From Fodinicurvata sediminis DSM 21159 (lineage in GTDB: Bacteria; Pseudomonadota; Alphaproteobacteria; Kiloniellales; DSM-21159): a stretch of DNA of 64,000 bases. Positions 1-64,000 of this stretch are shown piece after piece. The position numbers were made by a program, and so were the translations under genes. Under the pieces are notes generated by a model. It did not search any database, was not told the origin of the DNA, and saw only the letters and a program-made list of their open reading frames with translations. The stretch is taken from positions 372,001 through 436,000 of the forward strand of contig NZ_ATVH01000014.1 in the NCBI RefSeq assembly GCF_000420625.1. The letters are read 5' to 3'. Each line of letters opens with the position of its first letter. The stretch's first letter is position 1.

Positions 1-1
1 G

Positions 2-883
2 CAGTGGAAGCCCGACTGGGGCATGCGCTGGTATGCGCTGGGCGTCGACTACGAGATGTCGGGCAAGGATCTGATCGAGTCCGTGAAGCTGGCCAGCCGC
101 ATCTGCAAGATCCTGGGCCATCGCCCGCCCGAGGGTTTCAGCTACGAGCTGTTCCTGGACGAGAACGCCCAGAAGATCTCCAAATCCAAGGGCAACGGAC
201 TGACCATCGACGAGTGGCTGACCTATGCCCCGCAGGAAAGCCTGGCACTCTATATGTTCCAGAAGCCACGCACGGCCAAGCGGCTCTATTTCGACATCAT
301 TCCCAAGGCGGTGGACGAATATCTCTCGCACCTATCCAAGTTCGAGACGGAGGAGCCTGAGCGCCAGCTGGAGAATCCCGTCTGGCACATCCACAACGGC
401 CAGCCGCCGCGCGAGCGCGCGCATCTGAGCTTCAGCCTGCTGCTGAACCTTGTGGGCACCTGCAACAGCGACGATCCGACGGTGATCTGGGGCTTCATCT
501 CGCGCTATGCGCCGAAGGCCACGTCCGAAAACGACCCGCTGCTCGACCGGCTGGTGCGCTATGCCATCGCCTATTACCGCGACTTCGTACAGCCCACCAA
601 GCAGTACCGCGCACCGGATGCCGAGGAGCGCAAGGCGCTGGAGGATCTGCTGCAGCGCCTGGAGCAGCTGCCCGCCGACGCCGAAGGCGAGACCATCCAG
701 AACGAGGTCTATGCCGTCGGCAAGGAACATGCTTTCGAGCCGCTGCGCGCCTGGTTCAAGGCCTGCTACGAGATCCTGCTGGGCCAGCAGCAGGGGCCAC
801 GTCTCGGCTCGTTCTTCGCGCTCTATGGACTGGAGAACAGCCGCCAGCTGATCCGCGACGCACTGGCACAGGACTCCGTCTAG
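2..883 (+). CDS. lysK: Lysyl-tRNA synthetase, class I (C-terminal part, cut by window edge)
   Basis: The reading frame is open at the left edge and ends in TAG, giving the last 293 residues. The enzyme charges tRNA-Lys with lysine in the cytosol. The class I signature is visible as KISKSKGNG (about nt 173-199), followed by the helical anticodon-binding region, and the text around EMSGKDLIES matches the archaeal-type class I LysRS rather than the class II LysS of E. coli. Class I LysRS is known from many alphaproteobacteria. The start and the HIGH-type motif lie outside the window. Family assignment is firm; completeness cannot be judged. Confidence 0.93.
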   Translation, partial: QWKPDWGMRWYALGVDYEMSGKDLIESVKLASRICKILGHRPPEGFSYELFLDENAQKISKSKGNGLTIDEWLTYAPQESLALYMFQKPRTAKRLYFDIIPKAVDEYLSHLSKFETEEPERQLENPVWHIHNGQPPRERAHLSFSLLLNLVGTCNSDDPTVIWGFISRYAPKATSENDPLLDRLVRYAIAYYRDFVQPTKQYRAPDAEERKALEDLLQRLEQLPADAEGETIQNEVYAVGKEHAFEPLRAWFKACYEILLGQQQGPRLGSFFALYGLENSRQLIRDALAQDSV

Positions 884-934
884 GCGCCGGAGTCACGATC
901 CGCGTCCGCCGCAACCAACCGGAAGGACAAGACC

Positions 935-1576
935 ATGCAGGAAGCGCTCTACTGGCTTGATCTTCTGGGTGTGGCGGTCTTCGCCGCCTCGGGCGCACTG
1001 ACGGCCTCGCGCAAACAGATGGATATCTTCGGCTTTGCCCTAGTGGCCACGGTCACCGGCATCGGCGGCGGCACGCTGCGGGACCTTCTGCTGGGCATCC
1101 AGCCGGTCTTCTGGATCAACGATCCGGCCTATCCGCTGACCTGTGTGGCCATCGCCGTGATCGTGTATTTCACCGCCCACCTGGTGGAATCGCGCTTTCG
1201 CACGCTACTCTGGGCCGACGCCCTGGGCGTGGCCATGTTCTGCATCACCGGCGCGGCTATCGCCCTAGCCGCCGGAGCACCGCCGGTCTCGGCCGTCATC
1301 CTGGGCACCGTCACCGCTACCTTCGGGGGCCTGACCCGCGACGTACTCTGCAATGAGATTCCACTGATCCTGCGGCGCGAAATCTATGCCACCGCGGCCG
1401 CCGCCGGCGCCACGGTCTTCGTGGTCCTCGACCTGCTGGGCTCACCCGGCTGGCTGGACATCGCGCTGGCCTTCACCACCGCACTCGCCCTGCGCGGTGC
1501 GGCGCTCAGCTTCGGCCTCTACTTCCCCGTCTACAAGACCCGCCCGGGCCGCGACTACAGCGACGACGGTTCGTGA
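935..1576 (+). CDS. TRIC-type / UPF0126 (YadS-like) membrane channel protein
   Basis: A 213-residue polytopic membrane protein made of two related three-helix halves plus a last helix, the arrangement of the UPF0126/TRIC family (bacterial trimeric intracellular cation channels). Glycine-rich repeats GIGGGTLRDLLLG in the first half and TATFGGLTRDVLCNEIP in the second are the family hallmark. It probably lets K+ or other monovalent cations through the inner membrane; the physiological substrate is not established for most members. The start is supported by GGAAGGA 7 bases upstream of the ATG. It follows lysK by 51 bases and may be cotranscribed. Confidence 0.88.
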   Translation: MQEALYWLDLLGVAVFAASGALTASRKQMDIFGFALVATVTGIGGGTLRDLLLGIQPVFWINDPAYPLTCVAIAVIVYFTAHLVESRFRTLLWADALGVAMFCITGAAIALAAGAPPVSAVILGTVTATFGGLTRDVLCNEIPLILRREIYATAAAAGATVFVVLDLLGSPGWLDIALAFTTALALRGAALSFGLYFPVYKTRPGRDYSDDGS

Positions 1577-1579
1577 GGA

Positions 1580-1894
1580 TCAGGGCGCCGCATCCTCGTT
1601 CTCGTCGACAGGCTTGACGGACAGCTTCAGGCCGAGAGCCTGCAGCGTACCCAGCAATGTGCTGAGCTTGGGGTCCCCGGTCTCGCTGAAGGCCTTGTAG
1701 AGCCCCTCGCGGGTCACGCCCGCCTGTCGGGCGACCTCGGACATGCCGCGCGCCCGGGCGACAGTGCCAAGAGCAAGGGCAATGTCTTGCAGATCCCCCT
1801 CTTCGAAGGCCACTTCCAGATAGGCAGCCACATCCTCTTTATCCTTGAGGTAATCCGCAGCATCGAAGGGAGTCGTCTTGAGTGTCATGGTCAT
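1580..1894 (-). CDS. Antitoxin of a HigBA-like type II toxin-antitoxin pair (COG3636 family)
   Basis: A 104-residue protein with a helix-turn-helix at about residues 48-90 (MSEVARQAGVTREGLYKAFS), typical of the COG3636 'addiction module antidote' group. The N-terminal part has the usual DAADYLKDKEDVAAYLE segment. It should bind and neutralise the toxin encoded just upstream and bind the operator repeats in front of the operon. Its ATG overlaps the toxin stop codon (ATGA, 1891-1894), so translation is probably coupled. The toxin-first order is that of higBA, not relBE. Confidence 0.85.
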   Translation of the reverse strand: MTMTLKTTPFDAADYLKDKEDVAAYLEVAFEEGDLQDIALALGTVARARGMSEVARQAGVTREGLYKAFSETGDPKLSTLLGTLQALGLKLSVKPVDENEDAAP

Positions 1895-2196
1895 AGCCTC
1901 CGCGCAATGTCCTTCGCCTTCTCGATATCCCTTCTTTGCGAGGACTTGTCCCCACCGTTCAACAGGAAGATGACGGTTTCGCCACGCTGGACAAAATAGA
2001 GGCGATAGCCTGGGCCATAGGGAATGCGCAATTCACCAATACCCTCGAAGAAATTGGCATCCCCCAAAAGGCCACGCTGGACCCGCTCCAAGCGTGTCAA
2101 AACTCGGACCTTGGCGTGTTTATCCTTCAGCCCGGCAAGCCACTTGCGGAAGAATTCCGTCTGATGGACCTCGAAGGTCTGTGAACTATGATTCAC
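1891..2196 (-). CDS. RelE/HigB-like toxin (COG3657, Gp49-like)
   Basis: A 101-residue small basic protein of the RelE/ParE superfamily, in the 'addiction module killer' (COG3657/DUF891-like) group. The core FFEGIGELRIPYGPGYRLYF and the ending SQRRDIEKAKDIARRL are characteristic. Relatives are ribosome-dependent mRNA interferases, and that activity is inferred here. No ATG fits; the only plausible start is GTG at 2196, which lies inside the promoter-proximal operator palindrome, with a weak AGG upstream. The antitoxin follows with a 4-base overlap. Confidence 0.83.
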   Translation of the reverse strand: MNHSSQTFEVHQTEFFRKWLAGLKDKHAKVRVLTRLERVQRGLLGDANFFEGIGELRIPYGPGYRLYFVQRGETVIFLLNGGDKSSQRRDIEKAKDIARRL

Positions 2197-2237
2197 AGAA
2201 AGCCTGCCGTCAAACAGATTGTGAACTCTGGTTTACA
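2180..2237. promoter_or_regulatory. Two copies of a TA operator, TGTGAA-N6-TTCACA
   Basis: The first copy (2180-2197) is a perfect inverted repeat TGTGAA-N6-TTCACA and covers the toxin start codon. The second (2220-2237) is TGTGAA-N6-TTTACA with one mismatch. Their centres are 40 bases apart, about four helical turns, as expected for cooperative binding of a toxin-antitoxin complex. Binding by this antitoxin is inferred from position and symmetry. Confidence 0.6.
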
Positions 2238-2365
2238 GACATCTGAAATGAAGAACCCACCATTGCCCTAAGGAAGCAGCCATTCAGGACGAGGTTTACA
2301 ATCAAACAAGATTGCATTCAATTTTACATTTCCCCTTATAGATGTTTCCTGCAAACAGCTTTGTA

Positions 2366-2394
2366 TTCAAATCGACGGAAACAGTTTTTATACC
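2366..2394 (+). promoter_or_regulatory. Candidate promoter for the GFA-family gene
   Basis: TTCAAA (2366-2371), a 17-base spacer and TATACC (2389-2394) resemble a sigma-70 promoter. They lie in an AT-rich stretch unusual for this GC-rich DNA, 37 bases before the next start codon. The rest of the 2238-2431 interval holds nothing else I can assign. Confidence 0.4.
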
Positions 2395-2431
2395 CCCGAC
2401 TCCCTAAACAGCCCGCACGGAGGAACCACAC

Positions 2432-2827
2432 ATGACGAACGAGATTACCGGAGGGTGCCTGTGCGGCAGTCTGCGCTACCGCGCGACGGGCACGCCATTG
2501 AACGCGAGGATCTGTCATTGCCGTCAGTGCCAGAAAGCCGTCGGTGCGGCCTTCAACGCGCGGATCCTGTACCCGGCCGACCAGGTTTATCTGGACGGAC
2601 CGCACAAAACCCACCACTCCTCTGCCGACCTGCTGCGCGGCTACTGTCCGGAGTGCGGAACCTCCGTGTTCTCGCATCGGATTTCGTCGGACTGGATCGG
2701 CATTACCGTGGGCTCGCTGGACACCCCCGAGGTCTTCAAGCCGGAAGCGCATACCTGGATCAGCGAAAAGCAGCCGTGGCTGACGATTGCCGATGGCCTT
2801 CCGCAGTATCAACGCATGCCGAGTTGA
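2432..2827 (+). CDS. GFA / CENP-V domain protein
   Basis: A 131-residue zinc protein of the glutathione-dependent formaldehyde-activating (GFA) fold. The zinc ligands are laid out in the usual order: CLCG near residue 10, CHCRQCQK near residue 28 and CPECGTSVF near residue 72. Family members are often annotated as carbon-sulfur lyases or S-hydroxymethylglutathione synthases, but the true substrate is unknown for most and cannot be read from the sequence. GGAGG precedes the ATG by 9 bases. It stands alone, with an inverted repeat just downstream. Confidence 0.87.
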   Translation: MTNEITGGCLCGSLRYRATGTPLNARICHCRQCQKAVGAAFNARILYPADQVYLDGPHKTHHSSADLLRGYCPECGTSVFSHRISSDWIGITVGSLDTPEVFKPEAHTWISEKQPWLTIADGLPQYQRMPS

Positions 2828-2845
2828 CCTTCTCGGGATTGTGAG

Positions 2846-2869
2846 ATCTGTGGCTATCCGGCCACAGAT
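2846..2869. terminator. Perfect hairpin after the GFA gene
   Basis: ATCTGTGGC, a six-base loop and GCCACAGAT form a 9-bp perfect stem 18 bases after the stop codon. There is no T run, so it may stabilise the 3' end or act with Rho rather than terminate by itself. Confidence 0.4.
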
Positions 2870-3079
2870 TCAAGAATTCCATCCGGGGTGGATTCTGGCC
2901 TGACTTTCGGCTTTGCGAAAGCTGTATTCCGGCGCTTTATTCCCCATCTGAAGATACGATGTCTTAACGATTTTTCCCTTAGTTTTCGCTCAGCCGCCAT
3001 GCTTGGCGGCCGAACACCGTTTCAACGCGGCGCAGCATCCGTGCGAGGCCGAGTACAAGGCATGGATGGAGAACGAACC

Positions 3080-3271
3080 ATGGACAACACACCACAGGTC
3101 CAGCCCCAGGACCCGCCAGTCATCGACAAGACCCTCAACCTGGAGTCCGGTCAGGAAGCAGTTACCGATGTCACCCGAATCAACACCCCGGGTGAACTGG
3201 CGGCGCTGGGTGTCCTCTTCATGGCTGTCTCCTTTATCGCGCTCGGAGCTTTCGCCTCCCTGATATTCTGA
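3080..3271 (+). CDS. Small membrane protein of unknown function
   Basis: A 63-residue protein with a polar, acidic N-terminal half and one hydrophobic segment at about residues 41-63 (AALGVLFMAVSFIALGAFAS), so it is probably a single-pass inner-membrane protein with its C terminus in or just beyond the membrane. I do not recognise the family. The ATG at 3080 is preferred because GGAGAA stands 6 bases upstream; an in-frame ATG at 3062 would add six residues. The 2870-3079 stretch upstream shows no other gene. Codon use looks like that of its neighbours. Confidence 0.5.
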   Translation: MDNTPQVQPQDPPVIDKTLNLESGQEAVTDVTRINTPGELAALGVLFMAVSFIALGAFASLIF

Positions 3272-3471
3272 GATCGGCCCGGCCCTGAGGGATGCGGCAG
3301 GGCGACGACTCGGCTGGCTGTTTTTTCGTTCTGGCGAACCGGAAAACCATAATCTTCGGCCCTCGTCGCCCTCCCTTCACGCTGCTTCGCGAATGAAGCT
3401 TTGCTTTCTTGCCTGTGCAAGGACCTGAAAAACTGCACGTAAAGCCTTATGGTCCCCGGTCGGGTCAGTGG

Positions 3472-4713
3472 CTATACCATTTCCCTGTGTGGTCTGGTTG
3501 AGTCAGGGCGACCTTCTTCAAGCACAGTGTCCAGCCAGGAAAAAACCCGTTCGTCGAATAGTTCGCGACCCATGCCTTCGCAATGGCCGCCGGCGCCTTC
3601 GACCTTTGTGAAACGCTGGAAGGTCACCTCCGCCGCCGTCATGGCATTGACCAGCAATTGCCCTTGCCCGGTCGAGATGGTGTCCTGCTCGTTGTCGCAG
3701 ATCAGGCTGGGGCAGGTGATTCGCGGGGCGGCCTCCCGGTTGTGAAAGGCAACCAGATGACGGCAGTAGTCCTGAACCGTCTTCACGCCGTGAGCCGCCA
3801 TGCGCGGCCGGAACAGAAAGGCACCTTCCCCGCCCTGGGCAAGGCTTTCGAAGATATCGTGTGCCTCCTGGCTGTCTTCGTCCAGGCGTTCGATCATCTT
3901 GGGTGGCAGGCGTGCAAACATGGCCGAACCGATGTCGTACTGTCCTGGATCGGCCACCAGGGCAGCCAAGCGGCTTTCCCCGGCGGCGGCGCGCGGCACC
4001 AGATAGCCACCGAAGCTCACACCCACGGACACCAGGCCTGCGGGGTCCAGACGAGGGTCCTGCAGGGCCTGGTCGATCACGGCCTTAAGGACCGTTTCGA
4101 AATCGGGGCGCATGAAGGCGCGGGTTTCGGGGTCATAGAGAGTCTTGCCCTGCCCCGGGCCATCCACGGCCAGTACGGCATAGCCACGCGCCAGGGCCGG
4201 CAGCCCCACCATGACCAGCATCTCCTCGAGGCAGGAATCATAGCCCGAGGGCAGCAGCAGGGTTCGGCAGGGACTCCCGTCATTTACCGGAAGCGCCAGA
4301 TAGGCGTGAAGTGTTCCAACTTCGAAAGGAAGCTGCATGGCCTGGCCGGACCAAGGGCTTAGATCCATGTAGTTCTGGAAACAGTCCGCCACCCTGGGCC
4401 AGGACTCCTGCAGTTCGGCACAGTCCAGATCGGTGCGGTAATAGAAGCTGGATTGCCGCCAGGCCTCGCCAGCGCGCAGGAACAGCAGGCGGGCCGTTTC
4501 CTGCTGTCCGGACGCCCGCGCACTCAGGGCGCGGGTCTCCAGACTTTTGGCCAGCCTGCGCCAGGCACGGTGCCAGCTGTCGACAGAGGCGTCGCGGATG
4601 CCCTCGGCTGTTGCCATCACTTCACCGATCGACGCAGCACCCAGATAAGTCTTGCCCAGGCTGCGCTTCAGCTGGGCATTGAAATCCCGTGTCGCAAACG
4701 GCGCAAAGTTCAT
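3472..4713 (-). CDS. Alpha/beta hydrolase (prolyl-oligopeptidase-like serine hydrolase)
   Basis: A 413-residue cytosolic protein. The N-terminal helical part (about residues 1-150) acts as a cap, and an alpha/beta hydrolase domain follows. The nucleophile elbow GVSFGG, an acid in CDNEQDTIS and a histidine in GAGGHCEGMG form a plausible catalytic triad. The layout resembles the FrsA / 2,6-dihydropseudooxynicotine hydrolase group, some of which break C-C bonds, but the substrate is not predictable. The start at 4713 is chosen because family similarity begins there; an upstream ATG at 4761 would add 16 residues. It lies 127 bases downstream of the tmpB-like gene on the same strand and may belong to that operon. 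Confidence 0.8.
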   Translation of the reverse strand: MNFAPFATRDFNAQLKRSLGKTYLGAASIGEVMATAEGIRDASVDSWHRAWRRLAKSLETRALSARASGQQETARLLFLRAGEAWRQSSFYYRTDLDCAELQESWPRVADCFQNYMDLSPWSGQAMQLPFEVGTLHAYLALPVNDGSPCRTLLLPSGYDSCLEEMLVMVGLPALARGYAVLAVDGPGQGKTLYDPETRAFMRPDFETVLKAVIDQALQDPRLDPAGLVSVGVSFGGYLVPRAAAGESRLAALVADPGQYDIGSAMFARLPPKMIERLDEDSQEAHDIFESLAQGGEGAFLFRPRMAAHGVKTVQDYCRHLVAFHNREAAPRITCPSLICDNEQDTISTGQGQLLVNAMTAAEVTFQRFTKVEGAGGHCEGMGRELFDERVFSWLDTVLEEGRPDSTRPHREMV

Positions 4714-4840
4714 CCTGAACGCATCCCTTCCTGGACTCGATACGGGCGAAGCGGAAATCACTCCGTCGGTCGCTGGGACAGCAACAGATGGATCATGAAC
4801 TTCCGCAAGATTCTTTCAAGCCACTTATATGACAGTCGCG

Positions 4841-5419
4841 TCAGCTATTTTGTTCCTTCAGAATCGCCGGATCGAAGGGCGGCCGCGCAAAGATCTCGCG
4901 CAGCACGGGCGCAAAGTGGGAGAGCGGCTTCGTGGGATAGTGCGGGTCGAAGGATTCCTGGTCCCAGTCACGGCAGAATCGCTGGCAGCTTTCGAAATAG
5001 GGATGGTCTGCAAAAGCCAGATGCCGATCCGTGGGCAGGCCCAGCCGATCGGCGTAGAACTGCATCTGGAACAAGCCGTGCATCTCCAGCACCCAGGTCA
5101 CCTCCTGGCGCACATAGGGCCGCAGGATGGCGGCGGCAAACTGCGAGTGATTGTGCGGAGCCAAGTCGTCGCCCAGGTCGTGAACCAGGGCAGCCACGAC
5201 CATCTCGCTGTCGGCCCCATCGGCCTCTGCCCGTGTCGCCGTTTGAAGCGAGTGTTCCAGGCGCGTGACCTGGTAACCTTCCAGCGAATGTTCCAGCCCG
5301 GCCAGCGCCGCCAGGATGCGGTCGGCCACCCCGGCTGCGTGATCCTGTTCCAAACGGTCCAGGAAGTGATAATCCGCGCGCGTACCGTCGCTCATACGGG
5401 TAAAGCTGACCTGGTCCAT
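4841..5419 (-). CDS. tmpB: HD-domain mixed-valent di-iron oxygenase, TmpB/PhnZ-like
   Basis: A 192-residue HD-domain protein. The segment YQVTRLEHSLQTATRA carries a Tyr and Glu before the first His ligand, as in PhnZ; then come VHDLGDDLAPHNH and WVLEMHGLF with the remaining His/Asp ligands. PhnZ and TmpB use O2 and a mixed-valent di-iron site to cleave the C-P bond of 1-hydroxyalkylphosphonates. With the TmpA-like neighbour, the expected reaction is (1-hydroxy-2-trimethylaminoethyl)phosphonate to glycine betaine plus phosphate. ATG at 5419 overlaps the upstream stop as TGATG, so translation is coupled; a GTG one codon earlier is also possible. The substrate is inferred. Confidence 0.72.
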   Translation of the reverse strand: MDQVSFTRMSDGTRADYHFLDRLEQDHAAGVADRILAALAGLEHSLEGYQVTRLEHSLQTATRAEADGADSEMVVAALVHDLGDDLAPHNHSQFAAAILRPYVRQEVTWVLEMHGLFQMQFYADRLGLPTDRHLAFADHPYFESCQRFCRDWDQESFDPHYPTKPLSHFAPVLREIFARPPFDPAILKEQNS

Positions 5420-6549
5420 CACGCCACCTCCCGCACACCGGCTTCGGATTCGTCCCGCGTGGACAGCACGCGGTAGAGACTTTCCGGACCGTCCCGGTCG
5501 ATGTAACAGCCCTGGAGATGACGCAGTCCCTCGTTGGGGTCATAGGCGGTGCGCCCATGAAGGACCCGGTTGTTGTCGAACATCATCAACTGCCCCTGCT
5601 CCAACAGGAAACGGAATTCGTTCTCGGGATCGGACAAGAGAATGCCCAGGCGGCGCCGCGCCCGATGAAACGATCGCAGGACAGTCGGATCCAGCAACGG
5701 CGTTTCATCCAGGCGCGGGCTGTAATGGATCCCGGTCGTGCGGCCCAGGTGATCTGTCTCGATCATGGGATGACGGTCGATCAGATGAGCCTGGCCATCG
5801 CTGAAGCGAAATGCCACCTCGATTTCCTTCAACAGCTGGAAGCCTTCGGGATCCTCATCCTGCAATTGCTCGCACACACGGAAGCCATCCACCAGGGTCG
5901 AATGACCGCCCGTGGTCTCGTTCGCCAGGCAATGCAGGATCTGGATACCCGGGACCGGATTGCGATAGGGATTGTCCGTGTGGGGCGCCAGAGGCACAGG
6001 CCGATAGGCCAGGTCATTCGAACCCGGCCGGGAATAGACCTCGAAGTAGCGCCCGAAGTTGGTGTGTCGCACTTGCCCGAAGTGCTCCGCCACGCTCAGG
6101 ATGGATTCCCGGTCCGTCGGCGTGTTTTCCAGGATCACGAACCCACGGGCCAGGAAGGCCTCGACACAGGCCAAGGTTTCCAGGCTGTCGTCTTTTATCT
6201 TCTGCCAGTCAAAGATCTTGCCGGCTGCATCAACAGCGCCCCAGGTCGTCGCCCTGGGCAGGCCGCTGTCCTGGTCGATGGCATCCTGGAGGTTTTCCAG
6301 GGCATAGCTGTCATCAAAGCCGTCGCTGTAGGTCACCTGCAATGCCCCGTCCTGCAAACGGGCAGTTACGACGGCCAGATCCTCGGGCAGCTCGTGGGGA
6401 TTGAACAGGCGCTGGCCCGTGACCGGATCGCAGAGGCTGGCATCCTGGCTGCGCTCACGCAGCCACAGCGCCGGCAACGGAGAGCGCTCGCGCCCCAGGG
6501 TCACGAAAGGCTGGTTGTCCACCACATCAAAGCTCATGGGTGATCTCAT
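5419..6549 (-). CDS. tmpA: Fe(II)/2-oxoglutarate dioxygenase of the gamma-butyrobetaine hydroxylase type, TmpA-like
   Basis: A 376-residue protein with an N-terminal DUF971/GBBH-N domain (about residues 10-95) and a TauD domain. Iron ligands are visible in LAPHTDNPYR (HxD) and NNRVLHGRTAYD (distal His), with an Arg for 2-oxoglutarate nearby. It resembles gamma-butyrobetaine hydroxylase, but a partner HD oxygenase directly downstream points to TmpA, which hydroxylates 2-trimethylaminoethylphosphonate at C1. The start at 6549 has GAGGA about 6 bases upstream and is preferred over the ATG at 6537. A carnitine-type substrate is the main alternative. A LysR gene is divergent. Confidence 0.75.
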   Translation of the reverse strand: MRSPMSFDVVDNQPFVTLGRERSPLPALWLRERSQDASLCDPVTGQRLFNPHELPEDLAVVTARLQDGALQVTYSDGFDDSYALENLQDAIDQDSGLPRATTWGAVDAAGKIFDWQKIKDDSLETLACVEAFLARGFVILENTPTDRESILSVAEHFGQVRHTNFGRYFEVYSRPGSNDLAYRPVPLAPHTDNPYRNPVPGIQILHCLANETTGGHSTLVDGFRVCEQLQDEDPEGFQLLKEIEVAFRFSDGQAHLIDRHPMIETDHLGRTTGIHYSPRLDETPLLDPTVLRSFHRARRRLGILLSDPENEFRFLLEQGQLMMFDNNRVLHGRTAYDPNEGLRHLQGCYIDRDGPESLYRVLSTRDESEAGVREVA

Positions 6550-6670
6550 GAAATTCCTCGTTCCAACTTGTCTTGCAGGACACTTGGCGTGCCTGTCGTG
6601 GAGAGAAGGTGAGCCGCAGGAACCGGGAAAAAAAGCTGGAAAGAGCTGAGGAAATTCATAAGGTGGACTT

Positions 6671-7624
6671 ATGGATTCACTGGCACGCCGCCTTCCGCCC
6701 ATGAATGCGCTCATCGCCTTCGAGGCGGTGGTCCGTTGCGGCACGATCACCGCCGCTGCAAGGGAACTGGGAACCAGCCAACCGGCCGTATCCCAGCGCT
6801 TGCGTAGTCTGGAAACGCACCTGGGTAGCCCCCTGTTCCAGCGCAGTGGGCGCCTACTGAAGCCGACGCCACAGGCGCAACGCTATTGCGAAACGGTTGC
6901 CCAGGCCCTGCACAGCATTGCCGGGGCCAGTGAGGACATGAAGCCGGGACGGCAGGCCAGACCCCCCATTGTCATTTCCGCACCCTTCGGATTTGCACAC
7001 TTGTGGCTTGAGCCCTTGCTTCCATCGATGGAAGTCGCCTTTCCAGAACGAGACTTCATCATTCGTGCCGAGGATGACCCGCGCGTGAATCCGCAGCGTC
7101 GCCCCGACATGGAGGTGCGCTTTGGACGGCACGAGCGCAGCGGTTCCGCATTGCGCTTCCTTTTCCATGAAGCCGCCCAGCCGGTCTGTTCGCCCGCCTT
7201 TGCCACGCGTCACGGCCTGGTTCCGGATGACCTGCTCGCGCCTGAACGCTTGCGCGAATTGCCCCTGCTTCATCTGGACGAACAGGAGTCGCGCTGGTGC
7301 GACTGGCCGCTGTGGTTTCAGGCGCAGGGAATCGAGGATTTCGAAGCCGACGTCCGGCTCTATTACAACAACTACCCCCTGCTGCAGCAGGCCGCCCTGG
7401 AGGGCAAGGGTATCGCGCTGGGCTGGCGTGGACTGGTGGACCCCTTGCTGCAGGAAGGCCGGTTGGTGACCTGTGGCCAGGCCTTCACACGCTCCGGGCG
7501 GGGCTATGGCCTGGTCCTGCACAACCTGTCCAGCCGGCCGGCCCGCCAGGTTGCCGACTGGATCGCCGAGCAGGCAATTCCCTTGGCAGACCGCCTGCCA
7601 CAACAGGGCAGTGAAGGCCTCTGA
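6671..7624 (+). CDS. LysR-family transcriptional regulator
   Basis: A 317-residue LysR-type regulator. The winged helix-turn-helix covers residues 10-70 (TITAAARELGTSQPAVSQRL), followed by the linker helix and a two-lobed effector-binding domain. It is divergent from the tmpA-like gene across 121 bases, the standard arrangement for a LysR protein controlling its neighbour, so it probably senses the phosphonate or betaine. A LysR gene called tmpR accompanies known tmpAB genes; naming this one tmpR would be by position only. AAGGTGG precedes the ATG. The 6550-6670 interval must hold both promoters, but I see no clear T-N11-A box. Confidence 0.88.
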   Translation: MDSLARRLPPMNALIAFEAVVRCGTITAAARELGTSQPAVSQRLRSLETHLGSPLFQRSGRLLKPTPQAQRYCETVAQALHSIAGASEDMKPGRQARPPIVISAPFGFAHLWLEPLLPSMEVAFPERDFIIRAEDDPRVNPQRRPDMEVRFGRHERSGSALRFLFHEAAQPVCSPAFATRHGLVPDDLLAPERLRELPLLHLDEQESRWCDWPLWFQAQGIEDFEADVRLYYNNYPLLQQAALEGKGIALGWRGLVDPLLQEGRLVTCGQAFTRSGRGYGLVLHNLSSRPARQVADWIAEQAIPLADRLPQQGSEGL

Positions 7625-7714
7625 ATGGCTGTCATGCAGCCCCCTTCCTTGCAAGGCTGGCCACAGCATGGGAAAAACCCGGCACTCAGGAACAACAAGG
7701 GAGACATCAGACCC

Positions 7715-8359
7715 GTGTCTGAAAACGAAGACCATTCCTGGCTGAAGGATATCCGCAAGATGGACCGCGAGGACCTGCGCGCCTACTACGACCAGTGGGC
7801 GGAGTCCTACGATGAAACCCTGCAGTCCTGGGACTACCAGGCGCCGAAGCAGGCGGCGGCGATGCTGAAGCCACTGATCTCGACCGAAGCAACGATATTC
7901 GATGCTGGCTGCGGCACCGGCCTCAGCGGACTTGCCTTGCGCGACGCCGGTTACACCGGGCGCATCGACGGCAGCGACCTGTCACCCGAATCCGTCGAAC
8001 TGGCCAGGAAACGCGAAATCTACAACGCGGTCCAGGTCATCGACCTGGACAAGCATCCCCTGCCCCTGGAAAGCGATCTCTATGACGCAACCATCTCCAT
8101 CGGGGTCCTGACCTACATCAAGGACATGAGGGGTCTGTTGACGGAATTCTGCCGCGTTACGCGCCCCGGCGGCTATCTGCTGTTCACCCATCGCGATGAC
8201 CTGGTGGCCGAGCAGGACTTCCTTACCCTGACCCGGGAACTGGAGGACAAGGGCCTGTGGAAGAAGGTGAAGATCACCGATTCACAGCCCTATCTGCCGG
8301 GCCACCCGGACTATGCCGACAACATCGGCATCATCTATTTCCTGTTCCAGGTGAACTGA
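7715..8359 (+). CDS. Class I SAM-dependent methyltransferase (METTL27/WBSCR27-like)
   Basis: A 214-residue Rossmann methyltransferase. Motif I is FDAGCGTGLSGLALRD, with motif II around IDGSDLSPE and the FRVTRPGG-type post-motif as CRVTRPGGYLLF. The N-terminal YYDQWAESYDETLQSWDYQAP resembles the vertebrate METTL27 (WBSCR27) group, whose substrate is unknown. I choose GTG at 7715 because AAGGGAGAC lies about 9 bases upstream; an ATG at 7625, directly after the LysR stop, is in frame and would add 30 poorly conserved residues. It is in line with the LysR gene and may be cotranscribed. Confidence 0.78.
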   Translation: MSENEDHSWLKDIRKMDREDLRAYYDQWAESYDETLQSWDYQAPKQAAAMLKPLISTEATIFDAGCGTGLSGLALRDAGYTGRIDGSDLSPESVELARKREIYNAVQVIDLDKHPLPLESDLYDATISIGVLTYIKDMRGLLTEFCRVTRPGGYLLFTHRDDLVAEQDFLTLTRELEDKGLWKKVKITDSQPYLPGHPDYADNIGIIYFLFQVN

Positions 8360-8397
8360 CTTTATCTGCCCTATAGGCCGGAACGGGACCGGAATGA

Positions 8398-8433
8398 CGA
8401 AAGGCTGTCATCCGACAGGATGGCAGCCTTTCG
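8398..8433. terminator. Bidirectional hairpin terminator
   Basis: A 16-base stem (one G-T pair) with loop GACA, closed by CGAAAGG / CCTTTCG, lies between the methyltransferase gene and the convergent lipoprotein gene. It reads as a shared terminator although the T run is short. Confidence 0.65.
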
Positions 8434-8482
8434 TCTGTGAATGCCCCAGCCGCTCTTTGGCGGAAGAGTGCTGTCGAAGCAC

Positions 8483-8656
8483 TCAGTCTTCCATATCTTC
8501 CTCGACATCGCGGGCGGTGTCACTGGTGGCCTCGCCAACAGCCTGTGTATCCTGCCCCATTCCCTCAACGGTATTGCAGGCAGAAAGCGCTGCAGTGGCA
8601 CCAAAGGCAAGAAGCACCAAGAGAAGCGGTGTCTTGGCAACTGATGAAAGAGTCAT
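8483..8656 (-). CDS. Entericidin-like small lipoprotein
   Basis: A 57-residue protein with a signal peptide (residues 1-26) and lipobox-like ALSACNTVEG, so the mature protein starts at Cys27 and is about 31 residues long. The mature part (NTVEGMGQDTQAVGEATSD) is the pattern of entericidin A/B (EcnAB) family lipoproteins. The toxin/antidote role known for E. coli EcnA/EcnB should not be assumed, since many alphaproteobacteria carry a single copy. The start at 8656 has AAAGGA upstream; a longer reading from 8698 would spoil the signal peptide. Only one family member is present here. Confidence 0.8.
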   Translation of the reverse strand: MTLSSVAKTPLLLVLLAFGATAALSACNTVEGMGQDTQAVGEATSDTARDVEEDMED

Positions 8657-8850
8657 TATTGATTCCTTTCTGTTTCGAATTCCACGGTCAAGGGACATGG
8701 GCCCGCGCCTCGGTTATTCAACAAGAGACCTGAGCCCCCGGTCTGTGACGAATAAAGGGCATCCGCACAATCGGCATTGCTCCCCGCGGCGTCAGGCCAG
8801 CCGCGCCGAAGCCATTGGCGAAGGCCACATGGCTCGGTTAAGCCTACAGC

Positions 8851-9786
8851 ATGAAGAGCACGGCAGCACTGAAACAGATCCTGGTCGCCGTCCAGCCGTC
8901 CGTGATGGCCGAATGCAGTCTGCAGCGTGCCTGTCAGATGGCTCGCGCACACCGGGCCTCGTTGTGCATCCTGCATGTCCAGCCCGAGGAAATGCCGCCC
9001 TTTTTTAATGCAATGCCTCCTGAAGAACGGCAAGACATCCAGGATCAACTGGAACAGGACAGCCTGCAGGCCCTGAAGTCACTGTCCCAGTCCTGGAGAC
9101 AGGGAATACCCGACGTCTCGCACCTTGTCCGCCACGGTCGCGCTGCGGAACAGATCCTGTCAGTGAGTCACAAAATTTCAGCGGACCTCATCGTTGTAGG
9201 GCTCAATGAACAAGGCTGGAGCAAGGCGCGTTTCCTGGGCTCCACGACGGATCATGTGGCTCGCCACGCAAAACAGCCCGTACTGCTCACAAAGCGGCCA
9301 GGTGCGCCCTATCAGGGTGTCATCACGGCCGTGGACCTCTCCCCGGCTTCGCTGGTCATCCTGCAAAGCAGCATGGATATCTGTCCAAAGGCCCAGCACC
9401 GGGTCGTCCATGCGGACAACCTGCCCCTCGTATTCGAACAGACCCTGATCCGGAGCGGAACCAGCAAGGCAGAGCTTCAGGACTATCAACGCATTCGACT
9501 GCAGAATGCACGCAGCCGACTGAAAGCCATCATAAGGGACCTGCCCGCCCCGGAAGGCCGGAGACCCGGGCTAAAAATCCTGCAGGGAGACACCGAAGAG
9601 CTGCTGATCAGCCTGTCACGCAACGGACGGGTCGACCTGATCGCTGTCGGTCTGCGGCGACAGGCTGCGCTCAAGGAGGCCCTGCTGGGCAGCATTGCGC
9701 GCAGCCTGTTGCGTCAGGCCGCCTGTGACGTCCTCTTGATCCCGTACCCGTCGAGGAGCCGAACAGGATCCCAGCGCGCAGGTTAG
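8851..9786 (+). CDS. Tandem universal stress protein (two UspA domains)
   Basis: A 311-residue cytosolic protein of two UspA domains. The first (residues 8-148) begins ILVAVQPS and carries VVGLNEQGWSKARFLGSTTDHV, close to the ATP-binding G-2x-G-9x-G(S/T) motif. The second (residues 155-302) has VGLRRQAALKEALLGSIARS. Such proteins support survival under stress; partners are unknown. The 8699-8850 interval upstream contains no gene I can see and a weak ribosome site. Its stop codon overlaps the convergent mgtE stop, so the two messages must be antisense at their 3' ends. Confidence 0.85.
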   Translation: MKSTAALKQILVAVQPSVMAECSLQRACQMARAHRASLCILHVQPEEMPPFFNAMPPEERQDIQDQLEQDSLQALKSLSQSWRQGIPDVSHLVRHGRAAEQILSVSHKISADLIVVGLNEQGWSKARFLGSTTDHVARHAKQPVLLTKRPGAPYQGVITAVDLSPASLVILQSSMDICPKAQHRVVHADNLPLVFEQTLIRSGTSKAELQDYQRIRLQNARSRLKAIIRDLPAPEGRRPGLKILQGDTEELLISLSRNGRVDLIAVGLRRQAALKEALLGSIARSLLRQAACDVLLIPYPSRSRTGSQRAG

Positions 9787-11123
9787 AACAGCACCATTGT
9801 CGCCACGGTGAAATAGATGACGACGCCGACGGCATCGGCAATGGTGGTGACCAGCGGCGCGCTGGCCGTTGCCGGATCCAGCTTCATGCGGTCCAGCAGG
9901 AAGGGCAGTGACATGCCGACCAGGCTGCCCATCAGAACCACCAGAACCATGGTCAAGGACACCACGATCGCGATTTCCATCCCACCGCGCATAAAGCCGA
10001 TGGCCGAAACGGCAATCGCCATGGTCAGTCCCAAGGCGAGGGCCACGATCAACTCGCGCCCCAACATGCGCCCCCAGTCCCGCATCACCACATCGCCCGT
10101 GGCAATCGCCCGGACCATCAGTGTGGCCGCCTGGGATCCGGCGTTGCCGCTGCTTCCGATCAGCAAGGGCAGGAAGAACACCAGGGCCACATGGCTTGCA
10201 ATGGTATCCTCGAAATAGGCGATCCCGGCGCCGGAGAAGAGGTTACCGAAGACCAGAAGTGCCAACCAGAAGATGCGCTTCTGGTAGAGCATGCCCACGG
10301 AGGCCGAGCGCACACTCTCCGTCAGCTTGCCGACCGTGCCGATCCTGTGGAAGTCCTCGGTGGCCTCTTCCTGCAGAGCATCCAGGGCATCGTCGTGCGT
10401 GACAATGCCGACCAGCCGACCAGTATCATCCACAACCGGCAGGGCAATCACGTCATAGCGCGCAATCTTGCGGGCCACATCCTCCTGCTCGTCATCAACG
10501 CCGACTTCCAGGGTTTCCTGTTCCATCACATCGGAAACCCGGGTTTCAGGGCGTGCGAGTATCAGTTCCTGCAAACGCACCGAGCCGAGCAGGCAGCGCT
10601 GTTCGTCAACCACATAGGCACGATAGATGGTTTCCTTGTCAGGGGCCTCCTTGCGCAGGACATCCAGCGCCTCGCGAACGGAAAGATCGGGGCGCAGGGC
10701 AACGTAATCCGAGGTCATGATGGCCCCCGCCGTACCCTCGGCATGCGCGGCCAGACGGCGGATATCCTCGCGCTCGGCCTGGGCCAGGCCCGGCAGCAAG
10801 GCTTCCTGTTGTTCGGGGGACAGCCGGTTGAACAGATCGGCCCGGTCGTCTGCGTCCATCTCGGTCACGATCCGAGCCAGATGCCGCCGGTCAAGCAGGT
10901 GCGCCAGGGAGACCTGGGTCCCGGGCGTCAGGTATCCGAAGACTTCCGTGCGGCGCTCCAGAGGAAGGGACAGCAGATGTTCGCGCGCCGTACTTGCCGA
11001 AACCTCCTCGAGGAACGACGCCACATCAACAGGATGGGCGGTCTCCAGGAATTCCCGTAGGGTTTCCGGATCATCCCGAAGAAGAAGCTCGACGGGGCTG
11101 TCCGTACGCAGGTCTTCACTCAT
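9783..11123 (-). CDS. mgtE: Magnesium transporter MgtE
   Basis: A 446-residue inner-membrane Mg2+ channel. The order is the N domain (about residues 10-125, LSPEQQEALLPGL), a CBS pair (about 130-250, with MTSDYVALRPDLSVREAL and VSDVMEQETLEV), the plug helix and five membrane helices from about residue 280 with the GNAGSQAAT and ATGD motifs of the pore. In the family, Mg2+ bound between the N and CBS domains closes the channel. The ribosome site GGAGG stands 7 bases before the ATG and is buried in a hairpin listed separately. Its TAA overlaps the stop of the convergent stress protein gene. Confidence 0.93.
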   Translation of the reverse strand: MSEDLRTDSPVELLLRDDPETLREFLETAHPVDVASFLEEVSASTAREHLLSLPLERRTEVFGYLTPGTQVSLAHLLDRRHLARIVTEMDADDRADLFNRLSPEQQEALLPGLAQAEREDIRRLAAHAEGTAGAIMTSDYVALRPDLSVREALDVLRKEAPDKETIYRAYVVDEQRCLLGSVRLQELILARPETRVSDVMEQETLEVGVDDEQEDVARKIARYDVIALPVVDDTGRLVGIVTHDDALDALQEEATEDFHRIGTVGKLTESVRSASVGMLYQKRIFWLALLVFGNLFSGAGIAYFEDTIASHVALVFFLPLLIGSSGNAGSQAATLMVRAIATGDVVMRDWGRMLGRELIVALALGLTMAIAVSAIGFMRGGMEIAIVVSLTMVLVVLMGSLVGMSLPFLLDRMKLDPATASAPLVTTIADAVGVVIYFTVATMVLF

Positions 11124-11127
11124 TCTT

Positions 11128-11172
11128 CCGCCTCCCCGTGTGCGCGCTGCCGAGCGCCGCGAAGGGAGGCGG
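11128..11172 (-). promoter_or_regulatory. Hairpin that sequesters the mgtE ribosome binding site
   Basis: In the transcript, CCGCCTCCC (11172-11164) pairs perfectly over 9 bp with GGGAGGCGG (11136-11128), which contains the mgtE Shine-Dalgarno sequence four bases from the ATG. The 27-base loop holds a second hairpin, GCGCT-CGGC-AGCGC (11157-11144). The leader (11124-11390) also contains a GGCCGG / CCGGCC repeat near 11220-11240 but no M-box that I can recognise. Control of translation, possibly by Mg2+, is inferred from structure alone. Confidence 0.5.
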
Positions 11173-11390
11173 CTGTCAGATCACCTGCCCCTCATCGCCT
11201 GCTCTGCCAGCAACCAATGTTCCGGCCGGACAACGGCCCGGCCCCGGATCTGTCTCTCGGCTTTACCCTGCAGGAACACCTACTCGGGTCGTCCATGGCT
11301 GTATCACCTCTGAAATCAAGCCCGGCCAAAATAACAGCATTGCCGCGCCGTGCATCATGATTCGCATCTCTGGAGCCTGTCACAATGCGC

Positions 11391-13628
11391 TCAAAGAAAA
11401 CTGTAGGGATCCACATCGATGGCCAGGCGCACCGCCCCCGGCAAGCGGACCCTGTTACGCCAGTCCGCCAGACAGCGCTGGAGCGCCAGGTCACGCCGGG
11501 CCTTGACCAGGAAGCGCCGGCGATGCCGCCCGCGCAGGACGGCCAGGGGCGCCGGGGCCGGTCCCAGCACCTCGAGACCCTCGGCCTGGGGTGCGGCTTT
11601 GGCCATGGCCCGGCTGGCCGCATCGGCCTGCTCGGCAGATGGCGCGGAGATGACAAGCGCCGCCATGCGCGAGAAGGGCGGCAGGAAGCCGCGCTCCCGG
11701 GTGTCGGCCTCGTGCGCCAGGAAGGCATCCCGGTCGCCGGATTGCAGCGCCTGTAAAACGGGGTGTTCGGGAATGTAACTTTGCAGCAGGACCCGCCCGG
11801 GGCGCTCGGCCCGGCCGGCGCGGCCCGAGACCTGTTGCAACAGCTGATAGGTGCGTTCCCCGGCGCGCAGGTCGCCCCCGCCCAGGCCCAGGTCGGCATC
11901 GACCACGCCCACCAGGGTCAGCCAGGGAAAGTGATGCCCCTTGGCGACGATCTGGGTGCCCACGATCAGGTTCACGTCACGCTGCTGGATCTGCCGCATC
12001 AGGTCCTGGGCGGCAGCCGGTCCCGGCAGGGTATCGCTGGACAGCAGAAGGTGGCGGGCATCGGGAAACAGCAGGCGGACTTCCTCGTCCAGGCGCTCCA
12101 CACCAGGCCCGCAGGCCACCAGACTGTCGGTTTCGTCACAGGACGGGCAGGTTCTGGGCAACGCTGCCCGGTAGCCGCAGTGATGGCATTGCAGCTGTCC
12201 CCACTTGCGGTGCTCCACCAGCCAGGCTGTGCAGTCTGGGCACTCGATCCGGTGGCCACAGGTGCGACAGAGCGTCAGCGGGGCGTAGCCGCGCCGATTG
12301 AGGAACAGCAGGGCCTGCTCGCCCTGCTCCAGCGTTTCGGTAATGGCCTTGCGCAGGCTTGGCGCCAGCCAGCTCTGCCCGCCGCTGGGCAGGCGTTCCG
12401 GACGGTCCTTGCGCAGGTCCAGGACAGAAACCTCGGGCAGGCTGGCCCCGCCATGGCGCGCCGGCAGTTCCGCCAGCTGATACTTGCCGGCCTGGACATT
12501 GAGGACGCTCTCCAGGGACGGCGTGGCCGAGGCCAGAATGACCGGGAACTGGCCCAACTGCCCCCGCACCACGGCCATGTCCCGGGCCTGGTAGATCACG
12601 CCGTCCTCCTGCTTGTAGGCCGGGTCATGCTCTTCGTCGACCACCACCAGACCCAGATCCTGGAACGGCAGGAACAGCGCCGAGCGCGCGCCCACAAGCA
12701 CGCGCGCCTCGCCCTCGGCCACGGCTCGCCAGGTCGTACGGCGCTGGGCCGGAGTCAGATCGCTGTGCCACTGGGCCGGCTGTACGCCGAAGCGACGCTC
12801 GAAGCGCTCGATCCACTGCGAGGAGAGGGCGATCTCGGGCTGCAGGACCAGGACCTGCCGGCCCTGGGCCAGGGCCCGGGCCACCGCCTCGAAATAGACC
12901 TCGGTCTTGCCCGAGCCGGTCACGCCATCCAGCAGCGTTACCGAAAAGACAGCCTCCCCCACACGCTCGCAAAGCGCCTCGGCCACGCCGGCCTGCCCCT
13001 CGGACAGGACGGGGCCGGGACGTGCCCCATCGGGCAGGGCGAAGCTGCGCCGCGGGCGCCTGGACACAGCCTGCAGCAGTCCGGCCTGTTCCAGGCCCTT
13101 TACGACGGACGCACTGACCCCCGCCTCGCGGGCCAGCACACCGGGCGGATGTGCGAAGCCCTGACCTGCCAGCTCCAGAACCCTTTGGCGGGCCGGGGTC
13201 AGTCGCAGGTCATCCGGTAGGGGGCGATCACTGCGCTGCAGGACCTGTTGCGGGGCTGGCGGATCCAGGGCGGCCGGAACCGACAGCGCCATGCGCAGGA
13301 CATTCCCCAGCGGCGCCAGGGTATAGCCGGACACCCAGGAAATGAATCGGCGCTGGACGGATGGCATGGGGGGGACGTCATGAACGCGCAGCACGCACTT
13401 CAGCCGGTCCCGTGAAACGGCGGCCTGGTCCTGTTCCTGCCAGATGACGCCCGGCAAGCGGCGTTGGCCCAGTGGCACCTCGACAATGGCCCCCGGCTGG
13501 GCGGACAGCCCGTCAGGCAACAGATAGCTGTAGGGTTGATCCAGCGGCAGGGGCAGCAGGACGGCCACCACCGTCCCGCCGGCAATGACCGGCGCATCCG
13601 TACTCAGGCTGGCAGGCGAGGAAAGCAT
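11391..13628 (-). CDS. priA: Primosomal protein N' (replication restart helicase PriA)
   Basis: A 745-residue 3'-5' superfamily 2 helicase that reloads the replisome at stalled forks. An N-terminal DNA-binding domain (about residues 15-110) and a winged-helix segment precede the helicase core, with Walker A GVTGSGKTEVYFE and the DEEH box VVDEEHDPAYKQ. The zinc-binding insertion has CRTCGHRIECPDC and CHHCGYRAALPRTCPSC, eight cysteines as in E. coli PriA. The start ATG at 13628 is the first in frame with a weak GGAG upstream. Length is normal for the family. Downstream, 267 bases separate it from mgtE. Confidence 0.95.
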   Translation of the reverse strand: MLSSPASLSTDAPVIAGGTVVAVLLPLPLDQPYSYLLPDGLSAQPGAIVEVPLGQRRLPGVIWQEQDQAAVSRDRLKCVLRVHDVPPMPSVQRRFISWVSGYTLAPLGNVLRMALSVPAALDPPAPQQVLQRSDRPLPDDLRLTPARQRVLELAGQGFAHPPGVLAREAGVSASVVKGLEQAGLLQAVSRRPRRSFALPDGARPGPVLSEGQAGVAEALCERVGEAVFSVTLLDGVTGSGKTEVYFEAVARALAQGRQVLVLQPEIALSSQWIERFERRFGVQPAQWHSDLTPAQRRTTWRAVAEGEARVLVGARSALFLPFQDLGLVVVDEEHDPAYKQEDGVIYQARDMAVVRGQLGQFPVILASATPSLESVLNVQAGKYQLAELPARHGGASLPEVSVLDLRKDRPERLPSGGQSWLAPSLRKAITETLEQGEQALLFLNRRGYAPLTLCRTCGHRIECPDCTAWLVEHRKWGQLQCHHCGYRAALPRTCPSCDETDSLVACGPGVERLDEEVRLLFPDARHLLLSSDTLPGPAAAQDLMRQIQQRDVNLIVGTQIVAKGHHFPWLTLVGVVDADLGLGGGDLRAGERTYQLLQQVSGRAGRAERPGRVLLQSYIPEHPVLQALQSGDRDAFLAHEADTRERGFLPPFSRMAALVISAPSAEQADAASRAMAKAAPQAEGLEVLGPAPAPLAVLRGRHRRRFLVKARRDLALQRCLADWRNRVRLPGAVRLAIDVDPYSFL

Positions 13629-13783
13629 GGGCTAGACTGAACTCCAAGGAACAGGGGCCTTGTGGCTGCCCCACTGGCCGGCAGTCGCCCGAAAGAGCGG
13701 CACCGGATCAGGGCTGGACGCAGAAGACATGAGGTTCTATCACCCCCCGCAAGGCTAAAGGCAAACCCGGAGTACAGCATACC

Positions 13784-14446
13784 ATGAAGTTTTTCATCGA
13801 TACCGCCGATCTGGACGAGATCCGCGACCTTGCGGCGACCGGTCTTGTCGACGGCGTTACCACGAATCCATCGCTGATCGCCAAGAACGGCGGCGATTTT
13901 CTTGAGGTCATCAAACAGATTTGCGCTGTCGTACCGGGGCCTGTCTCCGCCGAAGTCACCGCGACCGACCACGAAACCATGCTGGCCGAAGGGCGTCACC
14001 TGGCCAAGCTGGCGGACAATGTCTGCGTGAAGGTCCCGCTGACTCCTGATGGACTGAAAACCTGCAAGGCGCTGTCCGACGAGGGCACCAAGGTCAACGT
14101 CACGCTCTGTTTCTCTCCAGTCCAGGCCCTGTTGGCCGCCAAGGCCGGCGCAAGCTACATCTCACCCTTCGTGGGGCGGCTGGACGACATCGGAACAGAC
14201 GGCATGGAGCTGATCGGCCAGATCGTCGAGATCTATGCCAACTATCCGGACCTTCAGACCGAGGTCCTGGTCGCCTCCGTGCGCTCACCGATGCATGTGG
14301 TCGAGTCGGCCCGACTGGGCGCCGACGTGGCCACCCTGCCTCCAGCGGTTCTGCGTTCGCTGTTCAAGCATCCGCTGACCGACAAGGGGCTCGATGCCTT
14401 CCTGGCCGACTGGGCCAAGACGGGCCAGAGCATTCTGGGCAAGTGA
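13784..14446 (+). CDS. tal: Transaldolase / fructose-6-phosphate aldolase-type enzyme
   Basis: A 220-residue TIM-barrel protein of the short transaldolase group (TalC/FSA type). The N terminus [16 protein letters not shown] and [11 protein letters not shown] are the family signature, and the Schiff-base lysine is K83 in [10 protein letters not shown]. It should transfer dihydroxyacetone from sedoheptulose-7-phosphate to glyceraldehyde-3-phosphate in the pentose phosphate pathway; some relatives act mainly as fructose-6-phosphate aldolases, and sequence alone does not separate them. It is divergent from priA and followed after one base by the DUF484 gene, so the two are probably cotranscribed. 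Confidence 0.92.
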
Positions 14447-14447
14447 G

Positions 14448-15218
14448 ATGACACGCAAACGGCAAGACGCCGCGCAGGAACCAACCAAGGCGCAGGAGCC
14501 CGTCGGCTCCGAAGCCGTGGCGCGCACGGCGATCAATGCCGATATGGTGGCGGCCTGGCTGCGCCGGCATCCGGACTTCCTGGCCCGCCATCCGGATATT
14601 CTCGATTCCCTGGACCCTCCGCCCACGCCTGGCCTGAAGGACGCCGGGCGCAGTGTGATCGACATGCAGCAGGCCATGGTCTTGCGCTTGCGTCAGGAAA
14701 ACGAGGAATTGCGGCGTACGCGCGACGAGATGGTCACAACGCTGCGCGGCAATCTTCACTCGCAGCACAAGATCCACGAAGCCGTGGTCACCCTGCTCTC
14801 GGCACAGTCCTTCGAGCACCTGATCGAAACCATTTCCAACGAGGTGATGGTGCTGTTGGACCTGGATGCCACCAGCCTCTGTGTCGAGAACGAGACCGGC
14901 AAGGTCCCTCAGATGCACATCGGCCGCATCCAGTGCTTGCCCGCCGACAGCGTCAATGCACTGTTCGGGCCCTCCGCCCGGGTGGTCCTGCGCGACCACC
15001 AGCCGGGGGACCCCGCTCTCTTCGGCCCGGCAAGCGAGCTGGTCCAGTCCGACGCGCTTCTCAGGCTGTCGATATCCGCCAGCACACCCCCCGCCCTGCT
15101 GGCCCTGGGCAGCCGCGATCCGGATCACTTCTCCAGCAGTCAGGGCACCGAACTGCTGCAGTTCCTGGGCCTCTGCCTTGAACGACTGATACGCGGATGG
15201 CTGGAAATACCGGAATAG
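14448..15218 (+). CDS. DUF484 family protein
   Basis: A 256-residue protein with the DUF484 signature near the N terminus (VAAWLRRHPDFLARHPDIL), a short coiled coil at about residues 65-105 and a GAF-like C-terminal domain. It probably binds a ligand or regulates a partner, but no function is established. The link to xerC is conserved in many proteobacteria (E. coli yigA-xerC), as here, where the xerC start lies inside its last codons (22-base overlap). The start at 14448 follows GTGAG of the preceding stop region; longer readings run into the transaldolase gene. Confidence 0.87.
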   Translation: MTRKRQDAAQEPTKAQEPVGSEAVARTAINADMVAAWLRRHPDFLARHPDILDSLDPPPTPGLKDAGRSVIDMQQAMVLRLRQENEELRRTRDEMVTTLRGNLHSQHKIHEAVVTLLSAQSFEHLIETISNEVMVLLDLDATSLCVENETGKVPQMHIGRIQCLPADSVNALFGPSARVVLRDHQPGDPALFGPASELVQSDALLRLSISASTPPALLALGSRDPDHFSSSQGTELLQFLGLCLERLIRGWLEIPE

Positions 15219-16162
15219 TCCCCGGCCTTCAGGCCAACAGCGACCTGCTGCACCTCATCGAGAGCTGGCAGCGCTGGCTGGCCCATGAGAAGCGCATGTC
15301 CACTCATACCCTCCAGGCCTATAACCGCGATCTGGGCGCGTTCCTGTCCTTTCTGGGGGCCCATCACGGACAGCTGCCGGATACCAAGCTTCTGGCCGGG
15401 TTGAACACGGCAGATTTTCGAGCCTGGATGACGAAGCGCACGCTGGACGGTCTTCAGAAAAGCTCATCTGCCCGGGCGCTGTCCACACTGCGCAACTTCT
15501 ATCGTTGGGCGGCCCGAAACGGACATTTCGACAACCCCGCGATCACCGCCCTGCGCAGCCCACGCCTGGCCCTTCAGGTACCCAAGGCACTCGACGAACA
15601 GGATGCCCGCAGCGCGATGGAGGCCGTTCACGAACTCGACGAACGCCCCTGGATCGGCAAGCGCGACACGGCCGTTCTGCTTCTTCTCTACGGGGCTGGC
15701 CTGCGCATCAGCGAGGCATTGTCCCTGACCCCGGCAGACCTGCCGGACGCAGGCCAGGAAGGCCTTGTGGTCACCGGCAAGGGCAACAAGCAACGCCAAC
15801 TGCCACTGCTGCCCGTGATCAGGGAAGCCATCCGGGACTACATGAACAGCTCTCCACATGACCTGCCGCCGGACCGACCGCTGTTTCGCGGCGTGCGCGG
15901 CGGCCCTCTGTCCGCCAGGGTGATTCAGGGACGCATGCAGCAGCTGCGTGGACTCCTGGGCCTGCCCGAGAAGGCAACGCCCCATGCGCTGCGTCACTCC
16001 TTTGCCACCCACCTGCTGGCCGATGGCGGCGACCTGCGCACCATCCAGGAACTGCTGGGCCACGCTTCCCTCTCGACGACCCAACGCTACACGGCAGTGG
16101 ACGCCGCAGGCCTGCGCCGGGTCTACGACCAGGCGCATCCGCGGGCCCGGCGCGGCGACTGA
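15197..16162 (+). CDS. xerC: Tyrosine recombinase XerC
   Basis: A 321-residue tyrosine recombinase that, with XerD, resolves chromosome dimers at dif under FtsK control. The N-terminal SAM-like core-binding domain (about residues 15-105, WLAHEKRMSTHTLQAYNRDL) precedes the catalytic domain. The catalytic set is complete: Arg in GAGLRISEAL, Lys in GKGNKQR, HALRHSFATHLL (H-R), the LLGHAS His and the nucleophile Tyr in TTQRYTAVD. It overlaps the DUF484 gene, and the pairing supports XerC over XerD or a phage integrase. No dif-like site is visible in the window. Confidence 0.93.
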   Translation: MAGNTGIVPGLQANSDLLHLIESWQRWLAHEKRMSTHTLQAYNRDLGAFLSFLGAHHGQLPDTKLLAGLNTADFRAWMTKRTLDGLQKSSSARALSTLRNFYRWAARNGHFDNPAITALRSPRLALQVPKALDEQDARSAMEAVHELDERPWIGKRDTAVLLLLYGAGLRISEALSLTPADLPDAGQEGLVVTGKGNKQRQLPLLPVIREAIRDYMNSSPHDLPPDRPLFRGVRGGPLSARVIQGRMQQLRGLLGLPEKATPHALRHSFATHLLADGGDLRTIQELLGHASLSTTQRYTAVDAAGLRRVYDQAHPRARRGD

Positions 16163-16177
16163 GCGCACCTAGGCAAT

Positions 16178-16675
16178 TCAGCGCATGCTTTCGCGGAAGG
16201 TCTTTAGAATGCGCAAAGCGGTCGGATCTTGAGCATGAACAGGCTGATTTCCCTGAAGAAATCTCGTCACACCTGTTTCCTCCAGGTTTTCGCGATCCAG
16301 CCTCCTGAACCCCATCGACCAGTTGTCGAACAGCCGCTTCTCAGCGGGCAGATTCAGGATTTCCGTCATGCCGTGGTGCCGCGTGTCATTTCCGATCGTT
16401 TTCTTCAGGGCCGAGACCTCAGCCTTCGGTCCTTCAAGAACCTGCATGAAGTTGCCTTCGACATAGAGAAGCATCCCCGTAATGCCCCGCTTTCGATTGT
16501 TGCGGCGGCTGGTGCGGAGAATGTCGACGAGATGATCTTCACCCATCAGGTTGTTCGCGCTGCTAACGTACAGCAGCAGAGTCAACTCACAGGGCTGTGA
16601 GGGAGTTTCTATATTCGATTTCATGGAAAGTGTCTGGAAAATACTGCGAGGATTGTCTTGCCGGGCCTCCTTCAT
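16178..16675 (-). CDS. Short BLUF-domain blue-light photoreceptor
   Basis: A 165-residue protein with one BLUF (FAD-binding) domain at residues 31-125 and a helical tail, and no output domain. Flavin-contacting residues are all present at the AppA spacing: Tyr36 (LLYVSSAN), Asn60, Gln78 (NFMQVLEG), Trp119 and Met121 (NWSMGF). It should sense blue light and signal through a partner protein, as short BLUF proteins such as PixD do. The start at 16675 has GAGG 5 bases upstream; ATG at 16624 is an alternative. It follows the dehydrogenase gene on the same strand, and no obvious partner lies beside it. Confidence 0.87.
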   Translation of the reverse strand: MKEARQDNPRSIFQTLSMKSNIETPSQPCELTLLLYVSSANNLMGEDHLVDILRTSRRNNRKRGITGMLLYVEGNFMQVLEGPKAEVSALKKTIGNDTRHHGMTEILNLPAEKRLFDNWSMGFRRLDRENLEETGVTRFLQGNQPVHAQDPTALRILKTFRESMR

Positions 16676-16760
16676 CGGGGCCTCGTAAGAGAACTGCTTC
16701 GCGCTTCCGTTTCGGCAAGGGCCAAAGTGCGTGTTGCCGCGCTTTTTTTTCGGACAGAGC

Positions 16761-17741
16761 CTAGAACATCGCCTCCAGCACCCGATCCGGCGGTGTATGG
16801 CCATCGACAAAGGTCTTGATGTTGATGATGACCTTTTCGCCCATGGCATGACGGCCTTCGATGGTGGCCGAGCCCATGTGCGGCAGGGTCACGACATTGG
16901 AAAGCTTCAAAAGCTTGGGATTGATGGCCGGCTCATGCTCGAAGACATCCAGGCCGGCCCCGGACAGGTCACCCGATCCGAGCATGCGCACCAAGGCGTT
17001 TTCGTCGATCACCTCGCCGCGGCTCGTATTGACCAGGATCGAATCCGGCCGCATCAATTTCAGCCGGCGCGCGGAGAGGAGGTGATAGGTGGCCGGCGTA
17101 TGCGGACAATTCACCGAAACGATGTCCATTCGGGCCAGCATCTGGTCCAGGCTTTCCCAATAGGTTGCCTCCAGCGGCTTCTCGATATCCTCATGCAACC
17201 GGCGCCGATTGTGATAGTGGACCGAAAGGCCGAAACCCTTGGCCCGGCGGGCCAGCGCCTGTCCGATCCGGCCCATGCCGATGATGCCCAAGCGCTTGCC
17301 CCAGATGCGGTGGCCCAGCATCGAGGTGGGGCTCCAGCCCGTCCAGTCGCCCGAGCGGGCCAGGCGCTCGCCTTCCGTAAGGCGGCGCGCGACGGCAAGG
17401 ATCAGCGCCATGGTCATGTCGGCGGTGTCCTCGGTCAGGACACCTGGCGTGTTGGTCACGGTAATGCCGCGTGCCCTGGCCGTCTTCAGGTCGATGTGAT
17501 CGACGCCAGTGCCAAACGAAGCGATAAGCTGCAGTTGTTCGCCCGCCTGGCTGAGAACAGCGGAGTCAATACGATCCGTCACGGTGGGAACCAGGACATC
17601 GGCCTTGCGCACAGCCTCGATCAGCTCGGCCTGTCCCATGGGGGTGTCATCCAGGTTCAACTGGCAATCGAAAAGCTCCATCATGCGGGTTTCGATCAGG
17701 TCCGGAAGCCGCCGGGTGACAATGACCTTGGGTTTGTTCAT
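16761..17741 (-). CDS. D-isomer-specific 2-hydroxyacid dehydrogenase (glyoxylate/hydroxypyruvate reductase-like)
   Basis: A 326-residue NAD(P)-dependent dehydrogenase. The Rossmann motif is GIIGMGRIGQALARR, and the catalytic triad is Arg in FGTGVDHID/NTSRGEVIDE context, Glu in LDVFEHEP and His in LPHMGSAT. It most resembles GyaR-type glyoxylate reductases, which reduce glyoxylate or hydroxypyruvate in the cytosol, but D-lactate or other 2-oxo acids are possible. The start at 17741 is chosen because the conserved N terminus MNKPKVIVTRRLP begins there; a longer reading reaches 17792. A divergent SH3 protein gene lies upstream. Confidence 0.9.
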   Translation of the reverse strand: MNKPKVIVTRRLPDLIETRMMELFDCQLNLDDTPMGQAELIEAVRKADVLVPTVTDRIDSAVLSQAGEQLQLIASFGTGVDHIDLKTARARGITVTNTPGVLTEDTADMTMALILAVARRLTEGERLARSGDWTGWSPTSMLGHRIWGKRLGIIGMGRIGQALARRAKGFGLSVHYHNRRRLHEDIEKPLEATYWESLDQMLARMDIVSVNCPHTPATYHLLSARRLKLMRPDSILVNTSRGEVIDENALVRMLGSGDLSGAGLDVFEHEPAINPKLLKLSNVVTLPHMGSATIEGRHAMGEKVIINIKTFVDGHTPPDRVLEAMF

Positions 17742-17911
17742 GGAATTGCGTCCGTTGCCTGGTTTATGACTTTCCGCCCGACACGCCTCCACTCGACAGG
17801 CGATTACGCGCGTTTAGCAGGGGCCTACGCCGTTTGTCCAGCCTGCGGGACTTGACCTGAATCGATGAACCCGCCTAGCTAGATTGAACGAAATCTTCGG
17901 TCTGTTCCATC

Positions 17912-18472
17912 GTGCGCACAATCCCTGTCTTCATTCTGGCTGCATTTTTCATGCTTCTTGTCGCACTTGGCGCCCCACGGGCCCAGGAAGGCGAAGCTAC
18001 TGGCACGACGAACGAGCGCAGCGAAGTGGAACGTCCAGGGCGCACTGGCCTGCCCATCCCGCGTTTCGTCTCCCTTCAATCCAACGAGATCAACCTACGC
18101 AAGGGGCCGGGAATACGCTATCCCATAAAGTGGGTTTATCGTCGCCGTGGCCTGCCTGTGGAAATCATCGACGAATTCACCACCTGGCGGCGCATTCGCG
18201 ACTGGGAGGGGACAGTCGGCTGGGTTCACCAATCCATGTTGAGCGGCAAGCGCACTCTGCGCATCCTGCCAGGGGCCGAGGACGAACGCCGCATACTGCT
18301 GTATGAGCACCCCTCGAACACCGCGGAAGCCGTGGCAGAACTGGAGCCCGGTGCCTTGGGCAATCTGGAGAGCTGTGAAGACACTTGGTGTCGTGCCGCC
18401 TTTTCCGGGCTGGAAGGCTGGCTGCCGCGCACTGCCTTTTTTGGCGCCTACGAGAACGAAGAACTGGACTGA
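17912..18472 (+). CDS. Secreted SH3-domain protein
   Basis: A 186-residue protein with a signal peptide (about residues 1-25, VFILAAFFMLLVALGAPRAQ) and two bacterial SH3-like segments, at about residues 50-110 (NEINLRKGPGIRYPIKWVYR) and 115-178 (ending GLEGWLPRTAFFG). It probably binds peptidoglycan or an envelope partner in the periplasm. The start is GTG at 17912. This protein is commonly found beside a 2-hydroxyacid dehydrogenase in alphaproteobacteria, as here, but no functional link is known. Two Cys residues (C151, C155 approximately) could form a disulfide. Confidence 0.8.
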   Translation: MRTIPVFILAAFFMLLVALGAPRAQEGEATGTTNERSEVERPGRTGLPIPRFVSLQSNEINLRKGPGIRYPIKWVYRRRGLPVEIIDEFTTWRRIRDWEGTVGWVHQSMLSGKRTLRILPGAEDERRILLYEHPSNTAEAVAELEPGALGNLESCEDTWCRAAFSGLEGWLPRTAFFGAYENEELD

Positions 18473-18509
18473 CGGCCCTCAGGCATTCCCTCCAGGAAAT
18501 GCAGGGCCG
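18473..18509. terminator. Bidirectional hairpin between the SH3 and DUF3501 genes
   Basis: CGGCCCT-CAG-GCATT pairs with AATGC-AGGGCCG, a two-part 12-bp stem with a three-base bulge, starting at the SH3 stop codon. There is no T run on either side. Convergent genes flank it, so a shared 3' end is likely. Confidence 0.5.
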
Positions 18510-18570
18510 CCGTCCAGGCTTTCCATTCCCGTGCTTTTCTTTCTGTGCAAATCAGGCGAAGCCGACAGCC

Positions 18571-19164
18571 TCAGTCAAAGTCTGCTGCCAATGCGGCCCG
18601 CGTCTGTTCGGGCAGCACCGTGATGTGGGCATAGGCTTCGTGGGTAAATCCAAGCATCACCTTGGCGCCTTCTTCACGGAAAGCCGCAACCTGGGCATCG
18701 GTGAAGGAGAAATGTATGAACTGCACCGACGAGGCCTTGCCGTCAGCGGTCGTGCGGTCCACGTCCTCCTCGGGTTGTCCCTGGACGCGGTCCCCGTTGA
18801 TCTCGAAGAATGCTGTTTCCTCAACACCGCCCAGCTTGGACAGGAAGGCCGCACGGCGCACCGGATCGTCGATTTCGAACATGACGGTCGCCACAAGTTC
18901 ACGCCCCTTGGGAATCAAGGGATTGTAGGCGCTCAGTTCATCTGCAATCTGCTCTTCGCCGCCCTTTTCGATATAGAGCATTTCCTGGATCTGCGACCAC
19001 ATGGTGTCGTAGTTCTCGAAATAGAAGGTACAGACCGGCCCCACATCGCAGCGACGATGTTTCTTGCGATTGACGAGTTCGCTGCGCAGACGCTTGCGTT
19101 CGGCCTCGTATTTCTCCAACGGCCAGATATCGTCGCGTGTGATCTCTTTCTTCGGAGCGGACAT
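18571..19164 (-). CDS. DUF3501 family protein
   Basis: A 197-residue soluble protein of the DUF3501 family. The N terminus EITRDDIWPLEKYEAERKRL and the VGPVCTFYFENYDTMWSQIQ block are the recognisable signature. Its function is unknown. It is the last gene of a rubrerythrin / Fe-S protein / DUF3501 cluster seen across many proteobacteria, which suggests a shared role in handling peroxide or iron. It starts 46 bases after the Fe-S gene. No metal-binding cysteine motif is visible, only single cysteines. Confidence 0.85.
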   Translation of the reverse strand: MSAPKKEITRDDIWPLEKYEAERKRLRSELVNRKKHRRCDVGPVCTFYFENYDTMWSQIQEMLYIEKGGEEQIADELSAYNPLIPKGRELVATVMFEIDDPVRRAAFLSKLGGVEETAFFEINGDRVQGQPEEDVDRTTADGKASSVQFIHFSFTDAQVAAFREEGAKVMLGFTHEAYAHITVLPEQTRAALAADFD

Positions 19165-19210
19165 TTTCTCAGGGCTCCTTTCGGTTTACCTGAACAGGGG
19201 ACAGGGCGGC

Positions 19211-20572
19211 TCAGGCCTTGAATCCATAAGCCTGAGCAAAGAGTTCAATCGGGTGATAGGACATCTCGGGAACGGGTTTGCGCTCATCTTCCTTGGTCTG
19301 GGCATCGATCCGCTCCATGCCCTGAAGGATATGGGTTCCCGCCAGAGGGCATTCAGAGGCCACATATTTGGGCGCGTTCTTGTAGACGTCCCTGGCCACG
19401 GGTTTACCGATCTTCAGGGCCGTTTCGAAATTGCCCTTCATCACACCCCATGAACCACCATGCCCGGAACAACGCGGCAGCTGCTTGATCTGGGCATCGG
19501 GGATCAGCTTCAGCATTTCACGCGCCTTGTTACCCATGTTCTGGGCGCGGGCATGACAGGCAATATGAAGGGCCACACTGCCATCCAGGGGTTCAAGCCC
19601 TTCAGCCAGGCCTTCCTTGCCCGCGATATCCACAATGTACTCGGTCACGTCATAGGTGGCCCGGGCCAAGCGCGCGATATCCTCGTTGTCCGGCAGGATC
19701 AGCGGCCATTCGAACTTCATCATCAAGGCACAGGATGGAGTCAGTGCAATGATGTCATGCCCCTTGTCGACCCAAGGCAACAGTTCCTCAGCGACCTTCT
19801 TGGCGCCTTCGGCAACGGTCTCGATTTCGCCCTTCTCGAACTGCGGCATGCCGCAGCACTGGGGATAGGCCACTTCGGTTTCGACACCGTTGTGCGCCAG
19901 CACCCGGCGCGCGGCCTGGCCAATGGAGGTCTCGTTGTAGTTTGCAAAACAGGTGGCGTAGATTACCGCCTTGCGTCCATGCGCCGGGGCCTTGTCATTA
20001 GCAGACAGGCTGTCGTTGCTGGCCTCGGCCTCCAGCGTCTTGGAAGAGTATTTCGGCAGGGCCGCGTTGCGATCTACCCCGGCCAGGGACTCCAGGACCG
20101 GTCTGGTCAGGCCGTTCTTGGTATCGCTGGCCCAGTTCGCCAGTCCCGAGAATGCGGTGCCCAGCTTGCCGTTGCGATCCGTCTTCGTCAGTTCACCGGC
20201 CAGCCCTTCCTTCTTGCCATGGTGTATCTCGGCCGCCCGATACCGCAGCATGAGGTGAGGAAAATCGACATCGAACTCATGTGGCGGGACATAGGGACAG
20301 CTGACCATGAAGCACATGTCGCACAGGGTACAGGCATCGACGACCTGCTTGTAATCGGCCTTGTCAACGGTATCCAACTCCATGCTCGGGGCGTCGTCGA
20401 TCAGGTCGAAAAGCCTGGGGAAGGAATCGCAAAGATTGAAGCAGCGTCGACAGCCGTGACAAATGTCGAAGACGCGCTCCATTTCTTCGTGAATCTTGTC
20501 CCAGTCATAGAAGTCCGGGTCATTCCAATCGAGGGGATGACGCACCGGGGCGTCCAGACTGCCTTCACGCAT
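19211..20572 (-). CDS. GlpC/HdrD-like iron-sulfur oxidoreductase with CCG domains
   Basis: A 453-residue protein with two ferredoxin-like cluster motifs near the N terminus, CHGCRRCFNLCDSFP (about residue 38) and CTLCDMCFMVSCPYVP (about residue 82), then two CCG-type cysteine domains (PQCCGMPQFE and the degenerate RCSGHGGSW). This is the layout of GlpC and heterodisulfide-reductase subunit D. It probably passes electrons between a donor and the neighbouring rubrerythrin. No membrane helix or signal peptide is evident. The second CCG motif reads CSG instead of CCG, so one non-cubane cluster may be incomplete. It lies 151 bases downstream of rubrerythrin. Confidence 0.86.
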   Translation of the reverse strand: MREGSLDAPVRHPLDWNDPDFYDWDKIHEEMERVFDICHGCRRCFNLCDSFPRLFDLIDDAPSMELDTVDKADYKQVVDACTLCDMCFMVSCPYVPPHEFDVDFPHLMLRYRAAEIHHGKKEGLAGELTKTDRNGKLGTAFSGLANWASDTKNGLTRPVLESLAGVDRNAALPKYSSKTLEAEASNDSLSANDKAPAHGRKAVIYATCFANYNETSIGQAARRVLAHNGVETEVAYPQCCGMPQFEKGEIETVAEGAKKVAEELLPWVDKGHDIIALTPSCALMMKFEWPLILPDNEDIARLARATYDVTEYIVDIAGKEGLAEGLEPLDGSVALHIACHARAQNMGNKAREMLKLIPDAQIKQLPRCSGHGGSWGVMKGNFETALKIGKPVARDVYKNAPKYVASECPLAGTHILQGMERIDAQTKEDERKPVPEMSYHPIELFAQAYGFKA

Positions 20573-20723
20573 ATCTCACTCCGGAAATGGCTTGTGCGGA
20601 ACAGCGAAGCATCAAGCCCACGCGGCACGGCGGCCGATCCCGCCATGCGCCGCAAGCCAGTGCAGGTCAGCTCGAACGAAAAACGGGGCCCTGCTCGCCA
20701 GGGCCCCGTTTGATCGAGCCTGC

Positions 20724-21140
20724 TCAGCTCATGGTTTCCAGAGCTTTCTGAAAGCGACCGGCATGGGAACGCTCGGCCTTGGCCAGCGTTTCGAACCAGT
20801 CGGCAATCTCGTCGAAACCCTCTTCCCGGGCGCTGCGCGCCATGCCGGGGTACATGTCGGTGTACTCATGGGTTTCACCAGCAACAGCCGCCTTCAGGTT
20901 CAGCTCGGTCTCGCCGATCGGCTCACCGGTTGCCGGATCACCGACCTCTTCCAGGAACCCAAGGTGACCATGCGCGTGACCGGTTTCACCCTCGGCCGTG
21001 GAACGGAAGACAGAAGCCACGTCGTTGAAGCCCTCGACGTCGGCTTTCTGTGCAAAATAGAGGTAACGGCGATTGGCCATGCTCTCGCCGGCGAAGGCAT
21101 CTTTCAGGTTCTGCTCGGTCTTCGTACCTTTCAAAGACAT
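20724..21140 (-). CDS. Rubrerythrin-family protein lacking the rubredoxin domain
   Basis: A 138-residue four-helix di-iron protein. The ligand motifs are present: [17 protein letters not shown] and [10 protein letters not shown]. The C-terminal rubredoxin domain (two CxxC pairs) of classical rubrerythrin is absent, as in sulerythrin-type proteins, so electrons must come from another protein, plausibly the Fe-S oxidoreductase encoded next. The expected role is reduction of H2O2 in the cytosol. The start at 21140 follows GGGAGAG; a reading from 21188 would add 16 unconserved residues. An Irr-type box and a candidate promoter stand upstream. Confidence 0.88.
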
Positions 21141-21204
21141 CTTGATCTCTCCCCAAATCTTTCTGGACTTTTTACCTATGCCTAGCATCAGGCTTCTGTG
21201 CCCA

Positions 21205-21234
21205 ATCCTATGAACAAAAAAAATAACCTGTCAA
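21205..21234 (-). promoter_or_regulatory. Candidate rubrerythrin promoter
   Basis: TTGACA (21234-21229), an 18-base spacer and TAGGAT (21210-21205) on the minus strand, 65 bases before the rubrerythrin start. The -35 element is perfect, the -10 element is 4 of 6. The -35 box sits in the descending arm of the irr terminator hairpin. Confidence 0.45.
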
Positions 21235-21250
21235 GATTTTTAGACAGGTT
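21216..21250 (-). terminator. Rho-independent terminator of irr
   Basis: On the minus strand AACCTGTC, a 10-base loop and GACAGGTT form an 8-bp stem followed by ATTTTTTTT, about 90 bases after the irr stop codon. The T run supports termination of irr transcripts before the rubrerythrin gene. Confidence 0.6.
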
Positions 21251-21256
21251 CTAAAA
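21238..21256. promoter_or_regulatory. Irr-type iron control element (ICE-like box)
   Basis: TTTTAGA-N5-TCTAAAA is a perfect 7-bp inverted repeat. It matches the ICE motif bound by Irr in alphaproteobacteria (TTTAGAANNNTTCTAAA) at all but one base. It lies four bases upstream of the -35 box of the rubrerythrin promoter and 85 bases from the end of irr itself. An upstream position fits activation more than simple occlusion, but that is inference. Confidence 0.65.
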
Positions 21257-21340
21257 TTTTTGGGAATGCCTGAGATAAGGAAAGAACCGAACAAGGCCCA
21301 GCTTCAGCAAGCTGCTGGATCGAGCTCGCTACCGGCGTAC

Positions 21341-21769
21341 CTAGTCGTCGGAAACGCGTATGATGACATCCACGCGCTGGACCTTGGCGCCCTCGGGAGG
21401 TGTCGGCACCGAACTCAACTGGACCTCCTCGCCCGGAATGTCCACGAGCTTCCCACTCTCCTCAAAGAAGAAGTGGTGATGATCGCCTATGTTCGTATCG
21501 AAATAGGAACGACCTGGCTCGACGACAACCTCGCGCAGCAGCCCAGCTTCGGTGAACTGGTTCAGCGTGTTGTAGATGGTTGCCAGCGAAACACGGACAC
21601 CCTGGGCCATGGCCTCGGCATGCAGCTGCTCCGCCGTCACATGCCTTTCGACAGGCTGCCCGTCGGTCTCGAACAGAAGCTTGCCCAAGGCCAACCGCTG
21701 CCGCGTGGGCCGCAAGCCGGCCTCCTTCAGGCGATCAATCAATCCGCTATAGGGTCGCTGTGTTGTCAT
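21341..21769 (-). CDS. irr: Iron response regulator Irr (Fur family)
   Basis: A 142-residue Fur-superfamily regulator with a winged-helix DNA-binding domain (residues 10-85, GLRPTRQRLALGKLLF and SLATIYNTLNQFTEAGL) and a dimerisation domain. The HHH triplet at residues 97-99 (GDHHHFFFEE) and the lack of CxxC zinc motifs are features of Irr rather than Fur or PerR. Irr integrates heme availability and represses or activates iron genes under iron limitation. The start at 21769 is the usual Irr start. The neighbouring fabA-fabB-fabI genes, divergent, form an arrangement recurrent in alphaproteobacteria. Confidence 0.88.
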   Translation of the reverse strand: MTTQRPYSGLIDRLKEAGLRPTRQRLALGKLLFETDGQPVERHVTAEQLHAEAMAQGVRVSLATIYNTLNQFTEAGLLREVVVEPGRSYFDTNIGDHHHFFFEESGKLVDIPGEEVQLSSVPTPPEGAKVQRVDVIIRVSDD

Positions 21770-21993
21770 GCCCGTAATATAACGCAATAAGCGGAATATG
21801 AAAGGTATTTTTCAAACGCTTAACCGGCTAATTGGAAGAAGTCGAAGTTGACCATGGGCAATTTCGAATGTCAGGCTGTCAATGAGGCTTTCCGTAAGCG
21901 CTTGAGTCGGGTATTCCCTCTCCCGGAATATCGGCACAGAAAGATACCGGAACACCGCTTTTCAATCCCCATCAAGTTCCCTAAGGTGAGCCT

Positions 21994-22518
21994 GTGACTG
22001 AAAAGAAGAACAGCTATAGTTTTGAAGACCTTCTGGCCTGTGGGCACGGGAAGCTATTTGGCCCCGGCAATGCGCAGTTGCCTCTACCGCCCATGCTGAT
22101 GTTCGACCGCATTTCGCATATCAGCGAAGAAGGCGGCGAGCATGGCAAGGGCGAGATCATTGCCGAACTGGATGTCAGGCCGGATCTCTGGTTCTTCGAC
22201 TGCCATTTTGAAGGCGATCCCGTCATGCCCGGATGTCTGGGACTGGACGCGCTTTGGCAATTGGTCGGATTTTTCCTGGGCCGTACGGGAGCACCCGGCA
22301 AGGGCCGCGCACTCGGTGTGGGCGAAGTCAAGTTCACCGGCCAGGTGCTGCCCGATATCAAGAAGGTTACCTACAAGCTCAACCTCAAGCGTGTGATCCT
22401 GCGCAAGCTCGTCATGGGCATTGCCGACGGCACCGTTCTGGCGGACGACAATCCCATTTACGAGGCAAAGGATCTACGCGTTGGGCTTTTCCAGGCCGAA
22501 AGCGTGTCCCAGGGGTAA
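21994..22518 (+). CDS. fabA: 3-hydroxydecanoyl-[acyl-carrier-protein] dehydratase/isomerase FabA
   Basis: A 174-residue single hot-dog-fold enzyme of unsaturated fatty acid synthesis that dehydrates 3-hydroxydecanoyl-ACP and isomerises the product to cis-3-decenoyl-ACP. The active-site His is in [15 protein letters not shown], and the Asp in [14 protein letters not shown]. The length is normal. The start is GTG at 21994 with AAGGTGAG upstream. It opens the fabA-fabB-fabI operon. The 205-base interval to irr must hold both promoters; I found no convincing hexamers or Irr box in it. Confidence 0.96.
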
Positions 22519-22641
22519 TGACGGACGCCGGGATAGCGAGGAACGCGGCAAGCTCTTGCGGCGCCTTGTCCTCTTCTCCCGGGAGGTACAGGGTGGCAAA
22601 CTGCCCGGATCTCACCATTCAGCCAACTAAGGAATGATATC

Positions 22642-23862
22642 ATGCGACGCGTTGTCGTGACCGGACTTGGAATCGTCTCGAGCATCGGGAATAACCGCGA
22701 TGAAGTGGTCGACTCCCTGCGTGCGGGACGTTCCGGTATCGTGAAGGCGGAAGACTATGCGGAAATGGGTTTCCGCAGCCAGGTCAAGGGCTCCATCGAT
22801 ATCAACCTGGAAGATCACATCGACCGCCGCCTGCGCCGCTTCATGGGCGACGGTGCGGCTTTCAACTACATCGCCATGCAGCAGGCGATTGCCGATGCCG
22901 GCCTTGAGGAGAAAGAGGTCAGCCACGAGCGGACCGGCCTGATCATGGGCTCAGGCGGCCCCTCGACCTCGAACCAGGTCGAAGCCGCGGACATCGCGCG
23001 AAGCAAGGGGATCAAGCGAATCGGCCCCTACATGGTTCCGCGCTGCATGTCCTCGACGAACTCGGCCAATCTCTCGACCTCGTTCAAGATCAAGGGCATC
23101 AGCTATTCTATCTCTTCAGCATGCTCCACATCGGCGCACTGCATCGGCAATGCCGCGGAAATGATCCAGTGGGGCAAGCAGGACGTCATGTTTGCCGGCG
23201 GCGGCGAAGAACTGCACTGGAGTCTTTCCATGCTCTTCGATGCCATGGGCGCCATGTCCTCACACTACAATGACACGCCCGACAAGGCCTCTCGCCCCTA
23301 TGATACCGGTCGCGACGGCTTCATCATCTCGGGCGGTGGCGGCGTGCTGATCCTTGAAGAACTGGAACACGCCAGGGCACGGGGCGCGAAAATCTATGCC
23401 GAAATTGCCGGCTATGGTGCCTCCTCGGACGGGGACGACATGGTCGCGCCTTCCGGCGAAGGCGCCGTGCGGTGCATGCGGCAAGCCCTGGAGACGCTGG
23501 AGGGGCAAAGGGTTGACTATATCAACACCCACGGCACCTCGACACCGGTTGGTGATGGTACGGAGCTACAGTCCATTCGCCAGGTTTTTGGCAACGACCT
23601 GCCCCGCATCAGCTCGACCAAATCCATGACCGGGCACGCTCAAGGCGCAGCTGGCGTCACGGAAGCCATCTATTCGCTGCTGATGATGGACGAGGGCTTC
23701 CTGGCACCCTCCATCAACATCGATGACCCCGATCCGGAGGCCGAAGGCATTCCAATCGTTCAGAACAAGAGCGAGGACGGCGAATTGAACTGCGTTCTCT
23801 CCAATTCCTTCGGTTTCGGAGGCACCAATTGCACCCTGGCCATGCGGCGCCTTCGGGACTAG
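22642..23862 (+). CDS. fabB: 3-oxoacyl-[acyl-carrier-protein] synthase I FabB
   Basis: A 406-residue condensing enzyme that extends cis-3-decenoyl-ACP from FabA. The thiolase-fold catalytic triad is complete: Cys in [14 protein letters not shown], His in [14 protein letters not shown] and His in [11 protein letters not shown]; the closing GFGGTN motif is at the C terminus. Pairing with fabA indicates KAS I rather than KAS II. AGGAA precedes the ATG by 7 bases. It lies 123 bases after fabA and 39 before fabI on the same strand. Confidence 0.96.
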
Positions 23863-23901
23863 CGCGCCGGCAATCTCTGCAACACGACAAGAAAGGGCTG
23901 G

Positions 23902-24729
23902 ATGAACATGGGCTTGATGAGCGGCAAGCGTGGCCTCGTAATGGGGGTTGCAAACGACCATTCGATCGCCTGGGGAATCGCCAGAGAGGTTGCCAATGCC
24001 GGGGCCGAACTGGCCTTTACCTACCAGGGAGAAGCCTTTGGGAAGCGCGTGAAGCCGCTCGCCCAGTCACTGGGAAGCTATATCCTGTTGCCTTGCGACG
24101 TGGACGACAGCGACGGCGTGGCCAATACCTTTGCTGAGCTTCGCAAGCACTGGGACAGCCTGGACTTCGTGCTGCATGCTGTCGCCTATTCCGACAAGGA
24201 CGAACTGAAGGGGCGCTACCTGGACACGAGCCGGGACAATTTCGCCAAGACCATGGCGATTTCCTGCTATTCCTTTACCGAGGTCGCGCGTGAAGCTCAG
24301 GCCATGATGACCTCTGGCGGGGCATTGCTGACCCTGACCTACCTGGGCGCCACCCGCGTCACGCCGAACTACAACGTTATGGGCGTGGCCAAGGCGGCCC
24401 TGGAAGCCAGTGTGCGCTACTTGGCAACCGATCTCGGACCCAACAACATCCGCGTGAATGCCATTTCGGCCGGACCGATGCGCACCCTGGCGGGCTCGGC
24501 CATCGCCAATGCGCGCTTCACCTATGGCTGGAGCCGGGATCAGGCCCCTCTCAATCGTTCCGTCGAACTGGAGGAGGTTGGCGGCGCTGGCCTCTACCTG
24601 ATGTCCGATCTGGCTGACGGCGTCACCGGAGAGATCCACTATGTGGATTGCGGCTACAACCTGATCGGCATCCCCAGTCCGCAGCGGATGACACAAAGCG
24701 AGGTCGACAAGGCCCGTACGAACGATTGA
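23902..24729 (+). CDS. fabI: Enoyl-[acyl-carrier-protein] reductase FabI
   Basis: A 275-residue short-chain dehydrogenase that reduces trans-2-enoyl-ACP with NADH in the last step of each elongation round. The nucleotide-binding start GLVMGVANDHSIAWGIA and the catalytic YNVMGVAKAALEAS (Tyr-x6-Lys) are those of FabI. This is the target class of triclosan. The start may be ATG at 23902 or the ATG two codons later. It completes an operon for unsaturated fatty acid synthesis and ends at a strong terminator. Confidence 0.95.
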   Translation: MNMGLMSGKRGLVMGVANDHSIAWGIAREVANAGAELAFTYQGEAFGKRVKPLAQSLGSYILLPCDVDDSDGVANTFAELRKHWDSLDFVLHAVAYSDKDELKGRYLDTSRDNFAKTMAISCYSFTEVAREAQAMMTSGGALLTLTYLGATRVTPNYNVMGVAKAALEASVRYLATDLGPNNIRVNAISAGPMRTLAGSAIANARFTYGWSRDQAPLNRSVELEEVGGAGLYLMSDLADGVTGEIHYVDCGYNLIGIPSPQRMTQSEVDKARTND

Positions 24730-24799
24730 GGGGCCGCAAGGCAACCGCCAGACAGTTCCGGTCTTCCAGACTGCCGTTTCACGGCTGCAGATTTTCATA

Positions 24800-24836
24800 A
24801 AAAAGCCCCGGTCGGGACCTTCGACCGGGGCTTTTT
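24800..24836. terminator. Bidirectional Rho-independent terminator
   Basis: AAAAAGCCCCGGTCG and CGACCGGGGCTTTTT form a 15-bp stem with a 7-base loop, with A and T runs on both ends. It separates the convergent fabI and rne genes. Confidence 0.9.
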
Positions 24837-24855
24837 CGTCAGCGTAACGGCATGA

Positions 24856-27819
24856 TCACTCCAAGAGGCGATTCCACCAGCCACGCTTGCGTGGGCGCTT
24901 CTTGGGCTGAGGCTGCTCGGCCTCCTCCGGTTTTTCGGAGGCTTGCTCAGGCTCAGCGCTTTCCTGAGCATGACCATTTCCGCTCGAAGTCTCTTCCGGT
25001 TGAGCCTCCTGGCTGGACTGCTGCGTATCAGGCTGAGTCTGGCCATTGCTCGAGGCGGCCGCGTTGGAGTCCGTCCCAGACTCGTCCACTGAGGCTTCCT
25101 CAGAGCGGGGTGCCTCCTCCTCGACTTTCTTGGCCGTGGACTTGCGTGTCGCAGTCCTGCGCCGAGGGGCTGGTTTCTTCACCGGCTTCTCGCCAGCTTC
25201 GCTATCCTGCGCTTCACCTTCTGCTTGCTCTGCTGGCGCAGCCGGCACAGCCGAATCTTCAGCAGCCTCCACTGCAGGCTCGCTTTTCTTGCGGCTGCGC
25301 CGCGTACGCTTTTTCGGAGCTTCCTCAGCTGTCTCGCCTTCGGCAGAAGCCTCTTCGGTGGCATCCGCAGCTTTCCGGCGACGGCTTCGACGTGGTTTGG
25401 CCGGTGCGGCCTCTTCCTGCTGTGTGTCTTCATCAGCAGGCGTGGCGACCTCTGCATCAGCGGCAGATGAGGTACTGTCTCCAGCGCCCGATTCAGCCGC
25501 TGCAGCCTCGGCTTGCGGCTTCCGGCTGCGCCGTGTACGGCGCCTGGGCTTCGGCTTTTCTTCAGCACCTTCCGCAGCCTGTTCGTCACTTTGCGAACCG
25601 TCTACCGAGGATTCTGGGCTCGCATCGGCAGTCGCTTCGGCAGTCGGCTCATCGGACGGCTGCTGCGGTGCCGCTTCATCATCACTTTCGCTATCGGCAG
25701 ATGCGCCTTCGCCGTCCCGAGAGTCCGCCTGCTGGTTGTCCTCACCATCTCGACGGCCGCGGCGTCGACGGCCACCTCGACGACCACGGCGGCGACGGCG
25801 ACTCTTCTGCTCTTCGGTTTCCTCGTCCTCACCCCCTCGAGCGTCCTCACCCCCTCGGGCTTCAGCAGTGACTGTTTCCTCCTCCTTGTCCTCGGAGTCG
25901 TCGCTGCTCTGGGTTTCCGTCTCCTCGCCTTCGCCGTCCCCACGACGGCGACGGCGGCCTCCGCGACGGCCACGGCGGCGGCGGCCGCTCTCTTCATCGG
26001 ATTGCTTGCCGCGGTCCTCGTCTTCGGAAGCAGACTCCGTCTCTTCATTTTCTGCTTCGGACTGCTCCACAACCTGTGCAGCTTCCCCGGGAGGAGCAGA
26101 GGAGTCATAGTTCAGTCGCTGCAGGGAAAAGTCCTGGGGACCAAGCTCGCTGTCCGGCTGCACGACCACCTGAAGATCGAAGCGTTCTTCGATACGCCGC
26201 AGGTCTTCGCGCTTGTCATTGAACAGCATCATCATGACGTCGACCGGCAGGCGCACTTCCACCTTGCCGCCGCCTCGCCGCACAGCCTCGTCGGTCACGG
26301 CCCGCAACAGCGTGGAACTGACTGCGTCAGGCGAACGCAGGTGCCCTGTTCCTCGACAGACCGGACAGGCGATGTTCACCGTTTCGAACAGGCTGGGGCG
26401 AAGGCGCTGTCGCGAGAGCTCCAGAAGGCCAAAAGGACTGATTCGTCCCAACTGGATCCGTGCGCGGTCATTGCGCATGGCCTCCTTCAGGCGTCGCTCC
26501 ACCTCGCGGTTATGCTTGCCATCCTCCATGTCGATGAAATCGATCACCACCAGTCCGGCCAGGTCGCGAAGACGCAACTGGCGCGCCACCTCATCGGCAG
26601 CCTCCAGGTTGGTCTTGAGCGCTGTCTCCTCGATATGCCGTTCCCGCGTGGAGCGCCCGGAGTTCACGTCGATCGAAACCAGCGCTTCAGTGGGATTGAT
26701 AACGATCGACCCGCCGGACTTGAGCTGGACCGTATGGCTGTACATGGCCTCAAGCTGTTCTTCCACCTGATGACGGTGGAACAGCGGGGCGGTAGGGTCA
26801 GTGTGCTGAACAACCCGACGCGCATGACTGGGCATCAGCATCTTCATGAAGGACTTGGCGGCCTTGTAGCCTTCCTCGCCCTCCACGAGGATCTTCTCCA
26901 TGTCCCGCGTATAGACATCCCGGATCGCCCGCTTGATCAGATTCGCTTCCTCGTGGATCAGGCTGGGCGCCGTGGAGGACAATGTCTTGTTGCGTATATC
27001 ATCCCACAACCGCAGCAGGTATTCGTAGTCACGGCGAATTTCTGTCTTATTGCGCTGGCTGCCGGCCGTGCGCACGATGACGGCCATCCCGTCCGGGATA
27101 TCCAGTTCCGAGACCACGGATTTCAGACGCTTGCGATCGGCGGCATTGCTGATCTTGCGGCTGATCCCCCCGCCCTTGGCGGTATTGGGCATAAGCACGC
27201 AGTAGCGTCCGGCCAGGGACAGGTAAGTTGTCAGAGCGGCACCCTTGTTGCCACGTTCTTCCTTGGTGACCTGGACCAGCATCACCTGGCGGCGCTTGAT
27301 GACTTCCTGGATCTTGTAGCGGCGCAGCAGCTGGATGCGGCGGCGTTCGACCTCATCGTCCTCGTCCCCGCCGACTGTGTCCACGGAGTTCTCGGTGGCA
27401 ACTTCCTCGACGGAACTGTCGCCGCCCGGCTCGTCATCCTCATCGTCACGGCCATTGGCCTGACTGGACTGACGCGAGCTTCTGTCCTCCTGGTCCTCGC
27501 CATTCCCGTCACCCTGGGATTCTTGGGCGCGCTGCTCCGCTTCCTCGGCCAGGAGCTTTTCGCGATCGGCGATGGGGATGCGGTAATAGTCGGGATGGAT
27601 TTCGCTGAAGGGCAGGAAGCCGTGGCGGTTTCCGCCATACTCGACAAAGGCGGCCTGAAGGGAAGGCTCAACCCGTGTTACCTTGGCAAGATAGATATTG
27701 CCCTTGAGTTGGTGTTTGGTGGCTGTCTCGTAGTCAAATTCTTCAACCCGATTGCCATTGACCACCACCACCCGGGTTTCTCCCTGGCGGGTGGCATCGA
27801 TTAGCATGCGTTGTGCCAT
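24856..27819 (-). CDS. rne: Ribonuclease E (RNase E/G family)
   Basis: A 987-residue endoribonuclease, the scaffold of the RNA degradosome. The N-terminal half holds an S1 domain with an acidic insertion (about residues 90-155, DGNGEDQEDRSS), a 5'-sensor region, the DNase I-like catalytic part with SIDVNSGRSTRERH and VIDFIDME (metal-binding Asp residues), and the zinc link CPVCRGTGH at about residue 486. The C-terminal part from about residue 570 is disordered, built of alternating acidic stretches and Arg-rich RRRRGRRGGRRRR blocks that bind RNA and partners. The repeated coding there also gives long open antisense frames, which are not genes. Confidence 0.96.
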   Translation of the reverse strand: MAQRMLIDATRQGETRVVVVNGNRVEEFDYETATKHQLKGNIYLAKVTRVEPSLQAAFVEYGGNRHGFLPFSEIHPDYYRIPIADREKLLAEEAEQRAQESQGDGNGEDQEDRSSRQSSQANGRDDEDDEPGGDSSVEEVATENSVDTVGGDEDDEVERRRIQLLRRYKIQEVIKRRQVMLVQVTKEERGNKGAALTTYLSLAGRYCVLMPNTAKGGGISRKISNAADRKRLKSVVSELDIPDGMAVIVRTAGSQRNKTEIRRDYEYLLRLWDDIRNKTLSSTAPSLIHEEANLIKRAIRDVYTRDMEKILVEGEEGYKAAKSFMKMLMPSHARRVVQHTDPTAPLFHRHQVEEQLEAMYSHTVQLKSGGSIVINPTEALVSIDVNSGRSTRERHIEETALKTNLEAADEVARQLRLRDLAGLVVIDFIDMEDGKHNREVERRLKEAMRNDRARIQLGRISPFGLLELSRQRLRPSLFETVNIACPVCRGTGHLRSPDAVSSTLLRAVTDEAVRRGGGKVEVRLPVDVMMMLFNDKREDLRRIEERFDLQVVVQPDSELGPQDFSLQRLNYDSSAPPGEAAQVVEQSEAENEETESASEDEDRGKQSDEESGRRRRGRRGGRRRRRGDGEGEETETQSSDDSEDKEEETVTAEARGGEDARGGEDEETEEQKSRRRRRGRRGGRRRRGRRDGEDNQQADSRDGEGASADSESDDEAAPQQPSDEPTAEATADASPESSVDGSQSDEQAAEGAEEKPKPRRRTRRSRKPQAEAAAAESGAGDSTSSAADAEVATPADEDTQQEEAAPAKPRRSRRRKAADATEEASAEGETAEEAPKKRTRRSRKKSEPAVEAAEDSAVPAAPAEQAEGEAQDSEAGEKPVKKPAPRRRTATRKSTAKKVEEEAPRSEEASVDESGTDSNAAASSNGQTQPDTQQSSQEAQPEETSSGNGHAQESAEPEQASEKPEEAEQPQPKKRPRKRGWWNRLLE

Positions 27820-28335
27820 AAAAGCGTGACTCCAGTTCGCGCCCGGCGGCGGCCTTGCCCATCAGGGGTGGCGCTGCCGGCAACGCGGAAATAAGTTGAA
27901 TGTAAGACTTCATTTCGAACGGCTCCAGAAATGGTACTGCGATTTCCACCAGGTGAGACTATCTCTCCTGCCGGTCATGCCATGCGCTGAATTATGACTG
28001 CGATTCTGCATGTAACCGACTTCCCGGTTGAAAGGGCGGCAACCCATCATCGGGTTGCGAGCCGTCCTGGACGAATCCTGCTAAACCTGCCGCTATGAAC
28101 GGCGAACCTTGGCGGCGCCTTATCGAAATGCCGCGCCTGCTTTCGGGCCGCTTCACGGAAGATGTTCGAAGAAGCTCTGCCTGCATCGAACATTCAGGCA
28201 ACTCCTACCCTATTAGTGCAAAAGCGTCACGGCAATGCTTTTGCGCAACAAAGCTGTCAAAACTTTCTATTTTCATTGCACTGTATCCAGCAGAAAGCTA
28301 TCCTTGATAAGCAAGGTTATTCAGGAAGATAGGCA
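27820..28335. other. 516-base intergenic region: rne leader and amiC promoter
   Basis: No gene is visible. The rne-proximal part should be a long 5' leader, as is typical where RNase E autoregulates its mRNA. It contains the hairpin GCAACCC-ATCATC-GGGTTGC (28039-28058), extended by an outer GGC/GCC. A minus-strand TTGACA (28260-28255) without a good -10 and a plus-strand promoter for amiC mark the divergent start region near 28235-28305. Confidence 0.5.
28276..28304 (+). promoter_or_regulatory. Candidate promoter for amiC
   Basis: TTGCAC (28276-28281), a 17-base spacer and TATCCT (28299-28304), about 32 bases before the amidase start codon, in an AT-rich stretch. Confidence 0.45.
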
Positions 28336-29574
28336 ATGATCTTCAACCGCACATACAGAACGAGCGCGGTCAGGGCGCCAATTCTCCTGTTTCTCGCTTT
28401 CCTTGCGAGTCTGGTTCTGGCCGGCAGTGCGATCGCCAAGCCTCTTGTCGAAGACGCGCGAATCGGCATTCATCCGGACAAGACACGCTTCGTTCTGGAA
28501 CTCAGTGAACGCCCCCAGTACCGGATATTCACCATCGACGATCCCTACAGACTGGTCATCGACCTGCCTGAACTGGATTGGCCCGACCGGAAGGAAACGA
28601 CTCCCCAGGCCGCAGGCCTTGTTTCGGCCCTTCGCTATGGCCTCTTCACGCCGGGTACGAGTCGTGTGGTTCTGGACCTGTCCCGGCCTGCGGAAGTTGC
28701 AGAGATTCTGACCCTTCCCCCGCGTGACGGACGCCAGCACCGCCTGGTCGTCGACATGGCGGAGATCGAACCGGCCGTCTTTCGTAAACGCGCGCAACGC
28801 AAGGTCCACCGCTCGGACGATGCCCTCAGGCAAGCGTCGCTTGCCATGCCATCGCCTCCGCAAAAGCCGGCCCGGAACCGGCGGCCAACCATTGTCGTGG
28901 ATGCCGGACATGGAGGTGTCGACCCAGGTGCCATCGGCGTTTCCGGAACACGCGAAAAGGACCTTGTCCTGACCTACGCGCGTGCCCTGCGGGATAAACT
29001 GAAAGGATCCGGGCGTTACAACGTGGTTATGACCCGCGACGATGACCGCTTCATCCCCTTGCGCGGCCGCGTGGACATCGCAGAAAAACACAACGGCGAC
29101 CTGTTCATCTCGCTGCACGCCAACACCAACCCCTCAAGCCGGGTGAAGGGAGCATCTGTCTACACCCTGTCCGAAAACGCCTCAGATGCCGAAGCGGCCG
29201 CCCTTGCGGCCAAGGAAAACCGCTCCGACGTGATTGCGGGAGTCGACCTCTCGAACGAAAACCCTGACGTCTCGCAGATCCTGATCAGCCTTGCGCGGCG
29301 TGATGCCATGAACAGCTCGAAGAGCTTTGCCAATGTCACCGTTAAGGAGTTGGGAAAGCGTGTGGACTTGCTGCGCAACACCCATCGCTTCGCGGGTTTT
29401 GCCGTGCTCAAGTCGACTTCGGTACCCTCCGTCCTCTTCGAGATCGGGTACATGTCGCATCCCGCCGAAGAACAGCAACTGCAATCCGCCGCGCACAGGA
29501 AGAGACTGATCGACGGCCTGTTCCAGGCCATAGACCGGCACTTCGATGTCCAGCAGGCCTACAACCGCAACTGA
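28336..29574 (+). CDS. amiC: N-acetylmuramoyl-L-alanine amidase with AMIN domain
   Basis: A 412-residue periplasmic enzyme that cuts the amide bond between MurNAc and the stem peptide, used in daughter-cell separation. A signal peptide (residues 1-36, LLFLAFLASLVLAGSAIA), an AMIN septal-targeting domain (about 40-150) and an amidase_3 domain (about 190-405) occur in that order. Zinc-site residues show in VDAGHGGVDPGAIG, the SLHANTNPS segment and the catalytic Glu in SVLFEIGYMSH. GGAAGATAGGCA precedes the ATG. PBP1A gene mrcA follows 227 bases later, as in many alphaproteobacteria. Confidence 0.93.
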   Translation: MIFNRTYRTSAVRAPILLFLAFLASLVLAGSAIAKPLVEDARIGIHPDKTRFVLELSERPQYRIFTIDDPYRLVIDLPELDWPDRKETTPQAAGLVSALRYGLFTPGTSRVVLDLSRPAEVAEILTLPPRDGRQHRLVVDMAEIEPAVFRKRAQRKVHRSDDALRQASLAMPSPPQKPARNRRPTIVVDAGHGGVDPGAIGVSGTREKDLVLTYARALRDKLKGSGRYNVVMTRDDDRFIPLRGRVDIAEKHNGDLFISLHANTNPSSRVKGASVYTLSENASDAEAAALAAKENRSDVIAGVDLSNENPDVSQILISLARRDAMNSSKSFANVTVKELGKRVDLLRNTHRFAGFAVLKSTSVPSVLFEIGYMSHPAEEQQLQSAAHRKRLIDGLFQAIDRHFDVQQAYNRN

Positions 29575-29801
29575 AGCACCAATCTATCCGCTGGTCATTC
29601 CGCACGGAGGCCGCAGCACCCCTGTGCATTGCTTGAACAGCCTGTGTGATTTGAAAAACCTGTCACCTGCCCATCTCATGATTCGATGCAACACTGTCGC
29701 GGATATGCCATAATCCTGAAAGTGAATGGGATCTCTCGGATGTGGAACGCCTACGGCGCCCCTCGAAGGGTCCTTCCCAGCAAGTGAACTGAACGGTCGG
29801 T

Positions 29802-32303
29802 ATGTTCATAAGACTTCTCTCCATACTTTTCGGTGCGCTCGTGCTTGGCCTTGTCGTGGCCGCCGGTGCCGGGCTCTACCTGTTTCATCATTACGGCAAG
29901 GACCTGCCGGATTACGAGCAGCTGGCCGATTATCAGCCACCGACTGTCACTCGGGTTCATGCCGGGGATGGACGCCTGCTGGACGAACTTGCCATCGAGA
30001 ACCGCATCTTTGTGCCAATGGAAGCGATGCCGGACATGATGAAGCAGGCTTTCATCGCAGCCGAGGATCAGAACTTCTATAGCCACCCCGGCATTGACGT
30101 ACTGTCCATTGTCCGCGCCGCCATCACCAATCTGCGGAACCTGGGCACCAACCAGCGCCCCGTAGGCGCCTCGACCATTACCCAGCAGGTGGCGAAGAAC
30201 TTCCTTCTGAGCAATGAAGTCAGTCTCGAACGCAAGATCCGTGAAGCCATCCTGTCGATCCGCATGGAACGCGCCCTTCCCAAGGATCGTATTCTCGAGC
30301 TTTACCTGAACGAGATTTACCTGGGCATGGGTTCCTATGGCGTGGCATCGGCGGCGATCAATTACTTCAACAAATCCATGGATGAACTCACCCTGGATGA
30401 AGTGGCTTACCTGGCTGCCTTGCCAAAGGCCCCCAGCAACTATCACCCCATTCGCAAGAAGGAAGCGGCCATCGCGCGCCGCAACTGGGTGCTCGGGCGC
30501 ATGCTGGAAGACGAGGTCATCACAGAGGAACAGGCTGAAACCGCACGCGCCGCCGACCTGGAAATCCACAGCCGCGACGCAACCGAGGTTACCCGCGCCG
30601 ACTTCTTTTCCGAAGAAGTGCGCCGTAAACTGGTCAAGCAGTTCGGGGACGATCAGGTCTATAACGGCGGCATGTCCGTGCGAACCTCGCTGGACCCGGA
30701 ATTGCAGGAGATCGCACGTAAAACCCTACGCGACGGTCTGATTTCCTATGATCGTCGTCACGGCTGGCGCGGGGCGCTGGGTCAGATCGAATTCGGCGAG
30801 CAGGGCTGGGCCCAAAGTCTGAACGAACTGCCCATTCCTCCGTCTGCCGAACCCTGGAACATGGCCGCCGTCCTGGAACTCGACGAATCCGAGGCGCGCA
30901 TCGGCCTGACGGACGGCTCGCGTGGCCGCATCCCGATGTCGGAACTCACCTGGGCGCGCCCCGCACTGGAAAACCAGGCTGTAGGCGCCCAGCCTTCAAC
31001 ACCGTCCGATGTTCTGGAAGTTGGGGACGTTATCCTGGTCGAAGCGCTGGAAGCCGAGCAAACTGATGGAGAAAGCGCCGCGGACAATGCAGAAGCTCAA
31101 GAAGAATCGTCGGTCCAGGACTATGGCCTGCGCCAGATTCCAGCCGTCAATGGAGCGCTGGTAGCTTTGAACCCCCACACCGGCCGTGTGCTTGCCATGC
31201 AGGGCGGATTCTCCTTCGCGCAAAGCGAATTCAATCGTGCCACCCAAGCCATGCGGCAACCGGGCTCCTCCTTCAAGCCCTTCGTCTACCTGACGGCGCT
31301 GAACAATGGCTTCACTCCTTCTACAATAATCCTGGATGCACCCTTCGTGGCAGACCAGGGCCCCGGGCTCGGCAAATGGCGTCCCAGCAACTACACGAAC
31401 CGCTTCTATGGACCGACGCCCATGCGCATTGGCATCGAGAAGTCTCGCAATCTGATGACCGTGCGGCTGGCTCAGACAGTCGGTATCGAGAAGGTGGCCA
31501 ACACGGCGGAGCGCTTCGGCGTCTTCGAGCATGACGTGATGCCAACCCTGTCCCTTGCGCTTGGCGCAGGCGAGACCACAGCCCTGCGATTGACGGCCGC
31601 CTATGCCAAGCTCGTCAATGGCGGCAAGGAGATCACACCCACCTTCATCGACCGCGTCCAGGGACGCCTGGGCCAGACACTGTTCCGGAACGACGACCGC
31701 TCCTGCGAGGCTTGCCGGAACGTAGAATGGAACGGCCAGGCCCCGCCACGCCTGCCTGATGACCGCGAACAGATTGTGAGCCCGGGCAGTGCATATCAGG
31801 TCGTCTCCATGCTGGAGGGCGTGGTCCAGCGCGGCACGGCAACGACCGTGGCCCAGGTAGGCAAACCGCTTGCAGGAAAAACCGGTACGACAAATGATTA
31901 CAAGGACGCTTGGTTCGTCGGCTTCTCGCCCGACCTTGCCGTGGGCGTCTATGTCGGTTTCGACCAGCCCCGCAGTCTCGGCAGCGGCGAAGCCGGTGGC
32001 CGGGTTGCCGCCCCCATCTTCCGGGATTTCATGATGGATGCCCTGGAGGATGAACCGCCGATACCCTTCCGCATTCCCGAGGACATTCGCCTGGTCCGCG
32101 TCATCCACGAAACCGGGGAAGCGGCCCGTGGCCAGGGCGGTCAGGTGATCTGGGAAGCGTTCCAGGAAGGCACCGGCCCTGAGGATCGGCGGCGCATCAC
32201 CACGGACGGAAGCATACTGGCCGAGGAACCGACTGGCGGTTCCTCGGTAAGTGGCGGCGATTCGTCCTCGTCCTCCAATGGCAGCACCGGTGGGCTGTAC
32301 TAG
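29802..32303 (+). CDS. mrcA: Penicillin-binding protein 1A (bifunctional peptidoglycan synthase)
   Basis: An 833-residue class A PBP anchored by one N-terminal helix (residues 5-30). The glycosyltransferase domain (GT51) has the catalytic Glu in AAEDQNFYSHPG and the second-motif ASTITQQVAKNF. An OB-like insert follows (about 330-430). The transpeptidase domain has SSFK (SxxK, about residue 489), SRN and KTGTT (about 693). It polymerises lipid II and cross-links strands outside the inner membrane. A Ser/Gly tail ends the protein. The amiC-mrcA-prfB order is common in alphaproteobacteria. Confidence 0.95.
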   Translation: MFIRLLSILFGALVLGLVVAAGAGLYLFHHYGKDLPDYEQLADYQPPTVTRVHAGDGRLLDELAIENRIFVPMEAMPDMMKQAFIAAEDQNFYSHPGIDVLSIVRAAITNLRNLGTNQRPVGASTITQQVAKNFLLSNEVSLERKIREAILSIRMERALPKDRILELYLNEIYLGMGSYGVASAAINYFNKSMDELTLDEVAYLAALPKAPSNYHPIRKKEAAIARRNWVLGRMLEDEVITEEQAETARAADLEIHSRDATEVTRADFFSEEVRRKLVKQFGDDQVYNGGMSVRTSLDPELQEIARKTLRDGLISYDRRHGWRGALGQIEFGEQGWAQSLNELPIPPSAEPWNMAAVLELDESEARIGLTDGSRGRIPMSELTWARPALENQAVGAQPSTPSDVLEVGDVILVEALEAEQTDGESAADNAEAQEESSVQDYGLRQIPAVNGALVALNPHTGRVLAMQGGFSFAQSEFNRATQAMRQPGSSFKPFVYLTALNNGFTPSTIILDAPFVADQGPGLGKWRPSNYTNRFYGPTPMRIGIEKSRNLMTVRLAQTVGIEKVANTAERFGVFEHDVMPTLSLALGAGETTALRLTAAYAKLVNGGKEITPTFIDRVQGRLGQTLFRNDDRSCEACRNVEWNGQAPPRLPDDREQIVSPGSAYQVVSMLEGVVQRGTATTVAQVGKPLAGKTGTTNDYKDAWFVGFSPDLAVGVYVGFDQPRSLGSGEAGGRVAAPIFRDFMMDALEDEPPIPFRIPEDIRLVRVIHETGEAARGQGGQVIWEAFQEGTGPEDRRRITTDGSILAEEPTGGSSVSGGDSSSSSNGSTGGLY

Positions 32304-32376
32304 CCCTGGGCAGGTCGGTTATAAGGCTAGCCGATTCAAGCGAGTCACACGCAACAGATTTTGGGAGTACCCGCAC

Positions 32377-33508
32377 ATGCGCGCTGAAACGCAAGCAGTG
32401 GTCGACGAGATTCGTCAGTCGTTGACCCTGCTGAGGAGGCATCTTTGACTGGGATAACGCACTCAAACGCCTGGAGGAGCTGAACGCCCTGGCCGAGGAT
32501 CCCCAGCTATGGGCAGATCCCGACTCTGCCCAGAAGCTGATGCGCGAGCGCAGTAATCTGGAGGACAAGATCACGGCCTATCGCAACCTTGAGCAAAGGT
32601 TGGAGGATGCCTTGACCCTCTACGAACTGGGCGAGTCCGAAGAGGACGAGGACAGCTTGCAGGAAGCGCATGATCAGTTGGATCAGATCAAGGCCGAGGT
32701 GGCGAAGAAGGAAGTCGAAAGCCTTCTGTCCGGCGAAGCCGATGCCAACGACTGCTATCTGGAGGTGAACGCCGGTGCCGGCGGAACCGAGGCCCAGGAT
32801 TGGGCACAGATTCTGGTGCGCATGTACACCCGCTGGGCCGAAGCCAAGGGCTACAAGGTCGAGTGGGTCGAGGAAAGCGAAGGCGAAGAAGCCGGGCTCA
32901 AGTCCGCAACCATGGTCATCCGTGGTCACAATGCCTTTGGCTGGCTGAAGACCGAAACGGGTGTGCACCGCCTGGTGCGCATCTCACCCTTCGACAGCCA
33001 GGCGCGCAGGCATACCTCTTTCGCCTCTGTCTGGGTCTATCCCGTGATCGATGACAGCATCGAAATCGAGGTCCTTGACAAGGACCTGCGGGTGGATACC
33101 TACCGTGCGTCCGGTGCCGGCGGCCAGCACGTCAACAAGACGGACTCTGCCGTGCGCATGACGCACATTCCCACGGGCATCGTGGTGCAGTGTCAGAACG
33201 ACCGCTCGCAGCACAAGAACAGGGCCACGGCCATGAGCATGCTGCGTGCCCGGCTGTACGAACACGAGCTCCGCAAGCGCGAGGAAGCCGCCGAAGCAGA
33301 GTCAGCGGTGAAGACAGAGATTGGCTGGGGTCACCAGATCCGATCCTATGTCCTGCAGCCCTACCAGATGATCAAGGATCTGCGCACCGGCGTCGAGAAG
33401 GGCAATGCCCAAGGCGTACTGGATGGTGACCTGGATGATTTCCTGGAAGCTTCCCTGGCCTATCGCCTGGACCGTGGGTCCCAGCGCGGTGACCAGGACA
33501 CAGCCTGA
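32377..33508 (+). CDS. prfB: Peptide chain release factor 2, with programmed +1 frameshift
   Basis: RF2 of 376 residues made by joining 32377-32445 to 32447-33508. The first 23 codons end in an in-frame TGA; a +1 slip continues as [13 protein letters not shown]. Domain 2 has the stop-codon-recognition tripeptide SPF (RISPFDSQ), and the peptidyl-transferase motif is [16 protein letters not shown]2 reads UGA and UAA, so its own UGA makes synthesis self-regulating. The start ATG at 32377 has GGGAG 11 bases upstream. Confidence 0.95.
32434..32449 (+). promoter_or_regulatory. prfB +1 frameshift signal
   Basis: AGGAGG, three bases, then CTT TGA C is the same arrangement as the E. coli prfB site (Shine-Dalgarno-like AGGGGG, TAT, CTT TGA C). 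The internal Shine-Dalgarno pairs with the 16S rRNA and promotes slippage of the Leu-tRNA at CTT when RF2 is scarce. Confidence 0.93.
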
Positions 33509-33522
33509 AGGACCCTCCATTG

Positions 33523-33786
33523 ATGTCAGCAGAAGATAGAGCAGCCGGCCCGTTGTCCGGTGAAAGCCGGGCACAGCGACGCCAGCGGCGAGAGGAAAGA
33601 CGCGGTGGGGTGCTCGACACGAGCGTTCCCTCGCCCTGCATTGCCATCTGCCAGATGGACAGCTCGAACCGGCAGTGCATCGGCTGTCATCGGACGATAG
33701 ACGAGATTCGTGACTGGCCCATCCTGACGGCGGACGAAAAACGCGCCGTTCTCGCAGCCATTGAAGAACGCAAGAACGGCGCATAA
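33523..33786 (+). CDS. DUF1289 family protein
   Basis: An 87-residue protein with a basic, disordered N terminus and the DUF1289 cysteine pattern SPCIAICQMD...CIGCHRTIDEI, probably binding an Fe-S cluster or zinc. The family often sits with RNA or tRNA genes, and its function is unknown. I prefer ATG at 33523; a TTG one codon upstream is also in frame. It starts 14 bases after prfB and is probably cotranscribed. Confidence 0.85.
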   Translation: MSAEDRAAGPLSGESRAQRRQRREERRGGVLDTSVPSPCIAICQMDSSNRQCIGCHRTIDEIRDWPILTADEKRAVLAAIEERKNGA

Positions 33787-33819
33787 GGTTTTCCGAGGGA
33801 GTCGGAAGGAAGGGGCGGT

Positions 33820-36486
<2,667 letters not shown>

Positions 36487-36500
36487 CGCTTACAGCCTCC

Positions 36501-37571
36501 TTATCTTGGAAGGGTAAAGGGTTCGAGGCCGGAAAGCCGCATCAACGGCTCGAATTCCGGAAACTCGCGGGGCTTCTTGCCCTCAACGGCCTTGGCAATG
36601 GCCTCGATGTGTTCGTAGCGGGTGCCGCAGCAGCCGCCGACGATATTCAGCAACCCGTTATCGGCCCAGGACGAGATATGCTCGGCCATCTCTTCCGGGG
36701 TCATCTCGTACTCGCCGAACTGGTTCGGCAGGCCGGCATTGGGGTGCGAACTGATCCGCGTATCGGCCACTCGAGACAGCTCGGCAATGTGCGCACGCAG
36801 CTCACCCGGTCCAAGCGCACAGTTCAGGCCGACACTGAAAGGACGGACATGGCGCACCGAGTGCCAGAAGGCCTCAGGCGTCTGGCCGGAGAGCGTACGC
36901 CCCGACATGTCCGTGATGGTGCCGGAAATCATGATCGGAACATCCTCGCCCAGATCCTCCAGCAGCTCGTCAACGGCATAGAGGGCCGCACGCGCATTCA
37001 GCGTATCGAAGATCGTCTCCACCATAATCAGGTCGACATCGCCTTCGACCAGGGCCTTGGCGGATTCGTAATAGGCCTCACGCAACTCGTCATAAGTGAC
37101 GTTGCGTGCGCCCGGATCGTTCACGTCTGGTGAAATCGAGGCTGTGCGCGAGGTTGGTCCCAGAACACCAGCCACGAAACGTGGCTTCTCCGGTGTCTTT
37201 TTGGTCATCTCGTCGGCAGCCTCACGCGCCAAGCGGGCACTTTCCGCGTTCATCTCATAGGCCAGATCCGACATGTCGTACTCAATCTGACTTATGGGAT
37301 TCGCATTGAAAGTATTGGTCTCGATGATATCCGCACCTGCCTCCAGATAACCCAGGTAGATCTCCTTGATCAGCTCGGGCCGGGTCAGGCTGAGGATATC
37401 GTTGTTGCCCTTCAGATCCTTGGAATGGTTTGCAAAGCGGGTGCCGATAAAGTCCGCATCCTCGAGCTTCTGGTCCTGGATTGTGGTGCCCATGGCCCCA
37501 TCCAGAACAAGGATCCGTTCATGTGAAATTTTCTTCAGAGCGGCCACTCGGGCCGCACGTCCGGTAGTCAT
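36501..37571 (-). CDS. metH: Methionine synthase, part 1: homocysteine-binding domain
   Basis: A 356-residue homocysteine S-methyltransferase barrel. Zinc ligands are all present: Cys in [11 protein letters not shown] and the pair in [13 protein letters not shown]. It holds homocysteine as a thiolate and receives methyl from methylcobalamin on the part 2 protein. The N terminus [13 protein letters not shown] is that of MetH. It follows the zinc-less paralogue by 31 bases within the met operon. Confidence 0.94.
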
Positions 37572-37602
37572 CTAAACTCAGCTCCTTTCGGGAGTTACTC
37601 AG

Positions 37603-38466
37603 TCAATGCAATTCGGCCAGGATGGGATCCGGCCGTATCAGGCTTGACGGGGGTTCGCTTTCCTCAATGGCGCCCAGACGGGCGCGCAGGTCAGCATTCA
37701 AGGGGCGTAGGTTGTCTTCCGCTTCCAGGCGCAGCAGGCGGTCCAACTCTTCCGTATCCTCGGGAGTATCTCCGCCGCCCAGCAGATTGATGCCTTCTTC
37801 CCGTATGGCTCGCTGCAGCCAGCGGCCTCGGGAGGGCGCGCCTGGGCGATAGACAATAACGCCATCAGCCTGCGCGCGAGCGTGATCGGAAAAGCCTGTC
37901 CCGTCAACGCCGCCCTGCAGGAATATGGGTGCCCTGGCGCCGACAGCCTGCCGCGCCCTGGCCGCACCATTCAGGAAAATTGGCCCGCGTCCGATGCCCG
38001 GCGTGATATCCAGGGCGATGCCATCGACACCCCCGGACAACAAACCTTCGACCTGCAGGGCCACGGCCTGTTCGATTTCCTTCGGCGTCGTATCCCAGCC
38101 CTGGTCGCGAACCAACCCAAGAACAAAACGACGGCGACCACGGCCGGGCACGGCATCGACGGACTCGCATGCCAGCTGTGCTGCCGCATGGTTCAGGTAG
38201 AAAGCATGATCGGCCAAGCCGGCCGCCTCCAGCGAAAGCGGTGAAGCCGCCAAGGTATGGGTGCGCAGTACATCCGCCCCGGCACGCAGATAGGCCTCGT
38301 GCAGGTCACGCACCATTCCGGCACGTGTCAGGTTCAGGATTTCCAGGCAGCTTTCCGCGCCCCAGAGATCCCGTTCCACATCCAGGTCCTGCTGACGCAA
38401 CCGGCGGCTCAAGGAGCCATCGGTCAGCAGCACCCGTCTGTCTAGGGCGTCATGTAGACAGCGCAT
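37603..38466 (-). CDS. Homocysteine-methyltransferase-like protein without zinc ligands
   Basis: A 287-residue barrel related to MetH part 1 and betaine-homocysteine methyltransferases (VLLTDGSLSRRLRQQDL, AGADVLRTHT). The three zinc cysteines are missing: the GxNC position reads GGVDGTGFSD and the GGCCG motif is replaced by NLLGGGDTPEDTEEL. Zinc-dependent activation of homocysteine therefore looks impossible. It may be a regulatory or structural partner of the split MetH, or use another substrate. The ATG at 38466 overlaps the metF end region with a one-base gap, so coupling is tight. Codon use fits its neighbours, which argues against decay. Confidence 0.8.
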   Translation of the reverse strand: MRCLHDALDRRVLLTDGSLSRRLRQQDLDVERDLWGAESCLEILNLTRAGMVRDLHEAYLRAGADVLRTHTLAASPLSLEAAGLADHAFYLNHAAAQLACESVDAVPGRGRRRFVLGLVRDQGWDTTPKEIEQAVALQVEGLLSGGVDGIALDITPGIGRGPIFLNGAARARQAVGARAPIFLQGGVDGTGFSDHARAQADGVIVYRPGAPSRGRWLQRAIREEGINLLGGGDTPEDTEELDRLLRLEAEDNLRPLNADLRARLGAIEESEPPSSLIRPDPILAELH

Positions 38467-38467
38467 T

Positions 38468-39331
38468 TCAGGCGGCCTCCTCCTCCAGGCGCGGCTGGAT
38501 GCCCAGTTGCCGGCAAACCGCATGGGTCAGCGGTGCACGGTTCAGGGTGTAGAAGTGGAAGCGATCCACCCCTTCAGCCTGCAGGGCACTGCAGAGCTCG
38601 GCCGCGATGATGGCGCCGACCTGGCCGCGGGTTTCCGGATCGTCATCCAATCCCTCGAAACGCGGCCCCAGCCAGTCCGGCACGATGGCGCCGCACATAT
38701 TCGCGAAGCGCACCATCTTGTGATAATCGTGGACAGGCAGGACGCCTGGAACCAACGGAACCTTGATCCCAGCCTTTTCCGCCTTGTCGCGGAACCTCAG
38801 GAAGGCTTCGACATCGAAGAAGAACTGACTGACCGCGCGTGTTGCACCGGCATCGATCTTCCTTTTCAGGTGCTCGATATCGGCCTCCTGTGAAGGCGAA
38901 TCCGGGTGAACCTCGGGATAGCAGCCCACCGAAATGTCCTTGGCGCCACGCTTGGCGAGGACTTCGACGAGGTCGGCCGTATTTTCATAGCCCTCGGGGT
39001 GCGGCTTGTAGGGCTGCCCCGGCTCAGGCATGTCACCACGCAGCGCGACAAAGCGCTTGATGCCATAGCCCGTCCAGGTGTCTATGAGCTCGTCTATCTC
39101 GGCCTTCGACTGCCCCACGCAGGTCAGGTGGGCAGCGGTCTCGAAGTCCTTGCGCTTGCCCAGCTCTTTGAGAATGCGATTGTTCACATCCCGGCTGCTG
39201 CCGCCAGCCCCGTAAGTCATGGAGACAAACTCGGGTTCAAGCGGAGCCAACTGGTCCAGCGCTTCATAGAGTGAAGCCTCGGACTTTTCGGTACGAGGCG
39301 GGAAGATCTCGAAGGAAACTTTAAGAGTCAT
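38468..39331 (-). CDS. metF: 5,10-methylenetetrahydrofolate reductase
   Basis: A 287-residue FAD barrel enzyme that reduces 5,10-methylene-THF to 5-methyl-THF, the methyl donor for MetH. The N terminus SFEIFPPRTEKSEASLYEAL, the active-site Glu/Asp segments (MTYGAGGSS, FVALRGDMPEPG) and VSQFFFDVEAFLRF are characteristic. The ATG overlaps the stop of the ArsR-methyltransferase gene by 4 bases, so translation is coupled. It is the first enzyme of the met operon. Confidence 0.96.
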   Translation of the reverse strand: MTLKVSFEIFPPRTEKSEASLYEALDQLAPLEPEFVSMTYGAGGSSRDVNNRILKELGKRKDFETAAHLTCVGQSKAEIDELIDTWTGYGIKRFVALRGDMPEPGQPYKPHPEGYENTADLVEVLAKRGAKDISVGCYPEVHPDSPSQEADIEHLKRKIDAGATRAVSQFFFDVEAFLRFRDKAEKAGIKVPLVPGVLPVHDYHKMVRFANMCGAIVPDWLGPRFEGLDDDPETRGQVGAIIAAELCSALQAEGVDRFHFYTLNRAPLTHAVCRQLGIQPRLEEEAA

Positions 39332-40320
39332 GAACTGACGGCCTCCTGACCGTTCGTTATTGAATCGTTTGCCTGCTTGGCAGGGACATCATTGGCCGGG
39401 CGGCGGCCCAGCCAGACGGAAACTGTTATCTCGCCGCCACGCAGGCGGATGGGCGATTCGACGACCAGGCCATTTTCCGCAAACAGCCCTTCGATGGTCA
39501 TGTCGCCGAAGCCAAGCCAGCGATGCGCATGCTCCTCGCGCAATTCGTGGCGATTGTGCGGCGTAAAGTCGACAACGACCAGACGCCCTCCAGGGCGCAG
39601 AACTCGGGCGGTTTCGGCCACGGCACCCGCCGGCTGGCCGGCATAGTGAAGTGCCATGTGCAGCGTCACCGCATCGAAACGCCCGTCCTCGAAAGGCAGC
39701 TGCAACATGTCGGCCTGACGGACCTGACAATTGCGCAGGCCGCTACGGAACAATTCCGCACGGGCCACGGTCAACATGTCCCGCGACAGGTCGACCCCGA
39801 TAGCATTCTTCACATGCGGCCCCAAAAGCTTCAGGACATGGCCAGTTCCCGTCGCGATATCGAGAAGCTCGCCCACGGGCTCTTTCTCGAAGACGCTCTT
39901 TAGGACGGCATCCACCTCAGCCGGATCGGCATGCAAGGCCCGCAACCGCGACCAATTGGTCGCATTGCGGCGGAAGTAAGCGGCCGCCTTGGTCGCCCAG
40001 CTTTCCTGAACCGACTGAAGGCGCAGGAGGTCCCGGCCATGCTGCGGATCGCTTTCGGGCAGCAGATCGGCAACCAGACGCGCAAGCGCCCCGTTCCCAT
40101 GGCCTTCCGCAAGACGGTAATAGGCCCAGCTGCCTTCCTGATGGCGCTGTAGAAGCCGCGCCTCGACCAGCAGCTTGAGATGACGCGAGACCCGCGGCTG
40201 GCTTTGCCCCAGGATCTCAACCAGATCACTGACGGTCAGCTCAGCCTGCGCACAAAGCGCCAGTATGCGCAGCCTTGTTGGCTCCGCCACCGCTCTCAGA
40301 CCTTGCAGCAGCTCGTCCAT
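39328..40320 (-). CDS. ArsR-family regulator fused to a SAM-dependent methyltransferase domain
   Basis: A 330-residue protein. Residues 1-95 form an ArsR winged helix (VSDLVEILGQSQPRVSRHLK), and residues 130-310 a Rossmann methyltransferase with motif I LLDIATGTGHVLKLLG and LRPGGRLVVVDF. No metal-binding cysteines of the ArsR/SmtB type are evident. Its place at the head of the metF-metH operon, and a palindrome just upstream, suggest a repressor that senses SAM or SAH through the methyltransferase fold. ArsR-type regulators SahR/SamR of the methionine cycle are a known precedent, recalled and not checked. Whether the domain also methylates is unknown. Confidence 0.85.
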   Translation of the reverse strand: MDELLQGLRAVAEPTRLRILALCAQAELTVSDLVEILGQSQPRVSRHLKLLVEARLLQRHQEGSWAYYRLAEGHGNGALARLVADLLPESDPQHGRDLLRLQSVQESWATKAAAYFRRNATNWSRLRALHADPAEVDAVLKSVFEKEPVGELLDIATGTGHVLKLLGPHVKNAIGVDLSRDMLTVARAELFRSGLRNCQVRQADMLQLPFEDGRFDAVTLHMALHYAGQPAGAVAETARVLRPGGRLVVVDFTPHNRHELREEHAHRWLGFGDMTIEGLFAENGLVVESPIRLRGGEITVSVWLGRRPANDVPAKQANDSITNGQEAVSS

Positions 40321-40350
40321 CTCAAACGAAACTCCCTTTCGAAGATGGAC

Positions 40351-40366
40351 ATAAAGATATCTTTAT
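40351..40366. promoter_or_regulatory. Palindromic operator upstream of the met operon
   Basis: ATAAAGATATCTTTAT is a perfect 16-base palindrome, 30 bases before the ArsR-methyltransferase start. Its symmetry and place fit an ArsR-family dimer site, and it resembles the site I recall for SahR/SamR regulators. It also precedes the divergent flavin reductase gene. Confidence 0.6.
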
Positions 40367-40516
40367 ATGCTTATCAATGCAACCCCTGTCCTGGAAATGA
40401 TACCCGAAGCCCCCTGCCCTGAACGGCCAAAGCCCCCGCGAACGGCTGAAATCCCTGTACAAAGTTTGCGCTTGCGGTTGCCATTGCGGCTGGCATCGTC
40501 AATATCAGCCCCGGTC

Positions 40517-41128
40517 ATGAAAAATTCAGGGTTACCAAGGAACGGAGAGCGAACCATCACAACCAGGGACGAACACCACTCGGAGAAAAGCGCATGGAAG
40601 GATGAGGCACAGGGCAATGTCCTGGAGCACGCCGCTGCCGGAACGAATGTTTCTGGCCTGCGGGCTGCATTGGGCAGCTATGCCACAGGTGTCTGCATCG
40701 TCACCACGACCACAGAGGAAGGGGCGCCCATCGGGCTGACCGTCAATTCCTTCAACTCCGTTTCCCTGGAACCGCCCCTGGTCCTTTTCAGCCTTGCCCT
40801 GCGCGCGATGAGTCTGCCCGTCTTTCAACAGGCCGAACATTTTGCCATCAATCTGTTGAGCCGGGAGCAGGCCGCACTGTCACAGCGCTTTGCCAAACCA
40901 TTGGCCGATCGCTGGGCCGGCGTCACCTACCGGACAGGTCGCGACAGTGGTTGTCCGCTGCTGCCGGGCAGCCTTGCGGTGTTCGAATGTACACGCCATG
41001 CCGTCCACGAGGGAGGAGATCACATCATCATCGTAGGTGAAGTCCGACGTCTGCATTGGGCCGGAAATGCCGAACCCCTGATCTATCTGCATGGCCAATA
41101 CGGCCATTTCCAGCCCGACTCGGACTGA
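40517..41128 (+). CDS. Flavin reductase family protein
   Basis: A 203-residue FMN-binding split-barrel protein of the HpaC/NtaB-like flavin reductase family. The block LRAALGSYATGVCIVTT, VNSFNSVSLEPPLVLF and the closing IYLHGQYGHF are characteristic. It reduces FMN or FAD with NAD(P)H, normally to supply a monooxygenase. No monooxygenase is nearby; instead ribF, which makes FMN and FAD, follows 22 bases later. The start is uncertain: ATG at 40517 has no good ribosome site, and the N-terminal 45 residues are not conserved. Confidence 0.82.
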   Translation: MKNSGLPRNGERTITTRDEHHSEKSAWKDEAQGNVLEHAAAGTNVSGLRAALGSYATGVCIVTTTTEEGAPIGLTVNSFNSVSLEPPLVLFSLALRAMSLPVFQQAEHFAINLLSREQAALSQRFAKPLADRWAGVTYRTGRDSGCPLLPGSLAVFECTRHAVHEGGDHIIIVGEVRRLHWAGNAEPLIYLHGQYGHFQPDSD

Positions 41129-41150
41129 TAGTGGAAGGCTTGGCCATCCC

Positions 41151-42167
41151 ATGCTGATCGTACGCCACTACAAATCAGCTCCGGAGCAGGCACGCGGCGC
41201 CGTGGTCGTGATCGGCAACTTCGACGGCATTCATCGCGGACATCAGGCCCTGATCGCCAAGGGCCGGCGCCTGGCCGAAGAATTCGGTGCACCGCTGGCG
41301 GTTCTGACCTTCGAGCCGCATCCGCGCAGCTACTTCCAGCCTGACCAGCCTCCCTTCCTGCTGACACCCTTCCGCGTGAAGGCACAGCTGATTTCCGCGC
41401 TAGGCGTGGATATCCTGGTGGTTCAGCGCTTCAACAAGGCCTTCGCATCCCTGACCGCCGAAGAGTTTGTTGCCGATGTCCTGGCGGGCGGCCTGCAGGC
41501 GCGTCATGTGCTCGTTGGTGAGAATTTCCGCTTTGGCAAAGGCCGCGGGGGCGACCTGGCTCTTCTGGAACGCGAAGGCCGGACTCACGGCTTTGGAGTG
41601 ACTGGCATGACCCTGGCCGGCGCGCCTGGAAAGACGGGACAGGACAAGCCACAGGAAGTCTTCTCCTCAAGCCTGGTGCGCGAATACCTGCGTGAAGGCA
41701 GCCCAACACGTGCCGCCCTGTTGCTGGGCCGCTACTGGGAGATTGAGGGACGTGTTCAGCCAGGCGCACGCCGCGGGCGCACGCTTGGCTTTCCAACGGC
41801 CAATATCGCATTGAAGAAGGAGATGTTGCGCCCGGCCTACGGTGTCTATGCCGTGCGCGCCACTCTGGAAGGCCAGGAAACGCCGCACTGGCGACCGGGA
41901 GTGGCCAACCTGGGGCTCAGCCCCATGTTCAACTACCAGGAGCCGCTACTGGAAGTCTTCCTGTTCGACTTCGAGGGTGACCTCTATGGCCGCAACATGC
42001 GCGTGGCGCTCATCGACTACCTGCGCGGCGAGATGACCTTCGACAGCCTGGATGCCCTCAAGGAACAGATGGCCGAGGACAGCCGCCGCGCCCGCGCCAC
42101 ACTTGCCTGGGAAGACTGGGACGCCCACTGGCCCGCCAGCCCCTTCCTGACGCCCTCCCAGCAATAA
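41151..42167 (+). CDS. ribF: Bifunctional riboflavin kinase / FAD synthetase
   Basis: A 338-residue protein that phosphorylates riboflavin to FMN and adenylates FMN to FAD. The N-terminal adenylyltransferase has GNFDGIHRGHQALI and FEPHPRSYF; the C-terminal kinase barrel has GRTLGFPTANI and VANLGLSPMFN. Start ATG at 41151 is chosen because conservation begins there. It overlaps nothing and is close behind the flavin reductase, a flavin-themed pair. A terminator follows. Confidence 0.95.
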   Translation: MLIVRHYKSAPEQARGAVVVIGNFDGIHRGHQALIAKGRRLAEEFGAPLAVLTFEPHPRSYFQPDQPPFLLTPFRVKAQLISALGVDILVVQRFNKAFASLTAEEFVADVLAGGLQARHVLVGENFRFGKGRGGDLALLEREGRTHGFGVTGMTLAGAPGKTGQDKPQEVFSSSLVREYLREGSPTRAALLLGRYWEIEGRVQPGARRGRTLGFPTANIALKKEMLRPAYGVYAVRATLEGQETPHWRPGVANLGLSPMFNYQEPLLEVFLFDFEGDLYGRNMRVALIDYLRGEMTFDSLDALKEQMAEDSRRARATLAWEDWDAHWPASPFLTPSQQ

Positions 42168-42195
42168 CCGGGTCCGGTAAGGGCCTGTCACACAA

Positions 42196-42234
42196 GAAAA
42201 ACGGGGCCGCCTAAGACAGGTGACCCCGCATTTT
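42196..42234. terminator. Bidirectional terminator between ribF and the peroxiredoxin gene
   Basis: ACGGGGCCGCCT and AGGTGACCCCG form an imperfect stem around AAGAC, flanked by A-rich sequence on one side and TTTT on the other. The flanking genes are convergent. Confidence 0.6.
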
Positions 42235-42256
42235 CCTGGAAAAAATCCGGCAAACC

Positions 42257-42892
42257 TCAGGCGTTTGGCTGCTTGGTGACGCGCAGATATGGCTTCTGCT
42301 CGTCCCAGCCCTGCGGGAAGAGCTTTTCAGCCTCTTCATTGCTGAGCGCCGGAACGATGATCACGTCCTCGCCATGCTTCCAGTTGACCGGCGTGGCGAC
42401 CTTGTAGCCATCGGTCAGCTGCAGTGAATCGATCGTGCGCAGAATCTCGTCGAAGTTCCGCCCGGTCGAGGCCGGATAGGTCAGCGTCAGGCGGATCTTC
42501 TTGTTGGGGTCGATGATGAAGACCGAACGCACCGTCAGAGTGTCGTTGGCGTTCGGATGAATCATGTCATAGAGATCTGACACCTTGCGGTCCGCATCGG
42601 CCAGCAGCGGGAAGTTCAGGGCTTGTCCCTGGGTTTCCTGGATGTCACCGGCCCAGGCCTTGTGGTCGTCCAGCGGATCGACGCTGAGACCAATCACCTT
42701 GACGTTGCGTTTGGCGAACTCCGGAACGAGCTTGGCAGTATAACCCAGTTCGGTTGTGCAGACCGGCGTGAAATCCTTGGGGTGAGAGAAGAGCACCACC
42801 CAGCTGTCACCAGCCCACTCATGGAACGAGATAGGACCTTCGGTGGAGTCCTGTGTGAAATCGGGCGCTGTATCGCCGAGACGAAGGGTCAT
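42257..42892 (-). CDS. 1-Cys peroxiredoxin (Prx6 type)
   Basis: A 211-residue thioredoxin-fold peroxidase. The peroxidatic Cys is in FTPVCTTELGYTAKL; no resolving Cys is visible, and the length and C-terminal dimerisation part fit the Prx6/1-Cys group. It reduces H2O2 and organic peroxides in the cytosol. The ATG at 42892 begins the conserved MTLRLGDTAPDFTQDS; a longer frame to 42985 is unlikely to be translated. It is divergent from the fthC gene across an AT-rich 233-base region. Confidence 0.92.
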   Translation of the reverse strand: MTLRLGDTAPDFTQDSTEGPISFHEWAGDSWVVLFSHPKDFTPVCTTELGYTAKLVPEFAKRNVKVIGLSVDPLDDHKAWAGDIQETQGQALNFPLLADADRKVSDLYDMIHPNANDTLTVRSVFIIDPNKKIRLTLTYPASTGRNFDEILRTIDSLQLTDGYKVATPVNWKHGEDVIIVPALSNEEAEKLFPQGWDEQKPYLRVTKQPNA

Positions 42893-43015
42893 GGCTTTCC
42901 TCCTGGCCTGTATCAGGCCGTTGTGAATTGCGGATGTTTGACAAATGGCATGTTCGCATCTTTCCTGCAAGAGATGACTGGACAATTATTATTTTAACAG
43001 TACTTTAATGTATTA

Positions 43016-43095
43016 TTTTGTCGCTTGCCCTGCCGTCCCTGGCGTTCGCGGGCATGTGGTCCATGTTTGCAGCCCTCACCCTTTGGCAATCAAAA
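43016..43095 (+). ncRNA. Possible structured RNA (6S-like) upstream of fthC
   Basis: TTTTG...TTGCC (43016-43029) can pair with GGCAA...CAAAA (43085-43095), enclosing GGCGTTCGCGGG and a GGGCAUG hairpin with CAUG-UGGUC-CAUG. An AT-rich run with TATTAT stands just before. 6S RNA lies directly before fthC in many proteobacteria, and the position is the main argument. The candidate is shorter than typical 6S RNA and lacks a verified consensus bubble. No protein is likely: the hydrophobic peptide read from a TTG in this stretch is not conserved, as far as I can judge. Confidence 0.3.
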
Positions 43096-43125
43096 CAGGA
43101 ACGTCGGAACGAAAGGATCCCTTCC

Positions 43126-43689
43126 ATGGAGGACAAGGAACTCAAGGCCTGGCGCAAGGGTAAACGCCGTGAACTTTTGGAGGCACGCAGTGCCCTGGAC
43201 CGTGAGACACGGCGGCAATACGGGGCGCGGATCCATCGTCAGCTGAAGGACCTCCTGGGCGATGTCTCTGGCCATTGTGTGGGTGCATACTGGCCTTTCC
43301 GCGGTGAATTCAATGTTCACCCCCTGCTGGAAGAGCTCCAGGCCAGCGGCACAAGCCTGGCCCTTCCTGTAGTGGTAGAGAAAGCCGAACCATTGGAATT
43401 CTGGAGCTGGCAGCCAGGCGCTCCTCTTGGACGCGGGGTCTGGGACATTCCCATTCCGGCCGAGCGCAATCCGGTTTCGCCGGATATCCTGCTGGTACCC
43501 CTGGTAGGCCACGACGACGAAGGGTATAGGCTGGGATACGGAGGGGGCTACTACGACAGGACGCTGGCTCAGTACAAGCGCAAGCCGCTCGCGATCGGGA
43601 TCGGGTACAGTCTTGGTCAGCTGGACACCATCCATCCCCAGGATTTCGACATTCCAATGAGCCGGATCGTCACCGAGAGCTCAGGCTGA
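43126..43689 (+). CDS. fthC: 5-formyltetrahydrofolate cyclo-ligase
   Basis: A 187-residue enzyme (YgfA/MTHFS) that uses ATP to turn 5-formyl-THF into 5,10-methenyl-THF, recycling a folate by-product. Basic residues at the N terminus (KAWRKGKRRELLEAR), the Gly-rich LGYGGGYYDRTLAQ and the ending LDTIHPQDFDIPMSRI are family marks. ATG at 43126 has AAGGA 9 bases upstream. Its last 9 bases overlap the convergent ATP-grasp gene. It supplies the same folate pool that MetF and MetH use. Confidence 0.92.
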   Translation: MEDKELKAWRKGKRRELLEARSALDRETRRQYGARIHRQLKDLLGDVSGHCVGAYWPFRGEFNVHPLLEELQASGTSLALPVVVEKAEPLEFWSWQPGAPLGRGVWDIPIPAERNPVSPDILLVPLVGHDDEGYRLGYGGGYYDRTLAQYKRKPLAIGIGYSLGQLDTIHPQDFDIPMSRIVTESSG

Positions 43690-44646
43690 TCCGCCCTCCG
43701 CAGCCGCTTCGGGTTGCAACTGACGCGCCATGTCCAGGCGATCTTCCAGGCTGCATGCCTCCGGATCCATTGCATCGATCCGTGCAAAGGGAAGTTCCAG
43801 CCCTGTTCGATTGGCGATCTGGATTGCCAGTCCTGGCCGTGCATTGAGTTCGAGAATCAGAGGTCCCCGCTTGCGGTCCAGGACCACGTCGACTCCCAAG
43901 TATCCGAACCCGGTCAGGTCTGCACAGCGCGCCGAGAGACGCAGTATATTCTGCCAGCCGGGAACCTGGAGCCCCTCCAATGCATGACCCGTATCAGGAT
44001 GCAGGGTGATGGGATTGTCAAAGAGCATACCCCCACAGGTCATGCCGGTGGTCAGGTCGATTCCGACCCCCACACCCCCCTTGTGGAGGTTTGCCTTGCC
44101 GTCGGAAGCCCGGGTCGGCAGCCGCAACATCCCCATGGCGGGGACTCCGCGATAGACAATGACGCGCAGGTCCGGCACACCTTGATAGGTCACCTGGTCG
44201 AAAACGGAATCGAAATCCACCCGATACTCCACCATGGCCTCATCCGGTTGGCCGGCCAAGCTGTACATTCCGCTAAGGATGTTCACCAGGTGATAATGCA
44301 GATCCTCATCAGTGATCATGGTGCCATCGGCCTTGCGCCAGCCGTGGTGCATCCGGGAATCGATCACCATTATGCCATTGCCCTGGGAACCCTGGGCCGG
44401 CTTGATGACAAACCGCTCGCGGCCTTCAAGCAACTGCTCGAACCGCTTCACCTGCCAGTGTGCCGCCACCAGCGCATAGAGTTCGGGAACCGCCAAACCG
44501 GCCTCTTCCGCCAGCCTCTTGGTCTTTACCTTGTCGTCGACCAGCGGATAACGCCGCCGGTCGTTCAGCAGCATCTGATAGGAAGCATTGCGGGCATTGA
44601 TGCCCAGCAAGCCAGCCTTCTTCATGCGGCGAGCCAGCCCGATCAT
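43681..44646 (-). CDS. ATP-grasp ligase of the alpha-L-glutamate ligase-like (RimK-related) family
   Basis: A 321-residue ATP-grasp enzyme of the TIGR02291-type 'alpha-L-glutamate ligase-like' family. ATP-grasp landmarks are FVIKPAQGSQGNGIMVID and LGVDVVLDRKRGPLILELNARPG, which carry the Mg-ATP residues. It should join an amino acid or other carboxylate to an amine, possibly glutamate to a protein or small molecule. It is the third gene of the operon with the protease and 7TM genes (ATG overlaps the previous stop by 4 bases), so its substrate may be made or sensed in that complex. Confidence 0.85.
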   Translation of the reverse strand: MIGLARRMKKAGLLGINARNASYQMLLNDRRRYPLVDDKVKTKRLAEEAGLAVPELYALVAAHWQVKRFEQLLEGRERFVIKPAQGSQGNGIMVIDSRMHHGWRKADGTMITDEDLHYHLVNILSGMYSLAGQPDEAMVEYRVDFDSVFDQVTYQGVPDLRVIVYRGVPAMGMLRLPTRASDGKANLHKGGVGVGIDLTTGMTCGGMLFDNPITLHPDTGHALEGLQVPGWQNILRLSARCADLTGFGYLGVDVVLDRKRGPLILELNARPGLAIQIANRTGLELPFARIDAMDPEACSLEDRLDMARQLQPEAAAEGGSA

Positions 44647-46193
44647 GACGACTTCCGCTTCATCAGGCTTCGAAAACGGTAAAGCTCGATCAGCCGATAG
44701 CCTGTGTAACGCCCGAACAGCAGCATCAGGGCAAGAATCACCAGCAGAAGTTCAGGGAATGTGAACAGCAGATGTTCAACCTCCCAGATGTTCATGACGA
44801 AGTAGGCGATGACAGCGGCCAGACCGCTTCCCAAGCCCTCCTTGATGCTTTCGAAGGGCCCGTACTCCTCCCAGACAATGGACATGCGCTCGATGGTCAT
44901 CGCCAGGATGACAATGGGGAAGAGGGCAATGGACAGCCCCATGCCCAACCGCACGGTTTCCAGTGCCGTACTGGCCACCGCCATGATCAGGATCACCACG
45001 GTCAGCACCGCTGACAGCCTGGGCACGAACAGCAGTTTCAGGCGTTCGAAGTAAAACCGGAAGAACAGGCCGACGGCCACCAGACCGGAGAACATGAGCA
45101 GTCCTGTAACCAGCTGGGTTTCCCGGAAGGCCAGAGCGATCAGCACCGGCATGAAGGTGCCGAATGTCTTGAGTCCCACCACCTGGCGCAGGATGACGAT
45201 CACCAGAGCCCCAAGTGGAACCAGCATTAGCAGGCGATAAACGGCCTGGGTGTCCACAGGCAACTGGTAGAAGGTCAGTTTTCCAACGAAGCTGTCTTCC
45301 AGTTCCGTGTTCAGGTTGGCAAGCGAAATGCGCGGACGTGACTGCTCTGCAAAGGAGAGAGTCAGGTTGCTGAGCTCGGCACCACTCAACTGCATCTGGG
45401 GCGTCACGCCCCGCCAAAGAGGCAAAAGGTTTTCAGGTAGAGGCGTGTCGGGTCCTTCCAGTGAATACTCGCGCCATTCACCATCCATCAGGATCTCGAC
45501 CCAGTGATAGAGTTCCGCTTCACGATCGATATCCCCCAGCTCCACACCGTGCACGGCGCGTGCGGGGATGTTGTACATGCGCAGTGCCCTCTGGGCGACC
45601 TCGGACTTGCGCAACAGCGAGGGGCCATTGTTGCCAAGCAGAAGCACTTCGTAATCCTGGGGATCCTCTGCATTCAAGCGACTGATTAGCTGCGCGAGAA
45701 AGGTTTCCGTATCGGCCGAGCCTTGTTCCAGGCTGTCCACGAACTGTTCCAGGGCGACGCGCTCGGTCGCATCAATTTCCTCCCGCCCAATCTCCAGAAC
45801 AGCGTTCAGATCTTCCGGATTTTCGCTGCTCATCGCTGTGGAGAAGCGGTAGATATCGGCCTGATAGATCAAGGTTGCGGGACCTGAGCGGTCGCGCACC
45901 GACCACACCGCAAGTTCATTCCCCAGATTGTCCGTGGTCCGTGTCAGTCCGAAACCGCTGGACAGATAGGTCTCGTCGGTGATCCCAAAACGCCCCTGGG
46001 TTTGCGGCACATAGGTCGAGAAGATGGCTGGCTCACCATCTAGCTCGAGGTCGGCCCGGATCTCGAAACGCCAGGATTCGGCACGCTGTGAAGGCAGGAT
46101 CGGGAAGTCGAGGACCTGGGACTTCCAGGCAAAGATCCCCAGCCCTGTAATGACCAGAAGGAAGACCAGGAAATAGAGATGCAGGCGTCTCAC
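44643..46193 (-). CDS. Inactive-transglutaminase / 7-transmembrane protein
   Basis: A 516-residue inner-membrane protein. One N-terminal helix (residues 5-25) leads to a periplasmic part (about 30-330) related to transglutaminases but without an evident Cys-His-Asp triad, followed by about seven helices (FMPVLIALAFRETQLVTGLL onward), the 'inactive transglutaminase 7TM' arrangement. It probably senses something in the envelope and passes the signal inward. ATG overlaps the protease stop by 4 bases. The ligase gene overlaps its own stop by 4 bases. Confidence 0.85.
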   Translation of the reverse strand: MRRLHLYFLVFLLVITGLGIFAWKSQVLDFPILPSQRAESWRFEIRADLELDGEPAIFSTYVPQTQGRFGITDETYLSSGFGLTRTTDNLGNELAVWSVRDRSGPATLIYQADIYRFSTAMSSENPEDLNAVLEIGREEIDATERVALEQFVDSLEQGSADTETFLAQLISRLNAEDPQDYEVLLLGNNGPSLLRKSEVAQRALRMYNIPARAVHGVELGDIDREAELYHWVEILMDGEWREYSLEGPDTPLPENLLPLWRGVTPQMQLSGAELSNLTLSFAEQSRPRISLANLNTELEDSFVGKLTFYQLPVDTQAVYRLLMLVPLGALVIVILRQVVGLKTFGTFMPVLIALAFRETQLVTGLLMFSGLVAVGLFFRFYFERLKLLFVPRLSAVLTVVILIMAVASTALETVRLGMGLSIALFPIVILAMTIERMSIVWEEYGPFESIKEGLGSGLAAVIAYFVMNIWEVEHLLFTFPELLLVILALMLLFGRYTGYRLIELYRFRSLMKRKSS

Positions 46194-46729
46194 TCGGGCA
46201 CCGCAAGGTCACAGTCAGGGGTGCTTGTATTCTTCTCGCTGCCATTCACGAGGATACCCGGCTGCATGAAGTTACGCCCGATCAGGGCCGAATACGTCAG
46301 CTCGGAGCGATCGTTCAGATTGACTTCCACAGTTTTCTGCAGGTTCCCCAGACAAACGTCCATCATGATGACCGGACGCGAGTTCTCCTCTCCGACAATC
46401 TTCACTGTGTGCAGAACCTCTCGTTCGTACTCGGCGTTCTTGCCGTCGTCGCCCTCCGTGGTGAAGCGCACCCACTCTTCATCATCCTTTTCGAAAGTCT
46501 CGATATCCGTGGCGTGCAAAGAAGTCGTTTCAGCTCCGGTATCCAGCCGCGCCTGCATTTGAATATTGCCCTCCACCAGGACAATCGGCTCCACATAGCC
46601 GAACAGGCGGACCTTGTACCAGTCCTCCTTCTCTTCGTCGTCCGCCAATCCGGGACTCACTCCGAGAAGCGTCGCACTCAGAATAAAAAAGCCCAGAAGG
46701 GCACTCTTGCGCCAGTCTATTGAGATCAT
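46190..46729 (-). CDS. Retropepsin-like protease (ATP-dependent zinc protease annotation, DUF785)
   Basis: A 179-residue secreted or periplasmic protein with a signal peptide (residues 1-29, ALLGFFILSATLLGVSPGLA). The aspartic-protease active site is D63-T-G-A in LDTGAETTSLHA, with the flap and the closing LIGRNFM segment of a retropepsin fold. Databases often call the family 'ATP-dependent zinc protease' though no zinc or ATP motif is visible. It should act as a homodimer, cutting a periplasmic substrate. It heads a three-gene operon. ATG at 46729 is chosen for the signal peptide; an upstream ATG at 46771 precedes it. Confidence 0.85.
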   Translation of the reverse strand: MISIDWRKSALLGFFILSATLLGVSPGLADDEEKEDWYKVRLFGYVEPIVLVEGNIQMQARLDTGAETTSLHATDIETFEKDDEEWVRFTTEGDDGKNAEYEREVLHTVKIVGEENSRPVIMMDVCLGNLQKTVEVNLNDRSELTYSALIGRNFMQPGILVNGSEKNTSTPDCDLAVPE

Positions 46730-46871
46730 GCGTCCTGTTATCCTGTCCCGCTTATCCTGCCATTGGCTCACTAGAAGCCGCTCCTATCCTGCTGAATTAC
46801 AGGGCACGACCGTTCTTTGCAATCCGTCAGAAAGGGATCGAGTGGGCTCAAATGCAACCTGCACGCCTACT

Positions 46872-47870
46872 TTACCACTTATAGCCCAAACGGAGTCTCA
46901 GCGTGCGTTCGAACTGATCTGCCCTTCCGCGCGGCGCGCTGTCCAACTCGAGTTCCATAATCCCGGCCAGGTAAAGGTCGCCGAAAATCTTGTAGCGCAA
47001 ACCTGTTTCCATATCGAACAGCAAACGCCCCGTGTCTCCATAGACACCCGTAGCGCCGCTCTGCTCATGGAAAAAGGACACGCCTTCGATCAGGTTGGAC
47101 AAGCGCCGATCATAGTCAACGCCCCAGGTTGCAAGGAAGTCCTCGTACACACCATCGCCCTCGATCCGCTCGCGGAGATATCCGGGACCCGCCTGAAAGC
47201 TCAGGCTCTGCCGTTCACTGTCGAAAACGTCATAGCCGGCCTGCATGACAGTTGTGATACGGCGCTCCAGATCCGCAACGGAGTCCCGTCGGTACCGAAT
47301 GCCCGGCGCGATAAAGAAACGTTCGCTCAGGTAGCGATTATAGGCTGTTCCAATATGCTGCTTGTCCACAAGCGTATCTCCCTTGGCACGTTCGTGGCGC
47401 AGCTCCGCGTTCAGGTCCAGGCGATCGTCATCCACGGCCCAGGAATTCTCCACGTCCACGAGATACTCCTGGCGCGTGTTCGCTGCCTCCACTGCGGCAA
47501 AGCCGATCTCCAGCGTCCCGCTCCAGGGAGACTCCGCTTCTTCCTGCTTTTCGGTTCTGCCAGCCGGCTTCTCTTCACTTGCATCCTTGCTTGAATGTAA
47601 GGGCGCGCTCGGGTGCTCCTTCTCCCAATGCCGGCCCCAATTCCGGGCAACGTTCTCATCCGTGTCACTCAGACGTTCGATCCGGGTTGTATCGATCCTC
47701 ACTCTGCCGGAATAGCCGGTTTCCAATACCAGTATGTCGTCCTCTATCGCGATCACCTCGCCGCTGATGCGATCGCCATTGTCCAAGTGGACCTCAGCGG
47801 CCTTGGCGGGTATTGCGAATATGAAAAATGGCATGAGAAACCGAAACAGGCAGGGCAATCTTGAAAGCAT
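46872..47870 (-). CDS. DUF481 outer-membrane beta-barrel protein
   Basis: A 332-residue protein with a signal peptide ending near FAIPAKAAEV, an LSm-like N-terminal segment (VHLDNGDRISGEVIAIEDD) with a linker, and a DUF481 (YdiY-like) beta-barrel that ends in the aromatic LRLRLGYKW, as outer-membrane barrels do. The function is unknown; relatives are called salt-induced outer-membrane proteins. The start at 47870 gives a better signal peptide than ATG 47834. It is separated from the protease operon by about 140 bases and is divergent from the molybdoenzyme gene. Confidence 0.82.
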   Translation of the reverse strand: MLSRLPCLFRFLMPFFIFAIPAKAAEVHLDNGDRISGEVIAIEDDILVLETGYSGRVRIDTTRIERLSDTDENVARNWGRHWEKEHPSAPLHSSKDASEEKPAGRTEKQEEAESPWSGTLEIGFAAVEAANTRQEYLVDVENSWAVDDDRLDLNAELRHERAKGDTLVDKQHIGTAYNRYLSERFFIAPGIRYRRDSVADLERRITTVMQAGYDVFDSERQSLSFQAGPGYLRERIEGDGVYEDFLATWGVDYDRRLSNLIEGVSFFHEQSGATGVYGDTGRLLFDMETGLRYKIFGDLYLAGIMELELDSAPRGRADQFERTLRLRLGYKW

Positions 47871-48026
47871 GGGAAGTTTGTTTGCAGCCGACTTGTCTGC
47901 AGATGCGTTGCGGGCTGCATCCTGTGGACATAAGCTGTCTTGGAACAGTGCTCTTTTTAAGACAATTACAGGTCTTTAAGGGTTCCCTCATCTCAGGAAT
48001 CCCAATTTTTCGGAACCGAAAGCGGC

Positions 48027-50336
48027 ATGACGGACAAGAAGACAAGGCGCACGGCCACTCACTGGGGTGTCTACGACATCGAGACGCAGGCGGACAGCAT
48101 AGTCTCGGTTCATCCCTGGCCCCTCGACCCAGACCCCTCTCCCATCGGGCAGTCCCTCGATGCCGTCGATGGACCGACCCGCGTGCGGCGCCCCGCTGTC
48201 CGCAAGGGCTGGCTGGAAGGCGGCCCCGGACAGGGGCGCCGCGGGGCCGAAAGCTTCGTGGAGATCGATTGGGACAGGGCGCTCGACCTTGCTGCCGGCG
48301 AATTGACCCGGGTGCGCCTGGAACACGGCAACCAGGCCATCTACGCGGGCTCTTATGGCTGGGCCTCGGCCGGTCGCTTTCATCATGCGCAAAGTCAGGT
48401 CCATCGCTTCATGTCTGCCTTTGGTGGCTACAGCCGCTCGGTCAACAGCTATTCTCTGGCTGCCGCCGAAGTGATCGTTCCGCACGTTGTCGGATATCGC
48501 TATGGGGATGTGCAGCTTGCCTCCACCTCGCTGAACGTCGTGGCCGAGGAAACGGACCTGATGGTCTGCTTTGGCGGCATCCCCTTGAAGAACGCCCAGG
48601 TCCAGAATGGCGGACAGGGACAACACCGCACAGGTGCATTGCTGAACCAAGCCCGGCGCAATGGCTGCCGTTTCGTCAACATTTCGCCCATCGCGCAGGA
48701 TCTGGACCATAGGCTCGAGGCACAGTGGCTGGCGCCGCGGCCCAACAGCGATACGGCCATCATGCTGGGACTGGCCCACACACTGGTCACGGAAAACCTC
48801 CATGATCCGGCATTTCTGGAGCGCTATTGCGTCGGCACCGTGCCCTTCCTTGCCTACTTGAAAGGTGAACGGGACGGGCAGCCCAAGGACGCCGATTGGG
48901 CGGCCGAGATCAGCGGGCTGGCCGCAAACGATCTGCGCCAGCTTGCCCGCGAGATGGCCACCTCGCGCACCATGCTGAACGTCAGCTGGAGCCTGCAACG
49001 GGCCGAGCACGGTGAGCAGACCTTCTGGATGGTGATCGTCCTGGCCGCCATGCTGGGCCAGATCGGCTTGCCGGGCGGCGGTTTCGCCCTGGGATACGGC
49101 GCGGTTGGATCCGTGGGAAACGGCGCGGCACGGCACAAGCAGCCGACCCTGCCCCCCTTGCCCAACCCCGTGGACAGCTTCATTCCCGTAGCCCGCATTG
49201 CGGACATGCTGGAAAACCCGGGCAAGTCCTACAGCTACAATGGACAGACCCGCGCGTATCCGGACATTCGCCTGATCTACTGGGCTGGAGGCAATCCCTT
49301 CCATCACCATCAGGATCTCAACCGCCTGGCGGAAGCATGGCAGAAACCCGACACGGTCATCGTCAATGAGCCTTTCTGGACCGCGACCGCCCGCCATGCG
49401 GACATTGTACTGCCGGCGACAACACCACTCGAGCGTAACGACCTGAGTGGATCGTCGGCGGACGACTTCCTGGTGGTCATGGAACAGGTCCTGAGCCCTC
49501 GCAATGCGGCGCGGAACGATTACGACATCTTTTGTGGCCTGGCCGAGCGATTGGGATTCTTGGACACATTCAGCGAAGGCCGCGACGAAGCTGCATGGCT
49601 GGAAAAGATCTACGAGACCTTTCGCACGCAATCCAACCAGATACCCAGCTACGATACCTTGCGCGAGCGGGGCCACCTTCAGTTCGGCAACGAACAGGCC
49701 GGCCGTGTCCGCCGCATCCTGTTCGAGGACTTCCGCAGGGATCCCGATGCCAACCCCCTGCCCACACCTTCGGGCCGCATAGAGATCTGGTCACAGCGCA
49801 TAGATGACTTCCAGCTGGACGATTGTCCGGCGCATCCCGCCTGGATGCCCGGAGCGGAGTGGCTGGGCGCCGCGCGCGCGGAACGCTTCCCGCTGCATCT
49901 GCTGACCCATCAGCCGGGAACACGGCTTCACAGCCAACTGGATGCGGGGTCACACAGCCGCGCCTGCAAGATACAGGGGCGCGAAGCCGTGCTGATCAAT
50001 CCAGAGGATGCCAGCACCCGCGGAATTGACGATGGTGACCTGGTCAGGCTGTTCAACGATCGCGGCGCCTGCCTGGCCGGCGCCAGGCTCACACCCGAGA
50101 TTCGCCCCGGCGTCATCTGCCTGCCCACAGGAGCATGGTATGATCCGGAGCAGCCAGGTGAAGCAGGCAGCCTGGAAAAACACGGAAACCCCAATGTCCT
50201 CACCCGGGATTGCGGAACCTCTGGGCTTGCCCAGGGCAGCAGTGCGCAGAGCTGTCTTGTGGAAATGGAACGATTCAAGGGTGATGCGCCGCCCGTCACC
50301 GCCTTCTTACCACCGTCCCTGGTACAGTCCACCTGA
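48027..50336 (+). CDS. bisC: Molybdopterin oxidoreductase of the BisC/TorA/DMSO reductase group
   Basis: A 769-residue DMSO-reductase-family enzyme with bis-MGD cofactor. It begins THWGVYDIET, the BisC-type start; the Mo-ligating Ser sits in VNSYSLAAAEVIVPH. No Tat signal and no N-terminal Fe-S cysteine motif are present, which fits the cytoplasmic BisC subgroup (biotin sulfoxide and methionine sulfoxide reduction) better than periplasmic TorA. The C-terminal cofactor-binding motif region (LLTHQPGTRLHSQLD) is intact. The exact S- or N-oxide is unknown. It ends 17 bases before the convergent mrdB end. Confidence 0.87.
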   Translation: MTDKKTRRTATHWGVYDIETQADSIVSVHPWPLDPDPSPIGQSLDAVDGPTRVRRPAVRKGWLEGGPGQGRRGAESFVEIDWDRALDLAAGELTRVRLEHGNQAIYAGSYGWASAGRFHHAQSQVHRFMSAFGGYSRSVNSYSLAAAEVIVPHVVGYRYGDVQLASTSLNVVAEETDLMVCFGGIPLKNAQVQNGGQGQHRTGALLNQARRNGCRFVNISPIAQDLDHRLEAQWLAPRPNSDTAIMLGLAHTLVTENLHDPAFLERYCVGTVPFLAYLKGERDGQPKDADWAAEISGLAANDLRQLAREMATSRTMLNVSWSLQRAEHGEQTFWMVIVLAAMLGQIGLPGGGFALGYGAVGSVGNGAARHKQPTLPPLPNPVDSFIPVARIADMLENPGKSYSYNGQTRAYPDIRLIYWAGGNPFHHHQDLNRLAEAWQKPDTVIVNEPFWTATARHADIVLPATTPLERNDLSGSSADDFLVVMEQVLSPRNAARNDYDIFCGLAERLGFLDTFSEGRDEAAWLEKIYETFRTQSNQIPSYDTLRERGHLQFGNEQAGRVRRILFEDFRRDPDANPLPTPSGRIEIWSQRIDDFQLDDCPAHPAWMPGAEWLGAARAERFPLHLLTHQPGTRLHSQLDAGSHSRACKIQGREAVLINPEDASTRGIDDGDLVRLFNDRGACLAGARLTPEIRPGVICLPTGAWYDPEQPGEAGSLEKHGNPNVLTRDCGTSGLAQGSSAQSCLVEMERFKGDAPPVTAFLPPSLVQST

Positions 50337-50353
50337 AAACAGGGCAAAGGCGG

Positions 50354-51514
50354 CTAGACAACTTCCCCCTGAAGCCCGCGGCGCGGAATACTGATGTCCT
50401 TGTGTACGCGTACACAGAGGATCAGGCCAAAGGAAGTCATGGCGGTCAACATTGCCGTTCCGCCATAGGACACCAGGGGCAGCGGGATGCCGACCACAGG
50501 CAGCAGACCCATCACCATCGCCATGTTGATGAAGACATAGAAGAACAGGTTGACGGTCAGTCCCAGGGCCAACAGGCGTCCGAAATGGTTACTGCTGGTC
50601 AGAGCCACGGCAAATCCGTAGAGGAACACCAGGAGATACAGGCCGATCAGACCCATGGCACCCACCATGCCGAATTCCTCGGCCAGCATGGTGAAGATGA
50701 AGTCAGTCTGCTTCTCGGGCAGGAAATTCAGATGGCTCTGTGTGCCCTCCAGGAAACCACGCCCGAAAACACCTCCCGAACCCAGCGCAATCTTCGACTG
50801 CGTGATGTGATAACCGGCCCCCAAAGGATCACTTGAGGGATCCAGAAAGGTAAGGACCCGGTTCTTCTGGTACTGGTGCAGGGAATTCCATGCCACCGGC
50901 AGGATTGCACCAGTCGCCACAGCAACCAGCAGGAACTTCCACAAGCGCACCCCCGCCAGCAGGAAAAGCGCCCCACCAGCCAGCACCAGCATGGTGGCCG
51001 TGCCCAGGTCCGGCTGTTTCAGGACCAAGCCGGCCGGTGCCAGCACCAGGAACAGCGGAAACAGCAGATAGAGTGGACGGCGCACATCCTCCAGGGAGAG
51101 GCTGTGGAAGTAGCGGGCCAGCGCCAGGACCAGCGTCACCTTCATGACCTCGGAAGGCTGCAACTGGATCACGCCCAGGTCGATCCAGCGCTGGGCCCCC
51201 ATGCCAACGGTGCCCTTGAATTCCACGGCGACCAGAAGAATCAGCGTAATGAAATAGGCCGGATAGGCGAACCTGAACCAGATGCGAATGTCGGTCAGGG
51301 CAATGGCGATCAGAAGAACGAACAGGACGGCGAAACGGATGAGATGACGCTCAGCCCAAGGCTCCATGCTAGCATTTGCTGCCGAATAGAGCATCCCGGC
51401 ACCGACGCCGGCCAGCGCACAGATCAGCAAGACCACGGCCCAGTTGACCTGAAGCAGTTTCTGCAACAGAGACATGGACGGCGTACGCCGGAAGCTGAGA
51501 TTGTATCCCGTCAT
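50354..51514 (-). CDS. mrdB: Rod-shape peptidoglycan polymerase RodA (MrdB)
   Basis: A 386-residue SEDS-family glycosyltransferase with ten membrane helices. Family segments are GMGAQRWIDLGVIQLQPSE and VPLVSYGGTAML, and the loop KQPDLGTATMLVLA carries the catalytic Asp. It polymerises lipid II for lateral wall growth with PBP2. ATG at 51514 has AAGGA upstream and starts 4 bases after mrdA; ATG at 51475 is the alternative. It is last in the mreBCD-mrdAB operon. Confidence 0.95.
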   Translation of the reverse strand: MTGYNLSFRRTPSMSLLQKLLQVNWAVVLLICALAGVGAGMLYSAANASMEPWAERHLIRFAVLFVLLIAIALTDIRIWFRFAYPAYFITLILLVAVEFKGTVGMGAQRWIDLGVIQLQPSEVMKVTLVLALARYFHSLSLEDVRRPLYLLFPLFLVLAPAGLVLKQPDLGTATMLVLAGGALFLLAGVRLWKFLLVAVATGAILPVAWNSLHQYQKNRVLTFLDPSSDPLGAGYHITQSKIALGSGGVFGRGFLEGTQSHLNFLPEKQTDFIFTMLAEEFGMVGAMGLIGLYLLVFLYGFAVALTSSNHFGRLLALGLTVNLFFYVFINMAMVMGLLPVVGIPLPLVSYGGTAMLTAMTSFGLILCVRVHKDISIPRRGLQGEVV

Positions 51515-51518
51515 TCTG

Positions 51519-53399
51519 CTATTCCTTCAGACCGGCCAAGGGCGAAGGCGGCATGGCATCCATGGGATCGCGCCGCTGCGTCTCGATCAGCAGGTCACGT
51601 GCGATGGGTGCGGCGACGGAGCCGCCACCGCCACCGTGCTCGACCACCACGGAACAGACATAGCGTGGATTGTGGACGGGTGCGTATCCGACGAAGAGGG
51701 CGTGATCCCGCCGGCGCCAGGGCAGGTCCTCGTTGCGCACGATGCCAGCTGCACGCTCGGAGGCCGTGATGCGACGCACCTGGGAGGTTCCGGTCTTCCC
51801 CCCCATTTCCCAGCCCGGCAGGTGGATACGAGCCGAGTAGGCCGTACCGCGCCGCTCGTTACAGACAGCATCCATGGCATCCAGGATCGACTTCACCTGC
51901 AGGGGCATGAGCCCAAGGTCCGGCGATTCCTCCTTGACCTCCTCGGTGATGTTCTCGACGCCCACGATGCGGCGCGTGACATGTGGACGAATGGCCTTTC
52001 CGCCATTGACCAGGCGCGCCGTCATCACGGCCAATTGCAGCGGCGTTGCCAGCATGTAGCCCTGGCCAATGGCCTGGATCAGGGTTTCGCCGCCTTGCCA
52101 GCGCTCTCCGATGTTGGCCAGCTTCCAGTCTTCCGTCGGCATCAAGCCTGTTCGCTCGCTCGGCAGGTCAATGCCCACGGTCTGGCCAAAACCCATGCGC
52201 CGCGCCATGGAAGCAATGGCATCGATCCCCAGACGCTTGGCAATATCGTAGAAATATACGTCACAGGACTGCTTGAGCGCATCGCGCATATGCATTCGCC
52301 CGTGACCGCCACGCCGCCAGCAATGGAAACGGTGATTGCCCAGATCCATATAGCCGGGACAGTAAACCTCCTCCTGAGGCCCTATGTGATGCTCCATGGC
52401 CGCCAGACTCACCACCATCTTGAAGGTCGAGCCTGGTGCGTATTGACCGGATATCGCCTTGTTGCTCAAGGGCGAGAGGGGGTCCTCTATCAGGCTGCGC
52501 CATTCCGAGGAAGACAGCCCGCGCGTGAAGGCAGAAGGATCGTAACTGGGCACCGAAACGAGGGACAATACATCCCCTGTAATGGCATCCATCACGACTG
52601 CGCTGGCACTGCGCTCGCCGATCAGGCGCTGGTGCGCATAGTTCTGAAGTCCCATGTCCAGCGTCAGCTCAACATCGTGACCGGGTTGCCCCTCGACGCG
52701 CGAAATCTGCTGCATCACACGACCGACGGCGTTGACCTCCACCTGGGTGTTGCCGGCCCGGCCGCGCAGCTCCTCGTCATGAACCTTCTCGACGCCATTC
52801 TTGCCGATCCGAAAACCCGGCAGTTCCAGAACGGGATCGCCTGTCAGGTCCTGTTCGCTGACCGCGCCGACATAACCGACGATATGCGCCAGGGTCGGTC
52901 CGTAAGGGTAGTGGCGACTCTGCCCGGCTTCCACAAAGACACCCGGCAGCTCCACCGAGTTGACGGCGATCCGGCTGACCTGATCCCAGGTCAGGTTGTC
53001 CTTCACCTGCACCGGAACGAAGGAGCGGCGCGCGGCAATATCCCGCTTCACGCGGGCACGATCTTCCCTATCCAGGTGAATGATATGGGTCAGCGCGTCC
53101 AGGGTCCGGTCCACGTCCTGTGCCTGCTCGGCAACCATATGAACCTGATAGTTCTGCCGGTTGACGGCCAGCGGGATTCCGTTGCGGTCAACGATCCGTC
53201 CCCGTCGTGGTGCGCTGAGGCGCATGGAAATGCGGTTGTCCTCGGCCAACAGGCGATAGCGCTCGGCATCGACCACTTGCAGGTAATAGAGGCGTGCGCC
53301 CAGAACAGACAACAGGGCGGCCTTCGCGCTGCCCAGAAGCAGGGCGCGGCGCGTGAAGGACTTCTGCCGATTCTGTTCCTCGGTGCGAGCTCTGCTCAT
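51519..53399 (-). CDS. mrdA: Penicillin-binding protein 2 (MrdA)
   Basis: A 626-residue class B transpeptidase anchored by one helix (about residues 20-40). The dimerisation part precedes the transpeptidase domain, with SxxK in APGSTFKMV (about residue 323), SCDVYFYD carrying SxN-type residues, and GGKTGTSQV (KTG, about 536). With RodA and MreB it makes the cylindrical wall. It lies 49 bases downstream of mreD. Confidence 0.95.
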   Translation of the reverse strand: MSRARTEEQNRQKSFTRRALLLGSAKAALLSVLGARLYYLQVVDAERYRLLAEDNRISMRLSAPRRGRIVDRNGIPLAVNRQNYQVHMVAEQAQDVDRTLDALTHIIHLDREDRARVKRDIAARRSFVPVQVKDNLTWDQVSRIAVNSVELPGVFVEAGQSRHYPYGPTLAHIVGYVGAVSEQDLTGDPVLELPGFRIGKNGVEKVHDEELRGRAGNTQVEVNAVGRVMQQISRVEGQPGHDVELTLDMGLQNYAHQRLIGERSASAVVMDAITGDVLSLVSVPSYDPSAFTRGLSSSEWRSLIEDPLSPLSNKAISGQYAPGSTFKMVVSLAAMEHHIGPQEEVYCPGYMDLGNHRFHCWRRGGHGRMHMRDALKQSCDVYFYDIAKRLGIDAIASMARRMGFGQTVGIDLPSERTGLMPTEDWKLANIGERWQGGETLIQAIGQGYMLATPLQLAVMTARLVNGGKAIRPHVTRRIVGVENITEEVKEESPDLGLMPLQVKSILDAMDAVCNERRGTAYSARIHLPGWEMGGKTGTSQVRRITASERAAGIVRNEDLPWRRRDHALFVGYAPVHNPRYVCSVVVEHGGGGGSVAAPIARDLLIETQRRDPMDAMPPSPLAGLKE

Positions 53400-53447
53400 T
53401 GCCTGACGCCTGTCATGCCTGTCTTAAACTTGTAAAGCAACATGCAC

Positions 53448-53960
53448 TCAATTCAAGAACAGCTGCTGCGCCCGTGCCAGCAGCCAGGCCAGGCAGGGAT
53501 AGGAAGCCACGGTCAGGGCATACTGCAGCATTACGGGGTCCCCTGATGGCATCATCGGCATCAACAGGGCAGCCAGCCCCCACCCCAGAGTATAGGCTAT
53601 CGCGGAAAAGAGCGCGAAGATCACCCAAAGCATCGGAAAGGTGGAGTTGGTGAATATTCGTCTCTGGCCCATGACGGCCAGATGAACGACCAGCAGCATC
53701 ATGATACCGGTGCCCAGCGGCACGCCGGTCAGGAGATCCTGCACCAGCCCGATCAGAAAAGTGGCCCAGAGGGGCAGCAGATCTGGCCGGAACACGGCCC
53801 AGTAATAGACTGCGGGCATCGCCAGGGACGGCACGACCGGAGCATAGTCCGGTGTGTTGAATGGCAACAGGCTGAGCAATACCAACAGCAACGTCAGCAC
53901 GAAAGGAATGATCGCCCGGGCTGCGCTGTCGAGGCGATACCAGAAGCCCGTCTGTTTCAT
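53448..53960 (-). CDS. mreD: Rod-shape-determining protein MreD
   Basis: A 170-residue inner-membrane protein with about five helices (ALLMPMMPSGDPVMLQYALT near the end). MreD is a poorly conserved partner of MreC that balances its activity. I place the start at 53960 because it begins MKQTGFWYRLDS and lies 4 bases after mreC; a frame open to 54008 would overlap mreC. Its assignment rests on the operon position and hydrophobicity profile together with family resemblance. Confidence 0.88.
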   Translation of the reverse strand: MKQTGFWYRLDSAARAIIPFVLTLLLVLLSLLPFNTPDYAPVVPSLAMPAVYYWAVFRPDLLPLWATFLIGLVQDLLTGVPLGTGIMMLLVVHLAVMGQRRIFTNSTFPMLWVIFALFSAIAYTLGWGLAALLMPMMPSGDPVMLQYALTVASYPCLAWLLARAQQLFLN

Positions 53961-53964
53961 GGTT

Positions 53965-54846
53965 TCAGTTGACTGCCGCCTGGTCCTGACTTTCGACCAG
54001 CGGCGCAATCAGGCCAGGCAACTCGTAATCCACCAAACGCAGGAATTCGGGGTCGCGCCAATCAGAGTAGAGACGCACGCGGGCACCGGTTTCGTCCACC
54101 TGCGAGATCACGCCGACAGGAAGACCGGAGGGAAAAACACCACCATCCCCAGAGGTCATGATGGGTTCGCCGACATGCACCTCTTCATCGGGAGCCACAT
54201 AGCGCAATGCAGGTTCGGGCGAGTTGTCTCCTGCCAGGACCGCCCTCTTGCGGCCCGGCCCGACTGCGACAGGGATGCGGCTGTTCAGGTCGGTCAGCAG
54301 CAGAATTCGTGCCGAATTCTCGGCAACCTCGACCACACTGCCCACGAGCCCCTGCCCGGCCAGAGCCGCCTGTCCCCGGCTGACACCGGCCTCTTCGCCT
54401 GCCGCGATCAGGACACTCCGCACAAAAGCCCCGCCACTGTCCCCGACAACACGCGCTGTGATGAAGCGCGTACCGGGTTCGGGCACCAGATTGAGAAGAT
54501 TGCGCAGGGCCGCGTTCTCGGCTTCCAGCTGCTGGGCTCTATGATGCCAGGCCATCAGGCGTTCGTTCTCGGCCCGCAGGTCAGAATTGATCTGGCGCAA
54601 CTCCGCGATTTCGCGGACGTTGGTCACGAGTTGCTCGACTGTATTCACCGGTTTGGCCAGGGTCTCCAGTACGGGCGTGGTGATGTCCACCACCTGGGCC
54701 CTCAGTGTTTCGACGAGCCGATTGTCCGTACTGCCCATGACCATCAGTGCGAAGGTCATGCCTATGATCAGGAGGAAACTGAAACGCTGCGCCCAAGCCT
54801 TGAGAGGCGTGGCGATGCGAGACATTGTTCCGGTCCTGTGCTTCAA
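53965..54846 (-). CDS. mreC: Rod-shape-determining protein MreC
   Basis: A 293-residue periplasmic scaffold with one N-terminal membrane helix (residues 20-38), a coiled coil (about 60-105, RQINSDLRAENERLM) and the beta-rich MreC domain (RFITARVVGDSGGAF, AGQGLVGSVVEV). It activates PBP2 in the elongasome. A TTG start at 54846 has an excellent GGAGGAGGG site upstream; ATG at 54825 is the alternative. The last residues are acidic and Gln-rich (VESQDQAAVN). Confidence 0.94.
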   Translation of the reverse strand: MKHRTGTMSRIATPLKAWAQRFSFLLIIGMTFALMVMGSTDNRLVETLRAQVVDITTPVLETLAKPVNTVEQLVTNVREIAELRQINSDLRAENERLMAWHHRAQQLEAENAALRNLLNLVPEPGTRFITARVVGDSGGAFVRSVLIAAGEEAGVSRGQAALAGQGLVGSVVEVAENSARILLLTDLNSRIPVAVGPGRKRAVLAGDNSPEPALRYVAPDEEVHVGEPIMTSGDGGVFPSGLPVGVISQVDETGARVRLYSDWRDPEFLRLVDYELPGLIAPLVESQDQAAVN

Positions 54847-54984
54847 GACCCTCCTCCTGTGGATGGCATATCCATCCTTACGGATTAACCCGTATTCCGG
54901 AATCGTAAGAGATTACGAAACAAATTGAAAGCTACATCTGATTGTCGACGCCGAGAGTCCTGCGACTCCGAACAACGCAGACCG

Positions 54985-56079
<1,095 letters not shown>

Positions 56080-56110
56080 TTATGCCGCAAGAACGTTAAC
56101 GTCGCCTTAG

Positions 56111-56139
56111 CGAATAACGTTCCGCCCACGCGATTTCAA
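56111..56139 (-). promoter_or_regulatory. Candidate mreB promoter
   Basis: TTGAAA (56139-56134), a 17-base spacer and TATTCG (56116-56111) on the minus strand, about 85 bases before mreB. Confidence 0.4.
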
Positions 56140-56182
56140 GGAAAGCTTTTGCAATGGGCAAATAGAGAGGCCTGGAGCAGTG

Positions 56183-56215
56183 CAAAAAATGGCGGCCTCC
56201 CGGCAGGAGGCCGCC
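56183..56215 (-). terminator. Rho-independent terminator of leuA
   Basis: On the minus strand GGCGGCCTCC, a five-base loop and GGAGGCCGCC form a 10-bp GC-rich stem followed by ATTTTTT, 29 bases after the leuA stop. Confidence 0.85.
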
Positions 56216-56244
56216 TTCCGTCTCATTGTTGTCACCACCGCCGA

Positions 56245-57810
56245 TCAGGCCGTCATAGCCGTGGGTTCCGTTTTCTCCCGTTTCACCATCATCTTGTTCA
56301 GTGCATTGATGTAGGCACGGGCCGAGGCCACCAGGGTGTCGTAGTCCGCACCCTGGCCATTGACGGTCTTGCCGTTCTCTTCCAGGCGCACGGTCACCTC
56401 GGCCTGGGCGTCGGTGCCTCCGGTCACGGCATGAACCTGATAGAGCTGCAACTGGGCTTCATGCGGGATCAGTTCACGGATCGCGGCGAAAGTCGCATCG
56501 ACCGGCCCATTGCCCTCGGCCTTTGCCTTCTGCTTCTCGCCGCCGATCTCGACCTCCAGCTCCGCTGTCTGAGGGCCCTCGGTGCCGCACTGGATGCCCA
56601 GCGAGACGAAACGGATATGGTCGTTGTGGCGCACCACGGCATCATCGACCAGCGCAATGATATCCTCGTCGAAGATTTCCTTCTTGTGGTCGGCCAGATC
56701 CTTGAAGCGCACGAAGGCGTCCTTCAACTGATTTTCCTCCAACTCGATGCCCAATTCGGCCAGTTTCGACTTGAAGGCATGCTTGCCGGAGTGCTTGCCC
56801 ATCACCAGCGTGGAGCGGTTCAGCCCCACGGATTCCGGCGTCATGATCTCATAGGTTTGGGCATTCTTCAGCATGCCGTCCTGATGAATGCCGGATTCGT
56901 GCGCGAAGGCATTGGCCCCGACGATGGCCTTGTTCGGCTGGACCGAGAAGCCGGTGATCGTGGAAACCAGCCGCGAGGCCTTGGTGATCTTGGTGGTGTC
57001 GATGCCGGTGGAATAGGGCATCACGTCATTGCGGGTGCGCAAGGCCATGACGACCTCTTCCATGGCGCAGTTGCCCGCACGCTCGCCAATGCCATTTACG
57101 GTGCACTCGATCTGCCGCGCCCCGGCCTGCACGGCCGCCAGCGAATTGGACACGGCCAGGCCCAGGTCATTGTGACAATGCACCGACAGCACGGCCTGGT
57201 CGATGTTCGGAACACGATTCATCAACATGCGGATCATCTCCGCAAATTCCTCGGGAACAGTATAACCAACGGTATCGGGGATGTTGATGGTACGTGCCCC
57301 TGCCTTGATGGCACCCTCGACACAACGCGCCAGGAAGTCATGCTCCGTGCGCGTTCCATCCTCGGGAGACCATTCCACATTGTCGCAGAGATTGCGGGCA
57401 TAGCCGACACTCTCGACGACGGCATTGTAGACGTCCTCCGGCTCCATCTGCAGCTTGTACTTCATGTGCAACGGGCTGGTGGACAGGAAGGTGTGGATCC
57501 GCGGGCTCGCGGCCGGCTTCAGGGCTTCCCAGGCGCGATCGATATCCTTGGGCGTGGCGCGGGCCAGGCCGGCAATCGTGGAATTGCGGACCTGCTTCGA
57601 GATGGCATTGACTGCTTCGAAGTCTCCGATGGAGGCGATCGGGAAACCGGCTTCGATAACATCGACGCCCATTTCCTCCAACGCGCTGGCGACGGCCAGC
57701 TTTTCCTCCAGGTTCATGGAGCAGCCTGGCGACTGCTCGCCATCACGCAGAGTGGTGTCGAAGATGATAACGCGGTTGGTGTCTTTTTCGTCGATCTGTA
57801 CGGAACTCAT
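56245..57810 (-). CDS. leuA: 2-isopropylmalate synthase
   Basis: A 521-residue enzyme that condenses 2-oxoisovalerate with acetyl-CoA, the first step of leucine synthesis. The TIM barrel begins IFDTTLRDGEQSPGCSM; the metal ligands are in SVHCHNDLGLAVSNS. The C-terminal regulatory domain (about residues 400-510) is the leucine feedback site. Length is normal for the LeuA1 type. A leucine-rich leader peptide precedes it by 114 bases, suggesting attenuation. ilvC and ilvN nearby provide its substrate pathway. Confidence 0.96.
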   Translation of the reverse strand: MSSVQIDEKDTNRVIIFDTTLRDGEQSPGCSMNLEEKLAVASALEEMGVDVIEAGFPIASIGDFEAVNAISKQVRNSTIAGLARATPKDIDRAWEALKPAASPRIHTFLSTSPLHMKYKLQMEPEDVYNAVVESVGYARNLCDNVEWSPEDGTRTEHDFLARCVEGAIKAGARTINIPDTVGYTVPEEFAEMIRMLMNRVPNIDQAVLSVHCHNDLGLAVSNSLAAVQAGARQIECTVNGIGERAGNCAMEEVVMALRTRNDVMPYSTGIDTTKITKASRLVSTITGFSVQPNKAIVGANAFAHESGIHQDGMLKNAQTYEIMTPESVGLNRSTLVMGKHSGKHAFKSKLAELGIELEENQLKDAFVRFKDLADHKKEIFDEDIIALVDDAVVRHNDHIRFVSLGIQCGTEGPQTAELEVEIGGEKQKAKAEGNGPVDATFAAIRELIPHEAQLQLYQVHAVTGGTDAQAEVTVRLEENGKTVNGQGADYDTLVASARAYINALNKMMVKREKTEPTAMTA

Positions 57811-57889
57811 GGATATTTCCCTCTCCTTGGAATCCTTGGCTGGCGGAAATTGCGCGCCCTAGCCTCGGAAGTTTCATTTGTCAGACTAT

Positions 57890-57931
57890 CCCCTGCCCGC
57901 TTGCCGTTCTCACGGCTGTGGCGTTCAGGGG
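57890..57931 (-). promoter_or_regulatory. Stem-loop between the leader peptide and leuA
   Basis: GCCGT-GAGA-ACGGC (57916-57903) is nested inside CCCCUG (57931-57926) paired with CAGGGG (57895-57890). The outer 5' arm covers the leader's last codons and stop, so ribosome position would decide whether it forms. No T run follows, so any termination would be Rho-dependent, or control would be translational. Confidence 0.4.
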
Positions 57932-58059
57932 CTGATAAGGAGAAGGAGGAGAGCGCCGCCGGATAGGCGGAGATCGGTCAGATCGATTGCGCGCGCAGCC
58001 GCGATATCCGCGGATGCGGACTTCGGCAGTTCATTCTCTGTGCGCAGCTCTTCGGACAT
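57925..58059 (-). CDS. Probable leucine leader peptide (leuL-type) upstream of leuA
   Basis: A 44-residue open frame, [13 protein letters not shown] at its start, that ends with five consecutive leucine codons and an isoleucine (CTC CTC CTT CTC CTT ATC, residues 37-42) just before the stop, plus Leu at 27, 30 and 32. Leucine runs next to a stop codon and upstream of leuA are the classical sign of transcription attenuation. The ribosome site is weak (GGA 4 bases from the ATG), and the leader is longer than typical ones, so the case rests on codon content and position. No shorter start fits. Confidence 0.55.
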
Positions 58060-58206
58060 GTTCCAGTCTCTAACCTAAAGCTCTGGTTCATATACATAAC
58101 GCTGATTCGCCTGCGCGACAACAGGGAATCTGTACACGCGGCTGGAGCCTGCCGGCAGGACAGGATAGATTTCCGGCCAGATCGCCATCATCAGCAGGGA
58201 GCCCTC

Positions 58207-59247
<1,041 letters not shown>

Positions 59248-59294
59248 AGCGCCTTCTTCCCTCTGCCACATTCGCCTGACAGGCTGTCTGGACC

Positions 59295-60434
59295 ATGAGT
59301 CCACTGCCGCCTTTCCACCGCCACCGGGGGGTCTTGCTCCCGGCTATTCTTCTGGCCCTGGTCCTGCTGCCGTCTTGCTCCCAGCGTGGCGGCGAGGCAC
59401 TTGCACTGCTGGACAGCTTCTCCGGAAGCCAGCGTGACGACACCCCTGCCATCAGCCGGGAGTCGGGACGGCTGGACAGCAGCCAGGGAACTTTCGAGGT
59501 TGATGTCTACACGCGCACGGACGGCCAGGAGCGTGCAAACCTCCTGCTGGTGCCCGGTGTCACGCCCCAGGGCCGAAACGACCCGAGGCTGGTGGAATTC
59601 GCCGAGTTGCTGGCCCAGGCGCAATTCAGGGTGATCGTGCCCGAGTTGACCAACCTGCGTGAACTGAAGGTCTCGGCAGAGGACGCAGACGCCCTGGGCG
59701 CGCTTCTTGAGCATCTTTCAGGATCGGCCGAAACAGAAACGCGCCCCTTGGGCCTGGTGGCCATTTCCTATGCAGCGGGACCGGCCCTGATCGCGGCCAG
59801 CCAGGCAGCGCCACAAGACAGGCCGGACTTCATGCTGGCCATCGGCGGCTATTACGATACCGAGAACGTGGTGCGCTACTTCACCACCGGCGCCTTTCGC
59901 AGACCGGATAACCAGGATTGGCAGGAAGGTCAGCCCCACCCCAAGGCGCGCTGGATGTTCCTGCAGGCCAATGCGGAACGCCTGGACAATACCGATGATG
60001 CTTCAACACTGCGCAGACTGGCAGCAACCAAGCTTTCTGACCCCTCTGCCAGTATATCCGCATTGCGCTCCAGGCTCGGCCCGGAGGGCCGGGCCGTTCT
60101 GGCGCTGCTGGAGAACGATGACCCGGACGAGGTGACGGCGCACATAGCATCGCTTCCCGAGGAACTGCGGCGCGAACTTGCCGCCCTGAACCTGGCAGGA
60201 CGCTTCCTTGACGCACTCGACTTCCCAATCCTGCTGCTGCACGGGCGCGACGATCCGGTCATTCCCTACAGCGAAAGCCTGCGCCTGGCCGAGGCCCTGC
60301 CTGATGGCAGGGCCGAGGTCACCCTGACCGAGGGCCTGATGCATGTTGAAATGAGCGACAGCCGGATTTCAGACGGCCTGCGGCTTTATGACCTGACGGT
60401 GCGCCTTCTGGAACTGCGCGACGGCGTCGAATAG
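59295..60434 (+). CDS. Alpha/beta-hydrolase-fold lipoprotein
   Basis: A 379-residue protein with a lipoprotein signal (VLLPAILLALVLLPSCSQRG, lipid Cys at about residue 28) and an alpha/beta hydrolase fold. The nucleophile position reads GLVAISYAAGPAL, a Ser in A-I-S-Y-A rather than the usual GxSxG; an acid and His are in LLLHGRDDPVIPY and EGLMHVEMSD. It may be a hydrolase anchored in a membrane or a pseudo-enzyme. I cannot name a substrate. It ends at a strong terminator. Confidence 0.7.
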   Translation: MSPLPPFHRHRGVLLPAILLALVLLPSCSQRGGEALALLDSFSGSQRDDTPAISRESGRLDSSQGTFEVDVYTRTDGQERANLLLVPGVTPQGRNDPRLVEFAELLAQAQFRVIVPELTNLRELKVSAEDADALGALLEHLSGSAETETRPLGLVAISYAAGPALIAASQAAPQDRPDFMLAIGGYYDTENVVRYFTTGAFRRPDNQDWQEGQPHPKARWMFLQANAERLDNTDDASTLRRLAATKLSDPSASISALRSRLGPEGRAVLALLENDDPDEVTAHIASLPEELRRELAALNLAGRFLDALDFPILLLHGRDDPVIPYSESLRLAEALPDGRAEVTLTEGLMHVEMSDSRISDGLRLYDLTVRLLELRDGVE

Positions 60435-60446
60435 GCGAAGGAAATA

Positions 60447-60473
60447 GAAAAGCCGGGGCAGGCCCCGGCTTTT
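60447..60473. terminator. Bidirectional Rho-independent terminator
   Basis: AAAAGCCGGGG, loop CAGG and CCCCGGCTTTT form an 11-bp stem with A and T runs on both sides, between the convergent lipoprotein gene and ilvC. Confidence 0.88.
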
Positions 60474-60500
60474 CCCAAACGATCACTGTGCAGGACAGCT

Positions 60501-61782
<1,282 letters not shown>

Positions 61783-62313
61783 TTACAGGCCTTCTGCGCC
61801 GCGCGCGATGGCCACCACCCCCGTGCGACTGATATCGGACAGGCCCAGCGGCCCCATCAATTCGGTAAAGGCGTTCAACTTGCCGCTGTCGCCTGAGATC
61901 TCGAAGATGAAGTGGTCATGGCTGGAATCCACCACCCGGGCTCGAAAGACGTCAGCGATACGCAAGGCCTCGACCCGCTTCTCGCCGGTTCCCACCACCT
62001 TCACAAGCGCCAGCTCGCGCGGCACATGCGGGCCCTCGCGCGTCAGGTCGCTCACCCGGTGGACCGGGACCAGACGACCCAACTGGGCCTTGATCTGCTC
62101 CAGGATCATCTGCGTTCCACTGGTGACAATGGTGATGCGCGAGAGATGCTCCGAGGAATCGACCTCGGTCACCGTCAGGGATTCGATGTTGTAGCCACGG
62201 CCCGAGAACAGGCCGATGACGCGGGCGAGCACACCCGGTTCGTTGTCCACCAGCACAGCAATGGTGTGCGTCGCGATTTCTTCCCCGACTTGCGGGTTGG
62301 GACCATATGCCAT
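61783..62313 (-). CDS. ilvN: Acetolactate synthase small (regulatory) subunit
   Basis: A 176-residue regulatory subunit with an ACT domain (residues 14-90, TIAVLVDNEPGVLARVIGLF and GYNIESLTVTEVD) and the C-terminal domain that binds the catalytic subunit (VSDLTREGPHVPRELALVKV). It raises activity of IlvI and gives valine inhibition. Its ATG at 62313 follows the ilvI stop by 57 bases. The symbol ilvH is equally used. Confidence 0.93.
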   Translation of the reverse strand: MAYGPNPQVGEEIATHTIAVLVDNEPGVLARVIGLFSGRGYNIESLTVTEVDSSEHLSRITIVTSGTQMILEQIKAQLGRLVPVHRVSDLTREGPHVPRELALVKVVGTGEKRVEALRIADVFRARVVDSSHDHFIFEISGDSGKLNAFTELMGPLGLSDISRTGVVAIARGAEGL

Positions 62314-62370
62314 TTCAAACCGTCTTTTATTGTTTCTTGCTTGCGTCTGCTGCCAGCCGGAAATGTCGGC

Positions 62371-64000
62371 TCAGACCAGCACCATGCCTTCTTCCGAAAT
62401 CGGCTTGGCTGCCCGGTCATCGGGTCCCATGAGCATTTCGTAATGCGCCGCGCCAGAGGGAATCATCGGGAAGCAGTTCTCGTTCTGGGTCACGCAACAA
62501 TCCAGAATCACCGGCCCCGGCGTTTCGACCATGCGGCGAATGGCGTCGTCCAGTTCCGAGGCCTTGGTGCAGCGGATACCGGTCGCCCCGAAAGCCTCCG
62601 CCAATTTGACGAAATCCGGCAGGGAGTCGGTGTAGCTTTCCGAGTAGCGCCCGCCATGCAGCAACTCCTGCCACTGCCGGACCATGCCCATCCACTGGTT
62701 GTTCACGATGAAGACCTTGACCGGCAACTTGTGCTGAATCAGCGTCGACATCTCCTGGATGTTCATCAGGATCGAGGCTTCGCCCGCCACATCGATCACC
62801 AGGGACTCCGGGTGCGCGACCTGCACACCCATTGCCGCCGGCAGGCCGTAACCCATGGTGCCCAGACCGCCCGAGGTCATCCAGCGATTGGGCGCCTCGA
62901 ACTTGATGTACTGGGCGGCCCACATCTGATGCTGGCCAACCTCGGTGCTGAAGTAGACATCCTTGTCGCTGGTCAAGTCGTACAGCCGCTTGATGGCATG
63001 CTGCGGCTTGATCTCCTCACCATCCTGGCGATAGGCCAGACAGTGGCGCGCACGCCATTCCTCGATCTGGTTCCACCAGGCCTTCAGGCTGTCCTGGTCC
63101 AGGCTGTTGCCCTTCTCGCTCCAGGCCTTGTTCATGGCCTCCAGCGCTTCCCCCACATCGCCGATGATCGGCAGGTCCACCATCACCGACTTGTTGATGG
63201 AACTGGGATCGATGTCCACGTGGATCTTCTGGGAATTGGGCGAGAATTCCGACAGCTTGCCGGTCACGCGATCATCGAAGCGGGCCCCCAGGTTGATCAT
63301 GACGTCGCAGTTGTACATGGCCAGGTTGGCCTCGTAGGTCCCGTGCATGCCCAGCATGCCCAGGAATTGGGGATCGCTGCCGGGATAGGCGCCCAATCCC
63401 ATCAGGGTACTCGTACACGGCATGCCCGTGGTCTTGACGAACTTGCGCAGCTCCTCCGTGGCCTTTTCGCCCGAATTGATGACCCCGCCGCCATAGTAGA
63501 CGATCGGGCGGCGCGCCTCGGAAATCAGTTTCACGGCCTCGCGGATGCGCCCGGGCTCGCTCTTCACCTGCGGGCGATAGCTGCGATGCTTGACCTCGCC
63601 CCGCTGGGTATAGCGGCCGTCCGTTTGCAGAACGTCCTTGGGCAGATCGATCACGACCGGGCCGGGCCGGCCGCTGCGCGCAACATAGAAGCCTTCATGC
63701 ACCTGCCGGGCCAGGTCGTTCACGTCCTTGACCAGGTAATTGTGCTTGGTACAGGGCCGTGTGATGCCCGTGGTGTCGGCTTCCTGGAAAGCATCGTTGC
63801 CGATCAGGTGCGTGGGCACCTGGCCGGTCAGGCAGACCACGGGAATGGAGTCCATCAGGGCGTCCGTCAGGCCGGTCACGGCATTGGTCGCCCCAGGACC
63901 TGAGGTCACCAGGACGCAGCCTACCTTGCCCGTCGAACGGGCATAGCCCTCGGCTGCATGCACGGCCGCCTGTTCATGGCGCACCAGAATATGACGAATG
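62371..64000 (-). CDS. ilvI: Acetolactate synthase large subunit (5' end outside the window)
   Basis: The last 542 residues of a ThDP-dependent enzyme that condenses two pyruvates, or pyruvate and 2-oxobutyrate. Visible landmarks are RHEQAAVHAAEGYARSTGK (the glutamate that activates ThDP), VTSGPGATNAVTGL, the FAD-binding middle domain and the ThDP-metal part GEASILMNIQEMSTLIQ...NNQWMGMVRQWQ. The frame is open through the right edge, so the start is not in the window. Confidence 0.95.
   Translation of the reverse strand, partial: IRHILVRHEQAAVHAAEGYARSTGKVGCVLVTSGPGATNAVTGLTDALMDSIPVVCLTGQVPTHLIGNDAFQEADTTGITRPCTKHNYLVKDVNDLARQVHEGFYVARSGRPGPVVIDLPKDVLQTDGRYTQRGEVKHRSYRPQVKSEPGRIREAVKLISEARRPIVYYGGGVINSGEKATEELRKFVKTTGMPCTSTLMGLGAYPGSDPQFLGMLGMHGTYEANLAMYNCDVMINLGARFDDRVTGKLSEFSPNSQKIHVDIDPSSINKSVMVDLPIIGDVGEALEAMNKAWSEKGNSLDQDSLKAWWNQIEEWRARHCLAYRQDGEEIKPQHAIKRLYDLTSDKDVYFSTEVGQHQMWAAQYIKFEAPNRWMTSGGLGTMGYGLPAAMGVQVAHPESLVIDVAGEASILMNIQEMSTLIQHKLPVKVFIVNNQWMGMVRQWQELLHGGRYSESYTDSLPDFVKLAEAFGATGIRCTKASELDDAIRRMVETPGPVILDCCVTQNENCFPMIPSGAAHYEMLMGPDDRAAKPISEEGMVLV

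Follow-up and report, generated by a model that had tools for sequence, protein, structure and literature searches.

The stretch analysed in the present study (the window, 64,000 nucleotides of Fodinicurvata sediminis DSM 21159) carries leuA on its minus strand, preceded at a distance of 114 nt by the stop codon of a short open reading frame with a run of leucine codons (Table 1). The product of the window leuA scores above three NCBIfam equivalog cut-offs for 2-isopropylmalate synthase (NF002087, NF002086 and TIGR00973), and the ATG of the short frame is the sole in-frame ATG downstream of the previous stop. The 44-codon frame with five leucine codons announced in the preliminary description of this locus is thus present; that description let the frame end with the five leucine codons and an isoleucine codon, and the order of these six codons stood, whereas serine and proline codons still precede the UGA. 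One match each was obtained in the genome of this strain by DNA search and with the covariance model R1 (E<=0.001). Upstream of leuA on the same strand, ilvC is found at 60501-61520 (minus), and two opposite-strand genes lie between them, one zinc alcohol-dehydrogenase-like (58207-59247) and one weakly esterase-like (59295-60434), both below the NCBIfam cut-offs. Because these two genes part leuA from ilvC, leuA is probably transcribed from a promoter of its own. The possible promoter in Table 1 is largely retained in the congener, and it was not called by a consensus promoter scan. A promoter downstream of the leucine run, raised earlier as an argument against attenuation, was not found by the scan either, which is weak evidence as the scan called none upstream of the run.

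Table 1. Coordinates of leuA, the leader and the predicted RNA helices in the window
Feature	Position	Strand	Basis or remark
Leader ORF, 44 codons + UGA (135 nt with stop)	58059-57925	minus	translation of the sequence
Five Leu codons CTC CTC CTT CTC CTT	57951-57937	minus	putative control codons; as RNA, anti-Shine-Dalgarno run
Pro codon CCC + stop UGA, at P1 5' arm	57925..57930	minus	register kept with compensating changes, 80 class sequences
P0 5' arm (Leu codons)	57937..57947	minus	minimum free energy (MFE) fold, 11-bp helix
P0 3' arm, leuA Shine-Dalgarno region AAGGAGAGGGA	57818..57828	minus	fold and co-adaptation
P1 5' arm CCCCUG	57926..57931	minus	near-invariant in close relatives
P1 3' arm CAGGGG	57890..57895	minus	near-invariant in close relatives
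P2 5' arm CGC	57921..57923	minus	
P2 3' arm GCG	57898..57900	minus	
P3 5' arm GCCGU	57912..57916	minus	fold; two-sided changes in 3/5 pairs
P3 3' arm ACGGC	57903..57907	minus	fold; two-sided changes in 3/5 pairs
leuA, 2-isopropylmalate synthase, TIGR00973 / NF002087 type, 521 aa	57810-56245	minus	
Possible promoter: TTGTCG (58121-58116), 17 nt, TATGTA (58098-58093)	58093..58121	minus	by eye, inference only

The nested hairpin P1-P3 starts within the final codons of the leader. Its P1 5' arm includes the proline codon together with the U and G of the stop, in agreement with the outer arm over the leader end that had been noticed before. In the MFE fold of the window, the leucine codons pair with the Shine-Dalgarno (SD) region of leuA in the helix P0, which includes one G-U pair. 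With an empty leader the leuA SD is mostly paired (0.33 unpaired in the window, with a mean of 0.348 over 54 loci). The fold of 57955-57795 reaches -60.1 kcal/mol (z -2.72), and 6 of 200 shuffles were equally low; the fold energy of the window leader alone is therefore modest evidence, and the strong evidence is conservation. The lack of a T run pointed out in the preliminary description was confirmed, since no terminator-like site was detected in 57750-58300 and no U-run follows the hairpin.

All 58 genomes searched in the order of the window contained some LeuA-family match, and the leader core was present upstream of leuA in 26 of the best 30 places, which were fetched with the window among them and counted. 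The leader ORF of the congener departs from that of the window at 2 of 135 nt, one of these changes being silent, and the leuA-proximal spacer is visibly more diverged. The leucine run is conserved as coding sequence in the relatives, a check that had been proposed at the outset. In the alignment of the 26 cores, P1 is almost invariant and two-sided changes occur in P3 only. P1 thus says little on structure among near relatives, and its conservation there was dropped as structural evidence, the support being supplied by the class-wide set instead. The leader core is absent from L013, L018, L022 and L027. The first three are three genomes of one genus with upstream regions that look alike by eye, and their leuA may be under some other control. 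In L027 the leader body is lost and leuA opens with the leader-like codons ATGTCGAACACCGAC, and in its relative L026 the leader start ATGTCGAGCACCGAC stands at the position matching this leuA start (both by eye); L027 seems to represent a natural deletion that fused the leader start codons to leuA and would have removed the attenuator.

Several results extend the leader to the class. First, R1 gave matches under strict filters in 45 of 387 class genomes, and leuA was downstream on the same strand in all 30 of these loci that were fetched (window and G002 included). Second, a protein search revealed the LeuA type of the window in 146 of 289 class genomes, and 140 of 147 LeuA places were used as upstream regions, leaving out the window, G002, the second copy in G158 and the partial or truncated G301, G320, G198 and G096. 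R1 matched in sense at E<=0.01 in 84 of these 140 regions, with no match at that threshold in the other 56. The stop was in register in 80 of the 84 positive regions (UGA 69, UAG 6, UAA 5), and the pair formed by the second stop base and the base facing it was G:C in 63, G:U in 5, A:U in 10, A:C in 1 and G:G in 1. Also, a last codon changed from CCC to CTC was accompanied by a change of the opposite G to A in 4 of 6 class sequences. The Fisher P values for the compensation at the stop and at the last codon, with phylogeny ignored, were 2e-8 and 9e-6. Third, a DNA pattern blind to leuA was run over the genome collection and yielded at least 120 stretches. Among the matches listed, leuA lies within 260 nt downstream in 105 of 120; of the rest, 6 stretches end within 300 nt, L290 is without leuA and L267 has the late part of leuA only, and 7 of the 120 come from a different class or phylum and appear fortuitous. 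Carriers named by record title, which 80 of the 120 listed matches had, include Bradyrhizobium, Methylobacterium, Microvirga, Devosia, Chelatococcus, Acetobacteraceae and Caulobacter sp. S45, and plasmid records add Methylobacterium bullatum and Phaeobacter inhibens. In a search of the phylum, 28 of 299 genomes were positive, all 28 from the class of the window, the 299 being counted without division by class. A chance origin of the leader was rejected, as it recurs in the same place before leuA again and again across loci. In the megaplasmid of Paracoccus denitrificans (L067), a leader read by eye as MTRMQQIIATARHAHDGARPAVNPRGLLLLTLR and ending in a stop was seen. Its run TCCTTCTT is complementary by eye to the SD AAGAAGGA, and R1 finds no match there; the leader family is thus wider than R1. 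Rfam release 15 gave no match at gathering score in the window, and 57750-58150 searched up to E 5 gave one lncRNA family at E 3.3 and nothing else.

The reading frame was examined in 192 unique leaders, retained from 207 after the removal of near-identical rows. Part of this set was drawn by a pattern that fixes CTTA and CCCCTGA, which biases that part at the stop and at codons -4 and -1. The length to the farthest in-frame ATG has a median of 41 codons (IQR 35-47) in 166 of the 192, and the other 26 are without an in-frame ATG. The 44 codons of the window, regarded as unusual in the preliminary description, are therefore ordinary, and length was dropped as a sign of novelty. In the leader frame, leucine accounts for 25-46% of the codons from -7 to -13, compared with 0-17% in the other two frames, and the enrichment spans about 10 codons. 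Since a stop is preserved in the three forms UGA, UAA and UAG and leucine is enriched in the leader frame only, the frame appears to be translated. The assignment of a leucine-type leader to leuA is supported by this one-frame enrichment, by the in-frame stop kept with compensating changes and by the position before leuA.

If the leucine codons act as an anti-SD strand, run and ribosome-binding site (RBS) should be fitted to each other. Because all SDs look alike, each run was tested on its own and on swapped leuA start regions. The duplex energy of the run with its own RBS was lower than with swapped partners both in L-type leaders (CUC/CUU, n=62, z -7.9) and in R-type leaders (CGA, n=40, z -5.6), and the value for the 80 non-redundant leaders, after removal of 22 near-identical ones from 102, was z -9.7. 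The permutation z values ignore phylogeny, and controls of the same relatedness are given for this reason: the complemented run gave +0.6, the post-stop sequence -0.5, the reversed run -3.1 and the reversed RBS -2.8, and the last two indicate that the co-adaptation signal is partly compositional. These tests and the map that follows omit L129, L078 and L079, in which no start was detected, L139, whose spacing was too short, and the 4 of 84 R1-positive class regions without a stop in register. A two-dimensional map with 20 permutations per cell placed the minimum (to -8.2) at leader positions -24 to -1 and leuA positions -28 to -7. Farther upstream of leuA the map had a strong flank (to -6.8 at -40), the trend was antiparallel, and no value fell under -3.9 upstream of leader position -40. 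Co-adaptation was also seen directly upstream of the run (z -5.6), and P0 may thus extend in that direction. Swapping the 11-nt SD window alone gave a weak z of -2.2 (10 of 54 near-identical rows removed) because all SDs resemble one another. For the window, 2 of 101 foreign RBSs and 11 of 101 foreign runs paired at least as well as its own partners (-18.7). In a single case, L051, the run CUUCGAC stands opposite GUCGAAG over the SD.

Masking the run, as a stalled ribosome would, raised the openness of the SD from 0.33 to 0.62 in the window and from a mean of 0.348 to 0.453 over 54 loci (Wilcoxon P 3.5e-6; control mask 0.348). The gain exceeded 0.1 in 22 of 54 loci, compared with 4 of 54 under the control mask. 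In the other 32 loci the SD was opened by no more than 0.1, and in two (L014 and L036) it was closed by more than 0.1. In many loci, the SD pairs instead with leader sequence upstream of the run.

Herein, we propose that the element is a leucine-responsive translational attenuator of leuA, a reading reached by computation, to which we assign a probability of about 0.7. The leader, its stop and the hairpin are conserved, and the complementarity between run and RBS is co-adapted; from these we infer translation of the leader, ribosome stalling, the direction of regulation and leucine as the signal. With enough leucine, the ribosome translating the leader would clear the leucine codons, terminate at the UGA within P1 and depart; the hairpin would refold, and the free leucine codons would pair with the leuA SD as P0 and block initiation. 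When leucine or charged tRNA-Leu is short, the ribosome would stall on the leucine codons and cover the anti-SD run, and leuA would be translated. Such a scheme would explain in concrete RNA terms how leucine controls leuA in a large bacterial class.

Rho-dependent or translational control had both been considered at the outset. Under the former, a stalled or absent leader ribosome would set the access of Rho, and P0 would only keep leuA untranslated and exposed to Rho. The missing terminator-like site in the window and the 76 of 80 class sequences in which the 8 nt behind the stem contain no more than four T are compatible with this reading, but the co-adaptation of the run with the RBS indicates the initiation site of leuA itself. 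Translational control is favoured over Rho because the leucine codons pair and co-vary with the ribosome-binding site of leuA, and we consider the Rho-dependent reading unlikely.

A nascent-peptide arrest would place the stall at the end of the leader. The C-terminus L-(L/R)-L-(I/S/T)-x-P-stop would hold the ribosome at Pro-stop, a slow site for ribosomes, and leucine or the peptide, rather than hunger for leucine at its codons alone, would set the stall. Codon -4 is leucine in 192 of 192 leaders and the last codon is proline in 186 of 192, both fixed by the pattern in part of the set, and codon -5 is arginine in the R-type leaders, all of which speaks for this reading. However, the last codon is CTC (leucine) in the remaining 6 of the partly pattern-drawn 192, and the compensating change in 4 of the 6 class sequences ending in CTC means that RNA pairing accounts for the proline codon without a peptide effect. 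The leucine enrichment over about 10 codons also speaks against an arrest at the C-terminus, which appears quite unlikely.

In another reading, the RNA itself would be bound by a protein, sRNA or ligand, and the open frame would be incidental. The nucleotides are conserved beyond the need of a peptide, with CUUA (CUU in 181 of 192 at codon -4, part of the set having been drawn with CTTA fixed) and CGA in 57 of 58 of the arginine codons at -5 (part of the set likewise pattern-drawn), and protein binding was preferred by the authors for the actinobacterial LEU element in the available part of Seliverstov et al. 2005 (PMC1262725). The retention of an in-frame stop as UGA, UAA or UAG and the enrichment of leucine in one frame only make this reading very improbable. 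An attenuator of the classical transcriptional kind would work through an intrinsic terminator and an antiterminator, in the style of the enteric leu operon, where the Leu-codon leader leuL before leuA acts on transcription through an intrinsic terminator. It would share with the window the leader with control codons and the GC-rich hairpin before leuA, and it would suit the 4 of 80 class relatives whose stem is followed by at least five T within 8 nt. Intrinsic termination is mostly unavailable, however, with no terminator-like site detected in the window and no such tail in the other 76 relatives, so that the terminator was rejected and this attenuator can hardly apply.

Leader-peptide translational attenuation with occlusion of the SD is the mechanism of the erm type. 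In the same class as the window, branched-chain amino acid attenuation through a leader peptide of ilvB, a different gene, was reportedly described by Vitreschak and co-workers in 2004. The ilvB leader peptide is mentioned in the available part of the article on alphaproteobacterial RNA motifs by Corbino et al. 2005, in which a text search counted no leuA. The available part of another report assigns the cysteine genes of M. smegmatis to leader-peptide translational attenuation with SD occlusion (PMC13236596). As far as that part goes, the erm and M. smegmatis type is alike in that an upstream ORF pairs downstream and hides the SD, which a stalled ribosome frees; the predicted signal here is leucine, and the sensing codons themselves form the anti-SD strand. 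A close likeness exists with the actinobacterial LEU element, in which an upstream ORF with a leucine run precedes leuA and its leucine codons are described as forming a base stem with the SD of leuA; in the available part of Seliverstov et al. 2005, this stem lies at the base of a pseudoknot. Thus, the principle that control codons serve as anti-SD before leuA is already published for actinobacteria (2005), and this idea becomes testable by compensating mutations. Several differences separate the two forms. First, the alphaproteobacterial leader is long compared with the 15 codons of the leaderless LeuL1 of Streptomyces, as given in the accessible portion of the source. Second, the stop codon is built into the 5' side of the alphaproteobacterial hairpin (CCCC-UGA), and a CGA-CUU-A form exists. 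Third, the window LeuA is of the TIGR00973 type, whereas the actinobacterial proteins were recognized by their 58-61% identity with a protein of the TIGR00970 type. Four actinobacterial leuA loci (L367-L370) have leaders with LLL(S/G)xR, and a hairpin that starts directly after the leucine run was read there by eye from the sequence alone. R1 responded weakly to L367 (18.0 bits, E 0.1) and L369 (14.7 bits, E 0.47) and not to L368 and L370 up to E 1. The literature searched, which comprised papers outside subscription and some texts in part, held no description of an alphaproteobacterial leuA element, and the available part of PMC10272879 does not describe one. What the present study adds to this principle is the alphaproteobacterial element, which is marked by a stop inside the hairpin stem, a long leader and the CGA form and has no match in Rfam 15.

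The CGA-CUU-A form raises the question of its retention at the nucleotide level before both kinds of leuA. CGACTTA occurs upstream of 56 of 140 leuA of the window's type. For the LeuA2 type (TIGR00970), 30 of 36 alphaproteobacterial places were fetched (L337-L366), and CGACTTA was found within 350 nt upstream of 21 of these 30 leuA, at 96-304 nt from the LeuA match. Mononucleotide shuffles gave an expectation of 0.5, and the count on the opposite strand was 0, both figures with L366 misplaced. The motif codes for Arg-Leu inside an open frame in all 20 of these loci in which it was read, and several of the frames end in LRLIGG.. before the stop. Pairing with the SD is not obviously the explanation for the retention of CGACTTA. 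It is conceivable, if doubtful, that one old leuA regulator extends across phyla, covering both alphaproteobacterial LeuA subfamilies, betaproteobacterial leuA and the actinobacterial LEU element. Such a regulator would consist of a translated leader in which leucine codons, or CGA-CUU-A with one or two leucine codons, form the anti-SD beside a hairpin just after the run, and where CGA-CUU-A is present, leucine would be sensed at one slow CGA-CUU site instead of a leucine run. Leucine-rich leader ORFs before leuA were also seen in Sinorhizobium meliloti pSymB (L371, ending in LLLLGLIRGCRVR and the stop), Rhizobium leguminosarum (L372, ending in LLLLGLTRGCRVL and the stop), Sphingomonas parapaucimobilis (L373, ending in LLLRSLRLIRP and the stop) and Cupriavidus metallidurans (L374, ending in LLLSLPIGCRA and the stop).
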